Shown one piece after another: positions 1 through 64,000 of a DNA stretch of 64,000 nt. Positions within the stretch are counted from its first letter, which is position 1. Each line of letters starts with the position of its first letter. The notes beneath the pieces are model-generated. The model worked only from the letters and a program-made list of their open reading frames with translations. It was not told the DNA's origin and ran no database searches. Position numbers and translations under genes: made by a program. This stretch comes from Williamsia deligens (GTDB lineage: Bacteria > Actinomycetota > Actinomycetes > Mycobacteriales > Mycobacteriaceae): the NCBI RefSeq assembly GCF_024171765.1, contig NZ_JAMTCI010000001.1, positions 186,001 through 250,000 of the forward strand. Direction: 5' to 3'.

Positions 1-1
1 G

Positions 2-634
2 GTCCCGTACACCGTCGTCGACATGGCCGCCGACGCGATCGGACTGCTCGACCACCTCGGCATCCGGCGTGTGCACGTCGTCGGCGCCTCGATGGGCGGG
101 ATGATCGCGCAGGTGGTCGCGGGCAACTATCCCGAGCGCACGCTGTCGGCGGCCATCATCTTCTCCTCGACGCTGCAGATGTTCCTGCCGCCGCCCGCAC
201 CCGAGAAGCTGCTCGCCCTGCTGTCCGGCCCCGGCAGGGGTGCGACGCGCGAGGACTACATCGCCGCGTCGGCGAAGGCGTTGCAGACCATCGGCAGCCC
301 CGGCTACCCGATGTCCGACGAGGAGGCGTGGGAGAAGGCCGCGGAGTTCCACGACCGGTCGCACGACCCCGCGGGGATCCTGCGTCAGACCGCGGCCGTC
401 ATGGGCAGCGGGAGCCTGCGCCGCTACGCGCGCGCCATCACCGCGCCGACGGTCGTCATCCACGGCAAGGCCGACGGACTGATGCGCCCGACCGGGGGCA
501 GGGCCATCGCCCACGCCGTCCCCGACTCCCGTCTGCTCCTGCTCGACGGCATGGGTCACGACCTGCCCGAGCCGCTGTGGCCGCAGATCGTGGGCGCCAT
601 CACCGACAACATCGCCCGCGCGGCGACTGTCTAA
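2..634 (+). CDS. alpha/beta-fold hydrolase (5' end outside window)
   Basis: The reading frame is open to the left edge, so the N-terminus is missing; the first in-window ATG (23) is probably internal. The translation shows the nucleophile elbow GASMGG with the catalytic Ser, a later GKADGL segment that would supply the acid, and GMGHDLPEP carrying the catalytic His, all in the order expected for an alpha/beta hydrolase. A cap-like segment lies between elbow and acid. Substrate cannot be told from sequence; esterases, haloperoxidase-like enzymes and lactone hydrolases share this layout. It ends 11 bp before metG on the same strand and may be co-transcribed with it. Confidence 0.85.
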
Positions 635-645
635 GCTGGCCCATC

Positions 646-2217
646 ATGGCTGACGAACCCCGGGCTGCCGGCGACCACGCGACCCCGTTCTACGTGACGA
701 CGGCCATCGCGTACCCGAACGGTGTCCCCCACATCGGCCACGCCTACGAGTACATCTCGGCCGACGCCATCGCCCGGTTCAAGCGCCTCGACGGCTTCGA
801 CGTGCGGTTCCTCACCGGCACCGACGAACACGGCCAGAAGATGCAGCAGACCGCCGCCGCCGAGGGCATCCCGACCCGGGATCTCGCCGACCGCAACGCC
901 GCCGCGTTCCGCACGCTGCAGGAGTCGCTGGGCAGCAGCTTCGACCGGTTCATCCGCACCACCGACGCCGACCATCACGCGGCGTCCCAGGAGATCTGGC
1001 GTCGCATGGCCGACGCCGGCGACATCTACCTCGACACCTTCAGCGGCTGGTACTCGGTGCGCGACGAGGCGTACTACGCCGAGGACGAGCTCACCACCCT
1101 CGACGACGGCAGCCGCGTCGCGACCGCGACGGGCACGCCGGTCGAGTGGACCGACGAGGCCAGCTACTTCTTCCGCCTCTCGAACTACCAGGACAAGCTG
1201 CTGGCGCTCTACGAGTCCCAGCCCGACTTCATCGGCCCCGCCACCCGGCGCAACGAGGTCGCGAGCTTCGTCGCCGGTGGCCTGCGCGACCTGTCGATCT
1301 CGCGCACCACCTTCGACTGGGGCGTGCCCGTTCCCGGCGACCCCGACCACGTCATGTACGTGTGGGTCGACGCACTCACCAACTACCTCACCGGCGTCGG
1401 CTTCCCGGACACCGATCCCGCACTGCTGGAACGCTTCTGGCCCGCAGACCTGCACATCATCGGCAAGGACATCGTCCGCTTCCACTGCGTGTACTGGCCG
1501 GCGTTCCTCATGAGCGCCGGCATCGCGCTGCCGAAACGCGTGTTCGCCCACGGCTTCCTGTTCAACAAGGGCGAGAAGATGAGCAAGTCGGTCGGCAACG
1601 TCGTCGACCCCTACTCACTCGTCGAGCAGTACGGACTCGACCCGCTGCGCTATTTCCTGCTGCGCGAGGTGTCCTACGGCCAGGACGGGTCGTACTCGCA
1701 CGAGGCGATCATGGCCCGCATCAACGCCGACCTCGCCAACGAGCTGGGCAACCTCGCCCAGCGGTCGCTGTCGATGATCGCCAAGAACTTCGACGGGTCG
1801 GTGCCGCAGCCCGGCGATCTCACCGAGGACGACTCCGCCCTGCTCGCGCGGGCCGACGGTCTGCTCGAACGGGTGCGGGCCGAGTTCGACGTCCAGACAC
1901 TGCATCTCGGCCTCGAGGCGCTGTGGGAGGTGTTGGGCGAGACCAACCGGTACATCTCCGCGCAGGAGCCCTGGAAGGTCGCCAAGGTCGACCTCGACCG
2001 GGCCGGGACCGTGCTCTACGTGTGCGCCGAGGTGGTGCGGATCGTCGCGACGCTGACCCAGCCCGTCATGCCGGAGTCGAGCAATCGCCTGTTGGACCTG
2101 CTGGCCGTCGACGCCGACGCCCGCACGTTCGCCCACCTGCCGGATCGGCTGGCTCCCGGGGTGACGCTGCCCAAGCCCGCACCGGTCTTCCCGCGCTACG
2201 ACGACACCCGCGACTGA
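646..2217 (+). CDS. metG: methionyl-tRNA synthetase
   Basis: Class I aminoacyl-tRNA synthetase that charges tRNA(Met) with methionine in the cytosol. The 523-aa product has the HIGH signature (residues 29-32, in PHIGHAYEY) and the KMSKS loop (residues 311-315). I see no CxxC zinc knuckles in the connective domain, and there is no C-terminal EMAP-like extension, consistent with the short actinobacterial form. ATG 646 was chosen because homology begins right after it ([12 protein letters not shown]); the longer upstream frame is out-of-frame read-through of the hydrolase. A TANNNT hexamer (TAAGCT, 632-637) lies 8 nt upstream, so a near-leaderless transcript is possible. pabB follows after 11 bp. 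Confidence 0.97.
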
Positions 2218-2228
2218 TCGTCGCGACG

Positions 2229-3416
2229 ATGACGGTGGCCGAGAGCCTCGGTCCGGGCTCATCCGTCGACCAGGTGCTGGGCGCACTCGCCGACCGTGCC
2301 CGCGCGCACGGTGTCCCCGGTCCGGCTGCTCTCGTCGGCGACTGGCTCGACGCGCAGGCGGTGATCGCCCCGTCCATCGACGTGCGGTCCGGACACGGCA
2401 TGTCGGAGGTCCCGTCCGGGTTCTGGTTCGGCGCGCTCTCCTACCCCGACCGCACCGACGAGGCCCGGCTGCCCGCCGTCCTCGGCGGCACCACCGACGC
2501 GGTCCTGGTCTCGCGGGACGGCGTATGGGAGTTCGTCGCGACGAGCGGCAGTCGGTGCCCGGACGACCTACGCGCGATCGTGTCCGGGACGGTCGCGACC
2601 GGGCAGCCACGGTGGGCGTCGCGGTGGTGCGCGCCGGATCGACGCCGACACGAGGACGCGATCACGTCGTGCCTCGACGCGATCGCCGCCGGCGAGATCT
2701 ACCAGGCGTGTGTCTGCAGTCGGTTCACCGGACACCTCGACGGTGATCCGCTCGACTTCTTCCGCTCCGGCGTCGCGGCGATGTCACCGCGGAAGGCCGC
2801 GTTCCTGTCCGGGGCGTGGGGTGCGGTCGCGTCGTTCTCCCCCGAGACCTACCTGCGGCGTCGCGGCGAGACCGTCACCTCGAGTCCCATCAAGGGGACG
2901 CTGCCGCTCACCGGTGACCCTGCGGCGCTGCGCGCATCGGTGAAGGACGTGGCCGAGAACGTGATGATCGTGGACCTCGTCCGCAACGACCTCGGTCGGG
3001 TCGCCGTCCCGGGGAGCGTGACCGTGCCCGAGTTGCTGTCGGTGCATCCGGCGCCCGGTGTGTGGCACCTCGTCTCGACGGTCGCCGCACAGGTACCCAC
3101 CTCCGTCGACTCCGACACCCTGCTGCAGGCGACGTTCCCACCGGGATCGGTCACCGGGACACCGAAACTCGCCGCACGCTCGTTCCTGGCCGGCTGGGAG
3201 TCCGACGCCCGGGGGGTCTACTGCGGCGCCATCGGGGTCCGGACAGCTGAGGGCGACCTCGACCTGAACGTCGCGATCCGCACCGTCGAGGTCGCCCCGG
3301 ACGGTGCGACGGGACTCGGTGTGGGCGGCGGGATCACCATCGACTCCGATCCCGCTCTCGAGTGGCAGGAGTGCCTGGACAAGGCCGCGTCGATCGTGGC
3401 GTTGCGCGACCGATGA
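2229..3416 (+). CDS. pabB: aminodeoxychorismate synthase component I (chorismate-binding)
   Basis: Chorismate-utilising enzyme of the TrpE/PabB/MenF fold, 395 aa. PabB makes 4-amino-4-deoxychorismate for p-aminobenzoate and folate synthesis, with ammonia supplied by a glutaminase partner not present here. Visible family motifs are the PIKGTLP segment, DLVRNDLGRV, the FPPGSVTGTPK loop and a GxGGGI segment near the C-terminus. The product is shorter than TrpE (about 500 aa), and its position next to metG and rsmI matches mycobacterial pabB, so PabB is preferred over TrpE. Start ATG 2229 lies 11 bp after metG. The stop is 7 bp from the convergent rsmI stop. Confidence 0.9.
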   Translation: MTVAESLGPGSSVDQVLGALADRARAHGVPGPAALVGDWLDAQAVIAPSIDVRSGHGMSEVPSGFWFGALSYPDRTDEARLPAVLGGTTDAVLVSRDGVWEFVATSGSRCPDDLRAIVSGTVATGQPRWASRWCAPDRRRHEDAITSCLDAIAAGEIYQACVCSRFTGHLDGDPLDFFRSGVAAMSPRKAAFLSGAWGAVASFSPETYLRRRGETVTSSPIKGTLPLTGDPAALRASVKDVAENVMIVDLVRNDLGRVAVPGSVTVPELLSVHPAPGVWHLVSTVAAQVPTSVDSDTLLQATFPPGSVTGTPKLAARSFLAGWESDARGVYCGAIGVRTAEGDLDLNVAIRTVEVAPDGATGLGVGGGITIDSDPALEWQECLDKAASIVALRDR

Positions 3417-3423
3417 CGACAGG

Positions 3424-4281
3424 TCAGCGAGCGGCCAGGACCGCCTCGTAGAGATCGCGGCGACCGACCCCGGTCCGGGTCGCGACCTGCGCGCAGGCGT
3501 CCTTGAGCCGCACGCCGTCGGCGACGAGGTCCTCCACCGCGCCGACGAGATCCGCCGGATCCGACGGGGCCGCGACAGCGCCCTCGATGACGACGGTGAT
3601 CTCCCCACGGACCCCCTGTGCGGCCCATTCGGCGAGGTCGGACACGGTCCCCCGGCGGACCTCCTCGTAGGTCTTGGTCAGCTCACGGCACACCGCAGCG
3701 CGGCGGTCCGGTCCCAGCACCGCGACGGCGTCGGCCAGGCAGTCGGCGAGGCGGTGCGGGGACTCGAAGAACACCGCCGTCCGGGGTTGGACCAGCAACT
3801 CACCCAGCCATGACCGTCGCGCCGACGGTTTGCGGGGCGCGAACCCCTCGAAGCAGAAGCGTTCGACGGGCAGCGCCGACAGCGCAAGCGCGGTGGTCAC
3901 CGCCGACGGCCCCGGCAGGCAGGTGACCGGCAACCCCGCCTCGGCGCAGGCCACCACCACGCGGTAGCCGGGATCGCTCACCGACGGCATGCCCGCATCG
4001 GTCACCAGCAGCACCCGGGACCCGGCGGCGACGTCGTCGACGAGTCCGGGTGTCCGGCGCTCCTCGACCTGGTCGTAGTAGCTGACGACGCGGCCGGTGA
4101 TGGTGACGTCGAGCGCGGCGGCCAGGCTGCGGGTCCGGCGGGTGTCCTCGGCGGCGACGACGTCGGCCGTGGCCAGCGCCTCCCGCAGACGCGGTGAGGC
4201 GTCGTCGGGTCGGCCCATCGGGGTCGCGGCGAGAATGAGACATCCCGGTCGCGCGGCCGGGTCGTCGCCCGTCGTCGTCAT
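3424..4281 (-). CDS. rsmI: 16S rRNA (cytidine(1402)-2'-O)-methyltransferase
   Basis: SAM-dependent tetrapyrrole-methylase-fold enzyme (285 aa) that 2'-O-methylates C1402 in the decoding centre of 16S rRNA. The diagnostic motifs are visible: LILAATPMGRPDD at the N-terminus, VVAAEDTRRT, the SAM-binding LVTDAGMPSVSDPG loop, LPGPSAVTTAL and FFESPHRL. ATG 4281 begins MTTTGDDPAARPG; the much longer frame upstream on this strand runs antisense to pmt and is not used. It diverges from pmt with a short gap and converges on pabB, the order found around M. tuberculosis Rv1002c-Rv1005c. Confidence 0.95.
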   Translation of the reverse strand: MTTTGDDPAARPGCLILAATPMGRPDDASPRLREALATADVVAAEDTRRTRSLAAALDVTITGRVVSYYDQVEERRTPGLVDDVAAGSRVLLVTDAGMPSVSDPGYRVVVACAEAGLPVTCLPGPSAVTTALALSALPVERFCFEGFAPRKPSARRSWLGELLVQPRTAVFFESPHRLADCLADAVAVLGPDRRAAVCRELTKTYEEVRRGTVSDLAEWAAQGVRGEITVVIEGAVAAPSDPADLVGAVEDLVADGVRLKDACAQVATRTGVGRRDLYEAVLAAR

Positions 4282-4313
4282 GTCGCCTCCGTCGCCGTCA
4301 CCGCCCGACAGCC

Positions 4314-4319
4314 TACGAT
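4314..4319 (+). promoter_or_regulatory. -10 box of a probably leaderless pmt transcript
   Basis: TACGAT fits the actinobacterial -10 consensus TANNNT. Counting 7 nt on puts the expected transcription start at the GTG at 4327, and no Shine-Dalgarno sequence is present. This spacing was used to prefer GTG 4327 over GTG 4321 for pmt. Confidence 0.5.
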
Positions 4320-4326
4320 CGTGCGG

Positions 4327-5937
4327 GTGAGCATCGTCGAGCCCGTCGAGAAGGCCCGCCCGCGCGGGTCCGACGACCCGTCCGATCTGCTCGAGCTCTC
4401 CGGTCAGGCCGAGGACCTCGGCGCCCGTCCCGGCCCGTCGGTGCCGGATCCGGTCTTCGGTGCCACCGACACCCGGCGCGGATGGATCGTCGCGGCGGTC
4501 CTGACCGTCATCACGGCCATCACCCGCTTCTGGGGCCTGGGCCACCCGACCGACAACGGCACCCCGGTCTTCGACGAGAAGCACTACGTCCCGCAGGCAT
4601 GGCAGGTGCTCACCGGCGGCAACTGGATCGAGGACAACCCCGCCTACGGGCTCGTCGTGCACCCGCCCGTCGGCAAATGGGTGATCGCCCTCGGCGAGGC
4701 CATGTTCGGCTACACACCCGTCGGGTGGCGGTTCGCGTCCGCGGTGCTCGGCACGATCATGGTGCTCATCGTGTTCCGCCTCGCCCGGCGGTTGTCGCGG
4801 TCGACCCTGATCGGCGCCATCGCCGCGGTGTTCCTCATCTGCGACGGCGTGACCTTCGTGTCCTCGCGCGTCGGCATGCTCGACATCGTCCAGATCTTCT
4901 TCCTGCTCGCCGCGATGGCCACACTCGTCGCCGACCGCGACCAGATGCGCGCCCGCCTGCACCGTGTGTGGACGGAGGGACGGATCGCCGACTCACCGTT
5001 CGGACCGCGCCTCGGTTTCCGCTGGTGGCGATTCGCGACGGCGGTACTCCTCGGTCTGGGCTGCGCGACGAAGTGGTCGGGCATCTACTTCGTCGTCTTC
5101 TATCTGGTCTTCTCCCTCGGCTTCGACGTCGCCAACCGGCGCGCGTACCACGTGCAGCGCCCGTGGATGGGCACGCTGCGTCGCGACGTCGTCCCCGCGG
5201 GGTTCAGCCTCGGCGTGACCCCGATCCTGGTGTACCTGGCCAGTTTCGCGCCGTGGTTCGCCGGCGAGACGTCGGTGTACCGGTACGCGGTCGGCAACCA
5301 GGTCGGCTACGACGGCCCGTCCTCCTGGGTCCCCGGGGCGTGGCGGTCGCTGTGGTTCTACGAGGCCGGGATCCTGAAGTTCCACGAGGGTCTGACCAAC
5401 TCGGCGGGCAACCACCATCCGTGGGAGTCGAAGCCGTGGACGTGGCCCATGAGCCTGCGCCCGATGCTGTACGCCGTGCAGAACGGTCCCGACCAGTGCG
5501 GCGGCGGTCAGTGCATCCGCGTGCAGATGCTCATCGGGACCCCCGCCATGTGGTGGCTGGCCTTCCCGATGCTGCTGTGGGCGCTCTGGCGGTGGATCGC
5601 GCGACGCGACTGGCGCTACGGCGTCGTGCTCGTCGGCTACGGCGCAGCCTGGCTGCCCTGGTTCATGGAACTCGACCGCCAGATGTACTTCTTCTACGCC
5701 ACCGCGATGGCCCCGTTCCTGGTGATCGGGTTGGCGTTGTGCGTCGGCGACCTCCTCGGCGTCGACGGACGATGGCGTCGCTTCGGCCGCGAACGACGGA
5801 TGCTCGGCGTGGCGCTCGCGTCGGTCTACATCGGTCTGGTGATCACGAACTTCATCTGGATGTGGCCCATCCTGACCGGCGCACCGCTCTCGCTCCGGGA
5901 GTGGAACCTGCAGATGTGGCTGCCCAGCTGGCGCTGA
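4327..5937 (+). CDS. pmt: polyprenyl-phosphate-mannose--protein mannosyltransferase
   Basis: GT39 integral membrane enzyme (536 aa) that transfers mannose from polyprenyl-phosphate mannose to Ser/Thr of exported proteins, acting on the outer face of the cytoplasmic membrane. Support: the luminal acidic motif FDEKHYVPQ after the first membrane segment, about ten hydrophobic segments, WRFASAVLGT, and the C-terminal membrane block ending in LPSWR. Homologous in position and length to M. tuberculosis Rv1002c. GTG 4327 is chosen over 4321 because it sits at the predicted transcription start. The 3' end is followed by the dyad repeat array at 5950. Confidence 0.92.
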   Translation: MSIVEPVEKARPRGSDDPSDLLELSGQAEDLGARPGPSVPDPVFGATDTRRGWIVAAVLTVITAITRFWGLGHPTDNGTPVFDEKHYVPQAWQVLTGGNWIEDNPAYGLVVHPPVGKWVIALGEAMFGYTPVGWRFASAVLGTIMVLIVFRLARRLSRSTLIGAIAAVFLICDGVTFVSSRVGMLDIVQIFFLLAAMATLVADRDQMRARLHRVWTEGRIADSPFGPRLGFRWWRFATAVLLGLGCATKWSGIYFVVFYLVFSLGFDVANRRAYHVQRPWMGTLRRDVVPAGFSLGVTPILVYLASFAPWFAGETSVYRYAVGNQVGYDGPSSWVPGAWRSLWFYEAGILKFHEGLTNSAGNHHPWESKPWTWPMSLRPMLYAVQNGPDQCGGGQCIRVQMLIGTPAMWWLAFPMLLWALWRWIARRDWRYGVVLVGYGAAWLPWFMELDRQMYFFYATAMAPFLVIGLALCVGDLLGVDGRWRRFGRERRMLGVALASVYIGLVITNFIWMWPILTGAPLSLREWNLQMWLPSWR

Positions 5938-5949
5938 GCCCTCGTCGGT

Positions 5950-6104
5950 CGTCCGTTGGGCGGCTGGAGACGTCGGTTGGGCGGTTAGAGGCGTCGAGTG
6001 GGCGGTTAGAGGCGTCGAGTGGGCGGTTCGACCCACTTGACTCGTCAACCGCCCAGTCGACGCGTTCTAACGCCCACTCGACGTCGTCAACCGCCCACTC
6101 GACG
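5950..6104. repeat. 21-bp dyad repeat array, locus A (4 forward + 3 inverted units)
   Basis: Four units of 21 bp in one orientation (starting 5950, 5971, 5992, 6013; core CGTCGAGTGGGCGG followed by 7 variable bases), a 7-8 bp centre, then three units of the reverse complement (6042, 6063, 6084). The whole can fold as a long imperfect hairpin. It fills the gap between the convergent genes pmt and the secreted-protein gene. The same unit recurs at 19031 and 27803. The 21-bp step equals two helical turns. Function unknown; bidirectional termination or protein binding are the candidates. Confidence 0.9.
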
Positions 6105-6144
6105 CGTGGGTGGGGTCGCGGTCGCGGCCGGGGGCGGGGGTCGA

Positions 6145-6729
6145 TCAGTTCGGGATACGCCCGCGGAGCCTGTCGGTGGTGCCGACGTCGGAGGCGACGT
6201 AGATCTGGTCGAGGCTCGTCTGCACGTCGAAGAACGCGAGCGGCAGGTTCTTGAGCCGGTCGTCCTGGGTGCGGAACTCGACGCGGTTGCCCGCGTAGCG
6301 CATCGTCATCGTGACGATCTGGTTCTTGTCGGTGCCGACCGGGTTGAAGATCATCGGGCCGGTGAACGGCGTGCCCTTCCGGACCGGGAACCCATCGCGG
6401 GTCGGATCACCGCTCAGCGAGATCGCGGCCACCGACTGACCGGTCCCGCCTGTCACGTTGCGTGGCCCGTAGAGCAACACCGAGTACGTCGGGCCGTACC
6501 CGCGACCGAACCCGGCCGCCCCTCGGGTCACGAGGGTGACGTCGAGGCGACCGGTTCCACGGTCGTAGTCGACGGTGACCGACCGCAGGTCGACGCTGCC
6601 AGGAGCTGCCTTGATCGGCGACGGCACCGTCACCGATCCGGCCGACGCCGGCGTCACGCCGACCGCTGCGCCCGCTGCCACCAGGAGACCGGAGAGGGCT
6701 GTGACGGACCACCGAGCAGTGCGATGCAT
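6145..6729 (-). CDS. secreted protein of unknown function
   Basis: A 194-aa product with a typical Sec signal peptide: MHRTARWS, a hydrophobic stretch, then an AxA-type cleavage site near PASAGS (about residue 31). The mature part is beta-rich, with no Cys, no transmembrane segment and no catalytic motif I recognise. ATG 6729 was chosen because it follows a clear AGGAG ribosome site by 5 nt and starts the signal peptide; a longer frame to 6783 would put 18 polar residues before it. It stands alone, with the dyad repeat array A downstream and a BCCT transporter gene upstream. Confidence 0.75.
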   Translation of the reverse strand: MHRTARWSVTALSGLLVAAGAAVGVTPASAGSVTVPSPIKAAPGSVDLRSVTVDYDRGTGRLDVTLVTRGAAGFGRGYGPTYSVLLYGPRNVTGGTGQSVAAISLSGDPTRDGFPVRKGTPFTGPMIFNPVGTDKNQIVTMTMRYAGNRVEFRTQDDRLKNLPLAFFDVQTSLDQIYVASDVGTTDRLRGRIPN

Positions 6730-6870
6730 TGCGACTCCTGTGACGTACGCCGCCGGGATGCGGCTCTGTGACGAGTATCGCATCTCGGATCAGCGATCCT
6801 CAGCCGAGTCGGCCACCCGGACGAGTCGACACACAGCCGACTGGTCGCGTCGCCCGATCGGTCGAGTCGC

Positions 6871-8595
6871 TCAGATCTTGTCGGCAGGTGGCGGCGGGTC
6901 GAGCAGTGACGCGTCGACGGGGACGCTGCCCGAGGGCAGGACGTCGGTCGTCGGGTCGGTCGCCGCGAGGGTGTTGGCGTGGACGCGGACCTTGTCGTCG
7001 ATGCCCTCGGCGCGCTGTCGGGCCGCGATGATCAGCGGGTCGCGACGCAGGTCCATGAACAGCGACACGCACATCGCGATCATCACGATCACGAAGGGCA
7101 GCGCGGCGATGATCGCCATCGTCTTGATCCCCTCCAGCGCGTCGTCCCCGCTGACCCACAGCAGCAGCGCCGCGACGGCACCGGTGAGCACACCCCAGAA
7201 GATGACCACGCTCTTCGACGGCTCCGGTCGGCCCCGCTGCGACAGCGTGGCCATGACGAGCGACGCGGAATCCGCACCCGAGACGAAGAAGATGGCGACG
7301 AGGACCATGACCAGCACCGAGGCGACACCCGCGAGCGGCAGGTTGTTCAGCATGTCGAACAGCTGCGACTCCTCGTCGGGGCTGTTCGACAGGCCCTTGC
7401 CGTCCATCTCCTGGCTGATGGCGGTACCGCCGAACACGGCGAACCACACCAGCGAGACGGTGGTCGGGACGATCATCACGCCGATCACGAACTGGCGGAT
7501 GGTGCGGCCGCGGCTGATCTTGGCCAGGAACATGCCCACGAACGGGGTCCAGGAGACCCACCAGGCCCAGTAGAAGATCGTCCACCCCGACAGCCACTCC
7601 TGGCCGGCGGCGTCGGTGGTCGCGCTGCTGCGGGCGGCGTCGGAGGTGATGTCGTTGAGGTAGCTGCCGATCGAGGTCGGCATGACGTTCATGATGAAGA
7701 CGGTCGGGCCGACGACGAACACGAACAGCGCGAGCACGATCGCCAGCACCATGTTGATGTTCGACAGCCACTGGATGCCCTTGGCGACGCCGGACACCGC
7801 CGACGCGACGAATGCCGCTGTCAGCACGGCGATCACGGCGACGAGCAGGAATTTACCGCTCTCGCCGACCCAGTTCAGCTCCTCGAACCCCGAACCGATC
7901 TGCGCCGCACCGAGACCCAGCGAGGCGACGGTCCCGAACAGGGTCGCGAAGATCGCGAGGATGTCGATGACCTTGCCGCCCCAGCCGTTGGCGCGGTGTC
8001 CGAGCAGCGGGGCGAAGACCGCGCTCATGAGCTGGCCGCGACCACAGCGATAGGTGCTGTAGGCGATGGCCAACCCGACGACGGCGTACATCGCCCACGG
8101 GTGCAGTCCCCAGTGGAACATCGTGGTGGCCATGGCCACACCGACGTCGCGGGCGTCGGTCCCGGGCGGTGCGTTGACGTAATGGGTGAGCGGCTCGTAC
8201 GCGCCGTAGAACATGAGGCCGATGCCCATGCCGGCGCTGAACATCATGGCGATCCAGCTGACGGTGCGGTACTCCGGCTTCTCGCCGTCGCGACCGAGCG
8301 GGATCTTCCCGTACTTGCTCACGGCCAGGAAGATCGCGAACAGCACGAATGCGGTCGCGGCGAGGATGAAGAGCCACCCGAGGTTGTCGGTGATCGCCGA
8401 CAGGATGGATGCGGTCCCGTCCTTGAGGCCCGTCTTGTCGACGATGCCCCAGACGAGGAACGCGACGACCAGCGCTGCGGTGACGCCGAAGACGACGACG
8501 TCGACGCCGATGCTGCGTCGTCCGCCCGGCGTCGACGTGGGGGTCCTGCTGCCACCGTGTTCTCCGGTGGAAGGGGTGGGTGTCGTGACTGCCAT
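6871..8595 (-). CDS. BCCT-family betaine/carnitine/choline transporter
   Basis: A 574-aa sodium-coupled transporter of the BCCT family, which takes up glycine betaine, choline, ectoine or carnitine as osmoprotectants. Support: about twelve membrane segments, the glycine-rich MGIGLMFYGAYEP segment, the family signature around WAWWVSWTPFVGMF in the eighth segment region, and SGADSASLVMATLSQRG. A soluble C-terminal tail of about 50 residues could be an osmosensory domain. ATG 8595 is preferred; an in-frame GTG lies at 8604. Upstream, AGTGAAT (8611) and ATTCACT (8649) form a spaced inverted repeat that could be a regulatory site. Exact substrate cannot be fixed. Confidence 0.93.
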   Translation of the reverse strand: MAVTTPTPSTGEHGGSRTPTSTPGGRRSIGVDVVVFGVTAALVVAFLVWGIVDKTGLKDGTASILSAITDNLGWLFILAATAFVLFAIFLAVSKYGKIPLGRDGEKPEYRTVSWIAMMFSAGMGIGLMFYGAYEPLTHYVNAPPGTDARDVGVAMATTMFHWGLHPWAMYAVVGLAIAYSTYRCGRGQLMSAVFAPLLGHRANGWGGKVIDILAIFATLFGTVASLGLGAAQIGSGFEELNWVGESGKFLLVAVIAVLTAAFVASAVSGVAKGIQWLSNINMVLAIVLALFVFVVGPTVFIMNVMPTSIGSYLNDITSDAARSSATTDAAGQEWLSGWTIFYWAWWVSWTPFVGMFLAKISRGRTIRQFVIGVMIVPTTVSLVWFAVFGGTAISQEMDGKGLSNSPDEESQLFDMLNNLPLAGVASVLVMVLVAIFFVSGADSASLVMATLSQRGRPEPSKSVVIFWGVLTGAVAALLLWVSGDDALEGIKTMAIIAALPFVIVMIAMCVSLFMDLRRDPLIIAARQRAEGIDDKVRVHANTLAATDPTTDVLPSGSVPVDASLLDPPPPADKI

Positions 8596-8702
8596 GGCAG
8601 CCACTCTCTCAGTGAATCGTCACAACCGCCAAAGATCACACAACGGACATTCACTCGTAATCCGGCAAACATGCAGCGCACACCCTTGTCAGGGTGGGGC
8701 GG

Positions 8703-9071
8703 TCAGGGCGTCCCGCGAAGCGCCGCGGTGAGCATCGCGGCGATCTCGTCGTCCCCGACACCGAGCGCCCGCAATGCCGACACGTGCTCGGTGGTCGCCT
8801 GTTGGGCACGCTCCCGGGCCGACGACGACTGCGCGGCGACGAACGAACCCTTCCGGCCGCGGGTCTCGATGACACCCGCCTCCTCGAGTTCCCGGTAGGC
8901 GCGGGCGGCGGTGTTCGCCGCGATCCCGAGGTCCTCCGCCAGCGCGCGCACCGTGGGGAGACGGGTGCCGACGATGAGCTCCCCGCGCGCCACGAGGTCG
9001 ACGACACCGCGTCGCACCTGCTCGAACGGCGGATCCGACGCGTCGGGGTCGATGGTCAGCGGCAGCGTCAC
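8703..9071 (-). CDS. GntR-family (YtrA-type) transcriptional regulator
   Basis: A 122-aa regulator with an N-terminal winged helix-turn-helix (PPFEQVRRGVVD, LPTVRALAEDLGIAANTAARAYRELEEAGVIETRGRKGSFV) and only about 50 residues after it, the short C-terminal helix pair typical of the YtrA subfamily rather than a FadR or HutC effector domain. It starts 3 bp after the arginine deiminase stop on the same strand, so the two genes form an operon, and the regulator may control arginine breakdown. YtrA-type proteins more often control ABC transporters, so the link to arcA rests on gene order only. Confidence 0.88.
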   Translation of the reverse strand: MTLPLTIDPDASDPPFEQVRRGVVDLVARGELIVGTRLPTVRALAEDLGIAANTAARAYRELEEAGVIETRGRKGSFVAAQSSSARERAQQATTEHVSALRALGVGDDEIAAMLTAALRGTP

Positions 9072-9074
9072 GAC

Positions 9075-10322
9075 TCAGCCCTCCGCACCCGGCAGGGGGT
9101 CGCGCGCGACGGGACACGACATGCATCGGGGTCCACCACGGCCGGAACCGAGTTCACTGCCGGCGATGGTGAGCACCTCGATGCCCGACTGCGCGAGTCG
9201 TCGGTTGGTCTCGACGTTGCGGTCGTAGGCGACCACCACGCCGGGGGCGATGGCCAGGGTGTTGTTGCCGTCGTCCCACTGTTCACGTTCGGCGGTCACC
9301 GCGTCGAGACCGGTGTCGATGACGCGCAACTTCCCGATGCCCATCGCGTCGGCCGCGGCCTCGACGAACGGACGTGGTCCGGTGACGGCGGTGGACGCGT
9401 CACGGCGGATGGTGAACGCCGACAACGTGTCCTGGACGGCGGGGTACATCACGACCGCGTCGGTGTCGACCATGGTGCAGACGGTGTCGAGGTGCATCGA
9501 CGCACGCCGCTGCTCGATGGGGACGGCCAAGACCGTGTGGGCGAGACCGTCGTCGAACAGACTGTGCGCCAACGCCTCCGCCCCGGCCGGGGTGGTCCGC
9601 TCCCCCACCCCGACGGCCACCACGCCGGGCGCCATCAGCAAAACGTCACCGCCCTCGACCGGCGCCGAGTGCGATTCGTAGGCCCGTCGCGTCCCCCGGA
9701 ACCGCGGGTGGTGCGCGTAGACGATGTCGGTGAGCGACGTCTCCCGGGCTCGCGCGGGCAGCGCGAGACTCGTGATCGCGAACCGCGGTCCGATCCAGAA
9801 CGAGCTGTCGCGGGTGAACAGCAGGTTGGGCAGCGGATCGACGGCGAACTCCACGCCGTGGTGCATCCGACGCACCAGCGACGTGCGTGCGGCCGCGGGA
9901 CTCTCGGGCAACTCGTCGAAGGTCATCCCCGCGGTCAGCACCGACACGAGGTCCGCCGCGGCGAGCGACCGCAGGTGCGCGGACAACTCGGCGGCGAGGT
10001 GCGGGCCCAACCGTCGGGCGCTGACGGCGGCGGCGATGCCCTGCATCCGGGCCGCCCCGCTGGCGGCCATGGTCTCGACGAGCAGGTCACCGAGCAGCAG
10101 CACCTCGACGCCGTGGCCGGCGAGCAGGTCGGCGAACGCGTCGTGCTCCTCCTGCGCGCGGTCCACCCACGGCAGGCCGTCGAACAGCAGCTGGTCGCTG
10201 TTGCGGGGGGTCAGTCGGCGTAGCTCGTCGCCCGGGCGATACAGCATGACCGCGCGCAGGCGACCGACCTCGGAGTCGACCCCGGGCGCGACCGGCGTCT
10301 GGAGCCCCACGGCACTGTCCAT
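9075..10322 (-). CDS. arcA: arginine deiminase
   Basis: Hydrolyses L-arginine to L-citrulline and ammonia. The 415-aa product shows the guanidino-group-modifying fold signatures: substrate-binding [29 protein letters not shown], the catalytic-His segment [10 protein letters not shown], and the C-terminal [10 protein letters not shown] motif with the nucleophilic Cys. No ornithine carbamoyltransferase or carbamate kinase gene is nearby, so the classical ATP-yielding pathway is not encoded as a cluster here. M. tuberculosis arcA (Rv1001) also sits alone near pmt. A YtrA-type regulator follows after 3 bp. Confidence 0.95.
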
Positions 10323-10359
10323 GGCCCCACGGTAGTGGCCGAGCGGAGGCGTGTCCGTC

Positions 10360-11583
10360 CTACGCGCCGTCGCCGTCGACGGCCGCCGCCGCGATGCCCG
10401 ACCGCGCGGGCGCCGTCTCGCGGGCGAACACCCAGAACACCAGCGCCACGAGGGGAACCACTCCGGTCAGCAGGAACGCGGGTCCGAATCCTGCGCTCTG
10501 GGCGATGAATCCGGCGACCACCGGGCCGCTGACCGCACCGATGTCGGAGGTCATCTGGAACGCCGCGAGGGCCGTCCCGCCCTGACCACGCACCGACAGC
10601 ATGTCGGCGAGAGACGCCTGATGCGTCGGCGCGAACAGCCCAGAGCCGATCCCGGCAGCGAAGCTCAGTGCCCCCGCCACCCACACCGACGCGCTGAACC
10701 CGAGGACGAGTGTGGATGCGGCCATGATCGCCAACCCGGGGAGCATCAGCGGCCGTCGACCGAACCGGTCCGACAGCCGCCCCGCGAGGATGATGGCGAC
10801 GACGTTGCCGCCGGCGTAGACGGCGAGCAGCACACCGGCCAGCGCCGGTGACTCACCGAGCCCGTCGGTGTCCACGACGAACAGCGGCACCAGGGCGACC
10901 CGCACACCCATGGACGCGAAGCCCTGTGTGAAGTTCGACGCGAGCACGGCGCGATAGGCACTGTCGCGCAACGCCTCGACGAAACCCAGCGGCGCCACGT
11001 CCGAGACGGCCGCGCCCGCGACCGGCCGACCGCCGACGTCGCGCAGCAGGGTCGCGACGACCGCGGACGCCACGATCAGGGCGATCGCGTAGACCACGAA
11101 CGGCATCCGCAGCCCGAAACCGACCAGCGCTCCGCCGATGAGCGGGCCGGTGATGCTGCCCATCAGGAAGCCCGCGCTGAAGAACCCCGACGCGCGACCC
11201 CGGATCTCGGGCGGCGCCAGGCGGATCAGCAGCGCGAGCGCCGAGACGGTGAACATGGTGGACCCGACGCCACCGAGGGCACGGAACACCAGGAGCTGCC
11301 AGTAGTTCTGCGCGAACGCGCACGCCAGGGTCGACGCCGACACGATGACGAGGCCGCTGAGATAGATCCGGCGCTCCCCCATCCGCGACACCAGCCGGCC
11401 GCCGACAGGCGCGAAGACCAGGCGCATGGCCGCGAACGCGGACACGATGACCGACGCCGCGCCGACACCCACGTCGAAGCTGCGGGCGAAGGCCGGCAGC
11501 GCCGGTGCGATGAGTCCGTACCCGAGTGCGATGACCACGTTGGCCGACAGCAGCACCCAGATCTCACGGGGGATCGCCCGCAT
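10360..11583 (-). CDS. MFS transporter (drug/metabolite efflux type)
   Basis: A 407-aa major facilitator with twelve hydrophobic segments. The loop 2-3 motif [12 protein letters not shown] is present, repeated in the second half as [12 protein letters not shown], and the segment-5 region [16 protein letters not shown] resembles antiporter motif C, which suggests efflux. ATG 11583 shares its A with the TGA stop of the preceding acetyltransferase gene (TGATG), so translation is coupled. The longer frame upstream is shadow. Substrate unknown; pairing with a GNAT enzyme suggests export of, or resistance to, a small amine-containing compound, which is inference. Confidence 0.88.
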
Positions 11584-12191
11584 CAGGTCTCCGCCCGCGT
11601 GCGGCGGAGCACGTGGTGCCGGGGGTCGTCGACCGGGTTGTCCGGCGGGATGTCCCCGGTCGCGACGACGGTGAAACCCGCCTTCTCGAGCGCCCGCCAC
11701 GACGCGCGGTTGGCGGCGACGACGGGGACCAGGATCTCCGTCGCGTCCGGGTGTCGCGCGAAGGTCTCGTCGACGGCGGCGGCAATGATACGGGGGCCCA
11801 GGCCGTGACCGCGATCGGACTCGGCGCCGATCAGGTAGTCCAGGCACCATGCGGTCGGCGGGACGTCACCGACGACAGGTTCGAGGACGGCGACGTCGTC
11901 GGGGACGTCGACGATCCGCGAGGACTGCACCAGTCCGACCGGCCGCACCCCGCCGTCGTCGGTCACCTCCACCACGAGGTCCTCACCGGGTTCGGTCCCG
12001 TCGACCTGCGGTCCGAAATCGCGCTCGAGGGCAGCCTCGTCGGCGTCCTGGAACCACCACCGGTGGACCCGGGGTTCGGCCAACCACGCCGCCAGCATCG
12101 GGAAGTCGTCGCGCGTCAGCGGCCGGAAGGTGATCGCGTCGAGCGGCGCGCGGTCCCGCTGCGATGCACTCACCCCCTGATGGTCGGTCAT
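11583..12191 (-). CDS. GNAT N-acetyltransferase
   Basis: A 202-aa acetyl-CoA-dependent acyltransferase. The fold is recognisable from ITFRPLTRDDFPMLAAWLAEPRVHRWW at the start, the central CLDYLIG strand, the acetyl-CoA pyrophosphate loop SDRGHGLGPRII, and ANRASWRALEKAGF near the end. The WLAEPRVHRWW opening and the RGHGLGPR loop resemble AAC(6')-type aminoglycoside acetyltransferases and the related siderophore N-acyltransferases, so either role is possible. It is translationally coupled to the MFS exporter downstream (TGATG overlap at 11581-11585). Resistance activity should not be assumed from sequence alone. Confidence 0.85.
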   Translation of the reverse strand: MTDHQGVSASQRDRAPLDAITFRPLTRDDFPMLAAWLAEPRVHRWWFQDADEAALERDFGPQVDGTEPGEDLVVEVTDDGGVRPVGLVQSSRIVDVPDDVAVLEPVVGDVPPTAWCLDYLIGAESDRGHGLGPRIIAAAVDETFARHPDATEILVPVVAANRASWRALEKAGFTVVATGDIPPDNPVDDPRHHVLRRTRAET

Positions 12192-12242
12192 GGGATCAGC
12201 GTGAGCAAAACCGGCTGCACGGACCGGCGCCCCGGGAGTGCC

Positions 12243-12248
12243 TACGAT
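12243..12248 (+). promoter_or_regulatory. -10 box of a probably leaderless ABC importer transcript
   Basis: TACGAT followed by exactly 6 nt and then the ATG at 12255. This places the predicted transcription start on the start codon. No Shine-Dalgarno sequence is visible, supporting leaderless translation of the binding-protein gene. Confidence 0.5.
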
Positions 12249-12254
12249 GACGCG

Positions 12255-13136
12255 ATGCCGACCACGCGTACCCGCTCCGTCTCCGTCCTCGTCTGCGTCG
12301 CCGGGCTCGGTGCGGCCGTGCTCGCGGCCTGCGCACCGACCTCCGACACCTCCGCCCCGGCATCGTCCTCGTCGGCCTCCCTCGCCGACTGCACGCCGTC
12401 GACGCTGAAGGTGCGGACCGCGGGCAAGCTCACCGTCGCCACCGACGACCCCGCCTACGACCCGTGGTTCAGCGACAACGACCCGACGAACGGCCGCGGG
12501 TACGAGTCGGCCGTCGCCTACGCGGTGGCCGGCAAGCTCGGGTTCGCCCGGGACGCGGTCACCTGGACGAAGGCCGGGTTCAACCAGGTCATCCAGCCTG
12601 GCCCCAAGGCGTTCGACTTCGACATCAACCAGTTCTCCATCTCCGCGCAGCGCGAGAAGGCGGTGGACTTCTCCAGCCCGTACTACTCGGCGGCGCAGGC
12701 GATCATCACCCGCAAGGACTCGCCGTTCGCCGGCGCGACGTCACTCGCCGCACTCAAGGGCGCACGACTCGGAGCGCAGATCGCGACCACCTCGCTGACG
12801 GCGATCGATCAGATCGCGCCCACCACCAAGCCTCTCGTCTACGACGACACGTCGAAGGCCGGGCAGGCGTTGCAGAACCGTCAGGTCGACGCGATCGTCG
12901 CCGACCTGCCGACCGCGTACTACCTGACGTCGGCGGAACTGACCGACGCGACGATCGTCGGACAGTTCCAGCCGACACGGGGCGACCAGGAGAAGTTCGG
13001 CCTGTTGCTGGCCAAGGGCAGCCCGCTCACGTCGTGCGTGAGCGCAGCCGTCGACGCGTTGCGGACCGACGGGACCCTGACCGCGCTGCAGAAGCAGTGG
13101 CTGAGCCAGGCGACCGACGTCCCCGAACTGACGTGA
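12255..13136 (+). CDS. ABC importer substrate-binding lipoprotein (polar amino acid/ectoine type)
   Basis: A 293-aa family-3 extracellular solute-binding protein, anchored outside the cytoplasmic membrane. A lipobox VLAAC places the lipidated Cys at residue 26, followed by a Ser/Ala-rich linker. The binding domain shows GKLTVATDDP, GYESAVAYAVAGKLG, FDFDINQFSISAQREKAVDFSSPYY and VDAIVADLPTAYYL, the usual order for amino-acid or ectoine binders. The permease start codon overlaps its stop by 4 bp (GTGA), so the three genes 12255-14733 form one operon. The ligand cannot be fixed; the partner ATPase resembles EhuA of ectoine transporters. Confidence 0.92.
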   Translation: MPTTRTRSVSVLVCVAGLGAAVLAACAPTSDTSAPASSSSASLADCTPSTLKVRTAGKLTVATDDPAYDPWFSDNDPTNGRGYESAVAYAVAGKLGFARDAVTWTKAGFNQVIQPGPKAFDFDINQFSISAQREKAVDFSSPYYSAAQAIITRKDSPFAGATSLAALKGARLGAQIATTSLTAIDQIAPTTKPLVYDDTSKAGQALQNRQVDAIVADLPTAYYLTSAELTDATIVGQFQPTRGDQEKFGLLLAKGSPLTSCVSAAVDALRTDGTLTALQKQWLSQATDVPELT

Positions 13137-13978
13137 GCGCGCCGTACGTCCCCAGTGCACGCCAGGTCGACCGCGAGCGGTTCCGTCGCCGACGGACCCG
13201 GCGGCGCGCGACCATCGCCGCGGTCTCCACGATCGTGGTGCTCGGGGTCCTCGTCGCCGTCGTCGTGACCTCGCCCGGCTGGGACAGGGTGCAGGCCACC
13301 TTTTTCAGCCCGTCCGATGCGGCCGCCGCGTTCCCCGACGTCGCCAGGTCCTTCTGGCTGAACATCCGGCTGTTCCTCGTCGTCGAGGTGCTCGTGCTGA
13401 TCCTCGGACTCGTCGTCGCTGTGATCCGGGTGATCCCGAGCCCGGCGCTCGCGCCGCTGAAGCTCGTCGCCGTGGTCTACGCCGACGTCTTCCGCGGCAC
13501 CCCCACGCTGCTGATCGTGTTGCTGGTCGGGTTCGGTGTCCCCGCACTGCAACTCGCCGGCGCCCCCACGAGCCTGTTCTGGCTGGGGACCATCGCGTTG
13601 ACCCTGAGCTACGGCGCGTACGTCGCCGAGGTCATCCGCGCCGGCATCCAGTCCGTGCACGCGACGCAGTGGGCCGCGGGCCGGGCGATCGGACTGTCCT
13701 ACGGGAAGACGCTGCGGTACGTGGTGCTCCCCCAGGCGATCCGGCGGGTGGGACCGCCCCTGCTCAACGACTTCGTCTCGCTGCAGAAGGACACCGCGCT
13801 GCTGTCGACGATCGGCCTCGTGGAGTCGTTGCGCGCTGCGCAGGTGATCTCGGGCCGCGACTTCGTCTTCACGCCGTACGTGGTCGCGGCCTGCTTCTTC
13901 ATCGTCGCGACCATCCCGCTCGCCCGCCTTACCGACCACCTCACGGTGCGGTCGCTCCGACGGGAGAACGCCCTGTGA
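13133..13978 (+). CDS. ABC importer permease (HisM/GlnP type)
   Basis: A 281-aa inner-membrane permease of the polar amino-acid family. An N-terminal cytoplasmic stretch rich in Arg is followed by a first membrane segment, then the BPD transmembrane domain with FRGTPTLLIVLLVGFG, LSYGAYVAEVIRAGIQSVHATQWAAGRAIGLSYG (the EAA loop that docks on the ATPase) and LPQAIRRVGPPLLNDFVSLQKDTAL. Only one permease is encoded, so it probably works as a homodimer. GTG 13133 was chosen because it overlaps the preceding stop as GTGA, and the next gene starts in the same way at 13975. Confidence 0.93.
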   Translation: MSAPYVPSARQVDRERFRRRRTRRRATIAAVSTIVVLGVLVAVVVTSPGWDRVQATFFSPSDAAAAFPDVARSFWLNIRLFLVVEVLVLILGLVVAVIRVIPSPALAPLKLVAVVYADVFRGTPTLLIVLLVGFGVPALQLAGAPTSLFWLGTIALTLSYGAYVAEVIRAGIQSVHATQWAAGRAIGLSYGKTLRYVVLPQAIRRVGPPLLNDFVSLQKDTALLSTIGLVESLRAAQVISGRDFVFTPYVVAACFFIVATIPLARLTDHLTVRSLRRENAL

Positions 13979-14733
13979 CCGGCACGTCGCTGCGACTCGA
14001 GGACGTCCGGAAGTCGTTCCGACGTCGCGGTTCCGACGATGTGCGGCCTGTTCTCGCCGGGCTGAACCTGACCGTGGGCGCCGGGGAGGTGGTCTGTCTC
14101 ATCGGCGCGTCCGGGTCGGGGAAGTCGACCGCGCTGCGTTGCATCGACCTGCTCGAGCAGATCGACGACGGGGCGATCTGGCTGGGCGAGGACGACATCA
14201 CCGATCCCCGGGTCGACGCCGACGCCGTCCGTCGCCGCATCGGGGTGGTGTTCCAGGCGTACAACCTGTTCCCGCACCTGTCGGTCCTGGACAACATCAT
14301 GCTGGGTCCCGTTCGCGCGCATGGCCGTTCCCGCGCGGACGCCAGGGAGACCGCGCTGGCGCTCCTCGAGCGGGTGGGGTTGTCGGAGAAGGCGCGGGAT
14401 CACCCCGATCAGCTCTCGGGCGGTCAGCAGCAGCGCGTCGCTCTCGCGCGGGCGATCGCGACGGGCCCCGAACTGCTCCTGCTCGACGAGGTCACCGCCG
14501 CTCTCGACCCGCTGCTGGTCGGCGAGGTGCTCGACGTCGTGCGCGGACTGCGCGACGACGGGATGACGATCCTGATGGCCACCCACGAGATGGCCTTCGC
14601 CCGTGAGGTGGCCGACCGCGTGGCGTTCGTCGCCGACGGGCGGGTGGAGGAGGACGGCCCTCCCGAGCAGATCTTCGGCGCGCCGACCAGTCCCCGGACC
14701 GCCGACTTCCTCGCCCGCTTCCGCCGGGCGTGA
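13975..14733 (+). CDS. ABC importer ATPase (polar amino acid/ectoine type)
   Basis: A 252-aa ATP-binding subunit. Walker A GASGSGKST (residues 44-52), the Q-loop FQAYNLFPHLSV, signature LSGGQQQRVALARAIA, Walker B LLLLDEVTAALDP and the switch His in ATHEM are all intact. The Val after the Walker B Glu (DEVTAALDP rather than DEPTSALDP) is also seen in EhuA-type ectoine importers, which is a hint rather than proof of substrate. GTG 13975 overlaps the permease stop by 4 bp. The gene is followed by the convergent patatin gene. Confidence 0.94.
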   Translation: MTGTSLRLEDVRKSFRRRGSDDVRPVLAGLNLTVGAGEVVCLIGASGSGKSTALRCIDLLEQIDDGAIWLGEDDITDPRVDADAVRRRIGVVFQAYNLFPHLSVLDNIMLGPVRAHGRSRADARETALALLERVGLSEKARDHPDQLSGGQQQRVALARAIATGPELLLLDEVTAALDPLLVGEVLDVVRGLRDDGMTILMATHEMAFAREVADRVAFVADGRVEEDGPPEQIFGAPTSPRTADFLARFRRA

Positions 14734-14781
14734 GGCTCCCGCCTGCGCCACGCCACCGACCCTGCGGGGCCTCGGACACCG

Positions 14782-15861
14782 TCAGGACGACGAACGGCCG
14801 ACCGCGCGGGGGCGCTCGAAAGCGGTGACCATGGGCGACGCATGCGAGTCGAGTGCACGTTCGGTGAGTGCGCGGCCGAGCTCGATGGCCTCGGTGGCGC
14901 GGTGGAAGTCCAGGCTGCGGATGGCGGCTCGCGGCACCTGGATCAGGACGTCGGGGGGCAACGCCGCGAGCTGATGCCGCGCGAGCGCCTCCTGCATGAT
15001 GTCCAGCGACCGGTTCATCACGGCGAACCGGCTGAGCTTGCGGGCGGCGTCGCCGGCACCCGAGCCGGACCGCTGCTCGTGCGCGATGGCCTCGATGACC
15101 TCGTCGGAGTCGGCGAGGCCGTCGCCCGCGACGCGGTCGACGATGGACTTGACGAAGTCGTTGTCGAGCGCGTGCGACCCGATACGGCGCAGGCGCGACA
15201 TCGCGTCGAGGGGCAACCCCGGCCCCGTCTCCCCGGACCGCTGCACCGTCTCCTCGGCGTCGGCGTCGGACGGCGCGCCACTCTCGAGGCGGCTCTCGTC
15301 GAGACCCACACCCTCCGACCCGAGGTCGACACCGATCACGACGTCGGCCGGGGCGGCGGCGAGAGGGGCGATGGGCAGCGGGTCGAGGATGCCGCCGTCG
15401 ACGAGGACACGGCCGTTCATCACGTGCGGCGTGATCACCCCGGGGATGGCGATCGAGGCGCGGATCGCCACGTCGACGGGGCCGCGCTGGAACCACTGCG
15501 GGCGACCCGAGGTGAGGTCGGTGGCGACCGCGGTGAACGGGATGGCGAGGTCCTCGATCGCCACGTCACCGAGGATCTCGCGCACCTTGTCGAGGATCTT
15601 GTCGGCGTGGATGACGCCGGGCGCGGTCAGCGACACGTCGAGCAGTCGCATCACGTCGAGCTGGCTGAGCCCGGTCACCCAGTCGACGTATTCGTCGAGG
15701 GTCCCGGCGGCGTAGAGCCCGGCGACCAGGGCGCCCATCGACGAGCCGCTGACGGCGACGATGTCGTAACCGCGCTCGTCGAGGACCTGCAGCACACCGA
15801 TGTGCGCGTATCCCCGAGCGCCGCCACTGCCGAGTGCGACGGCTGCTGTCGGAGTGCTCAC
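14782..15861 (-). CDS. patatin-like phospholipase (RssA type)
   Basis: A 359-aa Ser-Asp dyad lipid acyl hydrolase. The oxyanion loop LGSGGARGYAHIGVL is at residues 10-24, the nucleophile motif GSSMG near residue 41, and the DGG motif with the catalytic Asp in VLVDGGILDPLP. A long, mostly helical C-terminal part (residues 190-359) has no feature I recognise. No signal peptide, so it should be cytosolic or membrane-associated; it may act on phospholipids or fatty-acyl esters. Start is GTG 15861, 47 bp from the divergent LysE gene. Confidence 0.9.
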   Translation of the reverse strand: MSTPTAAVALGSGGARGYAHIGVLQVLDERGYDIVAVSGSSMGALVAGLYAAGTLDEYVDWVTGLSQLDVMRLLDVSLTAPGVIHADKILDKVREILGDVAIEDLAIPFTAVATDLTSGRPQWFQRGPVDVAIRASIAIPGVITPHVMNGRVLVDGGILDPLPIAPLAAAPADVVIGVDLGSEGVGLDESRLESGAPSDADAEETVQRSGETGPGLPLDAMSRLRRIGSHALDNDFVKSIVDRVAGDGLADSDEVIEAIAHEQRSGSGAGDAARKLSRFAVMNRSLDIMQEALARHQLAALPPDVLIQVPRAAIRSLDFHRATEAIELGRALTERALDSHASPMVTAFERPRAVGRSSS

Positions 15862-15896
15862 GCGTTCCAGATTACGGACAGCGGGTCGAAACGCCT

Positions 15897-15902
15897 TATC
15901 GT
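15897..15902 (+). promoter_or_regulatory. -10 box of a probably leaderless LysE-family transcript
   Basis: TATCGT, 6 nt, then GTG 15909. It has the same geometry as the boxes at 12243 and 17644, and there is no ribosome-binding sequence between box and start. Confidence 0.45.
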
Positions 15903-15908
15903 CGTCGC

Positions 15909-16532
15909 GTGGACTGGACCGGCTACGCGATGTTCCTGGGGTTCGCCGTGGTGCTCACGCTGATCCCCGGCCCCGACACCGCCGTGTCCATCGCGAACAC
16001 CCTCGCCGGTGGGCGCACCCGGGGGCTCAGCGCGGTCGTCGGGATCGGCGTCGCCAACCTGGTGCAGAGCGTCGCGGCCGCGGCGGGCCTGTCGGTGCTG
16101 GTGGTGCGTATCGAGCCGCTGTTCCTCGCGATCAAGTGGATCGGCGCCGCCTACCTGCTGTTCCTGGCCGTCCAGACCTTCCGGGCGATGCGCCGGCACA
16201 CCGACGAGGTCGAGGCGCCGCCGGCACCGGACGGTGGGCCCCGCGTGGCGACAGGGCTGCGGCAGGGTTTCCTGTCGAACATCTGCAACCCGAAGGTCAT
16301 CACGTTCTACCTCGCGGTGCTCCCCCAGTTCCTCGGCACGGACCCCGCGACCGGGACCGTCGTCCTCTACGCCGTCACGGTCCCCGTCATCGGTGCCGCC
16401 TACCTCCTGGCCGTGGTCATCGGCGTCGATCGTGCGCGGGCGGTGTTCTCCCGCAGCCGCGTCCGCGCCGTGATGGACGCCGTCACGGGCACTGCACTGC
16501 TGGCGTTCAGCGTCCGACTGGCCACCGAGTAG
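15909..16532 (+). CDS. LysE/RhtB-family amino-acid exporter
   Basis: A 207-aa membrane protein with six hydrophobic segments. The family hallmark LTLIPGPDTAVSIANTLAGGRTRGL follows the first segment, and GLRQGFLSNICNPKVITFYLAVLPQF is the second conserved block. Members export amino acids such as lysine, threonine or homoserine lactone. GTG 15909 is used since the segment MDWTGYAMFLGF matches the family N-terminus; the longer upstream frame overlaps the divergent patatin gene. No LysG/ArgP-type regulator lies next to it. Confidence 0.9.
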   Translation: MDWTGYAMFLGFAVVLTLIPGPDTAVSIANTLAGGRTRGLSAVVGIGVANLVQSVAAAAGLSVLVVRIEPLFLAIKWIGAAYLLFLAVQTFRAMRRHTDEVEAPPAPDGGPRVATGLRQGFLSNICNPKVITFYLAVLPQFLGTDPATGTVVLYAVTVPVIGAAYLLAVVIGVDRARAVFSRSRVRAVMDAVTGTALLAFSVRLATE

Positions 16533-16560
16533 CGGCGACGGTCCGCACGGGGTCGGTGGC

Positions 16561-17025
16561 CTAGACGGGGTCGGAGTCAGCGGGCACCGCGAGTCGCAGG
16601 GCACCCGGTCCGCTCTGCGCGGCGACGTCGTCGGGGTTGAGCAGCTTGCACGACGTCATCGACAGGCAGCCACAGCCGACGCACGACCCCATCAGATCGC
16701 GCATGTGGGTGAGCAACTCGATCCGGGCGTCGAGGTCGGCGATCCACTTGCGCGACGCCCGCTCCCACATCTTCGGTGTCGGCGACTCGGCGTCGCCGAG
16801 GACCTCGAGCACCTCGGCGATCTTCGACAGCGGGATCCCCGCGGCCGCCGACGCCCGGATGAACGCGACCCGCCGCAGCATCGCCCGGTGATAGCGACGT
16901 TGGTTGCCCGACGTGCGACGGGAGAAGATGAGGCCCTTGTCCTCGTAGAACCGCAGCGCCGAGGTGCTGACACCGGAACGCTGGGCCAGCTCACCGATCG
17001 TCAGTTCCACCGCCCGGGACGCCAT
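16561..17025 (-). CDS. soxR: redox-sensitive transcriptional activator SoxR
   Basis: MerR-family regulator of 154 aa. The N-terminal winged helix (LTIGELAQRSGVSTSALRFYEDKGLI) is followed by the dimerisation helix and the [2Fe-2S] cluster motif C-x2-C-x-C-x5-C at Cys115, 118, 120 and 126. All four ligands are present, so it should respond to redox-cycling compounds. It diverges from the VOC-protein gene across a 112-bp gap; a SoxR-regulated promoter would be expected there, but I do not see a convincing 18-bp SoxR box. GACC-GAGC-GGTC at 17055-17066 is the only short dyad noticed. Confidence 0.94.
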   Translation of the reverse strand: MASRAVELTIGELAQRSGVSTSALRFYEDKGLIFSRRTSGNQRRYHRAMLRRVAFIRASAAAGIPLSKIAEVLEVLGDAESPTPKMWERASRKWIADLDARIELLTHMRDLMGSCVGCGCLSMTSCKLLNPDDVAAQSGPGALRLAVPADSDPV

Positions 17026-17137
17026 GTCCTGGCACAGTACGCCCGGACCACGATGACCGAGCGGTCGTCACCGATGAGTTCCGACCGTCCGCACGGTCTG
17101 CACCACCGACAGCACATCCCGCGTGAAGGAGACCCCC

Positions 17138-17596
17138 ATGGCCGCCGCCATCACCCCGTTCCTCTGGTTCGACGACGCACTCGAGGAGGCACTCGACTTC
17201 TACCGCGGCGTCTTCCCCGACATGGAGGTCGAGCACATCGGACGCGCGGGCGACTCCGTCCTGACCGCGACGTTCGTCCTCAACGGACAACGCTTCCAGG
17301 CGATGAACGCCGGGCCGCACTTCCAGTTCACCGAGGCCATCTCGTTCATGATCGACTGCGCCGACCAGGAGGAGACCGACCACTACTGGTACGGCCTCCT
17401 CGCCGACGGCGGCCAGGAATCACAGTGCGGGTGGCTCAAGGACCGCTTCGGCCTGAGCTGGCAGGTGACGCCGCGGCGGCTGCTGGAACTCAACTCCGAC
17501 CCCGATCCGGCACGGGCCCAGGCGTCGATGGCGGCCATGATGACCATGCAGCGCATCGTCATCGCCGACCTCGAGGCGGCTGTCGCGGCGGTGTGA
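17138..17596 (+). CDS. VOC-superfamily (PhnB-like) protein
   Basis: A 152-aa protein of the glyoxalase/bleomycin-resistance (VOC) fold, 3-demethylubiquinone/PhnB-like subgroup: ITPFLWFDDALEEALDFY at the start, GQRFQAMNAGPHFQFTEAISFMIDC, GLLADGGQESQCGWLKDRFGLSWQV towards the end. Members of this subgroup often have no proven activity. ATG 17138 is chosen over GTG 17123 because GAAGGAG lies directly upstream at a good distance. It diverges from soxR, so control by SoxR is possible. Confidence 0.88.
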   Translation: MAAAITPFLWFDDALEEALDFYRGVFPDMEVEHIGRAGDSVLTATFVLNGQRFQAMNAGPHFQFTEAISFMIDCADQEETDHYWYGLLADGGQESQCGWLKDRFGLSWQVTPRRLLELNSDPDPARAQASMAAMMTMQRIVIADLEAAVAAV

Positions 17597-17643
17597 CCCC
17601 GTCGACGACGGGCGGCGTCGACAGCGGCCGAATCGGACACCGT

Positions 17644-17649
17644 TAGCCT
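17644..17649 (+). promoter_or_regulatory. -10 box of a probably leaderless MFS transcript
   Basis: TAGCCT, 6 nt, then ATG 17656. A GGAG lies within those 6 nt but is too close to the ATG to act as a ribosome site, so leaderless translation is the better reading. Confidence 0.45.
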
Positions 17650-17655
17650 CCGGAG

Positions 17656-19050
17656 ATGACCACCGTCGACGCGCCCGTGCCCACGGTCGCCGCCCGACTG
17701 GACCGCCTGCCGGTGGTGCGCGCGCATCGCATCGCCACCGCGGTGATCGGGCTCGGCCTGTTCTTCGATCTCTACGAGAACTTCCTCGCAGCCACCATCT
17801 CCGGCGTCCTGCGGTCGGAACTGTCACTGGACCGCACCGGGCTGAACCTGCTCCTCGGATCGGCGTTCATCGGACAGTTCCTCGGCGCCGCCGTGATGGG
17901 TCGCTACGCCGACCGCGTCGGGAGACGGCGGGCGTTCATGATCAACCTCGCCGTCTACTCGTTCTTCTCGCTGCTGGGCGCCTTCTCCCCCAACGCGGCG
18001 TTCCTGGTGGTGACGAGGTTCATCGCGGGTGTGGGCATCGGTGCCGAGTTCGCCCTCGCCGACTCCTACCTCTCCGACCTGCTGCCCAAGAACGCCCGCG
18101 GACGGATGATCTCGTGGGCCTACACCGTCGCGTTCTTCGGCGTCCCGGTGGTCGGGCTGCTCGCGCGCTGGCTGGTCCCGCTGCAGCCGTTCGGCGTCGA
18201 CGGTTGGCGGTGGCTGTTCGTGCTCGGCGGTCTCGGCTCGTTCGCGGTGTGGGTGGTACGCCGTGGACTGCCCGAGTCACCCCGCTGGTTGGAGGCGCAG
18301 GGCCGCCACGACGAGGCCGACGCGATCTGTCGGCGCTTCGAGGACCAGGCGATCGCCGCGGGACACCAGCTCGCCGAACCCGACCGCACCCTGGTGGTCA
18401 CCCCGACCCGCGCTGTCGGTGTGCGGGCGTTGTTCCGGCCGCCGCTGACACGTCGCACCACGATGCTGTGGATCCTGTCGGTGCTGGAGGTGTTCGGCTA
18501 CTACGGTTTCGGCACCCTCGCCCCGATCGTTCTGCTGGACAAGGGCTTCGACCTGGTGACGTCCCTGGGGTTCCTGGCCGCGACCTACTTCGGCTACCCG
18601 CTCGGCTCGATCCTCGCCGTGCCCATCGTGGAACGCATCGAACGGAAGTGGCTGGTGATCGGCTCCGCCGGGGCGATGGCGGCGTTCGGACTCTGGTTCG
18701 GGTTCGCCGGGGCCGCGTGGGCGATCGTCGTCTCCGGGGTGCTGTACACGATGGCGAGCAACCTGTTCTCCAACGCGTACCACGTGTATCTCGCCGACTC
18801 GTACCCGACGGCGATCCGCGGCACCGCGGCCGGTGCCGCGTACTCGCTGTCGAAACTGACGACCGGCGTGCTGCCGTTCATCCTGCTGCCGTTCCTCGAC
18901 GCGAACGGTGCGGGCCCGGTGTTCGCGCTCGTCGCCGCGGTGATGCTCGCGCTGATGGTGAACGTCGGGGTGCTCGGACACCGCAGCACAGGGCTCTCGG
19001 CCGACGCGGCGGTCATCGACAGTCGCCATCCGCCCACTCGACGCGATTAG
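17656..19050 (+). CDS. MFS transporter (sugar/metabolite porter type)
   Basis: A 464-aa twelve-segment major facilitator. Segment 1 reads LGLFFDLYENFL, loop 2-3 carries MGRYADRVGRRRAF, segment 4-5 FIAGVGIGAEFALADSYLSDLLP, and the central loop PESPRWLEAQGRHDEAD matches the PESPRWL signature of sugar-porter-like and metabolite/H+ symporters. Substrate unknown. The last six codons (PPTRRD) and the TAG stop are encoded inside the first 21-bp unit of dyad repeat array B, so the array has intruded on, or replaced, the original end of the gene. Confidence 0.9.
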   Translation: MTTVDAPVPTVAARLDRLPVVRAHRIATAVIGLGLFFDLYENFLAATISGVLRSELSLDRTGLNLLLGSAFIGQFLGAAVMGRYADRVGRRRAFMINLAVYSFFSLLGAFSPNAAFLVVTRFIAGVGIGAEFALADSYLSDLLPKNARGRMISWAYTVAFFGVPVVGLLARWLVPLQPFGVDGWRWLFVLGGLGSFAVWVVRRGLPESPRWLEAQGRHDEADAICRRFEDQAIAAGHQLAEPDRTLVVTPTRAVGVRALFRPPLTRRTTMLWILSVLEVFGYYGFGTLAPIVLLDKGFDLVTSLGFLAATYFGYPLGSILAVPIVERIERKWLVIGSAGAMAAFGLWFGFAGAAWAIVVSGVLYTMASNLFSNAYHVYLADSYPTAIRGTAAGAAYSLSKLTTGVLPFILLPFLDANGAGPVFALVAAVMLALMVNVGVLGHRSTGLSADAAVIDSRHPPTRRD

Positions 19051-19157
19051 CCGCCCACTCGACGCCCTGACCCCGTCGACTGGGCGGTTAAGAACGTCGA
19101 GTGGGCGGTTGGAGACGTCGAGTGGGCGGGTGGAGACGTCGAGTGGGCGGGTGCGAC
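19031..19157. repeat. 21-bp dyad repeat array, locus B (2 inverted + 4 forward units)
   Basis: Units start at 19031, 19052 (22 bp), 19074, 19095, 19116 and 19137. The first two are in the reverse orientation (CGCCCACTCGACG core), the last four forward (CGTCGAGTGGGCGG core), so the blocks point outward, opposite to loci A and C. The first unit supplies the last codons and stop of the upstream MFS gene. The next gene downstream is on the same strand, so this copy is not strictly between convergent genes. Confidence 0.9.
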
Positions 19158-19287
19158 TTGCCCCGGGCTCATTGCGGGACGCGGACGCGGTCGGGATGCT
19201 GGAGGTATCGAACCTTTCCATGACGCCCCCGCCGACGACGATCCCCGCCCGGATCGTGGGTCGACGCTGCGCTCGGCGGGGATCTAC

Positions 19288-19563
19288 GTGGTGTCGGTGT
19301 TCTCCTTCGCCATCGCGTTCCTCGTCGTCGGGGCCGCTCTCTACGACCCCGTGCCCCTGTGGGTGCTCATCGTCTTCCCGCTGCTGGTGTTCGCGGGCGC
19401 CGTCGGCGCACTGTGGTGGACGTTCCGGATCTGGCAGGCCGAGCGGTCCGCGGCCATGACCCCGCGCGGACGCTGGCAGGTCTGGCAGGGCGCCGGCTGG
19501 CTGCTGTTGGCGATGTTCCTGCTGTCACTCGGTGGCACCGGCGGCGCGCTCATGGACCGCTGA
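19288..19563 (+). CDS. small two-to-three-segment membrane protein
   Basis: A 91-aa product with hydrophobic segments at about residues 2-20, 24-48 and 68-84 and an amphipathic linker RIWQAERSAAMTPRGRW. No family recognised. The GTG at 19288 has GGGGAT 5 nt upstream; no in-frame start exists for at least 100 bp before it, so the N-terminus may be slightly wrong, and an ATG at 19220 belongs to another frame. Its last 39 bp overlap the convergent MocR gene. The dyad repeat array B lies just upstream. Confidence 0.55.
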   Translation: MVSVFSFAIAFLVVGAALYDPVPLWVLIVFPLLVFAGAVGALWWTFRIWQAERSAAMTPRGRWQVWQGAGWLLLAMFLLSLGGTGGALMDR

Positions 19564-20958
19564 TCCCCCGACGACCCGCTCGATGATGCGTGCCGCCTCG
19601 GGGAACTGCGCGGGGTCCGCCCACCCGTAGTTGAGGCGCAGGTGCGGCCCGGGCACCGACGCCGGGAACCACTCGTCGCCGGGCGACACGGCGACGCCCT
19701 CGGCCAGGCAGCGGGCTGCGACCCCCTGCGCGTCCAGATCCTGCGGCAGCCGCGCCCACAGGTTCAGTCCACCGTCGGGAACCGACGCGACGGTCAACGA
19801 CGGTGCATGCGCCGACACGGCTGCGGCGAGCGCGTCGCGACGGACCCGGAGTTCGCGACGCAGCCGCGCGAGATGTGTCTGCCACGACGGCCGCGTCACC
19901 ACGTCGAGAGCAGCGTGCTGCAGCACCGGTGAGACGTAGAGGTCGCTCGAGGCGAGTGCGCCGGCGATCCGGTCGCGCACCGGCCCCCGTGCGATCACCG
20001 CACCCACCCGCAGGGCGAGCGATGCACTCTTCGTCAGGGAGCGGATGTAGACGACGTGGCCGTCGGGGTCGTCGGCCACCAGCGGTGGGCGCGGTTCGGC
20101 GATCGCCAGGTCCCGCGCCCAGTCGTCCTCGACGAGGAACACCCCACGGTCGGCGGCGACCCGCATGATCGCGGCACGCTCCTCCGGGAGCCAGTGCGCG
20201 CCCGTGGGGTTCGCGAACGTCGGCTGGACGTAGGCGATGCGTGCACCCGACGCCCGCAGGGCCTCGTCCATGTCCGCGACGCGCGGTGCTCCGGCACCTC
20301 GTGCGACGGGGACGATGACCAGCCCTGCCTGGCGGGCCGCGGAGATCGCACCCCAGTACGTCGGCGACTCCATGACGACCGCCTCACCGGGCGCGGCCAG
20401 CGCACGGAAGACCGCCGACAGGGCCGCCTGTCCGCCTGCGGTCACCACGACGTCGGTCGGGCGCGGTGCCGCCGACGCCAATCCGGGTGCGGCCTCCCGC
20501 GCGAACCACGCACGCAGGTCGGCCACGCCGACGAGAGGTGGCCGGTCCCAGGGGTTCTCGCGGATCGCGCGCTGCAGTGCCGACCGCACCTCACGCAACG
20601 GCACCAGGTCCGGTGACGGGTAGCCGCTGTGGAGCGCGATCGTGCCCGGCCCCACATCCCGCAGCGTCGATCCGACAGGTGTCGGACCCGTACGGTCGGG
20701 TCCGAGGCTGGTGGTCTGCCAGTCCACGTCGCCCGCGCCCCTGGCCGAGGGGGATCGCAGGACGAAATTGCCGACGCCGGGCCGTGTCTCGACGAGACCG
20801 GATGCGACGAGCCGACCGATCGCCTTCTGCACCGTCACCGGTCCGGCCCCGAACCGCTGGGCGAGCGACCGGGTGGACGGCAGTCGCGACCCCGGGGCCG
20901 CCTCGGACAGCTCGCGGCGGAGCTGCTCAGAGATGGCCGCACTGCTATCGTCGAACAT
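19525..20958 (-). CDS. MocR/PdxR-type regulator (GntR HTH + aminotransferase fold)
   Basis: A 477-aa fusion: winged helix-turn-helix at residues 1-70 (SRLPSTRSLAQRFGAGPVTVQKAIGRL) and a fold-type I PLP aminotransferase domain. PLP-binding features are visible, including VTAGGQAALSAVF, FANPTGAHW, and the Schiff-base Lys in IRSLTKSASLALRVG. Such regulators sense PLP or amino compounds. It diverges from an EamA exporter whose ATG overlaps its own (CATG, 20956-20959), so control of that exporter is very likely. ATG 20958 begins MFDDSSAAISEQ, the usual MocR start. A possible -10 (TATTGT on this strand) lies 8 nt upstream. Confidence 0.92.
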   Translation of the reverse strand: MFDDSSAAISEQLRRELSEAAPGSRLPSTRSLAQRFGAGPVTVQKAIGRLVASGLVETRPGVGNFVLRSPSARGAGDVDWQTTSLGPDRTGPTPVGSTLRDVGPGTIALHSGYPSPDLVPLREVRSALQRAIRENPWDRPPLVGVADLRAWFAREAAPGLASAAPRPTDVVVTAGGQAALSAVFRALAAPGEAVVMESPTYWGAISAARQAGLVIVPVARGAGAPRVADMDEALRASGARIAYVQPTFANPTGAHWLPEERAAIMRVAADRGVFLVEDDWARDLAIAEPRPPLVADDPDGHVVYIRSLTKSASLALRVGAVIARGPVRDRIAGALASSDLYVSPVLQHAALDVVTRPSWQTHLARLRRELRVRRDALAAAVSAHAPSLTVASVPDGGLNLWARLPQDLDAQGVAARCLAEGVAVSPGDEWFPASVPGPHLRLNYGWADPAQFPEAARIIERVVGGSAVHERAAGATE

Positions 20959-20984
20959 GAGATACGACAATAGCGCTATCGCCG
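20944..20984. promoter_or_regulatory. shared operator/promoter between MocR and EamA genes
   Basis: GCTATCGTC (20944-20952) faces GACAATAGC (20966-20974) as an 8-of-9 inverted repeat, and ATAGCGCTAT (20970-20979) is a perfect palindrome. The two start codons sit inside this block. -10-like boxes TATCGT (plus, 20946-20951) and TATTGT (minus, 20967-20972) point outward on opposite strands. A MocR binding site here would block both genes. The boxes are short, so the reading is tentative. Confidence 0.5.
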
Positions 20985-21943
20985 GTGCGGCCGCACCGCT
21001 ACCGGCGCGCTCCGGCCTGGCGATCGGGTCGGTCGGAGTGCTGGCCTTCTCGTTCACGGTGCCCATGACACGCATCGCCGTGGCCGATCTCGATCCGCTG
21101 GTCGTCGGCATCGGCCGGGCCGTCGTCGCCGGGGTGCTCGCTGCCGCCGTGCTCGCCGCTGTCCGGCCCCGGCGTCCCCGAGGCGTCCAGTGGGCGCGTC
21201 TCGCGGCGGTCGCCGGCGGCGTCGTCGTCGGGTTCCCCGTGCTCACCTCGATGGCGCTGACCACGACGACGGCCGCGCACTCGGCTGTCGTGATCGGTCT
21301 CCTGCCTGCGGCGACGGCGGTCGCCGCGGTGGCGCGGACCCGCGAGAGTCCCCCGGCCCGGTTCTGGTGGTTCGCGGCGCTCGGCGCACTGGCGGTCGGT
21401 GTGTTCTCGGCGGCGGGGCGGGGCTCGTTCGGTACACCGCATGTCGGTGACCTCCTGCTGGTGGCCGCCGTCGTCGCCGGCGCGATCGGGTACGCGGAGG
21501 GCGGACTTCTCGCCCGCGAGCTCGGCGCGTGGCAGACCATCAGTTGGGCGTTGCTGCTCGCCCTGCCCGTGACCGCAGCGGTGACGTGCACGGTGGTCCT
21601 GCGGTCCGCGCCGCACGCGGGCGGCACGGGGTGGGCGGCGTTCGCCTACCTGTCCGGCGTCAGCATGTTCCTGGGCTTCTTCGCCTGGTACCGCGGGCTG
21701 GCGATCGGCCCGATGACCACGGTGAGCCAGATCCAGCTCGTCCAGCCGGTGCTGTCGGTGCTGTGGTCCGTCGCCCTCCTCGGCGAGCACCTCACCTGGG
21801 CCCTGACGCTCGGTGCCGCGGCGATCATCGCGGTCGCCGCGTGTGCCGTGCGCAGCCGCCCGACTACTGGACCGGCGAGTCCGGTGGCGCCACACCGAAG
21901 TGCGGGGCCTGCTCGATCGACGCCACACCGCGTATCGAACTGA
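20957..21943 (+). CDS. EamA-domain drug/metabolite exporter
   Basis: A 328-aa DMT-superfamily protein with ten membrane segments in two EamA repeats (FSFTVPMTRIAVADLDP in the first; the second has FFAWYRGLAIGPMTTVSQIQLVQPVLSVLWS). Likely exports amino acids or related metabolites. Its ATG overlaps the divergent MocR start. The last 27 residues (from about PTTGPASPV) are hydrophilic and lie antisense to the I9-like gene; this 80-bp convergent overlap suggests the original stop was lost. A start further inside, near ARSGLAIG, is also possible. Confidence 0.85.
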   Translation: MRYDNSAIAGAAAPLPARSGLAIGSVGVLAFSFTVPMTRIAVADLDPLVVGIGRAVVAGVLAAAVLAAVRPRRPRGVQWARLAAVAGGVVVGFPVLTSMALTTTTAAHSAVVIGLLPAATAVAAVARTRESPPARFWWFAALGALAVGVFSAAGRGSFGTPHVGDLLLVAAVVAGAIGYAEGGLLARELGAWQTISWALLLALPVTAAVTCTVVLRSAPHAGGTGWAAFAYLSGVSMFLGFFAWYRGLAIGPMTTVSQIQLVQPVLSVLWSVALLGEHLTWALTLGAAAIIAVAACAVRSRPTTGPASPVAPHRSAGPARSTPHRVSN

Positions 21944-22097
21944 GCGGACCGCGCACGTCGTCGGCGACGGTGCCGGAGATGATGCCGATCGCGGCGTGCA
22001 CGGCCGTCACGTGGACGCCGACCGCGCGGACGGACGCGACCACGTCGTCGAGAGCGGCGAGGTGGTCGTCGTCGACGGTGATCGTGACGTCAGCCAT
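21864..22097 (-). CDS. I9-propeptide-like small protein downstream of subtilase
   Basis: A 77-aa cytosolic protein, MADVTITVDDDHLAALDDVV at the start and VASIEQAPHFGVAPPDSPVQ at the end. The strand order and the final G-VASIE motif resemble inhibitor-I9 propeptides of subtilases (the VxxVE element that ends the propeptide), here as a free-standing gene. It lies 41 bp downstream of a subtilase gene on the same strand, so it may act as a separate folding helper or inhibitor of that protease. That role is inference from motif and context; no family assignment is certain. Its 3' end overlaps the convergent EamA gene by 80 bp. Confidence 0.65.
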   Translation of the reverse strand: MADVTITVDDDHLAALDDVVASVRAVGVHVTAVHAAIGIISGTVADDVRGPLSSIRGVASIEQAPHFGVAPPDSPVQ

Positions 22098-22138
22098 GGC
22101 GGCCGATCCTACGCCCGCGACAGCGACTCGTCCGCAGG

Positions 22139-23506
22139 TCAGCGCGGCGCCTGAACCAGACCCGCGCCGACATCGGACGCGGGCACATCGAGCCGACGGG
22201 CCTGCTGGGTGAGGGTGGTCCACAGGTCGCGGCCCCGCCGGCCGGTGGTCTGCGCCCAGAGAGCCGCGATCCCCGCCACGTGCGGTGTGGCCATCGACGT
22301 CCCACTGATGGTGGTGTACCGGCTCGCGCCGTCACCCTCCGAGGACCCGGGCGGGAAGACCGGCCACGACGAGTACACGTCGACGCCCGGGCCCGCGAAG
22401 TCGACGTTGCCGCCCTCGACGTCGGTACTGCGGGCGGAGAACGGCGCGATCGCCGAACGCTGGTCCGTCGCGGCCACCGCAGCGATCGACGGACTGTTCG
22501 CCGGCACCCCGACGAACCCCGGGTCGGCGGGACGGTTCGCGTTGTTGCCCGCCGCAGCGACGATCAGCGTCCCCGCCGCGAGTGCGCGCCGACCGACCGT
22601 CTCGTAGGCGGTGGACACCGCGCGGACATCGGCACCGAGCGACATGGACACGATGTCGACGCGGTTGGTCAGTGCCCAGTTGAGCCCCGCGAGGATGCCC
22701 TCGTCCGCGCCGCTGCCGTCGTCGCCGAGGACCTTGCCGACGAACACCGCCGCCTCGTACGCGATGCCGTACCGCCGGCCGGCGGTGGGGGCCTTCGGTC
22801 CGCACGACGTTCCGACGCAATGGGTTCCGTGACCGTGACCGTCCTGTGCGGTCGTCACCCCGTCGACGAATGCGGCCGAGGTGATCTCCCGGCCCGCGAA
22901 GTCGGGATGCGTGAGATCGAGACCGGTGTCGAGCACGGCGACGCGCACACCGGCGCCGGTGGCCGTCGTGGTCGAGACGCCGGTGGCGATGAGGCCCCAC
23001 GTGAACGCGTCGGTGTCGGCGACAGGCGCGGCGGCACGGACCGAGGCCGCGCCGGCGCCGAGTCGGGCGACGAGATCGGCGACGCCGTCGGCGTATCCGC
23101 GCAGGTACTCCGAGCGATCCGGCGTGGGCGGCACCCCCGGTGCGCTCAGGATCCGGTGCACGCGTTCAGGTTCCACGGCGAGGATGTCGCCGTCGGACGA
23201 GCACTGTGCGGCCAGCGCGGACGCCTGGTCGTCGTCGGCCGCGACGACCGCGATGCCGAGGTCGGCGAAGACGGTCGCCTGTGCTCGCCGGGTCTGGGAG
23301 GGGTCGACGACGCGGTCACGGAAATCCGCGGTGGACGCGACGTCGGTGAGTCCGGCGACGCGGCGCAGCACGTCCGCGTATCCCCCCGCGCTCGTCGCGT
23401 CCCCGAAGACCACCAGTCGGCGTCCTGTCGTCCCCTGCTGTCCGGTCCCCCGCTGTCCGGTCCCCTGCTGTCCGATCCCCTGCTGTCCGTTCGATGTCCC
23501 GATCAT
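22139..23506 (-). CDS. S8 subtilisin-like serine protease without signal peptide
   Basis: A 455-aa subtilase. Catalytic Asp193 (VAVLDTGLDLTHPDF), His226 (DGHGHGTHCVGT) and Ser404 (ISGTSMATPHVAG) are in order, with the oxyanion Asn in AAAGNN. The N-terminus has no signal peptide: residues 7-30 are a Gln/Gly/Thr-rich repeat encoded by about four copies of a 15-bp DNA repeat (23425-23490). Residues 30-120 resemble a diverged I9 prodomain (IAVVAADDD, DILAVEPERV). ATG 23506 follows GGGAGG by 6 nt. The product is probably intracellular or exported by another route. A free I9-like gene follows. Confidence 0.9.
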   Translation of the reverse strand: MIGTSNGQQGIGQQGTGQRGTGQQGTTGRRLVVFGDATSAGGYADVLRRVAGLTDVASTADFRDRVVDPSQTRRAQATVFADLGIAVVAADDDQASALAAQCSSDGDILAVEPERVHRILSAPGVPPTPDRSEYLRGYADGVADLVARLGAGAASVRAAAPVADTDAFTWGLIATGVSTTTATGAGVRVAVLDTGLDLTHPDFAGREITSAAFVDGVTTAQDGHGHGTHCVGTSCGPKAPTAGRRYGIAYEAAVFVGKVLGDDGSGADEGILAGLNWALTNRVDIVSMSLGADVRAVSTAYETVGRRALAAGTLIVAAAGNNANRPADPGFVGVPANSPSIAAVAATDQRSAIAPFSARSTDVEGGNVDFAGPGVDVYSSWPVFPPGSSEGDGASRYTTISGTSMATPHVAGIAALWAQTTGRRGRDLWTTLTQQARRLDVPASDVGAGLVQAPR

Positions 23507-23603
23507 CGATGCCTCCCATGCTCGTGTTCGCACACCGTAATGCGAGCCTGCGACAGCGTCCGGGCGCCGACGCACGGTGGGCGCCGCCGATATCGGGCGC
23601 GGT

Positions 23604-24068
23604 TCAGACCCCGTAGAGGTCGGCGACCCTGCGCAGCAGCGGCTCCTGTGCGGGCAGGATCTTGCGGCCGGCGGTGGGCATGTCGAACCACTCGACGCGG
23701 TCGATCTCGGGGAACTCCCGCATCGTGCCGGATCCCCGCGGCCACTCCATGGTGAAGGTGTTGCTGACCGACGTCGCGGGATCGACGTCCGTCTCGATCA
23801 CGTACGCCGTGACGATCTTCCCGCTCTTCTGGGTGATGTCACCGATCGGCTGCAGTGCGCCGGCATCGACGGCGACACCGACCTCCTCGGCGAACTCGCG
23901 GGCGGCGGCGTCTCGCGGGTCCTCATCGGTGCACTCCCCCTTGGGGATCGACCAGGCGCCGTCGTCACGTCGGGCCCAGAGGGGGCCACCGGGGTGGGCG
24001 AGCAGGACCTCGATCGTGCCGGCGCCGGCGCGGCGCACGGCGATCACGCCGGCGCTACGGCGTGGCAA
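23604..24068 (-). CDS. NUDIX hydrolase
   Basis: A 154-aa NUDIX protein. The box reads GECTDEDPRDAAAREFAEEVGV, one residue shorter than the canonical spacing before the first Glu but with the essential REFAEE core. The lead-in SAGVIAVRR, HPGGPLWARRDDGAWSIPKGE and the tail YGV match a subgroup of small cytosolic pyrophosphohydrolases related to MutT and diadenosine polyphosphatases. TTG 24068 is chosen because the family starts right there (MPRRSAG); it overlaps the end of the small membrane gene by 14 bp. Substrate unknown. Confidence 0.88.
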   Translation of the reverse strand: MPRRSAGVIAVRRAGAGTIEVLLAHPGGPLWARRDDGAWSIPKGECTDEDPRDAAAREFAEEVGVAVDAGALQPIGDITQKSGKIVTAYVIETDVDPATSVSNTFTMEWPRGSGTMREFPEIDRVEWFDMPTAGRKILPAQEPLLRRVADLYGV

Positions 24069-24210
24069 CGCTGCGGATCTCGGGTGCGACGTGTGCTGCG
24101 CGGCGGCGTTCGACCTCACCCCGATGGATGGCGGCACCGATGGTCAGGGCGGTGATGGCCGCGACCGCGAGCCACCCCACCACTGCTATGACGACGATCA
24201 CAGCGACCAT
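24055..24210 (-). CDS. small single-pass membrane protein
   Basis: A 51-aa product: a hydrophobic segment of about 30 residues from MVAVIVVIAVVGWLAV, then a basic tail (HRGEVERRR). No family recognised. Start ATG 24210; a GTG at 24243 would add 11 polar residues. Its stop overlaps the TTG start region of the NUDIX gene, so the two are probably translationally coupled. Coding status rests on the intact frame, the clear membrane segment and this overlap. Confidence 0.5.
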   Translation of the reverse strand: MVAVIVVIAVVGWLAVAAITALTIGAAIHRGEVERRRAAHVAPEIRSVATP

Positions 24211-24267
24211 GCCAGCATCGTGACCTGCGGCCGGTCCACACACAAGGGGACAGGGGTCCCGCGTTGG

Positions 24268-25185
24268 TCACGACTTGCTCACGATGTCCGCGACGTGATC
24301 GGCCACAGTCGCGAGATCGGGATACGCCGCGTGGGTCCCCGTCGTGCGGACGGCCAGCGATCCGGCCGTGACGGCCCACCTCACGGCGTCCCGGAGATCC
24401 TCACCGACGGCCAGCCGGGCGGCGAGCACCCCGACGAGAGCGTCTCCCGCACCGGTGGAGTCGACCACGTCGACGCGCGGCGGGCTCACCTCGCCCGTGT
24501 CGTCGCCGGTCACCCAGACCGCTCCGCGCGCACCGAGGGTGACGACGACGCTGCGAGCACCCCGCCGCGTCATCGCCGCCGCGGCCGCACGTGCGTCACC
24601 GATGCCGTCGACGGATCGACCGGCGAGGACGGCGAGTTCGTGTTCGTTCACCACCAGGGGGTCACATCGGGCGACGAGCGTGGCGTCGAGCGCGCCGGCG
24701 GGTGCGGCGTTCACGATCAGTCGGCCCGTGCAGGCGTCGGCGGCGGCCGCCGTGACCGCCGTCGGGACCTCCATCTGACAGACCACCACCGCCGCCTCGG
24801 ACACCACGGATCGTTCGGTGTCGTCGAGGTCGTCCCACGCCTCGTTCGCGCCGGGGTCGAGCACGATGGTGTTCTCGCCGTCGGCCACCTGGATGAAGGC
24901 GGTGCCCGTGCGTGCGTCGGCCACGGTCCGCAACCCGGTCACGTCGACACCCTCGCGGTCCAGTGCCGCGCGGGCGTCGCTCCCGTCGGGTCCCTCGCCC
25001 ACGCGACCGATGAACGCCACCGCCTCGTGGACTCGCCGCGCGGCGACCGCCTGGTTGGCACCCTTGCCGCCGACGTTGCGACGGACACCCGCCGCGCGCA
25101 GCGTCTCCCCCGGTCGCGGGAACCGGTCGAGCTCGGCGACCACGTCGACGTTGACCGATCCCACCACCACCACGGCTGCCTGCAC
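24268..25185 (-). CDS. rbsK: ribokinase
   Basis: A 305-aa PfkB-family sugar kinase that phosphorylates D-ribose to ribose 5-phosphate. The substrate signature VGGKGANQAVAARR (near residues 38-51), GRVGEGPDGS, NAAPAG, VNEHELAVLAG and the catalytic DSTGAGDALVGVLAARL with the base Asp are all present. The GGKGANQA form of the first signature favours ribokinase over fructokinase or adenosine kinase. There is no ribose transporter or regulator next to it, so it may be a salvage enzyme for nucleosides. Start GTG 25185. Confidence 0.92.
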   Translation of the reverse strand: MQAAVVVVGSVNVDVVAELDRFPRPGETLRAAGVRRNVGGKGANQAVAARRVHEAVAFIGRVGEGPDGSDARAALDREGVDVTGLRTVADARTGTAFIQVADGENTIVLDPGANEAWDDLDDTERSVVSEAAVVVCQMEVPTAVTAAAADACTGRLIVNAAPAGALDATLVARCDPLVVNEHELAVLAGRSVDGIGDARAAAAAMTRRGARSVVVTLGARGAVWVTGDDTGEVSPPRVDVVDSTGAGDALVGVLAARLAVGEDLRDAVRWAVTAGSLAVRTTGTHAAYPDLATVADHVADIVSKS

Positions 25186-25269
25186 GGTCCCGATGATGCC
25201 GGACGGCCGCGGGGTCCCCGGTGGGTATGGTCGGGAGGCATCACAGGAGCCCGGCAGCGGAGGTCAATC

Positions 25270-26973
25270 GTGGACGTCGACGTCATCGTGGTGGGAGCCG
25301 GACTCTCCGGTCTCGTCGCCGCACACGAGCTGACCGCGGCGGGGCGTCGGGTCGCGTTGCTCGACCAGGAGAACGCGGCCAACCTCGGCGGGCAGGCGTG
25401 GTGGTCGTTCGGCGGCCTCTTCTTCGTCGACAGCCCGGAGCAGCGACGCCTGCGCGTGCACGACTCCGTCGAACTCGCCTGGCGTGACTGGCAGAACAGC
25501 GCCGGCTTCGACCGTCTCGACGACGAGGACTCGTGGGCCGTGCAGTGGGCCCGCGCCTACGTCGAGTTCGCGGCGGGCGAGAAGCGGTCCTGGCTCGACG
25601 GTCACGGCATCACCTTCCTGCCCACCGTCGGGTGGGCCGAACGCGGTGGCCTGCGCGCCGACGCCCACGGGAATTCGGTGCCGCGCTTCCACGTCGCCTG
25701 GGGCACCGGCACGGGGATCGTCCGCCCGTTCGCCGAATCCGCCCGCCGCGCCGCGACGCAGGGGACGCTCGCGTTCCACCACCGCCACCGCGTCGACGAG
25801 TTGATCGTCGAGGGCGGCGCCGTCGTCGGTGTCCGCGGGTCGCTGCTCGAGCCGGATGTCGCCGTGCGCGGAGCACCCACGTCCCGGGTCGTCGTCGGCG
25901 ACTTCGAGCTGCGCGCGCAGGCCGTCGTCGTCACGTCCGGCGGGATCGGCGGCAACCACGAACTGGTCCGCAAGTTCTGGCCGGAACGTCTCGGCACCCC
26001 TCCGCGGACGATGGTCACCGGTGTCCCCGAACACGTCGACGGGCGGATGCTGGGCATCGCCGAGACCGCCGGCGCGCGGTTGGTGAACCGGGATCGTATG
26101 TGGCACTACACCGAGGGCGTCGCCAACTGGGATCCGATCTGGCCGTCGCACGGCATCCGGATCCTCCCCGGACCGTCGTCGATGTGGTTCGACGCGCTCG
26201 GCCGCAGACTCCCCGATCCGTGCCTGCCCGGCTTCGACACGCTCTCCACCCTCCGTCACCTGCGGACCACACCCGACATCGCCGACCACGACCACTCGTG
26301 GTTCGTGCTCAACAAGCGCATCATCGCCAAGGAGTTCGCCCTCTCGGGGTCGGAGCAGAACCCCGACATCACCTCGGGTGGTCGCATGGCGATGGTGCGC
26401 GAACGCGTCTTCGGTTCCGGCGCACCGGGACCTGTGCAGGCGTTCATCGACAAGGGTGTCGACTTCGTGACCGCGTCGACCGTCGAGGAACTCGTCGCGA
26501 AGATGAACGGCCTGACCGACTCGGCCCTGCTCGACGCCGCGACCGTCCGTCGACAGATCGAGGCGCGCGACGCCCAGCTCGACAACGCGTACAGCAAGGA
26601 CAGCCAGATCATGGCGATCCGCAACTCGCGGGCGTTCATCGGCGAGCGACTCGGCCGCACCGCCGCGCTCGGCAAGATCCTCGATCCCGACGACGGCCCG
26701 CTGATCGGCGTGAAGCTGCACGTGTTGACGCGGAAGTCGTTGGGCGGGATCCAGACCGACCTGTCCTCACGCGTCCTTGGTCTCGACGGCGAGCCCGTGG
26801 AGGGGTTGTTCGCCGCCGGCGAGGCGGCCGGGTTCGGCGGCGGCGGCGTGCACGGCTACAACTCGCTGGAGGGCACGTTCCTGGGCGGGTGCCTGTTCTC
26901 CGGCAGGACAGCCGGCCGGGCGATCGACGCCGCGCTCGGCACCCGGCCGGTCGCCAGTCGCGAGAACGCGTAG
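25270..26973 (+). CDS. FAD-binding dehydrogenase (KstD-like/Rv0785 family)
   Basis: A 567-aa flavoprotein of the succinate dehydrogenase/fumarate reductase and 3-ketosteroid-dehydrogenase superfamily. The N-terminal dinucleotide fold is VIVVGAGLSGLVAAHEL, then NLGGQAWWSFGGL, VVVTSGGIGGN, and the C-terminal FAD site LFAAGEAAGFGGGGVHGYNSLEGTFLGGCLFSGRTAG. Length and layout match the M. tuberculosis Rv0785 group, whose substrate is not known to me. GTG 25270 has GGAGG 6 nt upstream. It forms an operon with the HugZ-like gene 12 bp downstream, and both would use flavins. Confidence 0.9.
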   Translation: MDVDVIVVGAGLSGLVAAHELTAAGRRVALLDQENAANLGGQAWWSFGGLFFVDSPEQRRLRVHDSVELAWRDWQNSAGFDRLDDEDSWAVQWARAYVEFAAGEKRSWLDGHGITFLPTVGWAERGGLRADAHGNSVPRFHVAWGTGTGIVRPFAESARRAATQGTLAFHHRHRVDELIVEGGAVVGVRGSLLEPDVAVRGAPTSRVVVGDFELRAQAVVVTSGGIGGNHELVRKFWPERLGTPPRTMVTGVPEHVDGRMLGIAETAGARLVNRDRMWHYTEGVANWDPIWPSHGIRILPGPSSMWFDALGRRLPDPCLPGFDTLSTLRHLRTTPDIADHDHSWFVLNKRIIAKEFALSGSEQNPDITSGGRMAMVRERVFGSGAPGPVQAFIDKGVDFVTASTVEELVAKMNGLTDSALLDAATVRRQIEARDAQLDNAYSKDSQIMAIRNSRAFIGERLGRTAALGKILDPDDGPLIGVKLHVLTRKSLGGIQTDLSSRVLGLDGEPVEGLFAAGEAAGFGGGGVHGYNSLEGTFLGGCLFSGRTAGRAIDAALGTRPVASRENA

Positions 26974-26985
26974 GAGGAACCCTTC

Positions 26986-27789
26986 ATGGCCGAGACACCG
27001 CGCGACCACGGCGATCCCGGTGACGCACCGTCGGTGCCGTCGCCGCTGACCGCACCGATCAACCCGGTCCGTCCGAGTGCGGCGGAGGAGGCGCGGACCA
27101 TCGCGGCGTCGACGAACACCGCGACGCTCGCGACCCTCACCGCCGACGGCGACCCCTGGGCGTCGTACGTGACGTTCGGTCTGCTCGGTGGCGATCCGGT
27201 GCTGTGCGTGTCCCACATGGCCGAGCACGGACGCAACCTCGCGTCGGATCCGCGTGCGAGCCTGGCCGTCGTCGCACCGACATCCGACACCGATCCCCTC
27301 GCGGGCAGTCGGATCACGCTGGCGGGCCGCGTCGCGAAGCCCGTTCGCGACGAGTACGCCGCCGCGCGCACCGCACACCTCGCCGCCGTGCCGGCCGCGA
27401 GGTATTACGTCGACTACAGCGACTTCACGCTGTGGGTGCTGCACGTCGACCGCGTGCGGTGGGTGGGCGGATACGGGCGGATGGACTCGGCCACCGGAGC
27501 GGATTACGCGGCGGCACAGCCCGATCCGGTCGCGCCGCTGTCGGCTCCTGCCGTCGAGCACCTCAACGCCGACCACGCCGACTCGCTGGTGGCGATGGCC
27601 GGGGCGTTCGGCGGGTTCCCCGACGCGACCGCGGCCACGTGCACGGCGGCCGATCGCTACGGACTCGACCTCAAGGTGACGACGCCGCGCGGGATCGCGT
27701 ACACCCGCGTCGGGTACGCGTCGCCGATCGACGGCATCGACGACCTCCGCGCCGCGACAGTCGATCTCGCCCGCCGCGCCCGCTCCTGA
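26986..27789 (+). CDS. HugZ-like FMN-binding split-barrel protein with DUF2470
   Basis: A 267-aa protein: residues 30-170 form a pyridoxamine-phosphate-oxidase-like split barrel (TNTATLATLTADGDPWASYVTF, HGRNLASDPRASLAVV, RVRWVGGYGRM), and residues 180-262 a DUF2470-type helical domain (PAVEHLNADHADSLVAMAGAF with conserved HLNADH). This two-domain layout is shared with the heme-degrading HugZ family and with plastid/actinobacterial homologues of unknown activity. A strong ribosome site (AGGAGGA) precedes ATG 26986. It is co-transcribed with the flavoprotein gene upstream; the dyad repeat array C follows. Confidence 0.87.
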   Translation: MAETPRDHGDPGDAPSVPSPLTAPINPVRPSAAEEARTIAASTNTATLATLTADGDPWASYVTFGLLGGDPVLCVSHMAEHGRNLASDPRASLAVVAPTSDTDPLAGSRITLAGRVAKPVRDEYAAARTAHLAAVPAARYYVDYSDFTLWVLHVDRVRWVGGYGRMDSATGADYAAAQPDPVAPLSAPAVEHLNADHADSLVAMAGAFGGFPDATAATCTAADRYGLDLKVTTPRGIAYTRVGYASPIDGIDDLRAATVDLARRARS

Positions 27790-27802
27790 CCCACGCCCCA
27801 CC

Positions 27803-27982
27803 CGTCGAGTGGGCGTTTGGAGACGTCGAGTGGGCGTCTGTGTACGTCGAGTGGGCGTTCGACGACGAGCCGACGCCTCCAACCGCCCAATCGACGTCTC
27901 CAACCGCCCAACCGACGTCTGTAAGCGCCCAACCGACGTCTGTAAGCGCCCAACCGACGTCTCCAACCGCCCACCCGACGAG
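27803..27982. repeat. 21-bp dyad repeat array, locus C (3 forward + 5 inverted units)
   Basis: Forward units at 27803, 27824 and 27845 (CGTCGAGTGGGCG core), a 5-bp centre, then inverted units at 27871, 27892, 27913, 27934 and 27955, each exactly 21 bp. The units at 27913 and 27934 are identical, which points to recent tandem duplication. The array lies between the convergent HugZ-like and LemA genes. Because 21 is a multiple of 3 the frames stay open, giving a spurious heptad-repeat ORF on the minus strand. Confidence 0.9.
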
Positions 27983-28012
27983 TTCGGGCGGGGTGCCAGA
28001 CCCGTCCGGCCG

Positions 28013-28576
28013 TCAGAAGCTGACGGTCGGCGGCGCCTGCTGACCCTCAGGGGCCTTGTAGAACTCCCGGCGACCGACCTTGGCGACTCCGGAGAAGAAC
28101 ATCCACGGGATCGTCGAGACCAGGGTGTTGAGCGTGCTCACGGCGTCGTTGTAGTACTGGCGGGCGAACGAGATCTGGTTCTCGGTGTCGGCGAGCTGCC
28201 GCTGCAGGTCGAGGAAACCGCTGTCCGCCTTGAGATCCGGGTACGCCTCGGCGACGGCCATCACGTCGACGAGCGCCTTCTGCAACTGGGCGTCGGCGGC
28301 GGCCTTCTCCGGCACCGCACCACCCTGCGCGGCGGAGGCGACGCGCGACCGCGCCTCGGTCACGGCCTCGAGGACGCCCTTCTCGTGCGATGCGTAGCCC
28401 TTCACCGTGTTGACCAGGTTCGGGATCAGGTCCGCGCGGCGGGTCAGCTGGACGTCGATGCCGCCGAGCGCCTCCTGTGCCCCGATGTCGGCCTTGCGCA
28501 GCTTGTTGAAGCCGACGACGCCGGCGATCACCAGCAGCACGACGATGACGACGATCACGATCACCGCGATCAGCAT
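28013..28576 (-). CDS. LemA family protein
   Basis: A 187-aa membrane-anchored protein: one N-terminal transmembrane helix (residues 2-24), then a long helical bundle with the LemA hallmarks NKLRKADIGAQEALGGIDVQLTRRADLIPNLVNTVKGYA and ENQISFARQYYNDAVSTLNT, ending in FYKAPEGQQAPPTVSF. The function of LemA proteins is not well defined. ATG 28576 has GGAGGA upstream. It follows the DUF2207 gene by 19 bp, a pairing common across bacteria, and the two products likely act together at the membrane. Confidence 0.93.
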   Translation of the reverse strand: MLIAVIVIVVIVVLLVIAGVVGFNKLRKADIGAQEALGGIDVQLTRRADLIPNLVNTVKGYASHEKGVLEAVTEARSRVASAAQGGAVPEKAAADAQLQKALVDVMAVAEAYPDLKADSGFLDLQRQLADTENQISFARQYYNDAVSTLNTLVSTIPWMFFSGVAKVGRREFYKAPEGQQAPPTVSF

Positions 28577-28595
28577 GCGATTCCTCCTCCGGTTG

Positions 28596-30356
28596 TCACC
28601 ACGAACCACCGCCTCCTCCGCCGCCGCCCCCGCCACCGGAGAATCCCCCGCCGGAGAACCCGCCGCCCGAGCTCGACGACGACTTCTGCGTCGCCTCGTA
28701 GGACGAGATCGCCGACGACACCGACGACGAGAAATCCGAGGGGAACGCCGCGAACGTCCCGGCACCGTATCCGGCGTAGAAGCCGGGACCACCCGCAAAC
28801 CACGTCGGCGCGGGCGGGTCCTCGCCCATCTGTACGCGGTACTTCTCGGCCCACACATCGGCGACACCGAACGCGACGGCCCACGGGATGTACTGCGTGT
28901 ACAGCTCCCGGTGGCCGCTGAAGTCGAATCGTGCCTCCGACGAGCGCGTCCCCAGCACCCGTCGGAACCCGCCCACCTGCGACCAGACATCGCGGCCCTT
29001 CTTGGTCCGGAACGTGACCGCGCCGGGCTGCAACACCGGCAGGCACACGACCGCGAACGCAGCGAACGGCAACCCGAGCAGCGACATCGAGAGCGGGTTC
29101 CAGATGTAGATCACCGCGGCGACGATCGCGGCCAGGATCAACGCCAGGCGCGCTCCCTGCGCGAGCCGCGCCGCCTCCAGCAGCCCCGACGACCGTCCCC
29201 ACGAGGCCAGGGCGCTGTCGAAGCCGGACCGGACGTCCTTGAGGTGTCTGCCGGCGTCGGCATCGGACGGATCGGCGACGAACTCCGCCCCCGACCGCAC
29301 CCCGAGCGACGCGGCCACATCCTGCGTCACCGAGTCCACCGGGGCGGTCGGGCTCTCGCCGCCACGGATGGTCCAGGTGTCCCCCTGCTTGGCGACGGTC
29401 GCGACACCCCGCTCGCCCATCTCCAGGATCGTGGCGGCGAACAGGTCGTCGGAGGTCGCCTCGGTCATCACGAACGCCCCCTGGGCCGGGCCGATCCCCG
29501 CCGGCGGCGCGTACATCAGCGGGAAGGCGGGCTCCGGCTCGTGGGTGCTGCGCACGATGAACCCGGCCACGCCCGCCGCGAGGAGCGCCAGCACGCCGAC
29601 GACGACGGCCCACGGCACCGAACGCCCGAACACCGCGTCGAAGGCGACGGTCCACGGGAGGGACACGCGGTCCGGCGGCGGCACGTCGATCGCCGTCTGC
29701 ACCGTGACCGGCGTGTGCGGCTCGAGCTCGCCGGTGGTGACCGTCAGCGTCGTACCCGACGCCTGCGCCGTGCACCCGGTGGTCGAGGCCGTGCCGACGG
29801 CGCACCGCGTCTGTCGCGGTGCTGCGGGCAGCTCGACGCGGATCGCACTGCGGGTGATGGGCATCTGCCATCCGCCGGGGATGACGTTCCAGTAGAACTG
29901 CGACCCCGCCGCACCGTTCTCCGCACGTCCCAGCACCCCGGCGATGGTGTACTCGATGACGTAGCGGTGCCGCCCGCTGATGGTGGTGTCCGCGTCACCG
30001 ATCTTCGCGACCCGATAACGGCCGTTGCTCTGTGTACTGACGTCGAGACCGTCGGGGCGGCCGTCGCGGGTCACCGCGATGTCCTCGGGGACGAGGCGCA
30101 CGTGGTGATCGGACGGGTCGACGACGTCGAAGAAGCGGAAGATGCCGTGCTTGGAGACGGGGAAGTCCACGTCGAGGGTCTCGGTGGCGCGCAGTCGACC
30201 GTCCGCGGCGACCCGGAAATCGGCCGAGTAGTCGACGATGCGCGCGGTCTCCGTGGTCGGTGAGCCGGAATCATCTCCGGCCCCCGACAGCAGGGGGATG
30301 AACATCGCCCCCACGGCGACGAGCAGACCCACCACCACGGTGATCGCTCGCCTCAT
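28596..30356 (-). CDS. DUF2207 membrane protein with Gly-rich tail
   Basis: A 586-aa protein: an N-terminal signal anchor (residues 1-25), an extracellular beta-rich domain (residues 38-235: IVDYSADFRVAADGRLRATETLDVDF, HGIFRFFDV), a transmembrane helix near 250-270, a cytoplasmic part, two more helices near 400-440, and a C-terminal tail ending in SGGGFSGGGGGGGGGGGSW. This layout matches the DUF2207/YciQ family, often paired with LemA. The low-complexity tail is shared by the family. GTG/ATG choice: ATG 30356 begins MRRAITVVVG. The pair is followed, convergently, by repeat array C. Confidence 0.9.
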   Translation of the reverse strand: MRRAITVVVGLLVAVGAMFIPLLSGAGDDSGSPTTETARIVDYSADFRVAADGRLRATETLDVDFPVSKHGIFRFFDVVDPSDHHVRLVPEDIAVTRDGRPDGLDVSTQSNGRYRVAKIGDADTTISGRHRYVIEYTIAGVLGRAENGAAGSQFYWNVIPGGWQMPITRSAIRVELPAAPRQTRCAVGTASTTGCTAQASGTTLTVTTGELEPHTPVTVQTAIDVPPPDRVSLPWTVAFDAVFGRSVPWAVVVGVLALLAAGVAGFIVRSTHEPEPAFPLMYAPPAGIGPAQGAFVMTEATSDDLFAATILEMGERGVATVAKQGDTWTIRGGESPTAPVDSVTQDVAASLGVRSGAEFVADPSDADAGRHLKDVRSGFDSALASWGRSSGLLEAARLAQGARLALILAAIVAAVIYIWNPLSMSLLGLPFAAFAVVCLPVLQPGAVTFRTKKGRDVWSQVGGFRRVLGTRSSEARFDFSGHRELYTQYIPWAVAFGVADVWAEKYRVQMGEDPPAPTWFAGGPGFYAGYGAGTFAAFPSDFSSSVSSAISSYEATQKSSSSSGGGFSGGGFSGGGGGGGGGGGSW

Positions 30357-30471
30357 GGGCAGGGAGCGTAGTCCACTCCGGGGAGAATGCCCGGGTTACG
30401 ACCATCCCGCCCGTGACCAGCCGGTTTCGACGGTGCCGGGCACCTTTGCTACCGTTGCAGAGCTTCACCCA

Positions 30472-30547
30472 GGGGCTATAGCGCAGTTGGTAGCGCGTCT
30501 CGTTCGCATCGAGAAGGTCGGGAGTTCGATTCTCCCTAGCTCCACCA
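30472..30547 (+). tRNA. tRNA-Ala(CGC)
   Basis: A 76-nt cloverleaf including an encoded CCA. Acceptor GGGGCTA pairs with TAGCTCC; the G3-U70 wobble pair that marks tRNA-Ala is present. D arm GCGC/GCGC with AGTTGGTA loop; anticodon stem TCTCG/CGAGA with loop TTCGCAT, anticodon CGC reading GCG; T arm GGGAG-TTCGATT-CTCCC. Bases 30506-30526 are duplicated exactly at 32486, marking use of this gene as an integration site. Confidence 0.97.
30506..30526 (+). repeat. left att repeat (inside tRNA-Ala)
   Basis: GCATCGAGAAGGTCGGGAGT followed by T, running from the anticodon loop into the T arm. Identical to 32486-32506. The intact tRNA end is here, so this is the side that restores the gene. Confidence 0.75.
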
Positions 30548-30625
30548 CGACATTGAAGTTCAGAGAGCGTTCCCGGTCTGACCGGGGCGCCCCCCGGTTT
30601 CTGTCCGCAGTTCTTCCGCAGCAGA

Positions 30626-30806
30626 TTCGCGGGATCGCCGCATCGAGCGCGCCCGCGACGGCATCGAGGTCGGAGTCCAAGAGGTCGGCGTACTCGTCCG
30701 ACGTCTTCGACGTCATCGACGCCTTCGCGAGTCCGAGCATCCGCTGTCCGCGGACGTCGGCGCCGGCCGACACCGCCAGTGACGCGGCCGTGTGACGAAG
30801 GTCGTC
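30626..30806 (-). pseudogene. tyrosine recombinase (integrase) C-terminal remnant
   Basis: On the minus strand the frame contains DLRHTAASLAVSAGADVRGQRMLGLA and then DEYADLLDSDLDAVAGALDAA, matching the last 60 residues of phage-type integrases: the HxLR-H box with its Arg, and the region of the catalytic Tyr. The first His of the box is replaced (QDDLRH), the KVVQRMLGH segment is disturbed, and nothing resembling the N-terminal or core-binding domain lies upstream. The open frame runs on through the antisense of the tRNA. The gene ends towards the tRNA, as integrases of tRNA-borne islands usually do. Confidence 0.75.
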
Positions 30807-31263
30807 CTGACCGCCACCCTGCAGTCGATCTGCGGTACCAGGGGAGATGAGCGGTTCGGACACCCCACCTCTCGCGGAGCGTACGGTCTAGACGACCCCC
30901 GGCCGACCCTCCCAGCGTCACGTCGGTCCGTGGGTGGCCCCCGCCTGGCCACCGGGGTTGGAAGCGCCCGGGCGACGGCCGGCGGCCCGCCAACTCGGGG
31001 GAGGATTGGCGGGCCACCGGCTGCGGCCACATCTTCGCCGCGGATCAGGTCTGAGTCTCTCTGCTCACCGTCGACACAGGTAGCCGTTCCGGCCACCCCT
31101 CGCCCGGGATACTGGACGGCTCGCGCTGTACTTGCCCCGGGGCCCGTGCGCGAAGCGATCGTCCGCGCGGGGCGCGTGAGACCGCGCGACGACACGGGCG
31201 GTCTTGGGTGGAGGTTTCGCCAAAGCCGCATCCCGCGGCCGCTTCGGGAGGATCGTCCGCCTC

Positions 31264-31398
31264 ATGTGCCCCGACTGCGCGTTCCGCATCGTCACCTCGA
31301 CGATGACAGGGGAACTGCGCGCCGACGGCACCCGCGACGACGTCGTCCTCCGCTACTGCTCACCCGACTGCGCACTCAACGGCACACGACCTGCCTGA
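31264..31398 (+). CDS. small Cys-rich (zinc-ribbon-like) protein
   Basis: A 44-aa ORF starting MCPDCAFRIVTS and ending YCSPDCALNGTRPA, with C-x2-C and C-x3-C pairs separated by about 27 residues, a spacing that could bind one zinc ion. No family recognised and no clear ribosome site. It lies within the decayed tRNA-linked element, where small accessory proteins of this kind are common. A longer frame from 31204 exists but adds a low-complexity N-terminus. Confidence 0.35.
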   Translation: MCPDCAFRIVTSTMTGELRADGTRDDVVLRYCSPDCALNGTRPA

Positions 31399-31463
31399 CG
31401 GAGCAACTGTGTCCTCCGGTCGGTCGATGCGCAATCGTCACCCGGGGTGGCCATCGACGATGC

Positions 31464-31890
31464 ATGGTGGCCACCGGACTCGAGGTGACGCTGCACCAGG
31501 GCCGTGAGCGCGCCGAGGTGTCGCGCTTCACCCGCACCCTCGATGGAATCGTGCTGTCCCTGCGCGAGATCGATCAGGTCTATCTGACCCGCGCACCGCG
31601 GGCGACGTGGGTGCAGGCGGATCTCAAGCACCGCCGCGACCGCAGACGGCAGCCGTCTCGCCGGGCTCGTCGCGCCGAACAAGGGCGTGCAAGCGGTCTC
31701 TCTCGCCACCTAGAACGACGAGCGCGTGGACGCCGGGTGGAAGCTGTCGGACAGTGTGAGGATCCACCTCACACACGACGAGGGGTTCCCCTGTGGTCAC
31801 GTAGTCCGCGGCATTCACGTCTTTCGCCCTGCGCCGGTGTGGGTGCCCACGCTCGATGACGCGTTGGCCGAGGACAGCACCCGCGGCTGA
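31464..31890 (+). pseudogene. frameshifted hypothetical gene in the tRNA-linked element
   Basis: Starting at ATG 31464 the frame reads MVATGLEVTLHQGRE, then SRFTRTLDGIVLSLREID, up to TWVQA. From about 31620 protein-like sequence continues in the next frame: SSTAATADGSRLAGLVAPNK, an in-frame TAG (31711-31713), then GWKLSDSVRIHLTHDEGFPC and VVRGIHVFRPAPVWVPTLDD, ending with TGA at 31888. One frameshift and one stop therefore break a gene of about 140 codons. Family unknown; the continuation rests on composition and plausible folding patterns only. Confidence 0.4.
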
Positions 31891-32017
31891 CGGAACCGTC
31901 GGCGTCCCGAGCGCGCCCGACGTAGGCGAGCATCCTCGGCGCCGTGGGCCACGCCCTCACCACCGCCGCGGCCGACCCCTGCGAAGGGGAAGCGAAAGCG
32001 CTCGCAAGAATGTTCGC

Positions 32018-32245
32018 ATGTCGCAGAACGACCACGATATGAACGCCATCCCCACCGGTGACCCGATGCCCCAGCTCGTGCACAAGGCGCGTAGCCGCCC
32101 ACGCGACGAGAACGCAATCACCGAATCGGTCCGCGCGTGCATCGCCGTTGGCTACGACTGGAGCGACATCGGCCCCGCCATCGGACTGAGCGTCAACGAA
32201 GCCCGCGAGCGGTGGCGGCACCTGCAGGGCGACCCTCGGGCGTAG
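32018..32245 (+). CDS. small HTH-like hypothetical protein
   Basis: A 75-aa protein, MSQNDHDMNAIPTG at the start, with RDENAITESVRACIAVGYDWSDIGPAIGLSVNEARERWRHL forming a probable three-helix, helix-turn-helix-like unit. Its last part resembles the DNA-recognition arrangement of small regulators, but I cannot assign a family. It lies near the right end of the tRNA-linked element. No strong ribosome site precedes ATG 32018. Confidence 0.45.
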   Translation: MSQNDHDMNAIPTGDPMPQLVHKARSRPRDENAITESVRACIAVGYDWSDIGPAIGLSVNEARERWRHLQGDPRA

Positions 32246-32485
32246 CGAGGTCGGTGCCGCGGCCCACTGCTAGAACCGCGACACCTCGGCAACCTCGGCC
32301 ACCGTGATCACAGGCTTCACTGCTGCACCGCGTGCGAAACCAGGCCGGCCAATGTTGGACACACCCGTCAGCTCTGGCCAGATGGGTCACCACGTCTCAA
32401 GCGCAGGGGTGCAACGCGAGCGGTGACCCGCCGCAACGAGACTCCAGCCTTCTCGGTGCCTGCAGACGTCCGGTTCGTAGAGCGT

Positions 32486-32506
32486 GCATCGAGAAGGTCG
32501 GGAGTT
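32486..32506 (+). repeat. right att repeat (partial tRNA copy)
   Basis: Exact 21-bp copy of tRNA-Ala positions 30506-30526. Flanking bases differ at once on both sides, so only the crossover core is shared. It does not form a tRNA. Confidence 0.75.
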
Positions 32507-32538
32507 TTGAGCCATGTTCAGAATCGGAGGGTGGACCC

Positions 32539-32838
32539 GTGACCAGCGAGAACGTGACGACGACCGAGCCCGTCGACGCCGTCGCACGACGTCGCCCGAC
32601 GCTTCGACCAGCTGCAGAAGATCTATTCTGCGGGGCCGTTTTCGCAGCGATCTGGCAGCACCAGAGGGTGTCCATCGATGACATGCACGACGAGACCCCG
32701 TGGCGACTGTTCACCGCCGACATCATCGCCGAGCTGCCGATCTCGCAGGACGACAACACCCCGATCGCGGACATCGCGAGGACGCTCGTCGCACGGGACC
32801 ACCCGGGGCCGGACACGGCGAACCGCACGGACAGCTGA
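32539..32838 (+). CDS. hypothetical protein next to the right att repeat
   Basis: A 99-aa product beginning MTSENVTTTEPVDA, with a hydrophobic AAEDLFCGAVFAAIWQHQRVS segment and DETPWRLFTADIIAELPIS; no family recognised. GTG 32539 is chosen because GGAGG lies 8 nt upstream; the longer frame from 32332 crosses the att repeat and looks non-coding. It sits 33 bp outside the right att copy, so it may belong to the chromosome rather than the element. It converges on the methyltransferase gene at 32855. Confidence 0.4.
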   Translation: MTSENVTTTEPVDAVARRRPTLRPAAEDLFCGAVFAAIWQHQRVSIDDMHDETPWRLFTADIIAELPISQDDNTPIADIARTLVARDHPGPDTANRTDS

Positions 32839-32854
32839 CGACCGCACCCGACCG

Positions 32855-33658
32855 TCAGTCGGCGTCCCCTCGGCGTCCGAGAAGATGGAACGCTCGGCTC
32901 ATCTGCCGGTAGGGGTCACGGCGACTCGCCTCGGCCTCGACCCGCGCGATGGCGTCAACCTCGGCGGGATCCGAGATGTCGAGGGCTGCGCCGGCGAACT
33001 CGAGCCAGTCGACGAAGAGCCAGGTCCCGTACAGCGCCTCCGTCGCCACCCCGTGAGCGGACAGCGTCGTCGTCAACTCCTCGGGCGTGTCCGACCGCGT
33101 CTGAACCCCGAGTGGGTTGTCCTGCACCCGCTCGTCGAACGCCGCGAGGGCGTCGACCCATCGACGTTCCATCGCGGGGCGGACCGCGGTGGCGTGGGCG
33201 TTCGAGGTCATGATCGAGACCAGGCCCCCAGGCTGCGCACAGCGGCACAGCGTGGCGATCACGGGCTCCGGGTCGTCCAGGTAGCCCAGCACGCCGTGGC
33301 ACAGAACGCCGTCGAACCGGTTGTCCCCCACCGCGTCCACCGCATCCTCGCCGGCCGCCTGGATGAGTGTCACCCGAGTCCGCGCATCGTCGGACATCAT
33401 GCGCAGCCGCTCCCGGGCCCGGTCGAGCATGGCCGAGGACGGCTCCACGATCGTCACGTCGAAACCTGCGGACGCCAACGGGAACGACTGATGCCCGGCG
33501 CCGCCGCCCACATCCAGCACCCGCGCGGGCGGCTGCGGCAGATGATGCAGCAGGTGTTGGTGGAGCACGTAGGTCCGTACGTATCCCTTGACGGATCCAT
33601 AAGCCCCGTCGACGAAGCGGTCTGCGAGGTCACGATCGGCCCAGGAGGCATCGTTCAC
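32855..33658 (-). CDS. class I SAM-dependent methyltransferase
   Basis: A 267-aa protein with the Rossmann methyltransferase motifs: motif I VLDVGGGAGHQSFPLA (residues about 47-62), acidic loop VTIVEPS, motif II/III region FDGVLCHGVLGYL, and GGLVSIMTSN. The first 45 residues (DLADRFVDGAYGSVKGYVRTYVL) form a helical cap like that of CmoM/SmtA-type enzymes, which methylate tRNA wobble uridines; a small-molecule substrate is equally possible. GTG 33658 has AGGAGGCA-like sequence only inside the gene, so the start is moderately certain. Confidence 0.82.
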   Translation of the reverse strand: MNDASWADRDLADRFVDGAYGSVKGYVRTYVLHQHLLHHLPQPPARVLDVGGGAGHQSFPLASAGFDVTIVEPSSAMLDRARERLRMMSDDARTRVTLIQAAGEDAVDAVGDNRFDGVLCHGVLGYLDDPEPVIATLCRCAQPGGLVSIMTSNAHATAVRPAMERRWVDALAAFDERVQDNPLGVQTRSDTPEELTTTLSAHGVATEALYGTWLFVDWLEFAGAALDISDPAEVDAIARVEAEASRRDPYRQMSRAFHLLGRRGDAD

Positions 33659-33943
33659 GCAGTGACGGTAGCGCGACGCGCCGTACCGATTCAGCCCGAA
33701 AGTGCCGGTTTGCGATCGTGAACGTGCGTACAGTCGGTGTGGGTCCGGATGGGGTGTCCCCCCCAATCCCCATACGGGCCCATCCCACGCCACGAGTGCG
33801 TGGGGAGTCTCCACGGAGACGCCGACGGCCCCCTGTCTCCCCCGACCCGGGGGCCGTCGGCCCGGGGCTCCACAGATCGCCCCCGTCCGCCCGGAACGGC
33901 TCGCCGCGCGGTGATGGCACCATCGAGGGATGGTGAGCACAGC

Positions 33944-35443
33944 GTGACGAGTGTGGTCGTGGTCGGCGCGGGCGTGGGAGGACTCGCCGCGGCCGTCCGC
34001 CTGGCCGCGCAGGGACACGACGTCACCGTCCTCGAGCACGCAGACGAGCCCGGCGGCAAGCTGGGCGTGATCCGGCGCGACGGCTTCGTGTTCGACACAG
34101 GCCCGTCACTGGTGACCATCCCGGACATCCTGGAGGACCTGTTCGCCGCGACGGGCGCACCGGTCCGCGAGGTCCTCGACCTCCAGCGGCTGTCGACGGC
34201 AGCGCGGTACCGCTTCCCCGACGGCAGCGTCCTCGACATGCCCGGCCACCTCGACGACATCCCCGCCGCGCTCGACGCCGCCCTCGGTGCGGGCACCGGG
34301 GCACAGTGGGCAGCATTCCTGAAGCGCGCGGAGACGATGTGGGACGCCTCGCGGGAGACGTTCCTCGAGGCGCCGCTGACGATCTCGGCGCTGCGGCGCA
34401 ATCACCCGTCGCCCGCCGCGCTGCCGGCGATCGCACCACTGCGGACCATGCGCGGGATCGGCAAGAAGTACCTCTCCGACCCGCGACTGCGCATGCTGCT
34501 CGACAGGTACGCGACATACACCGGATCCGACCCCCGGCGCGCTCCGGCAGCGCTGGCCACCGTGCCCTGGGCCGAACAGGCATACGGATCCTGGTACGTC
34601 CGTGGCGGACTCGGCCAGATCGCCGCCGCCCTGGTCGACCGGCTCGTCGGACTCGGCGGCCGCATCGAGTACGGGGCGTCTGTCGGCGCGATCACCACCA
34701 CCGACGGCCGGGCCGACGGCGTGGACCTCGTCGACGGCACCCACATCGCGGCCGAGATCGTCGTCGCCAACGCCGACGCCCGCTCGGTCTACGGCGCACT
34801 GCTGCGGACACCGGCGACGACGAGGATGGCCAAGCGCGTGCTCGCGCCGACCCCGTCGTTCTCCGGTTTCGTCCTCCTGCTGGCGGTCGACGATCCGCCA
34901 GACGGGCACCCGCACCACGAGGTGCTGTTCGCCGAGGACTACGACGCCGAGTTCGACGCACTGTTCGGTCGTCGCGGCGGACCCCGGCCGGTCGACCGGC
35001 CGACCGTCTACATCTCGGCCCCCGACGACCCCGGGATCGTCCCCGGCCCGGGCAGCGCGGCATGGTTCGTCCTGGTCAACGCGCCGCGACACGACGTCCC
35101 GCATGGGGTGGACTGGGACGCACCGGGACTCGCGACGGCCTACGCCGACAGGATCCTCGACCTCATGGCCGAGCGTGGTGTCGACGTCCGTGACCGCATC
35201 CGGTGGCGCGAGGTCCTCTCGCCCGCCGACCTGGAACGTCGCACGCTCACCCCCGGCGGGTCGATCTACGGGTCGTCGTCGAACGGGGCCCGTGCGGCAT
35301 TCCTCCGGCCGCAGAACGCATCTCCGGTTCCCGGGGTCTATCTGGTGGGTGGCTCCGCCCATCCCGGGGGCGGTCTGCCGCTGGTGATGCTGTCGGCGAA
35401 GATCACCGCGGAGCTCGTCGCGGCGGACCTCACCGGACGATGA
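33944..35443 (+). CDS. CrtI-family carotenoid desaturase/oxygenase
   Basis: A 499-aa FAD enzyme. N-terminal fold VVVVGAGVGGLAAAVRLAAQGHDVTVLE (residues 3-30) and the C-terminal CrtI signature YLVGGSAHPGGGLPLVMLSAK. The C-terminal HPGGG-x-PLVMLS form occurs in phytoene desaturases and in the CrtP/CrtD-like enzymes that act later in carotenoid synthesis, so the exact step is open. No phytoene synthase or geranylgeranyl-diphosphate synthase gene is adjacent. GTG 33944 follows GGTGAG by 6 nt and starts just before the nucleotide fold; ATG 33914 is an alternative. It abuts the convergent YjbR gene with no gap. Confidence 0.85.
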   Translation: MTSVVVVGAGVGGLAAAVRLAAQGHDVTVLEHADEPGGKLGVIRRDGFVFDTGPSLVTIPDILEDLFAATGAPVREVLDLQRLSTAARYRFPDGSVLDMPGHLDDIPAALDAALGAGTGAQWAAFLKRAETMWDASRETFLEAPLTISALRRNHPSPAALPAIAPLRTMRGIGKKYLSDPRLRMLLDRYATYTGSDPRRAPAALATVPWAEQAYGSWYVRGGLGQIAAALVDRLVGLGGRIEYGASVGAITTTDGRADGVDLVDGTHIAAEIVVANADARSVYGALLRTPATTRMAKRVLAPTPSFSGFVLLLAVDDPPDGHPHHEVLFAEDYDAEFDALFGRRGGPRPVDRPTVYISAPDDPGIVPGPGSAAWFVLVNAPRHDVPHGVDWDAPGLATAYADRILDLMAERGVDVRDRIRWREVLSPADLERRTLTPGGSIYGSSSNGARAAFLRPQNASPVPGVYLVGGSAHPGGGLPLVMLSAKITAELVAADLTGR

Positions 35444-35776
35444 TCACCGGTCTCCGAGACCGTCCTGCAGTCGCCTCGGAGCCCGCCGACGCCACGCGTC
35501 GGTGAGGAGGTCGAGGACGGGCTCGGCGTCGGCCGAGGCGAGATCGACGGCCACCGCCGACACCCGCGACCCCCACATCACCACGCTCGCCCAGCCGAAT
35601 TCGGCGACCGCCTCGTGGACCTGCTCCGGGGTGAGCATGATCCGGAGGACCTGCGGTTCGGGACGGGTCGCGAGGACCGAGGTGCGGAAACGGATCGCGT
35701 CCATCCCGTGGTGGTCACCGACAGTCACCTCAGGCAGCGACGCAGCGTGCCGCGTGACGTCGTCCCAGGTGAGCAC
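35444..35776 (-). CDS. MmcQ/YjbR-family protein
   Basis: A 110-aa single-domain protein: LTWDDVTRHAASLPEVTVGDHHGMDAIRF at the start, then VLRIMLTPEQVHEAVAEFGWASVVMWG, the alternating pattern of the double-wing MmcQ/YjbR fold, thought to bind DNA. The biological role is not known. GTG 35776 is the first start in the homologous region; the longer frame upstream is antisense to GlpR. Its stop is immediately next to the CrtI-family stop (35443/35444), with no room for a terminator. Confidence 0.8.
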   Translation of the reverse strand: MLTWDDVTRHAASLPEVTVGDHHGMDAIRFRTSVLATRPEPQVLRIMLTPEQVHEAVAEFGWASVVMWGSRVSAVAVDLASADAEPVLDLLTDAWRRRAPRRLQDGLGDR

Positions 35777-35793
35777 GCCCCGAGTGTCCGCCG

Positions 35794-36831
35794 CTACTGC
35801 CCGACAGCGCTGCGGTAGTCCGGCTCCTCGCGCATCATGCGGCGATGCTGGAACGGCGGCAGATGGTCGAACACCGGGTGCTCGTCGTCGATCTCGAGGA
35901 CCACCGCGCCGGGGCGACGCAGGTGCATCGGGATCTCGTCGGCGAACGGATCGCCCACATCGTCGAAGTCGCGGCGACGCTGCGGCCGGGCAGCGCGGGT
36001 CGCACGCCGGCGACGGATCTGCTCCTCGATGCGGACTGCGCGACGCAGGACGGCCATGTAGACGACCAACGCGGCGACGGTCACACCCGTTGCGACCCAA
36101 CCGAGCCCACCGAGCGCGATACCGACACCCAGGCCGGCCAGCGCCAGCATCGCCAGGGTGAGCACCACCCGTTGCCGTCGGCGGTAGAGCTTCTCGCCGC
36201 GACGCTTGTCCGCAGCGGCGTCGTATCCACCGCGCCCACGACGGCGCGGCTCGTCGGCGTCGGCATCCAGGTCGTCGTCAGCCGCGTCGTCGTCATGCAG
36301 GTCGTCGTCGAGCTCGCCATCCGCATCGTCGTCGTGATCAGCGTCGGCGTCGCCCGCCGACGCATCGCCGTCGGTGTCTTCGGCGTCCTCGATGTCGTCG
36401 GCGTCCTCGGCCACGATCTCCGGCGCACCGTCGGCCTCCTCGCCGGCGGTGCGGGTCCGGGGCGGGGTGCCGACGTGGATGGCGTCGAGGTCGACCACCG
36501 CGTCCTCGTCGGACTCGCCGGCATCGTCGGCCGCGACCGTCGCGGCGACCCGCTCACGCCGGACATCTGCGTGGTCGTCGTCGTCGTTGATGAGCTCGCC
36601 CGGCTTGCGGTACTCGCGCTCCGGGGCGACCCAGCCGGCGTCGTGGGGGTGGCGCCCGGCGGAGATACGGCGCGTGGCCCGGGACATCGCGCGGCCGCCG
36701 CGGTCGATGACCCGCGTGGCGAGCGTCGCCTGCGTGGGCTTGCGGATCTCGGGGCGGTTCTTGATGAGCATCGGGACCAGGACGAACAGCCAGATGGCCA
36801 CCAGACAGATCCACAGCACGGAGTTGGGCAT
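35794..36831 (-). CDS. glpR: GlpR/SepX-like divisome membrane protein
   Basis: A 345-aa protein: N-terminal transmembrane helix (residues 4-22), a cytoplasmic linker with a strongly acidic stretch (residues 134-194, runs of Asp/Glu/Ala), two further helices (222-242 and 244-262) and a basic, Arg-rich C-terminal tail. This matches the corynebacterial Glp receptor (GlpR) and streptomycete SepX, membrane partners in cell division. Its place two genes from glp and near galU matches M. tuberculosis Rv0993-Rv0996. ATG 36831 has GAGGAGG upstream. The acidic repeat is probably fast-evolving. Confidence 0.82.
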   Translation of the reverse strand: MPNSVLWICLVAIWLFVLVPMLIKNRPEIRKPTQATLATRVIDRGGRAMSRATRRISAGRHPHDAGWVAPEREYRKPGELINDDDDHADVRRERVAATVAADDAGESDEDAVVDLDAIHVGTPPRTRTAGEEADGAPEIVAEDADDIEDAEDTDGDASAGDADADHDDDADGELDDDLHDDDAADDDLDADADEPRRRGRGGYDAAADKRRGEKLYRRRQRVVLTLAMLALAGLGVGIALGGLGWVATGVTVAALVVYMAVLRRAVRIEEQIRRRRATRAARPQRRRDFDDVGDPFADEIPMHLRRPGAVVLEIDDEHPVFDHLPPFQHRRMMREEPDYRSAVGQ

Positions 36832-36948
36832 GCGGGCGGCTCCTCCTCTCGGCGTCATCCCGGTGACCACACCAGTCACACGTGATCCCCGAAAGGTTAA
36901 TGCGCCGAACAGCTCGACCTGCGCCGACGCGCCGGGCGGGACACCAGA

Positions 36949-37614
36949 TCACGCGGGGAAGGCGGCCCGCCCCGTACGGACGATCGCCTCGGTGGCGCTG
37001 CCCACCACCTCGTCGGCCGTGAGAGCGAAGAGCAGGTGGTCCCGCCACGCCCGGTCGACGTCCATGTAGCGCTGCAACAGCCCCTCGCGGCGGAAACCGA
37101 CCTTGCCCAGCACAGCCTTCGACGCCTCGTTCGCGGGTTGGACCGTGGCCTCCACCCGGTGCAGTCCGACGGGGCCGAAGCAGTGGTCCACGGCGAGCGC
37201 CACAGCGGCGGTCACGACGCCGTTGTTGGTGCGGTCGGCGTCGATCCAGTAACCGATCCACGCGTTGCGCAACGCCCCGCGCTGGATGTTGCCGATGGTG
37301 AGCTGCCCGACGAACTCGCCGTCGACCTCGATGGCCAGCGGGATCATGTTCCCCACCTTGGCCTCCCGGCGGAGCACCGAGAACAGTGCGGGCCAGGCGG
37401 TGACGTGGTGGCGATCGGCCCAGTCGCCCTCACCGGTCGGCTCCCACGGCAGCAGGGTGGCCTGGTTCTTGATGCGCAGGGCGCTCCACGCCCGACCGTC
37501 GCGCAGGCGGACGCCCCGGAGACGCACCGTCCCACCCGGCGTGAGCAGGGGTCCCAGACGCGTGGGCCAACCGGGGTGCGGACCACCGCGCTTGTTCGCC
37601 GACCGCCAGAACAC
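36949..37614 (-). CDS. RimJ-like GNAT acetyltransferase
   Basis: A 221-aa acetyltransferase of the RimJ/RimL group, which acetylates protein N-termini (RimJ on ribosomal S5 in E. coli). Features: VRLRGVRLRDGRAWSALRIKNQATLLPWEP, the strand IPLAIEVDGEFVGQLTIGNI, the acetyl-CoA site around NNGVVTAAVALAVDHCFGPVGLHRVEATV and NEASKAVLGKVGFRREGL. It lies between glp and glpR in the order seen in M. tuberculosis (Rv0995). Start GTG 37614. Confidence 0.88.
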   Translation of the reverse strand: MFWRSANKRGGPHPGWPTRLGPLLTPGGTVRLRGVRLRDGRAWSALRIKNQATLLPWEPTGEGDWADRHHVTAWPALFSVLRREAKVGNMIPLAIEVDGEFVGQLTIGNIQRGALRNAWIGYWIDADRTNNGVVTAAVALAVDHCFGPVGLHRVEATVQPANEASKAVLGKVGFRREGLLQRYMDVDRAWRDHLLFALTADEVVGSATEAIVRTGRAAFPA

Positions 37615-37653
37615 GTCCGAACTGTAATACGCGGGTGCGACGAGCCGGGCGGA

Positions 37654-38922
37654 TCAGCCGCGCTGCGCCAGGAACAGCACGTCGACCTCGTCGCCGGTCT
37701 GCACCTCGTCGACGTCGGAGTCGACCACGACCAGGCAGTTCGCCTCGGCCAGCCCAGCCAAAAGGTGCGACGACCCGCTCTCGGACGAGCCGATGACCTG
37801 CACGAGGTACTCGCCCGTCTGCTCGTCGCGCATCAACTGTCCGCGCAGGTACCCCCGACGTCCGCGCACCGAGGCGATGGGCCCGACGGTGCGGGCCCGG
37901 ATGACCCGACGCATCGGCTTGCGCTTGCCCAGCGCGATCCGCACGAGCGGCCGGACCATCACCTCGAACGCCACCAGCGCGCTCACCGGGTTCGAGGGCA
38001 GCAGGAACGTCGGCACCTCGTCGCGGCCGAGCTGCCCGAAACCCTGGACCGAGCCGGGATGCATGGCGATGCGGTCGATCTCGATGTCGCCCAGCGGCGC
38101 GAGTGCGTCCCGGATGTTCTCCGACGCCGTCCCGCCCAGCGGGGCGCAGATCACGACGATCTCCGACCGGATGAGCTGGCCCTCCACCACGTCACGCAGC
38201 TGCGACGCCTCGCGGCTCGCGATGCCGACGCGGTTCACGTCGGCGCCGGCGTCGCGGGCTGCCGCCGCCAACGCATAGCTGTTGACGTCGAACACCTGCC
38301 CGGGACCGGGCGCGCGGTCGATGTCGACCAGTTCCCCACCGACCGAGATCACCGACAGCCGCGGCCGGGGATGCACCAGCACCCGGGTGCGTCCGACGGC
38401 CGCGAGCAGCCCGACCTGCGCCGACCCGATGATGGTGCCCGCACGCACCGCGACGTCACCGGGTTGTACGTCGTCGCCGACCCGGCGGACGTAGTCACCG
38501 CTCTCGACGGCGTGGCCGATCTTCACCTTCGACAGTCCGCCGTCGGTCCACCGCAACGGCAGCACGGCGTCGGCGAGGGTCGGCAGTGGTGCGCCCGTCT
38601 CCACGCGCACCGCCTGCCGGGGCTGAAGCCGTGTGGGGGTGCGGGATCCGGCGGGCACCTCACCGACAACGGGCAGCACGACGACGACGTGTTCGCCGGG
38701 TGCGTCGGCGTCGTCGGACGCCACGATGCCGGCCTCGGCGACATCGACACTGCGCACCGCGTACCCGTCGATGGCCGCCTGGTCGAAGCCGGGCAGCGGG
38801 GCCTCGGTGACGACCTCCTCGGCGCACAGGAGTCCCTGCGCCTCACTGATGGCGACGCGGACGGGGCGCGGCGCCACCGCGGCGGCGGTCACCCGCGTCA
38901 ACTGGTCCTCGACCGAACGCAT
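37654..38922 (-). CDS. glp: Glp: MoeA/gephyrin-like divisome protein
   Basis: A 422-aa protein with the full MoeA fold: APLPGFDQAAIDGYAVR near residue 42, VRVETGAPLPTLADAV near 106 and LLPSNPVSA at 307-315. But MoeA active-site motifs have changed: STGDEL is SVGGEL (193-198), the SGGVSxGxxD motif is APLGGTASEN (260-269), and the KPGKP segment is MHPGSVQGF (287-295). This argues against molybdenum insertion and for the scaffold role described for corynebacterial Glp, which binds FtsZ and GlpR. ATG 38922 has GGGAGG upstream. It lies between galU and rimJ. Confidence 0.85.
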   Translation of the reverse strand: MRSVEDQLTRVTAAAVAPRPVRVAISEAQGLLCAEEVVTEAPLPGFDQAAIDGYAVRSVDVAEAGIVASDDADAPGEHVVVVLPVVGEVPAGSRTPTRLQPRQAVRVETGAPLPTLADAVLPLRWTDGGLSKVKIGHAVESGDYVRRVGDDVQPGDVAVRAGTIIGSAQVGLLAAVGRTRVLVHPRPRLSVISVGGELVDIDRAPGPGQVFDVNSYALAAAARDAGADVNRVGIASREASQLRDVVEGQLIRSEIVVICAPLGGTASENIRDALAPLGDIEIDRIAMHPGSVQGFGQLGRDEVPTFLLPSNPVSALVAFEVMVRPLVRIALGKRKPMRRVIRARTVGPIASVRGRRGYLRGQLMRDEQTGEYLVQVIGSSESGSSHLLAGLAEANCLVVVDSDVDEVQTGDEVDVLFLAQRG

Positions 38923-39014
38923 CTCGCCTCCCACCGTCCCCTCGTCACCCGGGCGCGCCCGGGGACTGCTGATCGAGGTCTGACGTTAGTCGGTGACGGC
39001 GCGGGATCGGGCGA

Positions 39015-39950
39015 TCACGCGTCCTGGGCGAGCCGTTCGACGAGGTACTCGCGCAGTTCGGGGCCGATGTCGTCGCGGTCGAGCGCGAAATCGACGGAGG
39101 CCTTGAGGTATCCGCCGGGGTTGCCCAGGTCGTGGCGGGTGCCGTGGTGGACGACGACGTGGACCGGGTGGCCCTCCTCGATGAGCAACGCGATGGCGTC
39201 GGTGAGCTGCAGCTCCCCGCCGGCGCCGGGCTCGATGCGGCGCAGCGCGTCGAAGATGGCGCGGTCGAGGATGTAGCGGCCCGCGGCGGCAAGGTTCGAC
39301 GGGGCGTCGGCGGCGTCGGGCTTCTCCACCATGCCGGTCAGCTTCATCACGTTCGGGTTGTTCGCGTCCTCGAGCGGTTCCACGTCGAAGACGCCGTAGG
39401 CACTGATCTTCTCGTGCGGGACCTCGATGGCGCACAGCACCGTTCCGCCACGACGGGCGCGGGTGCGCGCCATGACCTCGAGGACGCCACCGGGCAGCAC
39501 GAGATCGTCAGGGAGGAGAACGGCCACGGCGTCCTCGTCGTCGCGCAGTTCGGCTTCCACGCAGCCCACCGCATGCCCGAGACCTAGGGGCTTGTCCTGC
39601 ACCACGGCGGCGACCTCCATCAGCGACGGCGCGTTGCGCACCTTCGCCAGCATGGAGGCCTTGCCACGCTTCTCCAGCGTCGACTCCAACACCAGGTCCT
39701 CGACGAAGTGGGCCACCACCCCGTCCTTGCCCGGCGACGTGACGATCAGGAGCCGTTCCGCCCCGGCCGATTTCGCCTCCTCGGCGACGAGCTCGATACC
39801 CGGCGTGTCCACCACGGGCAGCAGCTCCTTGGGGACCGTCTTGGTCGCGGGCAGGAACCGGGTGCCGAGCCCGGCCGCGGGAACGATCGCCGTGCGTGGG
39901 ATCGGCGGCGTGTTCGGAACGCTCTCGTATTCGACGCCCTTGGGTCCCAT
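39015..39950 (-). CDS. galU: UTP--glucose-1-phosphate uridylyltransferase
   Basis: A 311-aa nucleotidyltransferase that makes UDP-glucose for arabinogalactan, trehalose and glycogen synthesis. Motifs: AIVPAAGLGTRFLPATKTVPKELLPVVD (residues about 21-48, nucleotide binding), GLGHAVGCVE, VLLPDDLV with the metal-binding Asp, GMVEKP and LTDAI. ATG 39950 follows directly on the family start. It leads the glp-rimJ-glpR group on the same strand, as in M. tuberculosis. Confidence 0.95.
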   Translation of the reverse strand: MGPKGVEYESVPNTPPIPRTAIVPAAGLGTRFLPATKTVPKELLPVVDTPGIELVAEEAKSAGAERLLIVTSPGKDGVVAHFVEDLVLESTLEKRGKASMLAKVRNAPSLMEVAAVVQDKPLGLGHAVGCVEAELRDDEDAVAVLLPDDLVLPGGVLEVMARTRARRGGTVLCAIEVPHEKISAYGVFDVEPLEDANNPNVMKLTGMVEKPDAADAPSNLAAAGRYILDRAIFDALRRIEPGAGGELQLTDAIALLIEEGHPVHVVVHHGTRHDLGNPGGYLKASVDFALDRDDIGPELREYLVERLAQDA

Positions 39951-40021
39951 GCCCTACCTCTCAGCTCAGCTGTCAGTGTCGGATCGACGCTAGGTCTTCT
40001 CCCCGCCCGTCTCCTGTGAAC

Positions 40022-40867
40022 CTATCGGGTGTCGGCTGTGCGCGCGGGCCGTGCGAGGACCGCGATCCGGGAACCGTCGACATCCCAGCCGACACCTGCG
40101 GGGTCGCGGCCGGCGCGGTCCACGACGTCGTCCAGGAGGGCGACGTCGTCGGGCGCGAGATGCTCCCGCGTGGCCGCGAGGACCCGTCGGAGATGGTCGG
40201 TGGCCCACGTCACCGCAGGTCCCCCGGTTCCCGGGTCGACGCGCGTCGTGAACTCGTGGGCGTCGACCACCTCCCAGCCGGAGTCGGCGACGATGCGCGG
40301 CCAGTCGCCGCCGTGGGTCGGCATCGCCGCACGCAACCGCGTGTCCACGAGATCCCAGGCACGACGTTCGGCCGCCCCGGCGGGACTGTCGGCGGTGAGG
40401 AACCGCATCGGCCGGGCCACCTCGACGACGCACATCAGGCCGTCGTCGGTGACGGCGCCGGCGAGACCGCGCAGCACGCGTCCGGGATCCGCCACATGGT
40501 GCAGACAGTTCGACGCGAACAGCAGGTCGGGGGCCGTATCGAGCTGCAGGTCCCCGTCGAGATCCGCGACGACCGTGCGGACCCGGGAGGCGACACCCAG
40601 TCGGTCGGCGTCGCGCATCAGCGCCTCGTCGTACGCGTCCGAGGCGTCGACCGCGGTCACCTGGGCGGCCGGGAGGCGTCGCGCGAGACCCACCGCGGCG
40701 ATCCCGGTACCCGCTCCGAGGTCGACGACGGCACGAGCGCGCGGCGCCCGAGCCGCCACCCAGTCGAGCAGTTCGTCCCAGTGCCCGGCGAGGGCCAGGG
40801 TCTCGGCGGGCAGTCCCGCGTACGCGTGGTCGCCGGGGGGACCGTGGTGGTGATGACCGTGGGGCAT
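40022..40867 (-). CDS. class I SAM-dependent methyltransferase
   Basis: A 281-aa methyltransferase: a His-rich start (MPHGHHHHGPPGDHAYAGLP), motif I VVDLGAGTGIAAVGLARRL, acidic AVDASDAYDE, VVADLDGD, LLFASNCLHHVADPGRVLRGL and GLMCVVEVARPM. The LHHVADP-type post-I motif fits a small-molecule or menaquinone-type enzyme; substrate unknown. The N-terminal His run might bind metal, but is too short to be sure. It diverges from the DUF4442 gene across 109 bp and is the first gene in the block that separates galU from the 5-FCL gene compared with M. tuberculosis. Confidence 0.83.
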   Translation of the reverse strand: MPHGHHHHGPPGDHAYAGLPAETLALAGHWDELLDWVAARAPRARAVVDLGAGTGIAAVGLARRLPAAQVTAVDASDAYDEALMRDADRLGVASRVRTVVADLDGDLQLDTAPDLLFASNCLHHVADPGRVLRGLAGAVTDDGLMCVVEVARPMRFLTADSPAGAAERRAWDLVDTRLRAAMPTHGGDWPRIVADSGWEVVDAHEFTTRVDPGTGGPAVTWATDHLRRVLAATREHLAPDDVALLDDVVDRAGRDPAGVGWDVDGSRIAVLARPARTADTR

Positions 40868-40964
40868 GGCGCGACCATAACCATCTCCCGGCCACAACAG
40901 CACACCGTATTGCTGAAACAGCACACGCGTCCTGAACCCACCGCACCGTGCCATCGGCGGATGG

Positions 40965-40970
40965 CACGAT
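40965..40970 (+). promoter_or_regulatory. -10-like box of a probably leaderless DUF4442 transcript
   Basis: CACGAT, 6 nt, then ATG 40977: one mismatch to TANNNT but the same geometry as the other leaderless starts in this window, and no Shine-Dalgarno sequence. Confidence 0.35.
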
Positions 40971-40976
40971 GAACCC

Positions 40977-41498
40977 ATGACGACGTCGAAGACGGTCCAC
41001 CCCGGACGGCGGAAGACCCCGTTCCACCGGTGGCTGTTCCGTCCCGGACGCTTCCGCGTCCTGGTGAGCCTCTACCCGCCACTGCTCGGCGCGGGCGTAC
41101 GCGTCTCACGGATCTCCGACGACTGGACGTCGGGCGTCGTGAGCCTGCGGGTCTATCCGTGGACGGCAAACCTGCACGGCGCGGCATTCGGCGGCGCGCT
41201 GTTCAGCGCGACGGACATCCTCTACGGGATGATGCTGGCCGCCCAGCTCGGTCGCCGGTTCGAGGTGTGGACCAAGGCGGCCCACATCGAGTTCCACGCC
41301 CCGGGTCGCGGCCGACTCCGACTCGACGTCACCCTCACCCACGACGAGGCACAGACGATCCGTGAACAGACCGAGCGCGACGGGTCGTCGGACGTGATCC
41401 ACCACGTCGCGATCGTCGACGGCGCCGGTACCGTCGTCGCTGAGGCGACGCACACCATGCGGGTCCGAGTGCGGGCGGAGCGATCCACAGACGCGTGA
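40977..41498 (+). CDS. DUF4442 hotdog-fold (thioesterase-like) protein
   Basis: A 173-aa hotdog-fold protein related to YiiD C-terminal and PaaI-like thioesterases: FRVLVSLYPPLLGAGVRV, VSLRVYPWTANLHGAAFGGALFSATDILYGMML (the central hotdog helix), VWTKAAHIEFHAPGRG, ending in AEATHTMRVRVRAE. No catalytic residue is obvious. It is beside the acyl-CoA metabolic cluster but on the opposite strand from its TetR gene, and converges on it (8-bp gap), so a shared function is only possible. Confidence 0.8.
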   Translation: MTTSKTVHPGRRKTPFHRWLFRPGRFRVLVSLYPPLLGAGVRVSRISDDWTSGVVSLRVYPWTANLHGAAFGGALFSATDILYGMMLAAQLGRRFEVWTKAAHIEFHAPGRGRLRLDVTLTHDEAQTIREQTERDGSSDVIHHVAIVDGAGTVVAEATHTMRVRVRAERSTDA

Positions 41499-41505
41499 TC
41501 GCCCG

Positions 41506-42153
41506 TCAGCCGTCGTGGCGTCCGTGCCGCAGGATCCCGCCGATGGTGTAGTCGACATAGGTCTCGACCAGCGCGTCGATGTCGTGGTCGTCGCGGAGCC
41601 ACCAGCTCACGCCGTTCATCAGGTCCAGGACCGCGATGGCCGCGCGCGTGGGGTCGGCCACCGTGAAGTCCCCGGATCGGACGCCCGCGGCGATCACGTC
41701 ACGGACTCGACGCTGGTAGTACCGGCGGTAGTCGACGATGCGCTCGCGGTGCTCCTCGGTGAGAGCCGCGAGATCCCGCAGGCTCACGAGGTGCTCGACG
41801 CGGTTCTCGGCGAGGAAGCGCAGATGGACCTCGACGAGCTCCGACAGCCGACCGGCCGGCGTCCCCGCGCCGTCGAGGACGAGCATGTGCTCCTCCACGG
41901 GCACCTTGGTCATCCTCAACGCGATGGCGTAGAGGATGTCCTCCTTCGACCCGAAGTGGTTGTAGAGGCTCGCACCCTTGATACCCACGGAGTCGGCGAT
42001 GCCCCGCATCCCCGCCGAGTGGTAACCGACCTCGGCGAAGTACTCGGCGGCAGCGGAGACGATCTCGTCTCGACGGTTGCGCGGTCGTGTCAGTCGGGTG
42101 ACGCCGTCGTCCGCCGACGGTTCAGGCCGGGGCGCCACGTCGTCGTAGTTCAC
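41506..42153 (-). CDS. TetR-family regulator of the adjacent CoA/BVMO cluster
   Basis: A 215-aa repressor: helix-turn-helix at residues 25-70 (RDEIVSAAAEYFAEVGYHSAGMRGIADSVGIKGASLYNHFGSKEDI) and a TetR C-terminal effector domain of about 130 residues (KstR2/FadR-like length). It lies at the end of the acyl-CoA synthetase-nitroreductase transcript. The start is uncertain: GTG 42153 overlaps the synthetase end by 32 bp, GTG 42138 by 17. It probably binds the paired operator-like sites at 44374 and 44478; acyl-CoA is the likely ligand type, by analogy. Confidence 0.85.
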   Translation of the reverse strand: MNYDDVAPRPEPSADDGVTRLTRPRNRRDEIVSAAAEYFAEVGYHSAGMRGIADSVGIKGASLYNHFGSKEDILYAIALRMTKVPVEEHMLVLDGAGTPAGRLSELVEVHLRFLAENRVEHLVSLRDLAALTEEHRERIVDYRRYYQRRVRDVIAAGVRSGDFTVADPTRAAIAVLDLMNGVSWWLRDDHDIDALVETYVDYTIGGILRHGRHDG

Positions 42154-43723
42154 GCTTGAGGATCTTGCCCTGCGCGTCGACCGGCACCGCGTCGACGAGG
42201 TGCACACGCTTCGGCAGCTTGTAGGACGCGAGCGTGGTCCGGCAGTGCTCCCGCAACTCGTCGCCGGTGACGTCACTGCCCTCGACGGGGATGACGAAGG
42301 CGGTGACCGCCTCCACCCAGTAGTCGTCCGGGAGGCCCACGACGGCGGCGCGCGCCACACCGGGATGCGTCTGCAGTGCCCGTTCGACCTCCTGCGACGA
42401 GACGTTGTACCCGCCGGTCTTGATCATGTCCTTGATGCGGTCGAGGAAGAAGAGGTTCCCGTCGGCGTCGCGGCGCACCCGGTCACCGGTGTGCACCCAT
42501 CCGCCCTCCATCACGGCCGCGGTCTTCTCCGGTTCGGCGAGATACCCGACCATCACCGACGGTGTGCGGCAGAGCAGTTCACCGCTGTCGGAGTCCCTGC
42601 CGTCCTCGTCGACGACACGGATCTCGAGGTGGCCGACGGGCTTGCCGATCCAGGTGGGGTCGTTGTCCGGAACGTCCTCGAGACGGCTGAACCACCCGAC
42701 GGAGCCGAGCTGGGCGAGTTCGGACTGCCCCCAGTAGGTGCCCCAGATCGACCCGGGGGCAGCGTCGGCCCACGCATCGACCGTCCTCGGCGACACCTGG
42801 CCTCCGTATGTCAGGCACCGCTGCACCGTGCCGACGGTCGCCGACCCGAAGTCGGGGTGATCGGCGAGCGCGAGGTAGAAGGTGGGCGTCTGCGCCAGGA
42901 CGGTGATGCCCTCGTCGCGGATCACGCGCAGCGCGTCGGCCGGGGCGACGCTCGACGGGAAGACCAGCGTGGCACCCAGCAGCAGAAGCGATGTGGCCGA
43001 GCCGATGCCGGCGATGGTGTGCAGCGGCATGACGAACAGCCACACGTCGTCGTCACGGCATCGCAGCCCCCACGTGTAGGCCGGCGCCGTGGAGATCAGG
43101 TAGTGCCTGTGGGTGAGCATGACGCCCTTCGGCGCCGCCTCGGTGCCACTGGTGTAGACGATCATCGCCAGGTCGTGTTCGTCGACGACGCAGTCGGGTT
43201 CGGTCTCGTCCATCTCCGCGAGAAGGCGGTCGAAGCCGCGAGGCCCGTCCCCACCGAGGACGACGATGTGCGGTCGGTGCTCGCGGCCGGAGAGCGCCGC
43301 CTCGACGGTCGCCTCGAGTTCCGCCGCGACGACCACGACTGACGGCCTCAGGTGGTCGAGCTGCTGGGCGACCTCGGCCGCGCCGAACAGTGCGTTGATG
43401 CCGGAGTACGCGGCCCCCACCTTGAGCAGGCCCTGGTAGACCACGATCGACTCGACCCGGTTCCGCGACATCACCGCGACCCGGTCGCCCTGACGCACCC
43501 CCATCGACAGGAACAGGTGCGCGGCGCGGTTGGCCTGCCGATCCAACTCGGCGTAGGTCGTGACCAATCGGGTCCCGGCGGCGTCGTAGGTGACGACGGC
43601 GGCTCTGGCGCCGCGACTCTGGGCGTGGCGCCGCAGTTGGTCCCCGAGGGTGGCGCGCCGCATCCGCGCCTCCTGCGCCTGCGTGAGCATCGGGCGATCA
43701 GACAGCTCCGGCGTGGCCGTCAC
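42122..43723 (-). CDS. acyl-CoA synthetase (AMP-forming)
   Basis: A 533-aa ANL-superfamily ligase that activates a carboxylic acid to its CoA thioester via acyl-AMP. Motifs: P-loop IVYTSGTEAAPKGV, TYGGQVSPRT, WGTYWGQSELAQLG, the hinge region LFFLDRIKDMIKTGGYNVSSQEVE and the C-terminal catalytic Lys in GKILKREL. The substrate-binding segment does not point to a known acid. GTG 43723 overlaps the nitroreductase stop as GTGA. The nearby monooxygenase and racemase-like gene suggest breakdown of a ketone- or ester-containing compound. Confidence 0.92.
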   Translation of the reverse strand: MTATPELSDRPMLTQAQEARMRRATLGDQLRRHAQSRGARAAVVTYDAAGTRLVTTYAELDRQANRAAHLFLSMGVRQGDRVAVMSRNRVESIVVYQGLLKVGAAYSGINALFGAAEVAQQLDHLRPSVVVVAAELEATVEAALSGREHRPHIVVLGGDGPRGFDRLLAEMDETEPDCVVDEHDLAMIVYTSGTEAAPKGVMLTHRHYLISTAPAYTWGLRCRDDDVWLFVMPLHTIAGIGSATSLLLLGATLVFPSSVAPADALRVIRDEGITVLAQTPTFYLALADHPDFGSATVGTVQRCLTYGGQVSPRTVDAWADAAPGSIWGTYWGQSELAQLGSVGWFSRLEDVPDNDPTWIGKPVGHLEIRVVDEDGRDSDSGELLCRTPSVMVGYLAEPEKTAAVMEGGWVHTGDRVRRDADGNLFFLDRIKDMIKTGGYNVSSQEVERALQTHPGVARAAVVGLPDDYWVEAVTAFVIPVEGSDVTGDELREHCRTTLASYKLPKRVHLVDAVPVDAQGKILKRELRRRGAPA

Positions 43724-44358
43724 GCGAACATCGGGTTGTCGAAACGGTCGAGGAACGCGGTGTCGGCGACCTCGGCGCGGGTCAGCTTCTTCGGGAAACC
43801 CTTCGCGGGGTACCCGACCGCCACGTGGGCAGCGGTGATGACGTCGTCGGGGATGTGCAGCAGTTCCTTCACCGCCGGCTCCTCTGCACACAGCAGCGTG
43901 GTGACGGCGGAGGCGACACCCTGGTCGCGCAGCGCGAGGGTGAGGTTCTGGACCACGGGGTAGATGGACGCACCGCCCACGACGCTGAGCCGTCCGAGCT
44001 CGTGGTCGGTCGGGTGCAGACCCGCCATCTCGGCACACACGACGATCAGCACGGGCACCTCGGCCAGGTGGTTGGCGAAGTAGTTGGCGCTCTCGACGGT
44101 CCGGTCGACGGCGCCGACCGCCTTCTGCCCCTCCTTGATCGCCGCGTAGTAGGCGTTCCAGTAGGGCATGTACAGCTCGGCCAGACGGGCCTTGGTCGCG
44201 TCGTCACGGACGACGATCCACCGGACCGGCTGCCGGTTGCCACCCTGCGGCCCGAACCGGGCATGGTCGAACGCCTGACGCAGTACGTCGTCGGTCACCA
44301 GTTCGTCGCTGAAGTACCGGCAGGTACCCGTGGTCCGCATTGCCTCCACCAGTTCCAC
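43720..44358 (-). CDS. nitroreductase-family FMN oxidoreductase
   Basis: A 212-aa nitroreductase-fold protein: MRTTGTCRYFSDELVTDDVL at the start, HARFGPQGGNRQPVRWIVV (FMN phosphate contact), SIYPVVQNLTLALRDQGVASAVTTL and HVAVGYPAKGFPKKLTR. Homologues reduce nitro groups, quinones or enones with NAD(P)H. GTG 44358 has GAAGGG 8 nt upstream. It is the first gene of the minus-strand transcript with the acyl-CoA synthetase and TetR gene, and diverges from the Baeyer-Villiger monooxygenase. Confidence 0.9.
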   Translation of the reverse strand: MELVEAMRTTGTCRYFSDELVTDDVLRQAFDHARFGPQGGNRQPVRWIVVRDDATKARLAELYMPYWNAYYAAIKEGQKAVGAVDRTVESANYFANHLAEVPVLIVVCAEMAGLHPTDHELGRLSVVGGASIYPVVQNLTLALRDQGVASAVTTLLCAEEPAVKELLHIPDDVITAAHVAVGYPAKGFPKKLTRAEVADTAFLDRFDNPMFA

Positions 44359-44373
44359 AGTTCAACCCTTCGT

Positions 44374-44394
44374 CTGAAACTACCCGCTGTTAGT
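44374..44394 (-). promoter_or_regulatory. operator-like site and -10 for the nitroreductase operon
   Basis: Read on the minus strand, ACTAAC then AGCGGG then TAGTTTCAG. TAGTTT (44377-44382) is a good -10 box for the nitroreductase gene. The site aligns base for base with the one at 44478 on the plus strand (common form CTAACRRCKGKTAGTTTCRG), so one regulator probably controls both directions. Confidence 0.55.
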
Positions 44395-44477
44395 GAGATC
44401 CAGGTCATAGTTGCACCGACTTGCGTCGACGTCAACGCCTCGCTGCCGCGATTTGCAGGGAGCTCTTCCCTCCGCAG

Positions 44478-44498
44478 CTAACGACTGTTAGTTTCGGA
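44478..44498 (+). promoter_or_regulatory. operator-like site and -10 for the BVMO operon
   Basis: CTAAC-GACT-GTTAG is a perfect 5+5 inverted repeat (44478-44491), overlapping TAGTTT (44489-44494), which lies exactly 6 nt before ATG 44501. A bound repressor would cover the -10 box, and the transcript would be leaderless. It shares 16 of 20 positions with the divergent site at 44374. Confidence 0.6.
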
Positions 44499-44500
44499 TC

Positions 44501-46462
44501 ATGACCACGATGCCCGACGCCGACCGCGCCCGTCTCGACCGTGCGACCGCGTCGGGGAGCATCCCGACGATGCTCGCGGTGCTGGTCGAGTACACGGGCG
44601 ATCGCGGATGGCTGCAGCCCCGCTTCCGACCGACCCGAAGTCGCGGGATGGACGAGAACGCCTCGGGCGGGCTCCCCGACGAGGTCCAGGCCGAGATCCG
44701 CGCCGCGTTCGCCGACGCCGTCCGCCACTGGTGGGAGCAGGGCAGACCAGCACGCCGGGACCTCGCCGCGGGCGAGGTCGAGACCGTCCTGTCCTTCACG
44801 ACCGGGGAGACGGTCCCGGCCGACGTGGCGTCGATGATGGCCGAGATCGTCAACGGCCCGCAGCCCGTCCCGCAGGCCCCCACCGCAGCACCAAATCTGC
44901 GCGCGATCGTGATCGGTGCGGGAGTCGGGGGGATGTTGATCTCCGTAGCGCTCGATCGCGCTGGGATCGACCACGTCATCCTGGAGAAGAACGAGGAGGT
45001 CGGCGGCTCCTGGTGGGAGAACCGGTATCCCGGCGCAGGCGTCGACACCCCCAGCCACCTCTACTCGATCTCCGGCTTCGATCACGACTGGTCGACCTAC
45101 TTCGGCAAGCGGGACGAGGTGGAGGCCTATCTGCAGGCCTACGCCGACGCCCACGACATCCGGTCGCGCATCCGGTTCGGCACCGAGGTGACCCGCGCTG
45201 TGTTCGACGACGATGCGCAACGCTGGGCGGTCACCGCCGTCGGCGCCGACGGCGACACGACAGACCTCGAGGCACCGGTCCTCATCAGCGCCGTCGGCCT
45301 GCTCAACCGACCGAAGGTCCCCGACCTGCCGGGCATCGGAGACTTCCGAGGCCGTGTCTTCCACTCCGCCCACTGGCCTGCCGAGCTCGACGAGCCGGAC
45401 TCCCTGCGCGACAAGACGGTCGGGATCATCGGCGCCGGCGCGAGCGCGATGCAGATCGCACCCGCCATCGCCGACCGCGTCGGATCGATGACGATCTTCC
45501 AGAGGTCACCGCAGTGGATCGCGCCGAACGCCGACTACTTCCGGCCGGTCGACGACGACGTCCACTGGCTCATGGACACGATCCCCGGGTACCGCGAGTG
45601 GTACCGCGCCCACCTGTCCTGGATCTTCAACGACAAGGTGCACCCGTCGCTCCAGATCGACCCCGACTGGCATGAGGCGAGTGCGTCGATCAACGAGACC
45701 AACCACGGTCATCGCCGGTTCTACGAGCGATACATCCGGGACCAGCTCGGCGACCGTGACGACCTCATCGCGGCGTCCCTGCCCGACTACCCGCCCTTCG
45801 GGAAGCGGATGCTGCTCGACAACGGCTGGTACGCGATGCTGCGCGAACCGCACGTCGACCTCGTCGCCCGCGGGGTCCGCGCCTTCACCCCGTCCGGCGT
45901 CGTCGACGCCGATGGTGTCGAGCACGCACTCGACGTGGCCGTGCTGGCGACCGGCTTCCAGAGCACTCGGATGCTGTACCCGATGGAGATCGTCGGCCGG
46001 TCCGGTCGGTCCACGCGAGAGGTGTGGGGCGACGACGACGCCCGGGCCTACCTCGGGATCACGGTCCCCGACTTCCCGAATCTCTTCATCCTCACCGGAC
46101 CCAACACGGCGATCGGGCACGGCGGCAGTTTCATCACCATCCTCGAGTGCCAGGTCCGCTACATCGTCGACGCCCTGCACCGCATGCAGACCGACGGCAT
46201 CGCGGTCCTGGAGTGCCGGCCGGAGGTGTCGCACGACTACAACGCGGAGGTCGACGCCCGGCACGCCCGCATGGTCTGGACGCACCCCGCGATGCAGAAC
46301 TGGTACCGCAACGCCGACGGGCGCGTGGTCGCCGTGTTGCCCTGGCGCATCACGGACTACTGGTCCATGACGCGTCAGGTCGACCTCGACGACTTCCTCG
46401 TCGAGCCGCCCCGCGGACACGCGGAGACGGTCGGAGGACCTGCGCACCGCTCGGCCTCGTGA
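44501..46462 (+). CDS. Baeyer-Villiger monooxygenase (HapE-like)
   Basis: A 653-aa flavin monooxygenase that inserts one oxygen into a ketone to give an ester, using FAD and NADPH. FAD fold VIGAGVGGM (near residue 138), BVMO fingerprint F282-R-G-x3-H288-x3-W292-P293 complete, second dinucleotide fold GIIGAGASAMQ (near 307) and AVLATGFQ. A 130-residue N-terminal extension before the FAD fold is like that of 4-hydroxyacetophenone monooxygenase. ATG 44501 is at the predicted transcription start. The CoA-transferase-family gene overlaps its stop by 4 bp. Substrate unknown. Confidence 0.94.
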   Translation: MTTMPDADRARLDRATASGSIPTMLAVLVEYTGDRGWLQPRFRPTRSRGMDENASGGLPDEVQAEIRAAFADAVRHWWEQGRPARRDLAAGEVETVLSFTTGETVPADVASMMAEIVNGPQPVPQAPTAAPNLRAIVIGAGVGGMLISVALDRAGIDHVILEKNEEVGGSWWENRYPGAGVDTPSHLYSISGFDHDWSTYFGKRDEVEAYLQAYADAHDIRSRIRFGTEVTRAVFDDDAQRWAVTAVGADGDTTDLEAPVLISAVGLLNRPKVPDLPGIGDFRGRVFHSAHWPAELDEPDSLRDKTVGIIGAGASAMQIAPAIADRVGSMTIFQRSPQWIAPNADYFRPVDDDVHWLMDTIPGYREWYRAHLSWIFNDKVHPSLQIDPDWHEASASINETNHGHRRFYERYIRDQLGDRDDLIAASLPDYPPFGKRMLLDNGWYAMLREPHVDLVARGVRAFTPSGVVDADGVEHALDVAVLATGFQSTRMLYPMEIVGRSGRSTREVWGDDDARAYLGITVPDFPNLFILTGPNTAIGHGGSFITILECQVRYIVDALHRMQTDGIAVLECRPEVSHDYNAEVDARHARMVWTHPAMQNWYRNADGRVVAVLPWRITDYWSMTRQVDLDDFLVEPPRGHAETVGGPAHRSAS

Positions 46463-47556
46463 CGTACCCGGGCCCGTTGCACGGGGTGCGGGTGCTGGAG
46501 ATGGAGGCGATCGGCCCGGTGCTGCACGCCGGGATGATGCTGGCGGACCTCGGCGCCGACATCGTCCGCGTCTCGCGGCCACGACGGGTCGACACAGCCG
46601 ACGACGGCGTCACGGACGCCGACGCCGCGATGCTGCGCGGCCGCGTGGACGTGACGGTGGATCTCGCCGATCCCGCTGAGGCGGAACGGTTTCGGGAGCT
46701 CGTGAGCCGCGCCGACATCCTCGTGGAAGGTTTCCGACCGGGGACCATGGAGAAGCGCGGCTTCGGGCCGTCGGAGTGCGCCGCGGTCAATCCACGGTTG
46801 ATCTACGGACGCATGACCGGGTGGGGTCAGTCGGGACCGCTGGCGCGCACCGCCGGACACGACCTGAACTACCTCGCCGAGTCGGGCGCCCTGGAACCGA
46901 TCGGTCCCTCCGGCGCACCGCCCACGCCGCCGCTCAACTACGTCGGCAACTTCGGTGGCGGGTCGATGTTCCTGGTCGTCGGAATTCTCGCCGCCCTGCA
47001 CGACCGGACACGCACCGGCCTCGGGCAGGTCGTCGACGCGGCGATGATCGACGGCGCGAGCTCCCTGACCAGCCTCGTGCGGTCGTGGCGACATGCCGGC
47101 CGGTGGTCCGACGACCGCGGGACCAATCTCCTCGACGGGTCCGCACCCTTCTACCGCGCCTACACGTGCCGAGACGGACGGTTCGTCGCCGTCGGTGCAC
47201 TCGAGGACGCCTTCTACGACCGGTTCGTCCGCGGCCTCGGCCTCGACCCCGGCGACCTGCCGGACCGATGGGACCGCGGGCACTGGCCGCATCTGACGGA
47301 ACGACTCGGCGACATCCTGCGCACCCGCGACCGCGACGAGTGGGCGGATGCGTTCCGAGGCCTGGACGCCTGCGTCTCCCCCGTCCTCACCCTCGACGAG
47401 GCGACCGCGACCGAGCACGCCCGTCAGCGCGCGGCGTTCGTCGCGTCGGGGCCGGTGACGATGCCCGCGCCGGCACCCCGTCTCGACCGGGCCGGCGACG
47501 CCGCGCCACCGCTGACTCACGGCGACGTGGACGCGGCGATCGCCCGCTGGCGCTGA
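46459..47556 (+). CDS. CaiB/BaiF-family protein (2-methylacyl-CoA racemase-like) with altered active site
   Basis: A 365-aa class III CoA-transferase-fold protein closest in motifs to alpha-methylacyl-CoA racemases: GVRVLEMEAIGPVLHAGMMLADLGADIVRV, RMTGWGQSGPLARTAGHDLNYLAESG and NFGGGSMFLVVGILAAL. In mycobacterial MCR the two bases are His126 and Asp156. Here His134 is kept, but the residue 30 positions later is Asn164, not Asp. Racemisation by the known mechanism would be impaired, so a different activity is likely. GTG 46459 overlaps the monooxygenase stop (GTGA). Confidence 0.88.
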   Translation: MTYPGPLHGVRVLEMEAIGPVLHAGMMLADLGADIVRVSRPRRVDTADDGVTDADAAMLRGRVDVTVDLADPAEAERFRELVSRADILVEGFRPGTMEKRGFGPSECAAVNPRLIYGRMTGWGQSGPLARTAGHDLNYLAESGALEPIGPSGAPPTPPLNYVGNFGGGSMFLVVGILAALHDRTRTGLGQVVDAAMIDGASSLTSLVRSWRHAGRWSDDRGTNLLDGSAPFYRAYTCRDGRFVAVGALEDAFYDRFVRGLGLDPGDLPDRWDRGHWPHLTERLGDILRTRDRDEWADAFRGLDACVSPVLTLDEATATEHARQRAAFVASGPVTMPAPAPRLDRAGDAAPPLTHGDVDAAIARWR

Positions 47557-47607
47557 CCTTCCGCGACCGGTCGCGTGTCCCGCGCGGCCGACGGCGATGA
47601 TGGGCGC

Positions 47608-48201
47608 GTGCCCGATGACATCGCGACCGCCAAACACGAGCTGCGCGCCGACCTCGTCGGCCGTCGCGACGCGCTGTCGGAGACCGCCCGTCGCGATGCC
47701 GGGGTCTCTCTCGCGACCCACGTGGGCGGCGCACCGGTCCCCACCGGCCCCGGCGTGACCATCTGTGCCTACGTCTCGGTCGGGACCGAACCGCCGACCG
47801 GACCGCTGATCGCCGCCCTCGCCGACACCGGGGCGAGGGTGCTGCTGCCCATCAGTCTCCCGGGGCCGCCGGCGCCCCTGGAGTGGGCCGCGTTCGACGG
47901 GCCGCAGTCGCTGGCGTCGGGACGGTTCGGTCTCCTGGAGCCGACCGGCGAGCGACTCGGCCCGACGGCCGTCCGCGACGCCGACCTCGTCCTGGTCCCC
48001 GCACTCGCCGTCGACGTCCGCGGCTTCCGGCTGGGTCGTGGCGCCGGCTTCTACGACCGCTCACTCGTCGACGTCCGCGGCGTGGTCACCGCCGTGGTCT
48101 ACGACGACGAGGTGCTCCCGTCGGTGCCCGGCGACACCCACGACGTGTCGATGACGTGGGCCCTCACGCCCGCGGGCGGGTTCCGGCGCCTCGACCGGTG
48201 A
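47608..48201 (+). CDS. 5-formyltetrahydrofolate cyclo-ligase
   Basis: A 197-aa ATP-dependent enzyme that converts 5-formyl-THF to 5,10-methenyl-THF. Motifs: KHELRADLVGRRDALS at the start (adenine-binding Arg/Lys), YVSVGTEPPTGPLIAAL, LLPISL, the LVPALAVDVRGFRLGRGAGFYDRSL segment with the GxGxGYYDR-type phosphate loop, and VYDDEVLPSVPGDTHD. GTG 47608 is preferred. In M. tuberculosis the homologue (Rv0992c) is next to galU; here about 7.5 kb of accessory genes lie between. Confidence 0.92.
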   Translation: MPDDIATAKHELRADLVGRRDALSETARRDAGVSLATHVGGAPVPTGPGVTICAYVSVGTEPPTGPLIAALADTGARVLLPISLPGPPAPLEWAAFDGPQSLASGRFGLLEPTGERLGPTAVRDADLVLVPALAVDVRGFRLGRGAGFYDRSLVDVRGVVTAVVYDDEVLPSVPGDTHDVSMTWALTPAGGFRRLDR

Positions 48202-48338
48202 CCGATGACAGTCCGACCCCCGCTCGGCCGGACAACGAACCACGTCGCCGCCGATTCTCTTTACAGTCGTGGTGAAGATTGTGAACCGGATCACGCGTGC
48301 CCGACCGAAACACGAAGTGCCGGATAGCGTTCGTCGTC

Positions 48339-49091
48339 ATGACCACCATCCGCGTGACGCGGGAAGACGCGATCGGCCGCGAGGCACAGTTGTCCTGGCT
48401 CCTCGCCGCCGTGGCCGGGATGATCGGCGCCGCGGCGTTCCTCGATTCAGACGGGTACTTCGTCACGTTCATGACGGGCAACACCGAGCGTGCGGTACTC
48501 CAAGGGTTCGACACGACCCGCGAGAGGGGCGTCATCGGCCCGGTCGCCTTGAACGCCGGCATCCTGATCATCGCCTTCGTCCTCGGCGTGGCCGTCGCGA
48601 TGTACCTGCGCCGGAAGCTGTGGAAGAACAACCCACACGGCATCACGGTGTTGACCACCCTGGGTCTGTTCGCGGCAGGGATGACCGACCTGATCCTGAA
48701 CGGGTTCCACGAGAACGATGTCACCTACGTCCCGATCATCATCGTGGCGTTCACCGTCGGCACGTTGAACACGGCGTTCGTCAAGAAGGGGGAGGTCTCG
48801 ATCCCACTGAGCTACGTCACGGGCACGCTGGTCAAACTCGGCCAGGGCGTGGAGCGCCACGTCACCGGCGGTGGCACCGTCTATGACTGGCTGGTCTACG
48901 CCCTGCTCTACGTCGGCTTCATCACGGGTGCGGTCCTCGGCGGCGTCGTCGCCTCCATCATCGACGGCGGGTACGTCCTCTTCGGAGCGGCCGGCCTGTG
49001 CGCCGTCGCCACGGTGGTCGCCTTCTTCCACACGGATCGGCTGCGGAGTCATGCGTGGCCACCCGAGCCGGCGGAGCAGACGACCGCCTGA
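48339..49091 (+). CDS. YoaK/DUF1275-family membrane protein
   Basis: A 250-aa membrane protein with six to seven hydrophobic segments. The family pattern is clear: SWLLAAVAGMIGAAAFLDSDGYFVTFMTGNTERAVLQG near the start, then FTVGTLNTAFVKKGEVSIPLSYVTGTLVKLGQG. Members are proposed transporters of unknown substrate. ATG 48339 is used; an in-frame start at 48297 lacks a ribosome site. The downstream gap holds the CIRCE operator of the next gene. Confidence 0.88.
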   Translation: MTTIRVTREDAIGREAQLSWLLAAVAGMIGAAAFLDSDGYFVTFMTGNTERAVLQGFDTTRERGVIGPVALNAGILIIAFVLGVAVAMYLRRKLWKNNPHGITVLTTLGLFAAGMTDLILNGFHENDVTYVPIIIVAFTVGTLNTAFVKKGEVSIPLSYVTGTLVKLGQGVERHVTGGGTVYDWLVYALLYVGFITGAVLGGVVASIIDGGYVLFGAAGLCAVATVVAFFHTDRLRSHAWPPEPAEQTTA

Positions 49092-49099
49092 CCCCGTGG

Positions 49100-49126
49100 T
49101 TGGCACTCGTGTCGGTCGAGTGCCAG
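49100..49126. promoter_or_regulatory. CIRCE element (HrcA operator)
   Basis: TTGGCACTC-N9-GAGTGCCAG: the 9-bp arms, separated by exactly 9 bp, match the CIRCE consensus TTAGCACTC-N9-GAGTGCTAA with an A-to-G change typical of GC-rich actinobacteria. A TAGACT hexamer (49136-49141) is a likely -10 box 10 bp downstream, so bound HrcA would cover the promoter of the Ruc-like gene. HrcA control of the orthologous Rv0991c-Rv0990c operon is known in M. tuberculosis. Confidence 0.85.
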
Positions 49127-49192
49127 ATGGCGCGCTAGACTCTCACAGGGTCCGTTCCGGGCCCCGTGATCTTCAGTCCCGGAGGTATGTCG

Positions 49193-49561
49193 GTGCCGAC
49201 CTACTCGTATGCGTGCACGGAGTGCGACAACAAGTTCGACATCGTGCAGTCCTTCAGCGACGACTCGCTCACGGAGTGCCCCAAGTGCGGCGGCCGTCTG
49301 CGCAAGCTGTTCAACTCGGTCGGCATCGTGTTCAAGGGCAGCGGCTTCTACCGCACCGACAGCCGGTCGGGATCGACCGTCGGGTCGGAGTCGTCGGGGT
49401 CGGAGTCCTCGAGTTCGGACTCGTCCTCGAAGTCGGACTCGAGCAGCAAGTCCGGTGACAGCGCGAAGTCCTCGAAGGACTCGTCCGCCGGTTCGTCGAG
49501 CAGCAGTTCGTCGAGCTCCTCGGGCTCGAGTTCGTCGTCGAGCACCGCCGCCGCATCCTGA
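49193..49561 (+). CDS. Ruc-like redox-regulated chaperone (FmdB zinc-ribbon protein)
   Basis: A 122-aa protein: N-terminal FmdB zinc ribbon PTYSYACTECDNKFDIVQSF with Cys8-Cys11 and Cys29-Cys32 as ligands, then a long Ser/Lys/Asp-rich disordered tail. It matches M. tuberculosis Rv0991c (Ruc), reported as a redox-regulated chaperone that becomes active when its cysteines are oxidised and zinc is lost. GTG 49193 is chosen because GGAGG is 7 nt upstream and homologues begin MPTYSY; ATG 49187 would be only 1 nt from it. Preceded by a CIRCE element and followed by the SAF gene. Confidence 0.9.
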   Translation: MPTYSYACTECDNKFDIVQSFSDDSLTECPKCGGRLRKLFNSVGIVFKGSGFYRTDSRSGSTVGSESSGSESSSSDSSSKSDSSSKSGDSAKSSKDSSAGSSSSSSSSSSGSSSSSSTAAAS

Positions 49562-49655
49562 CCCGCCGCGCGGTTCTCCACAGCTCGGAGTAGTCCACAG
49601 GCTGACCCCACGACGATGACCCCGTGGACGCGATGCGTCCGTAGCGTCCGCGGGC

Positions 49656-50348
49656 ATGGTCGGTCGTCGTCAGGGTCCCCGGGACCATCGTCTCGATCCC
49701 ACCGTCACCGATCGGGTGCGCGTGGCTCTTCGTCCGGGGTGGACGCGATCGCTGGCGATCCGTCGCATCCTCGCCATCGTGCTGGTGGGTGCCGCCGTGA
49801 CGTCGGCGGTGATCGCCCACCGGGGAACTCAGCTCGCCACGGTCATGGTCGCCGCCCGCGACCTCTCCCCCGGTCTGGAACTGACCGCCACCGACCTCCG
49901 CGCAGTCGAGGTCGATCCGTCCGCGGTTCCGCCCGGTGCACTCCGGATGACGCGGGACGGCCTGGGACGCACCGTCACCGGACCCGTGCACAGCGGTGAG
50001 ATCCTCACCGACTGGCGACTGCTCTCGACACGCCTTCCCGCGCTGCTGACCTCCGACGAGTCCGCACGCCTCGTCCCCGTCCGACTCGCCGACGACGCCG
50101 TCGTCGACCTCCTGCGCACCGGTGACGTGGTCGACGTCCTCACCGAGGCCGACAAGCCCGAGGGCACCGGCACTTCCCGTGACAGCGGCAGGGTCCTGGT
50201 CCGTGGCGCGGTGGTGGCGGTGGTGCCCGGCCACGCGGGTTCCCGCGACACCCGGCCGCCGGTCGTCATGCTCGCGATGCGGGAGCGCGACGCCCACGCC
50301 GTCGCCGGCACCGCACTCGCCGCGCCGGTCACCGTCGTCTTCCACTAG
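49656..50348 (+). CDS. SAF-domain membrane protein (CpaB/RcpC-like)
   Basis: A 230-aa protein: basic N-terminus, one transmembrane helix at about residues 34-54 (ILAIVLVGAAVTSAVIA), then a SAF domain on the outside (VMVAARDLSPGLELTATDLRAVEVDPSAVPPGAL, VTGPVHSGEILTDWRL) and a beta-rich C-terminal part (RLVPVRLADDAVVDLLRTGDVVDVL). The layout resembles the pilus-assembly protein CpaB, but no other pilus gene is near. The equivalent in M. tuberculosis is Rv0990c, co-transcribed with the Ruc gene under HrcA. Role in the stress operon unknown. Confidence 0.82.
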   Translation: MVGRRQGPRDHRLDPTVTDRVRVALRPGWTRSLAIRRILAIVLVGAAVTSAVIAHRGTQLATVMVAARDLSPGLELTATDLRAVEVDPSAVPPGALRMTRDGLGRTVTGPVHSGEILTDWRLLSTRLPALLTSDESARLVPVRLADDAVVDLLRTGDVVDVLTEADKPEGTGTSRDSGRVLVRGAVVAVVPGHAGSRDTRPPVVMLAMRERDAHAVAGTALAAPVTVVFH

Positions 50349-50520
50349 CGCGGGCTGTCGGGACGTCGCGACCGAACGATGCAACCGTGATTGCTGATCC
50401 GCTGTCGCCCCATCGCCCGCGCAGTCCGGGGTGATCCCGGCACGAGATCAACCTCTGACCGCCTCACCGGGTTGGCCCTCGCGGCGGTCGAGCGGGGTCG
50501 GGATCAGAGGCCCCGGGGAG

Positions 50521-50549
50521 CGGGCCGACGGGGCGTCTTCGTCGGCCCG
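50521..50549. terminator. strong hairpin between SAF and metE genes
   Basis: CGGGCCGACG and CGTCGGCCCG form a perfect 10-bp stem with a 9-nt loop. It lies between two convergent genes, without a U-tract, as usual in these genomes. It may end transcripts from both sides. Confidence 0.5.
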
Positions 50550-50600
50550 TCCGGGTCGAATCCGCGGTCGCTGCGGCTCGATTCGGGCGGCCGGGCTGCG

Positions 50601-50640
50601 CGGGTCGGCCCATTGCCAGTTCAGGCCATGAGCCGACCCG
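50601..50640 (-). terminator. hairpin just downstream of metE
   Basis: CGGGTCGGC (50601-50609) and GCCGACCCG (50632-50640) form a perfect 9-bp stem with a 22-nt loop, starting 13 bp after the metE stop. Probable metE terminator. The remaining 300 bp between SAF and metE contain no supported gene. Confidence 0.5.
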
Positions 50641-50652
50641 CACCTCATCAGG

Positions 50653-52941
50653 TCACGCCAGTGACATCCGCACCCTCTCGGTCGCGGCGACGACGTGGGC
50701 CAGCGATTCGCGGACCTCGTCGGGCTTGCGGGTCTTCAGGCCACAGTCCGGGTTGACCCACAGCCGTTCTACCGGAACAGCATTCAGTGCTGCCCGCAGC
50801 GATTCGACGATCTCGTCCTGCGACGGCACCCGCGGCGAGTGGATGTCGTAGACACCCGGCCCGACGCTGTTGCCGAAGCCGATCGCGTTGAGGTCGTCGA
50901 GGACCTCCATCTTCGACCGTGCCGCCTCGATGGACGTGACGTCCGCGTCGAGGTCGGCGATGGCCGTGATGACCTCACCGAACTCCGAGTAGCAGAGGTG
51001 GGTGTGGATCTGCGTCGCGTCGGCGACACCGGACGTCGACAGCCGGAACGCATCGACGGCCCACGCCAGATACGCGGCCTGGTCGGCCGCACGCAGTGGG
51101 AGGAGCTCACGCAGAGCGGGTTCGTCGACCTGGATGATCCCGATACCGGCATCCTGGAGATCGACGGTCTCGTCCCGGATCGCCAGGGCGATCTGGTTGG
51201 CCGTGTCCGCCAGCGGTTGATCATCGCGCACGAAGGACCACGCGAGGATCGTCACGGGACCGGTCAGCATCCCCTTCACCGGCTTCGGGGTCAGAGCCTG
51301 TGCGTACGTGGCCCACTCGACAGTCATGGGCCGGGGGCGCGACACGTCGCCGAACAGGATCGGCGGGCGGACGCAGCGGCTGCCGTAGGACTGCACCCAG
51401 CCGTTGTGGGTCGCGGCGAACCCGTCCAGCTGCTCGGCGAAGTACTGGACCATGTCGTTGCGTTCGGGCTCACCGTGCACCAGGACGTCGAGACCGAGCT
51501 CCTCCTGCAGACGGATCACGGATTCCACCTCGCCGCGCATGCGACGGGTGTACTCCGCCTCGTCGATCTCGCCCGACCGCAGCGCTGCGCGGGCCAGACG
51601 GATCTCCGAGGTCTGCGGATAGGAGCCGATCGTCGTGGTCGGCAGGACCGGCAGGCCCAGGCGCTCGTCCTGTTGCCTGCGCCGATCCGCGGCCGGGCCC
51701 CGGGCTATGCCCTCCGCGACGATGTCGGCGACTCGGCCGCGGATGCCCTGGTCGTGGACCCGGGGGTCCGCCCGTCGGGCCGCGATCGCATCCGCCGCCT
51801 CCGCGAGCTCCTCGGTGACCGCATCGCGTCCCTCGGTCAGGGCGCGTGACAGGGTCACCACCTCGGCGACCTTCTCGGACCCGAACGCCAGCCAGGGACG
51901 CAACGTCTCATCGAGACCATCCTCTGCGGCGATCGTGTACGGAACATGCAGCAACGAGCACGACGTCGACACCGCCACCGTCCGCGCACTGCCGAGGAGC
52001 GTCGCGAGAGTCGCCGATGCCCGGTCGAGGTCGGTGCGCCAGATGTTGCGTCCGTTCACCACCCCGGCGACGAGCAATTTCTTCGCGAGGCCCGTCGACG
52101 CGACCACGCGGTCGACGTCACCGCGCACGAGATCCACGGCGACGCCGTCGATCCCTGTCGCGGCAAGTGCACCGAGGGCGTCACCGAGGTCTCCGAAGTA
52201 CCCGGCCACCAGCAGCGCAGGTCGGTCTGTTGAGTCTCCGAGCGGGCCATAGACGCGTGCGGCCAGGCCTGCCGCGTCGGGCGTCACATCTGTGGCGAGC
52301 GCCGGCTCGTCGATCTGCACCCACTGCGCACCGGCGGCTTTCAGCTGCCCGAGGAGGTCGGCGTACAGCGGGATGAGCTCGTCGAGGCGGGAGATCGGCG
52401 CGTCCGCCCCGTCCACCGCTTTGCTCAGGAGCAGAAAGGTGATCGGACCGATGATCACCGGGCGCGCAGGCACCCCGAGCTCGGTCGCCTCGACCAGCTC
52501 GGCCACGGCCTTCTCGGGATGGAGTGAGAACGTGGTGTCCGGCGAGATCTCCGGGACGATGTAGTGGTAGTTCGTGTCGAACCACTTGGTCATCTCCATC
52601 GCGGTCACCGACTGCACGCCGCGCGCGGCGGCGAAGTAGCGGTCGAGGTCGTCGGCGATCCCGTCGTACCGGTGTGGGAGTGCACCGAGCAGGACGATGG
52701 TGTCGAGCACCTGGTCGTAGAACGAGAAGGTGTTGACCGGCACGGAGTCGAGGCCGGAATCGCGGAGACGGGTCAGATCGTCTCGGCGCAGGTCGCCGGC
52801 CTGGACGAGCAGTGCCTCGCGATCGATGCGGCCCGCCCAGTACGCCTCGGTGGCGCGTTTGAGTTCGCGGTTCGGGCCGATTCGTGGTGCACCGAGAACG
52901 GTGGCGCGGAAATCCGTTGTCGTGCGATCGATGTCGGACAT
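50653..52941 (-). CDS. metE: cobalamin-independent methionine synthase
   Basis: A 762-aa enzyme that transfers a methyl group from 5-methyltetrahydropteroyl-triglutamate to homocysteine. Both barrels are present: [20 protein letters not shown] at the start, and the C-terminal barrel with zinc ligands His and Cys in [11 protein letters not shown] and Cys in NPDCGLKTR, plus VEWATYAQ and [16 protein letters not shown] 52941 has GGAGGT about 10 nt upstream. A cobalamin riboswitch lies in the 5' leader, so the gene is expected to be off when B12 is present and a B12-dependent synthase (not in this window) can work. Confidence 0.96.
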
Positions 52942-53147
52942 GGTGGTCGTACCTCCGGATGTGGAGCGGATGGCCATCGCCCATACCCGACGGTCACCGG
53001 ACCACGCGTCGACGCTCTCGCACGGCGACGACGCCATCGCCCCGCGGCACCACCCGTCCGATCGACGGTTGCCGTGCGGCGACCCACCTGTCCGGCCACA
53101 CGCCCAGTCCACGAGGCGATGAACCGTCCACCGCGGCGCGGCGGACA

Positions 53148-53312
53148 CGGCTGGCAGGTCTTCGGACTCATGGGCGAGCGCTGACGCGCACCTACTGGTC
53201 GACGCTTCCCGGGCATGGGGCCCAGTGCTGTTGCCGACGGTCGTTCCCACTCACCGCTGCGGGACAGTCCCGGATTCCCACCGGGTTCCCTCTCGCGGGG
53301 GTCCTGCCGGTC
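53148..53312 (-). ncRNA. cobalamin riboswitch controlling metE
   Basis: On the minus strand, GGCAGG at the 5' end (53308-53303) can pair with CCTGCC at the 3' end (53158-53153). Between lie the conserved GGTGGGAATCCGGGACTGTCCCGC core, a CGGTGAG segment, and the B12 box AGTCCGAAGACCTGCC near 53153-53168. A leader of about 200 nt follows before the metE ATG, in which the expression platform must lie; I could not settle whether it acts on termination or on ribosome access. Sequence 53313-53606 shows no gene and holds the divergent promoters. Confidence 0.88.
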
Positions 53313-53606
53313 TCCCGGCCGGTGATCCCCACTCGATGCGGCGCCAACGGACGCAGTTCCCTGCATCCGGTGGCGCCGCAGACCAGCTGCGCGCCTCACG
53401 CTACGTGGACCGCCGGCGTCCGCGAGTCGAGGGGCTGTGAATCCCGGCCGTCAACGGCAGCGCCTACCACCGTCCTCGCCTGCCTGACGTCGTCGTCGTC
53501 GCGCACATCGTTCCCCCGGCACCGCCGATCCGCGCGTGCGTCCGACGTCGAGAGTCCGAGGTCGATAGGGTGATCGGGCACATCGACCATCGGACGAGGA
53601 GGGCAC

Positions 53607-54077
53607 ATGCTCAAGGGCTTCAAGGACTTCCTGATGCGCGGGAACGTCATCGACCTGGCGGTCGCGGTCGTCATCGGCGCGGCGTTCAGCGCCATCGTGA
53701 AGGCGTTCACCGACAGCATCATCCAGCCACTGATCAACTCGCTCGGCAGCACGAACCAGGCCGAGGGGCTCGGCTTCCTCATCCGCAGCGGCAAGGCCAA
53801 CACCTTCGTCGACTTCGGCACGCTGATCACCGCGGCGATCAACTTCGTCATCATCGCCGCGGTCGTCTATTTCGTGATCGTCCTGCCGTTCGAGAAGATC
53901 AAGGCACTGAGCGCGAAGAAGGGCGACGACGCCGCCGCGCTCACCGAGGCGGAGCTGCTGACCGAGATCCGCGATCTGCTGGCCACCCAGCAGACAGGCG
54001 GCTCGGCGACCAGCGGCAGCACTGCCGCACCGACCGGCGCCACCGCCGTCGACGGTCCCGGACGCCACGAGGCCTGA
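53607..54077 (+). CDS. mscL: large-conductance mechanosensitive channel
   Basis: A 156-aa inner-membrane channel that opens under high membrane tension to release solutes. The signature MLKGFKDFLMRGNVIDLAVAVVIGAAFSAIVKAFTDSIIQPLI covers the N-terminal helix and the pore-lining TM1; TM2 is INFVIIAAVVYFVIVLPFEKI. The C-terminal bundle is followed by a Ser/Thr/Ala/Gly-rich tail of about 25 residues, as in mycobacteria. ATG 53607 has GAGGAGG upstream. Its place near metE, Ruc and galU matches the M. tuberculosis neighbourhood. Confidence 0.95.
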   Translation: MLKGFKDFLMRGNVIDLAVAVVIGAAFSAIVKAFTDSIIQPLINSLGSTNQAEGLGFLIRSGKANTFVDFGTLITAAINFVIIAAVVYFVIVLPFEKIKALSAKKGDDAAALTEAELLTEIRDLLATQQTGGSATSGSTAAPTGATAVDGPGRHEA

Positions 54078-54600
54078 CCGGCCCGGGAGACGTCAGCAGT
54101 CCCCAGGCTCGTTCCCGGGACGACCCGGACGCGGAACTGTACCCCGACCCGGACGAGTACTTCTCAGGCCGACGCGCGAATCTCGAGCTTCTCAACCATG
54201 GTGCTGCCACCCGCGATCGTCTGCGGCGTCTCAGCAGAGGGGCTTGAGGGCCCAGAAGAAGTCCGCGACGAATCCGCTGATGAAGTGGCTCTTCGCGTGA
54301 AGGTGGGCTACCCCGATCCGGGCGAGAACCGAATGCCGAGCAGCCGTGGTCAGGCTCACTGCCCGCCGCCTGCCACGAGGAGCGTCGTCGTATGCAGACA
54401 CATGCGGAACGTACGCCACATTGCGGGCTACGGCTACGAAACCGCTTCTTGTCTGCAGCTGTGATGGGTGGAGCAGTCGGACACACGACGTCGTCGACCT
54501 GCACTCGACGGCGTGGGTCACGAGTGTCACCCCTTTCCGAGGTGGCTTTGTCGTTCACTTCGGCGACACCGCGAAACCGGAAAACCATTACGGTCGGCGG
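54078..54600. other. 523-bp gap without a supported gene
   Basis: The first part, in the plus frame, encodes a protein-like stretch (DDPDAELYPDPDEYF, SGRRANLELLNHG) with no start codon, ending at 54247. The minus strand has a 99-aa open frame (54231-54530) ending FISGFVADFFWALKPLC. Neither is recognisable. The base composition is less GC-rich from about 54250, as in the glycosyltransferase genes that follow. It may hold remnants of lost genes. Confidence 0.4.
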
Positions 54601-55467
54601 ATGCGCATCTCTGTTGTCGTGCCCGCACACAACGAGGCCGGCGACATCGCACACTGCCTGGAACGCTTGATCGAACAGGACGGCCCCATCACCGAGATCA
54701 TCGTGGTGGACAACAACAGCACCGATGAAACTCCCGATCTGGTCCGCGAGGCGGCCGTCGGCGACGATCGCGTTGTTCTCATCACCGAGCCGCGACCGGG
54801 TGTTGCATACGCACGGTATGCCGGCTTCGCCGCTGCGACCGGTGACGTCATCGTCAGCGTCGACAGTGATACTCGGGTCGAGCCCGGGTGGTCCACTGCG
54901 ATAGCGTCCGCCTTCAGCGACAACCCGCGAATCGCCGCCGGGACGTGCCCCATGGTCATGTTCGACCTTCCGTTCCAGGGTGCGTTCTCTCGCCGTAACC
55001 TGCGTCTGCAAGCACGGGCACAACGCCATCTAAAGCACGGGGAGATCACTCCCGCTCCTGCGTTGTCGGGCGCGAACTCGGCGATCCGGCGAACCGCCTG
55101 GGACGACATCGCCGACAAGGTGAGCTACCGCGGTGATCTGTTCGAGGATCTGGACCGTTCGCTTCTCCTGCAGGATGCAGGCCATTCGCTTGCAATCGTG
55201 CCGGGAATGGCGGCCACGGTGTCGGGGCGGCGACTGCTCTCCGGACCGCGGAGTCTGCTGCGATACGCCGCGTGCGGACCGCGGACCTACGCCGTGCACG
55301 GCAAGACGCGTGAGGCCGCCATAGCGTGGGTGCTGAACGTGGTCATCGTGATGCGATCATCGGTATTGCTGCCGGCGAACCGGGCCTGGGATCCCGACCG
55401 CGGCAATTTCTCCTTGCGACGCCTGCTCGCGCGGGAATGGCAGGTGCGACACTCGCCGATCGGCTGA
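54601..55467 (+). CDS. family 2 glycosyltransferase
   Basis: A 288-aa GT-A fold enzyme with no transmembrane segment at the start: MRISVVVPAHNEAGDIAHCLERL, IIVVDNNSTDETPDL, the DxD-type VSVDSDTRVEPGW, and the acceptor region LFEDLDRSLLLQDAGHS with an ED motif. A hydrophobic patch near residues 240-260 (IAWVLNVVIVM) may touch the membrane. It probably transfers a sugar to a lipid or polymer. ATG 54601 starts right at the family N-terminus. A second GT2 gene, half of which is similar, follows after 145 bp. Confidence 0.88.
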   Translation: MRISVVVPAHNEAGDIAHCLERLIEQDGPITEIIVVDNNSTDETPDLVREAAVGDDRVVLITEPRPGVAYARYAGFAAATGDVIVSVDSDTRVEPGWSTAIASAFSDNPRIAAGTCPMVMFDLPFQGAFSRRNLRLQARAQRHLKHGEITPAPALSGANSAIRRTAWDDIADKVSYRGDLFEDLDRSLLLQDAGHSLAIVPGMAATVSGRRLLSGPRSLLRYAACGPRTYAVHGKTREAAIAWVLNVVIVMRSSVLLPANRAWDPDRGNFSLRRLLAREWQVRHSPIG

Positions 55468-55612
55468 GCCCTGACTGGGATGCCCGGCAGTCAGCCATCG
55501 GTTGCGGCACAGTTTCGTCGTTGATGCGCGCCGAACATGCGTGGCCACCCCCCGGCGTTTTCCCACGAAGGGACGACTTGCCGGATCCATGTCCGAATGT
55601 TGCGATCGATGC

Positions 55613-56501
55613 GTGAGCAGACCGCAGCTGTCGGTGATCGTGCCCGCCTACAACGAGGAGGAGATGCTGCCCGACTGCCTCCGGACGCTCGTGGACCAGG
55701 ACGACCCTGTGGACGAGATCGTCGTGGTCGACAACAACTCGACGGATTCGACTGTCGCGGTCGCCGAGGGCACTCGCCGACCAATTCCCCATCATCCGGG
55801 TGATGCACGCTCGGGAACAGGGTGTGATCCACGCCCGGTCCGAAGGTTTCGACGTCGCGACCGGAGACGTCCTGGCACGCGTCGACGCGGACACCCGCGT
55901 GCACCCTTCGTGGGCACGGATGGTGCGGGATTTCTTCTTTTCACACGGGAACCAGTTCGCCGCCGGCTCGGGCCTGTGTAGCTGTCACGATCTGCCGTGG
56001 CAACAGATCTTCCGTCGCCAACAGCGACGGATCTCCGATTCCGTCGCGGCATCCCTCGCAATGGGCGACGCGTCGGCGGCGGAGTCGATGCGACTCTTCG
56101 GGTCGAACATGGCCATAGCCCGGCGTGCCTGGGAGACCGTTCGTGCCGACCGTTCCAGGAGCACAGACGTCTTCGAGGACCTGGATCTCAGCCTGACGTT
56201 GGAGGCCGCGGGGTATCGGATCGGTCTCATCCCGCACCCCGACGCCCAGATCTCCGGCCGGCGATTCCTCTCACCCCCGGCGGTCTACCTGCGGTACTGC
56301 TGGCGCGATCAACGGACCCTGCGGCGCCGCGGTCACGTCGGCCGGGCGTGGCGCGCGGTGGGGACGACGGTGCTCGTGCAGATGCCGTTCTACTGTGTCA
56401 TGTGGATTCCGTTCCGCGCGTTCGATCCTCGCACGCAGCGGATGCGGCCGAGGCGACTGCTGCGTCGCGGTGAACACAGGGTGCTGCCGTCCGGGGACTG
56501 A
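55613..56501 (+). pseudogene. family 2 glycosyltransferase with a +1 frameshift
   Basis: Two frames together encode one GT2 enzyme similar to its upstream neighbour. Frame one: MSRPQLSVIVPAYNEEEML, DEIVVVDNNSTDSTVAVAE. From about 55770 homology continues in another frame: ALADQFPIIRVMHAREQGVI, VLARVDADTRVHPSWARM, VFEDLDLSLTLEAAGYR. The break is an extra G in GAGGGCACTC (GGG at 55768-55770); with one G removed the frame is continuous. It is otherwise undamaged, so either a very recent mutation, programmed or phase-variable shift, or a sequencing error is possible. Confidence 0.85.
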
Positions 56502-56515
56502 CCGGGTGGAGCCCG

Positions 56516-57889
56516 TCAGACCAGGGACGCAGCTCGATGTGCGGCCACCGATGCCTCGATGAACCCCAGATAGACGCTCGGGTCGGCCATGACGGAGTCG
56601 TCGGTGGTGACCGAGACGATCAAACGGTCCCGCACGGTGCGGATCGAATGGGCGAGAAGGCATCCGGCGCTGAGCGTCTGCATGCCGTACATCGCGTCGA
56701 CGGACGATCCCGCCATGGTCTCGACGCCCCGAGTGGGACCGACGTTGGTGATCGCCACGGTGGCCACAGCGGGTCTCGCGTTCAGGCGGCTGGAGCGAGA
56801 CACGCCACCGAGCAGCCGCAGCAGCGGCCCGGGCAACTCGGGTGTTCGTTCCGACTGCGACGCGCGGACACGTGCCTTCGCGGCGGTCGCGGAGGCGCTC
56901 ACGGCCGCGACGCGTTCCAGTGGGTGATCGATGTCGGTGTGCAGGTCGACGATCGACGCGGCGAACTGGTTCACGGGCCCGTCGGTACCGGTCCGTGTCG
57001 AGATCGGCACGAGCGCGGGAAGGGTGGCCGCCGGCGGTTCACCCAGGCCGGCCAGGTAGTCCCGGAGCGCACCACCGATCACCGAGAGCATCACGTCGTT
57101 GACCGTTGCACCAGGACACGAACGCCGGATGTCGAGGACGGCGGCCAACGGCACGGGAACGAACGAGCACACGCGCTCGCCGCGTTCACGAGCGATGAAC
57201 CGGGTGGGCGGGCACGGAACAGCGTCGGGGCGCCCCGCGTGATCGTTCTGCCGCTCGCGCGACCTCAGGCTCCGGAGGATGCCCACCAGGAATCGCGTCC
57301 AGGTCACTGGCGCGAGGACGATCTCTCGCACCGCGGCGGCAGCAGGGCCGATACCGTCGTCGTCGACCCGCCAGCCGTCGGGTGCAGGGCCGCGATTCTC
57401 ACCGGCATCGGCGAGGGCGTACCGGGTGAGTTCGGTCCAACGCATCCCGTCGAAAGCGGCATGGTGCCACATGATCGCGAGAAGACTGGATGGACCGGAT
57501 TGACCGGGCACCCCGTCGACCGCGGGTAGCAAATGCGCCCGCCACAGCGGCCTGTCGGGCGCGAGCGGCCGCGCACCGATGCGACTGATCTCCACGGTGG
57601 CTTCCGACCACGTGAGACCGGTGGCGTGGTCGAAACAGTGTCTGGTGACGTCGAACTCCGGGTCGCGCTGCCAGAACGGTCTGCCCAAAGAGAGCGGGAC
57701 GTGGCGTACGCGGGACACGAAATGGTCATCGAGGGCGGTCATGGCCCGCACCCGGGCCAGGACCTCGTCCTGCGACACCCCTGTGCCGTCGGCATGGTCG
57801 CGAAGCACCCATACCGAGATGACGGTTGCCGAAGCGTGCCGGTCGCCGAGGAACAGATACGCGGCGTCGCGCGACGACATCTGGTGCAT
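56516..57889 (-). CDS. wax ester synthase/diacylglycerol acyltransferase-like protein
   Basis: A 457-aa WS/DGAT-fold protein that would esterify a fatty acyl-CoA to an alcohol or diglyceride. Active-site motif HHAAFDG at residues 142-148 is intact. Also MHQMSSRDAAYLFLG, RPLWRAHLLPAV, TVNDVMLSVIGGALRDYL and VAITNVGPTRG (the family's NVPGP-type block, here NVGP). ATG 57889 follows GGAGGCAGGA. The second domain has the same order as mycobacterial Tgs enzymes. It is divergent from a PaaK-like ligase and downstream of two GT2 genes, which suggests acylated glycolipid synthesis rather than storage; this is inference. Confidence 0.87.
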   Translation of the reverse strand: MHQMSSRDAAYLFLGDRHASATVISVWVLRDHADGTGVSQDEVLARVRAMTALDDHFVSRVRHVPLSLGRPFWQRDPEFDVTRHCFDHATGLTWSEATVEISRIGARPLAPDRPLWRAHLLPAVDGVPGQSGPSSLLAIMWHHAAFDGMRWTELTRYALADAGENRGPAPDGWRVDDDGIGPAAAAVREIVLAPVTWTRFLVGILRSLRSRERQNDHAGRPDAVPCPPTRFIARERGERVCSFVPVPLAAVLDIRRSCPGATVNDVMLSVIGGALRDYLAGLGEPPAATLPALVPISTRTGTDGPVNQFAASIVDLHTDIDHPLERVAAVSASATAAKARVRASQSERTPELPGPLLRLLGGVSRSSRLNARPAVATVAITNVGPTRGVETMAGSSVDAMYGMQTLSAGCLLAHSIRTVRDRLIVSVTTDDSVMADPSVYLGFIEASVAAHRAASLV

Positions 57890-58058
57890 CGGTCCTGCCT
57901 CCACATACAACAGGCAGGCGCCCCATGATGCGGCGGTCCCACGGATCTAGGCTGTGGCGGGATCGTACGGCGGGCAGTCGTCGGCCATGATCGAATCGGG
58001 CAATGCCGTCCGACTCGGCCGCCAGTGCAGACGACGCCCATCTGGCAGTGTTGACCGC

Positions 58059-59453
58059 ATGGCTGATCGGGATGTGACACCGTCCGACGCCGATGTCGAA
58101 CGCTCCGCGCGATGGCTCGACCGGGACATCCGTCGCGCCGCGCGCGCCGCCCCCTCGGAGATCGACGAGCGTGTTCACCGTCGTCTCGGGCATCTCGTGA
58201 CCCATGCGCGTAACCACTCCCCGCTGTTCGGTGAGCTCTACGCCGCGGTCCCTCCCGAACCCCGGGTCGATGACCTCCCCATCACGACGAAGCCATGGCT
58301 GATGGAGCGTTACGACCTGTGGGCGACGGACCGTAGGGTGACGTCGGCGGCCGTCGATGACTACGTGGCGCGCGCCGACCCAGGGTCGCGCGACTTCCTC
58401 GGCGACTACATGTACAGCGAATCATCCGGGACGAGCGGTGCGACCGGCCGGTTCGTCACCGAACGGTCCGCCCTGAAGGTGTTGCACGCGTTACGGTCTC
58501 GTCTGCCGCGACCATCCGCGACGACCCTCCTCCGCGTCGCGCGTAAGCGAGGTCGCTCGGCCGCGATCATCAACGACCGCGGCCATCACATGGGCGCGGT
58601 GTACTACCGGCGGGCCGACGGCGGAGCCCGCGCCGGCCGCATCCTGGTGCCGGTCACTGATCCGATCTCCGTCATCGAGGCTGCACTGGAGGACTGCGAC
58701 CCCGCTTCGATCAGTTCCTACGGATCGGTGCTGGCCCAGCTCGCCGAACGCCAGATCGCCGGACACCTGAACGTCGACCCGGCTGTGCTGATCCCGTTCT
58801 CGGAGACCGTGACCGACCCCACCCGACGGCGCCTCCTGACGGCCTGGCCGAACGCAACCGTCGCCGAGCAGTACGTCGCGAACGAGTGCATGTTCATCTC
58901 GGCACGGTGTTCTCACGGCGCCCACCACCTCAACGCCGACTGGGTGATCCTGGAGCCCGTCGACGTGGCGGGGCGGCCGGTGCCACAGGGCACGACATCG
59001 CACTCGGTACTCCTCACCACCCTGTTCCGGCGAGTGCAGCCCATCATCCGTTACGACCTGGGTGACCGGGTGCGCTTCCATGAGCACCAATGCCCATGCG
59101 GCAGCCGGTTGCCCGCCTTCGACGTTCTCGGTCGGACCGGCCACCTGATCTCGCTGCAGACGCAGGGCGGCCAGGTCTCGATATCCCCCACTGTGCTCAC
59201 GGTCGCCCTCGACGACCTCGAGGACGTCGTCACCTCCCAGTTGGCGATCGACTCCGACGACCACGTGACGGTCCGGCTGACTGCTCGCCACGGAGCGGAC
59301 GCGGAAGCCGTCGGCGCGCACGCGGCCGGCTGCCTATGGGCGGTCTTCCGCGATGCGGGTGCGCCGTCGGTTTCGGTCCGCGCACTTGTCGAGGACCCGG
59401 TCCGCGGCCCCGGCGGCAAGATCCCTCGCACGATCGACCATCGGCCGACCTGA
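58059..59453 (+). CDS. PaaK-like/phenylacetate-CoA ligase family adenylation enzyme
   Basis: A 464-aa adenylate-forming enzyme of the phenylacetate-CoA ligase/coenzyme F390 synthetase group: RVDDLPITTKPWLMERYDL, the P-loop YMYSESSGTSGATGRFV, PFSETVTDPTRRRLL, IIRYDLGDRVRF and a C-terminal domain with GPGGKIPRTIDHRPT (Lys near the end). Cys-rich CPCGSRLPAF resembles the F390 synthetase subgroup. The acid it activates is unknown. ATG 58059 is preferred; the longer frame from 57954 starts inside the divergent promoter. Confidence 0.85.
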   Translation: MADRDVTPSDADVERSARWLDRDIRRAARAAPSEIDERVHRRLGHLVTHARNHSPLFGELYAAVPPEPRVDDLPITTKPWLMERYDLWATDRRVTSAAVDDYVARADPGSRDFLGDYMYSESSGTSGATGRFVTERSALKVLHALRSRLPRPSATTLLRVARKRGRSAAIINDRGHHMGAVYYRRADGGARAGRILVPVTDPISVIEAALEDCDPASISSYGSVLAQLAERQIAGHLNVDPAVLIPFSETVTDPTRRRLLTAWPNATVAEQYVANECMFISARCSHGAHHLNADWVILEPVDVAGRPVPQGTTSHSVLLTTLFRRVQPIIRYDLGDRVRFHEHQCPCGSRLPAFDVLGRTGHLISLQTQGGQVSISPTVLTVALDDLEDVVTSQLAIDSDDHVTVRLTARHGADAEAVGAHAAGCLWAVFRDAGAPSVSVRALVEDPVRGPGGKIPRTIDHRPT

Positions 59454-59534
59454 CGCACGGGGCAAGACTCGTCGCACATACACAATTGCGGTGCAACGCC
59501 GTCACAGTACGGACTTCGGGAATTGAACAGACGA

Positions 59535-60350
59535 TCAGACGTCGGTGCGCTGGACGCGCACGGCAGCGACGAGGCCCAGCACGATGACCCACGCCACGAG
59601 CACACCGAGCCCGATCCAGGGGGTGAGGCTGGTGGGTTCGCGGAGACTGGAGATGAAGCTCCCGCCGGCGTTGCTGGGGAGGTATTGCGCGATGTCGCGG
59701 CCGATCTGTCCGAGCAGGTTACCGAACAGGACCGGCAGGACGAGGATCAGAGCGATCAGGGTCACGATGGCCCCGGGGGTGCTGCGGATGATCCATCCGA
59801 GAGCGGCACCGAGCGTGCCGATCAGCGTCAGGTAGAGCCCGGTCCCCAGAACGATCCGGAGAACTCCGGGGTCACCCAGCGATGCCCCGGTGCGGTACTG
59901 CGATAGGAATGCTTGCGCGGCCGTGAACGCGACGACACTGCTGGCCACCATCGCTACCAGGGTCACCACGAAGAACACCACGAGCTTCCCGACGAGCACC
60001 GGAAGTCGGGTGGGGACCGCACCGAACGTCGACCGGATCATGCCGGTGCTGTATTCCCCGGTCACGAACAGCACACCGAGAGCGCCGATCAGCAGCTGCG
60101 CCAGGTAGTGCCCTTGCAGGGTCGCCGAGGGAACGGCGTCCTCGAGCTGGATTCCGCTGAGGTGACGGGTGTTGACGGCGACGAGTCCCGCGATGACCAG
60201 CATGCCGAGTACCGCCGCACCGAGTACGGCCAGTGTCGAACGCAGTGTCCGGAATTTGATCCACTCGGAGGTGATGACCCGCCACACCGTGACCGGCTGG
60301 GCGGGACTGTTGATCGCGACGCGATCGGCGGGATGTGCGGTGGTGGTCAT
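59535..60350 (-). CDS. ABC-2 type transporter permease
   Basis: A 271-aa membrane protein with six hydrophobic segments: VWRVITSEWIKFRTLRSTLAVL at the start, then LIGALGVLFVTGEYSTGMIRSTFGAVPTR, VSSVVAFTAAQAFLSQY and APGAIVTLIALILVLPVL-like segments (TPGAIVTLIALILV). The SEWIKFRTLRS and EYSTGMIRST motifs are typical of ABC-2 exporters. ATG 60350 overlaps the ATPase stop (ATGA), so the two are coupled. Substrate unknown; antibiotic or lipid export is usual for the type. Confidence 0.9.
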   Translation of the reverse strand: MTTTAHPADRVAINSPAQPVTVWRVITSEWIKFRTLRSTLAVLGAAVLGMLVIAGLVAVNTRHLSGIQLEDAVPSATLQGHYLAQLLIGALGVLFVTGEYSTGMIRSTFGAVPTRLPVLVGKLVVFFVVTLVAMVASSVVAFTAAQAFLSQYRTGASLGDPGVLRIVLGTGLYLTLIGTLGAALGWIIRSTPGAIVTLIALILVLPVLFGNLLGQIGRDIAQYLPSNAGGSFISSLREPTSLTPWIGLGVLVAWVIVLGLVAAVRVQRTDV

Positions 60351-61273
60351 GCTGCGTTCTCCGGGGTTCGATGCGCGGTGCCGGCGCGGTAGGTGACCGA
60401 TTCGTCGGTCAGTGCCATGTAGGCCTCCTCCAGAGAGGCGCTCTGGGTGGCGAGCTGGAACAGTGTGATGCCGTTCCGGGCTGCCACGATCCCGATGTCG
60501 TCGCTGCTCATACCCTCGACCTCGAGTCCGTCGGGCACGGTCCGTACGACCGCGCCGCGATCGAGGAGACGAGCTAGTTGGTCTGCCTGCGGTGAGCGCA
60601 CCAGCACCACGTCGGCGGATGCGTCGGCGATGAACTCGGCCATGGATTGGTCTCGGAGCAGACGTCCGCCACCCACGACGATCACGTGGTCTGCGGTCTG
60701 GGCCATCTCGCTCATCAGATGCGACGACAGGAACACTGTGCGGCCTTCGGCGGCCAGACCGGTCAGCAGGTTCCGGATCCATCGAACCCCGTCAGGATCC
60801 AGACCGTTGACCGGTTCGTCGAGGATCAACGTCTGCGGGTCGGCGAGCAATGCGGCGGCGATCCCGAGCCGTTGGCCCATCCCCAGTGAGAAGGCCCCCA
60901 CTCGTTGTCCTGCGACGTCGTGCAGACCGACGAGGTCGATCACCTCGTCGACGCGTCCGCGTCCGATTCCCGTGGTGGCGGCGACTGCACGCAGGTGATT
61001 ACGCGCGGACCGCCCGGTGTGCACCGCCCTCGCCTCGAGCAGCGCCCCCACCTCGGCCAGCGGCCGGCGATGCTCGGCATAAGGCTTGCCGTTGACGGTC
61101 ACCGACCCCGAGGTGGGTGCATCCAGACCCAGGATCATCCGCATCGTGGTCGACTTCCCTGCCCCGTTCGGGCCCAGGAAGCCGGTGACGATGCCCGGCT
61201 CGACAGTGAACGAGAGATCGTCCACGGCCAGCGTCTCGCCGTACCGCTTGGTCAGGCCGCGTGCTTCGATCAT
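60347..61273 (-). CDS. ABC transporter ATPase (DRA/NodI-like)
   Basis: A 308-aa ATP-binding subunit: Walker A GPNGAGKST, ARSARNHL-like Q-loop region, signature FSLGMGQRLGIAAALL in place of LSGGQ, Walker B LILDEPVNGLDP, switch His SSHLMSEM. The FSLGMGQR signature and C-terminal extension (about residues 220-308) are typical of drug-exporter ATPases (DRA subfamily, BcrA-like). ATG 61273 has AGGAAG 6 nt upstream. It pairs with the permease at 59535. The gap to the divergent gene at 61604 holds no supported gene. Confidence 0.93.
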   Translation of the reverse strand: MIEARGLTKRYGETLAVDDLSFTVEPGIVTGFLGPNGAGKSTTMRMILGLDAPTSGSVTVNGKPYAEHRRPLAEVGALLEARAVHTGRSARNHLRAVAATTGIGRGRVDEVIDLVGLHDVAGQRVGAFSLGMGQRLGIAAALLADPQTLILDEPVNGLDPDGVRWIRNLLTGLAAEGRTVFLSSHLMSEMAQTADHVIVVGGGRLLRDQSMAEFIADASADVVLVRSPQADQLARLLDRGAVVRTVPDGLEVEGMSSDDIGIVAARNGITLFQLATQSASLEEAYMALTDESVTYRAGTAHRTPENAA

Positions 61274-61603
61274 CGACAACTTCCTGCCTTCGTTCCCAGT
61301 GTGTCTGGAATTCTTGCTGCGACCACTGTGGCGACCACCGCCACGCCACGAATCCCCTGCCGTCACAAGACAGCGGGCCGAGTCGATCCCCCCAACCATG
61401 CGCCCCGAGTCCTGAGAGAACGCTGTGACGGCGCACCACGGCCTTGTCCAGCGTCATGTACGGGGTGTGACGGGCAGGGAGCGCCGACTCGGCACAGTCT
61501 CAGGGCTTGCCAGGGGCTTCTCAGCGCCGGAGGTCGATGGTGGGAGTCGGGCTCGAGGGAGCCCCGGCCTTCAGGGGTCGCGACCATCTGATCGGAGATC
61601 ATC
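61274..61603. other. 330-bp divergent promoter region without a gene
   Basis: Lies between the ABC ATPase gene (minus) and the small secreted-protein gene (plus). Several short GC-rich palindromes but no convincing operator. The region probably holds both promoters, and may be bound by the adjacent response regulator; no clear site could be identified. Confidence 0.4.
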
Positions 61604-61873
61604 ATGTCCCATCGCACGTGGCGAACGGTGGCCATCGCAGCGGTGATCGGCGCGGCGTCGCTGACGGGCGCGGGCTTCGGCATCGCGCATTCGCTCGCAC
61701 CGGCATCGCCACCGCCCTCGCTGAGCAACCAGGTCGACAAGCCCGAGGCCGGGGACACACCCGACGCCACCGGCACCGTCGACAAGCCCGAAGCCGGGGA
61801 CACCCCCGACTCGCCTGCGGCAACCGACACCCCCGAGCCCGGCGACACCCCCGACGCGCCGGGTCAGCACTGA
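61604..61873 (+). CDS. small exported Pro/Asp-rich repeat protein
   Basis: An 89-aa product: a signal peptide or anchor (residues 7-32), then a short hydrophilic region with the repeat DKPEAGDTPD twice and two variants (TDTPEPGDTPD, ending DAPGQH). No Cys and no known domain. ATG 61604. The coding end overlaps a 19-bp tandem duplication that contains the stop. It lies just upstream of, and on the same strand as, the response regulator, so it may be controlled by it or feed signals to the sensor; both are inference. Confidence 0.7.
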   Translation: MSHRTWRTVAIAAVIGAASLTGAGFGIAHSLAPASPPPSLSNQVDKPEAGDTPDATGTVDKPEAGDTPDSPAATDTPEPGDTPDAPGQH

Positions 61874-61890
61874 CGCGCCGGGTCAGCACT
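61853..61890 (+). repeat. 19-bp tandem duplication over the stop codon
   Basis: GACGCGCCGGGTCAGCACT occurs twice, back to back (61853-61871 and 61872-61890). The first copy contributes the last codons and the T of the TGA stop (61871-61873) of the small exported protein; without the duplication the frame would end differently. Confidence 0.85.
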
Positions 61891-61901
61891 ACGCGACACG
61901 A

Positions 61902-61934
61902 ACCCCGGCGACCGCCCCGTGGCGTCGCCGGGGT
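61902..61934 (+). terminator. terminator hairpin after the small exported protein
   Basis: ACCCCGGCGAC (61902-61912) and GTCGCCGGGGT (61924-61934) form a perfect 11-bp stem with an 11-nt loop. It lies 29 bp after the stop and 30 bp before the response regulator start, so it would separate the two transcripts. Confidence 0.7.
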
Positions 61935-61963
61935 GGTGTAGTTCTCGTGGGTGAGAGGTGGGT

Positions 61964-62644
61964 GTGAACGTGCGGATCCTGGTGATCGAGGACGATCCGA
62001 ATGCCGCAGAGACGGTACGCCGGACGTTGATCGCAGAGGGATGGGTCGTCGACGTCTCTGCCGACGGTGAGGACGGCCTGGTCCAGGCGCTGCACGGTCA
62101 GTACCAGGCGATCGTCTGCGACATCATGATGCCCGGACTGAACGGCTACGAGGTGGTGCGGCGACTCCGGTCGGCAGACATCTGGACACCGGTGCTCATG
62201 CTCACCGCCAAAGACGGTGTGTACGACCAGACCGACGCCTTCGACCTCGGTGCCGACGACTACCTCACCAAACCGTTCTCGGTCGAGGTGCTCGTCGCGC
62301 GGCTGCGGGCGCTGATGCGGCGGGGCGGCCCCTCTCGTCCCACCGTCCTCACCGCGGGTTCCCTGTCGCTGGACCCCGGCGCACACGTCGTCACCCGCGG
62401 TGACTCACCCATCTCGCTGACTCCACGCGAGTTCTCGGTGTTGGAGTTCCTGCTGCGCAACAAAGGTCTCGCCGTCACCAAGACCGAGATTCTGCAGGCG
62501 GTGTGGGACAGTCATTTCGACGGCGATCTGAACGTCGTGGAGGTGTACATCGGATACCTCCGCAAACGTGTGGACCGTCCGTTCGGGTGCGCCTCGATCG
62601 AGACCGTCCGCGGGATCGGTTATCGACTGGTCGACGCCGGCTGA
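61964..62644 (+). CDS. OmpR/PhoB-family response regulator
   Basis: A 226-aa regulator: receiver domain with acidic pocket ED at residues 9-11, phospho-acceptor Asp53 in VCDIMMPGLNG, Thr81 and Lys103 in LTKPF, then a winged helix DNA-binding domain (ISLTPREFSVLEFLLRNKGLAVTKTEIL, VEVYIGYLRKRVDRPFG, IETVRGIGYRLV). GTG 61964 is chosen for its distance from GAGAGG; GTG 61958 and 61970 are in frame. The partner sensor kinase is convergent, overlapping its 3' end by 25 bp, not co-directional as is usual. Confidence 0.94.
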   Translation: MNVRILVIEDDPNAAETVRRTLIAEGWVVDVSADGEDGLVQALHGQYQAIVCDIMMPGLNGYEVVRRLRSADIWTPVLMLTAKDGVYDQTDAFDLGADDYLTKPFSVEVLVARLRALMRRGGPSRPTVLTAGSLSLDPGAHVVTRGDSPISLTPREFSVLEFLLRNKGLAVTKTEILQAVWDSHFDGDLNVVEVYIGYLRKRVDRPFGCASIETVRGIGYRLVDAG

Positions 62645-63993
62645 TCGGCCCCCTCGTCCCCTGCGGGCGGAACGGTGATGGTGATCGCCGCACCGCCCAG
62701 ATCGGATGCGGAGATCGTCAGCGTCCCGTGATGCGCGCGGACGATCTCGGCCGTGATCGCCAGGCCGAGTCCGGTGCCACCGTTGCTGCGTCGCCGGGAT
62801 GGATCGAGCCGGACGAACCGCTCCAGGACCCGGTACCGCTCGGTCACCGGGATCCCGGGCCCGTCGTCGCCGACGGTGACCGACGCCCCGCCGCGGGGAT
62901 CGACGTCGACCGTCAACTCGACGGTGCTGCGGGCGTGGCGCAGTGCGTTGTCCACCACGTTGCGGATCGCACGCTGGAGCATCGCGCGATCGGCGACGAC
63001 CCGCGCCGCGCGGACATGTGCCGCCACGGTGACCGTCCCCAGCTGGCCCAACCGTCGGATCTCGTCGGTGACGATGTCGTCGAGGTCGACGTCCTCGACG
63101 CTCACCGGGAGCCCACGTTCGTCCGCGCGGGCGAGCAGCAGCAGGTCGTCGACCATCCCCCGGAGCCGGTGCGCCTCGGGTAGCAGGATCTCGTCGACGG
63201 TCGCGTGATCCAGATCCTCACCCCGGTTGCGCGCGAGCTCGAGCAGGCCGACCACGGTGACCAGCGGGCTCCGCAACTCGTGTGAGGCGTCACCGACGAA
63301 CCGCAGCTGCGCATCCCGGGCCGATTGCAAACGTTCGAGCATCTCGTTCATCGTCGTCGCCAGGCGCGCGATCTCGTCGCGCGTCGCGGGCTCCGACACC
63401 CGCTCGCTGAGGTCCGCACTGCTGATCGCGGCGACCTGCGAACGAATGCGTTCCACGGGCCGCAGCGCCCGCGCCACGGCATAGGAGGTGCTGGCGGCCA
63501 GCAGGACGAGAATGACCGGGAACACCGAGGCGAGCAGGATCGCGACCGTGATCACCACGTGGTTGATCGGTCCCTCCGCCGCGCCGACGACGACCGTGGC
63601 GTCCCCTGCAGGACTGCGGACACCGAGAACGGTGGCCCGGTATTCCGCCGGGTTGTCACCGAGGGTGGCGCCGTCGACGGCCCGTCGTGTCCCCACCGCG
63701 ACCGGTGACGTCAGGGCATGAGTCCGATCCCGGGCAGTGGCCGCCACGACGCGCCCACTGCTGTCGACGACCTGCACGACGTCGATGTCGGCGGTCGGCG
63801 CGAGCGCGGACGGGTCGAGGCCGGCGATCGATTCGGTGCGCAGCGTCGCTGCGATGTCCGCGGCCCTGCTCGCGGTGGCGGCGTCGGCGGAGTTCAGCAG
63901 GGACTGATGCAGGACAGCGAGCATGATCGCTGCCGCCACTCCCAACGCCAGCGCCAACAGGGCTGTCGCGATCAGCGTCAGTCGAACTCGCAC
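62620..63993 (-). CDS. sensor histidine kinase
   Basis: A 457-aa membrane kinase (start GTG 63993; the frame stays open to the window edge, so the true start may lie outside). TM1 at residues 8-30, an extracytoplasmic domain of about 115 residues, TM2 at 147-170, HAMP (to about 223), H box FVGDASHELRSPL with His238, then N box NVVDNALRHA, G1 DDGPGIP and G2 GGTGLGL. Everything for autophosphorylation is present. It converges on, and overlaps, its likely partner regulator by 25 bp. Confidence 0.93.
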   Translation of the reverse strand: MRVRLTLIATALLALALGVAAAIMLAVLHQSLLNSADAATASRAADIAATLRTESIAGLDPSALAPTADIDVVQVVDSSGRVVAATARDRTHALTSPVAVGTRRAVDGATLGDNPAEYRATVLGVRSPAGDATVVVGAAEGPINHVVITVAILLASVFPVILVLLAASTSYAVARALRPVERIRSQVAAISSADLSERVSEPATRDEIARLATTMNEMLERLQSARDAQLRFVGDASHELRSPLVTVVGLLELARNRGEDLDHATVDEILLPEAHRLRGMVDDLLLLARADERGLPVSVEDVDLDDIVTDEIRRLGQLGTVTVAAHVRAARVVADRAMLQRAIRNVVDNALRHARSTVELTVDVDPRGGASVTVGDDGPGIPVTERYRVLERFVRLDPSRRRSNGGTGLGLAITAEIVRAHHGTLTISASDLGGAAITITVPPAGDEGADQPASTSR

Positions 63994-64000
63994 GCTGCCG

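Follow-up and report, generated by a model that had tools for sequence, protein, structure and literature searches.

The three arrays of 21-bp units in the window (the whole 64,000-nucleotide stretch of Williamsia deligens DNA analysed here) are probably scattered copies, lacking the gene, of a repeat family, F1, in a REP/RAYT-like partnership with an unrelated enzyme, an AbiEi-DUF559 nuclease that would bind and cut them, copying being left to repair. F1 arrays are associated with the gene for this nuclease, lie at gene 3′ ends and are built to a regular geometry, and their bracketing of the gene suggests a bacterial repeat-and-enzyme partnership of a type that is new. Throughout, F1 denotes the family of the window arrays, and F2, F3, F5, F6 and F7 denote families with other cores.

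The window belongs to a 4.41-Mb genome in 9 contigs (G000), in which genes were called by a small codon-usage gene finder written for this analysis, with no annotation used. The F1 unit consists of a 13-bp core, CGTCGANTGGGCG (base 7 variable), and an 8-bp linker; this describes it better than the core plus 7 variable bases of an earlier, sequence-only reading, which was right that the core is conserved. Inside each block of loci A, B and C (Table 1) the units step by exactly 21 bp, as that reading had claimed for every unit, but the junction from + to − units has spacings of its own. At locus A, the four forward and three inverted units described earlier are indeed present, with + units at 5950, 5971, 5992 and 6013 that depart from the 13-bp core at 3, 2, 0 and 0 positions, − cores at 6050, 6071 and 6092 (1, 0 and 0 mismatches) and a core-to-core spacer of 24 bp (6026-6049), last + linker included. 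The same design had been announced at 19031 and 27803, and arrays do stand at both places; at locus B, however, the blocks are reversed and face outward (− then +), and the first − unit extends over the end of the upstream gene, stop codon included. This transporter-like gene thus takes its final codons and its stop from the first unit itself (19031-19050); in the locus B counterpart of two relatives, the stop lies inside the first linker, ahead of the first core. An Rfam scan of the window matched a cobalamin riboswitch (53156-53291, −) and a tRNA-Ala (CGC) (30472-30547, +) and, beyond these, nothing, the arrays included.

Table 1. Array loci A, B and C and their neighbouring genes, in window positions.
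Feature	Positions	Strand	Remarks
Gene upstream of locus A	4327..5937	+	own gene call; ends 12 bp before the array
Locus A forward block	5950..6033	+	four 21-bp units, 12 bp past the stop codon of the 4327-5937 gene
Locus A inter-block stretch	6034..6049	.	last + unit to first − core
Locus A inverted block	6050..6104	−	three cores, 21-bp steps
Gene downstream of locus A, convergent	6145..6681	−	own gene call
Transporter-like gene (by eye)	17656..19050	+	last codons come from the first locus B unit
Locus B inverted block	19031..19064	−	two cores; runs into the 3′ end of the 17656-19050 gene
Locus B forward block	19074..19149	+	four cores, 21-bp steps
Gene upstream of locus C	26986..27789	+	own gene call
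Locus C forward block	27803..27857	+	three cores, 21-bp steps; 13 bp past the stop codon of the 26986-27789 gene
Locus C inverted block	27884..27980	−	five cores, 21-bp steps
Gene convergent on locus C, which we take to be LemA-like	28013..28576	−	own gene call

The F1 core is overrepresented both locally and genome-wide. In the window, 81 sites match the 14-base core with at most 3 mismatches, against 49.2 expected and a maximum of 65 in 100 shuffles, and in the whole genome exact 13-base cores number 92 versus 6 for the reversed pattern used as a control. A scan of one genome per species (84,980 species, the window's own genome possibly absent) returned 54 stretches with a strict core pair, all from Williamsia or Gordonia. 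Among 301 genomes of the family, F1 pairs were found in 15, comprising 7 of 8 in the window's genus (G000 included) and 8 of 29 in genus g9, taken as Gordonia, and the reversed control pattern formed no pairs in any of the 301. Pair matches reach 38 in G004, which like G006 and G007 is a genus mate of G000, and 11 in G003. The F2 repeat, CAGTTGGGCA, also of 21 bp, gave 55, 64, 51 and 18 pair matches in G001, G002, G003 and G005, respectively, and no match in any of the remaining 297 genomes of the search, which include G000, G004, G006 and G007. A phage or plasmid element was considered and rejected, strict F1 pairs being found in no viral contig. Arrays range in length from 2 to 12 units, and some are unusual in their setting: an F1 array at L048 (1970-2053) lies within a long open frame that resembles an adenylation-domain gene (by eye), where the 21-bp unit would read as a 7-residue repeat; around 3330-3420 of L284 an F2 array encloses an F1 dyad between its + and − blocks (by eye); and array L047 of G000 has two F5 units amid F1 units.

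Placement was analyzed for 114 F1 clusters in loci from seven genomes, of which 57 lie in convergent, 46 in tandem and 7 in divergent gaps, while 4 are at a contig edge or have no called neighbour. A gene 3′ end is at most 60 bp away in 91 of the 114 clusters (median, 10 bp). Background gaps of at least 60 bp (n = 151), from 20 stretches of 20 kb in G000 whose positions were picked by the analyst, were convergent in 11 cases, tandem in 80 and divergent in 60. The convergent excess (57 of 110 array clusters from seven genomes versus 11 of 151 background gaps from G000; Fisher p 3e-16) is drawn from clusters that include orthologous sites and other genomes, so that not all are independent and the background is not fully matched. 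The repeat is hence not confined to three places, it is enriched at gene ends, and its spacing is kept in other genomes, three points on which the sequence-only reading had made a functional system depend. Two further proposals were discarded. A Rho site would show a C-rich preference, and none was seen, tandem single-block arrays being G-rich on the sense strand in 23 of 34 cases and C-rich in 11; a strict sense-orientation rule was kept by 10 of 12 tandem single-block arrays in G000, G004 and G007 but by only 23 of 34 overall.

Array sites turn over between species, with sharing judged here among fetched loci. In G000, 19 of 24 arrays adjoin the same genes in G004 or G007. Only 2 of 24 G006 arrays are common to another genome (22 unshared), and 2 of 21 G235 arrays are shared, one of them with another Gordonia (19 unshared). 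Since close species have many sites in common, movement is infrequent. The 3′ end of a gene that we take to encode a thiolase carries, by eye, arrays with different cores, or none, depending on the species. Furthermore, an array of F5 (CGTTCGTTGGGC type) replaces F1 at locus A in G004 and at locus C in G007; species swap F1 and F5 cores at one site, and a site can therefore outlive its core sequence. Comparison at these two loci yielded no empty site, both being filled by the F5 arrays, and neither an empty site nor a target duplication was seen. At locus C of G007 (L311, about 1491-2642), a DUF222/HNH-like gene (by eye) separates the LemA-like gene from the F5 array.

The candidate partner gene lies outside the window, at G000:C1:815612-816463 (locus L036), with inverted F1 arrays on both sides. 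F1 arrays also flank the gene at L151, whose place is that of L099 as well, and at L220, and in L183 its upstream side has two degenerate F1 units only. The L036 protein joins an AbiEi-like N-terminal part to a REase_MTES_1575/DUF559 C-terminal part (Pfam, PADLOC), its own Pfam matches lying below the curated cut-off; sequence relatives of the C-terminal part in the PDB are 3hrl (E 2.3e-5) and, weakly, 3r3p (E 0.061), a mobile-intron protein. Domain scans, which took in 52 of the 67 readable family members, matched the PADLOC AbiEi profile in 49, MTES_1575 in 43 and DUF559 in 32, with weak matches to NCBIfam anti-phage models in 12 and 5 of the 52. Residues E189, Q207 and D222 are invariant in all 52 members and are the putative catalytic residues of the nuclease. 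No AbiEii gene was found beside the L036 gene, the one locus examined in this respect; the neighbours are transporter-like and peptidase-like, presumably a transporter and a prolyl oligopeptidase. A phage origin of the partner gene was rejected, its protein matching no phage record (E 1e-8), and so was a plasmid origin, the single match to a "plasmid" record (E 1e-15) being to one of 11.85 Mb, which is chromosome-sized.

L036 is one of a larger family in which each paralogue has its own repeat. A profile built from six members and run over eight genomes matched 53 times; 18 matches were strong (340-506 bits), and the others scored 108 bits or less. Of the 18, 7 were already known as array-flanked, and the other 11 were then read. 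All 18 strong members are flanked on either side by repeat copies that step by 21 or 22 bp, with a separate core for each paralogue (by script or eye), the cores being F1, F2, F3 (CCGANCGTGCC), F5, F6 (CCCACCGTGCGGTAGATCC type) and F7 (GTGTTGGGCC). Among 57 further genomes, 26 had a family match at E<=1e-40, spread over 14 of 29 genera. In 30 further loci (L327-L331 read in part), the strong members among those listed carry arrays, on one side only at L323, and several weaker members have a palindrome on each side in place of an array. Most weak paralogues at L345-L364 are likewise bracketed, by eye, by palindromes or mixed repeats rather than 21-bp arrays, and three of them adjoin what appears to be one and the same tRNA gene. 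G004 and G003 have F1 arrays, yet no F1-bracketed gene was found among their strong members. Repeat similarity correlates weakly with protein similarity (rho 0.13 for the N-terminal part, Mantel p 0.03, and 0.26 for the C-terminal part), tracking the C-terminal part more closely although binding would be expected of the N-terminal one. Both observations speak against a tight partnership.

Bracketing was quantified with a flank score, the best local alignment between the 400 bp before a gene and the reverse complement of the 400 bp after it, for members classed as strong (>300 bits), intermediate (150-241 bits) or weak paralogues. A score of at least 44 was reached by 36 of 38 strong members and by 29 of the 31 that came from the protein profile only, a set that leaves out the 7 known beforehand because they lay between arrays; the two strong genes that failed are L323, at a contig edge, and L341, whose reading-frame end is doubtful. 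Intermediate members scored at least 32 in 7 of 10 cases and at least 44 in 4, weak paralogues at least 35 in 17 of 20 and at least 44 in 12, and three members of each of these two classes had no bracket. The first control comprised 543 genes, of which 10 scored at least 40, all 10 in loci fetched for holding arrays. Because these high scorers lay in array loci, a second control was set up with 204 other G000 genes, from 400 kb that hold no F1 array, and here none reached 44, two reached 35 and six reached 32. Against the second control, Fisher p was 4e-35 for the 31 strong members, 1e-20 for the weak and 5e-8 for the intermediate ones, rough values given that orthologues and other genomes are included.

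The repeats around the family genes also lead back to the window. Brackets of the six family genes of G000 were searched against 182 intergenic gaps of that genome, taken from the 20 stretches of 20 kb and the window. The F1 bracket of L036 placed the three window arrays on top (scores of 119, 86 and 85; next, 31), whereas each of three other brackets picked out one gap: 73 (next, 36) for an F5-like bracket, 85 (next, 28) for an F6 bracket and 83 (next, 35) for that of one weak paralogue. The brackets of the remaining two genes gave nothing clear in the 182 gaps. Likely solo copies were seen in the control stretches at L388 (14616-14849, F6), L394 (10123-10507, F5-like) and L399 (10766-11183, a palindromic family).

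The geometry of the arrays is more constant than their sequence, in that linkers vary between genomes and the core and the 21-bp step are kept. At 33 F1 +/− junctions, the core-to-core distance was 25 bp in 18, 24 or 26 bp in 5, 14-16 bp in 4, 4-6 bp in 3, and 11, 36 and 113 bp in one each; no conserved sequence was found in the centre of the 25-bp junctions across all 18. F2 junctions have the same spacings as F1 when both are measured from the common TGGGC. In a phase test on 27 junctions, namely 17 groups of orthologous F1 sites (one member each) and 10 F2 loci chosen by the analyst for having both blocks, with their orthology unchecked, the best-fitting period was 10.5 bp, with R=0.85 (against 0.84 for both 10.25 and 10.75) and nearly equal phases in F1 and F2 (6.3 and 6.9); the test omits one F1 junction, which measures 115 bp from TGGGC to TGGGC, as well as the 10 of 20 F2 loci whose blocks are more than 80 bp apart. 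The Rayleigh p of about 4e-9, for which periods were scanned without correction, is too small if the arrays descend by copying from a few, though two classes one turn apart persist in both F1 and F2. The sequence-only reading had taken the 21-bp step for two helical turns and a cooperatively binding protein for its likely cause, a suggestion that gains support from junctions that also differ by one turn.

The linkers of opposed blocks at the same locus showed no excess of complementarity in three genomes (permutation p 1.00, 0.95 and 0.97), and linker identity is 0.63-0.79 inside a block versus 0.47-0.59 between blocks of one locus. Since the junctions step by turns and the linkers are not complementary in excess, a protein on duplex DNA appears favoured over a selected RNA hairpin. 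In the hairpin account, transcribed opposed blocks would fold and so end both convergent transcripts or protect the mRNA 3′ end, for which the closeness of most clusters to a 3′ end speaks, as does a predicted fold of −143 kcal/mol for the + strand of locus A, computed without a shuffle control. However, because the linkers of + and − blocks are no more alike within a locus than across loci, full pairing does not seem to have been selected. Single-orientation arrays are numerous, helical-turn steps are not expected of a loop length, and at L035/L168 a terminator-like hairpin (by eye) already precedes the array; locus A, scanned over 5800-6300, also differs from an intrinsic terminator in having no stem plus T run. 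The hairpin or bidirectional terminator, which the sequence-only reading had listed among its options, was dropped as the main reading on the linker test, the single-orientation arrays and the phase, and we regard this account as unlikely.

A bound protein might instead be useful to the host as a roadblock, by halting convergent transcription, insulating it or fixing supercoiling, with the nuclease partner acting as a binder only. Both the convergent excess and the 21-bp and turn-sized phasing would suit such a role, and loci A and C each keep an array with another core (F5) in one sister species, as if needed; on the other hand, invariant putative nuclease residues would be superfluous for a pure roadblock, and the many unshared arrays of G006 and G235 indicate that most sites differ between distant species, and we consider this explanation rather doubtful. 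Self-marking for defence, whereby the nuclease would spare, or be held by, array-bearing DNA and attack incoming DNA, could draw on the AbiEi profiles and weak anti-phage matches noted above, but no AbiEii partner toxin stands beside L036, among its transporter-like and peptidase-like neighbours, and we judge it improbable. Plain slippage repeats, formed without an enzyme and tolerated at 3′ ends, would fit the local duplication suggested by the greater likeness of linkers inside blocks, but this does not account for one core recurring unchanged at dozens of unlinked loci, for the junction phase or for the bracketing of one gene family, and it is very hard to credit. The small mobile repeat, also among the options named earlier, has in its favour the dispersed copies and the bracketed enzyme gene. 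Under the partnership of F1 with the nuclease, which we prefer, the AbiEi-like part would bind the 21-bp units cooperatively, as an array in helical phase, as we infer by analogy. The nuclease part would nick or cut at array sites, and repair would then copy, lengthen and homogenise the arrays and seed new ones. Gene 3′ ends may be the best-tolerated sites for this, or may be useful as transcription roadblocks.

The closest parallel is with REPs that carry a GTAG tag and their RAYT (TnpA_REP) enzymes, described in one study as short dispersed repeats, mostly downstream of genes, that also flank the cognate enzyme gene (PMC3733652). F1 resembles them in its dispersed, mostly 3′-end and often opposed repeats in convergent and tandem gaps, and in a cognate enzyme gene bracketed by inverted repeat copies. 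In contrast, RAYT is an HUH (Y1) tyrosine transposase, whereas the enzyme here is an AbiEi-like protein with an MTES_1575/DUF559 nuclease part, and the F1 unit (CGTCGANTGGGCG + 8 bp) is a non-palindromic tandem repeat of 21-22 bp, without internal stem or GTAG tag (by eye), palindromes standing beside some relatives only. The earlier remark that the arrays resemble no known REP family holds for the repeat unit, whereas the layout is REP/RAYT-like; the partner gene lies outside the window and so was out of that reading's sight. The same source describes CGTC REPs of other phyla as 8-9 bp stem-loops apparently without a dedicated transposase (PMC3733652). These share with F1 the 3′-end, often head-to-head arrangement, and the F1 unit starts with CGTC, but it has no stem; Gordonia, Rhodococcus and Mycobacterium are not named in the main text of that study, though M. 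tuberculosis is. AbiEi and Rv2827c are described in another study as binding 23-bp inverted repeats spaced by 3 and 13 bp (PMC7319586), a likeness both in the AbiEi-like protein and in opposed repeat pairs whose spacing differs by 10 bp; the operators of those AbiE type IV toxin-antitoxin systems, however, are confined to a single promoter, whereas F1 arrays are scattered over gene 3′ ends and the protein has a nuclease part. The C-terminal part resembles DUF559/Vsr-like nucleases (PDB 3hrl, 3r3p) by sequence match. CRISPR arrays differ in their unique, repeat-length spacers, the 8-bp linkers here being alike within a block. No report of these arrays or of DUF559 genes with repeats was found in the open-access literature searched. 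Because the REP/RAYT enzyme and unit and the CGTC stem do not fit and the layout is shared, F1 arrays and their nuclease are best read, on sequence grounds, as a new kind of system that would function like REP/RAYT.

DUF559 genes of other phyla show related arrangements. An E. coli YcjD query matched 33 records of a plasmid collection at E<=1e-10, and in 12 of these records plus E. coli the inverted flank score was at least 44 for 7 of 13 DUF559 genes; of the rest, read by eye, two are also flanked on both sides and four on one side only, E. coli included. In five 50-kb stretches, the DUF559 gene was repeat-bracketed by annotated ends in four, and in the fifth (Sphingomonas) only with the start taken from the match instead of the annotation, compared with 0 of 214 other genes, in a small sample of partly related strains with motifs chosen from the flanks themselves. 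Many of the REP-like repeats beside or around these genes (L365-L377, E. coli ycjD and 12 DUF559 genes) are of the CCCTCTCCC...GGGAGAGGG kind; E. coli ycjD has one such repeat, on the fabI side, which we take to be Box C. The E. coli fabI-sapF interval is variable, with at least 80% of a 1201-base ycjD query covered in 3330 of 5426 genomes, and two strains without the ycjD region carry efflux genes there, which is uninformative on movement. It is an evenly balanced question whether DUF559-type nucleases as a whole are repeat-associated, each gene lying between copies of its own REP-like repeat seeded at gene 3′ ends across phyla. They would then be a second, independent counterpart of RAYT and candidate enzymes for CGTC-type and similar REPs, the link between CGTC REPs and DUF559 being a lead only.

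Two old unknowns meet in this system, namely what spreads and keeps 3′-end repeats in bacteria and what role the common DUF559-type genes play. If the partnership is true, the flanks of each DUF559-type gene would name its target, and many DNA-binding specificities would become readable from genomes and open to testing. The F1-to-F5 swaps at loci A and C offer natural experiments on the joint evolution of a DNA-binding protein and its sites, and a non-HUH enzyme would be added to the means by which tiny repeats are known to populate the chromosomes of bacteria.
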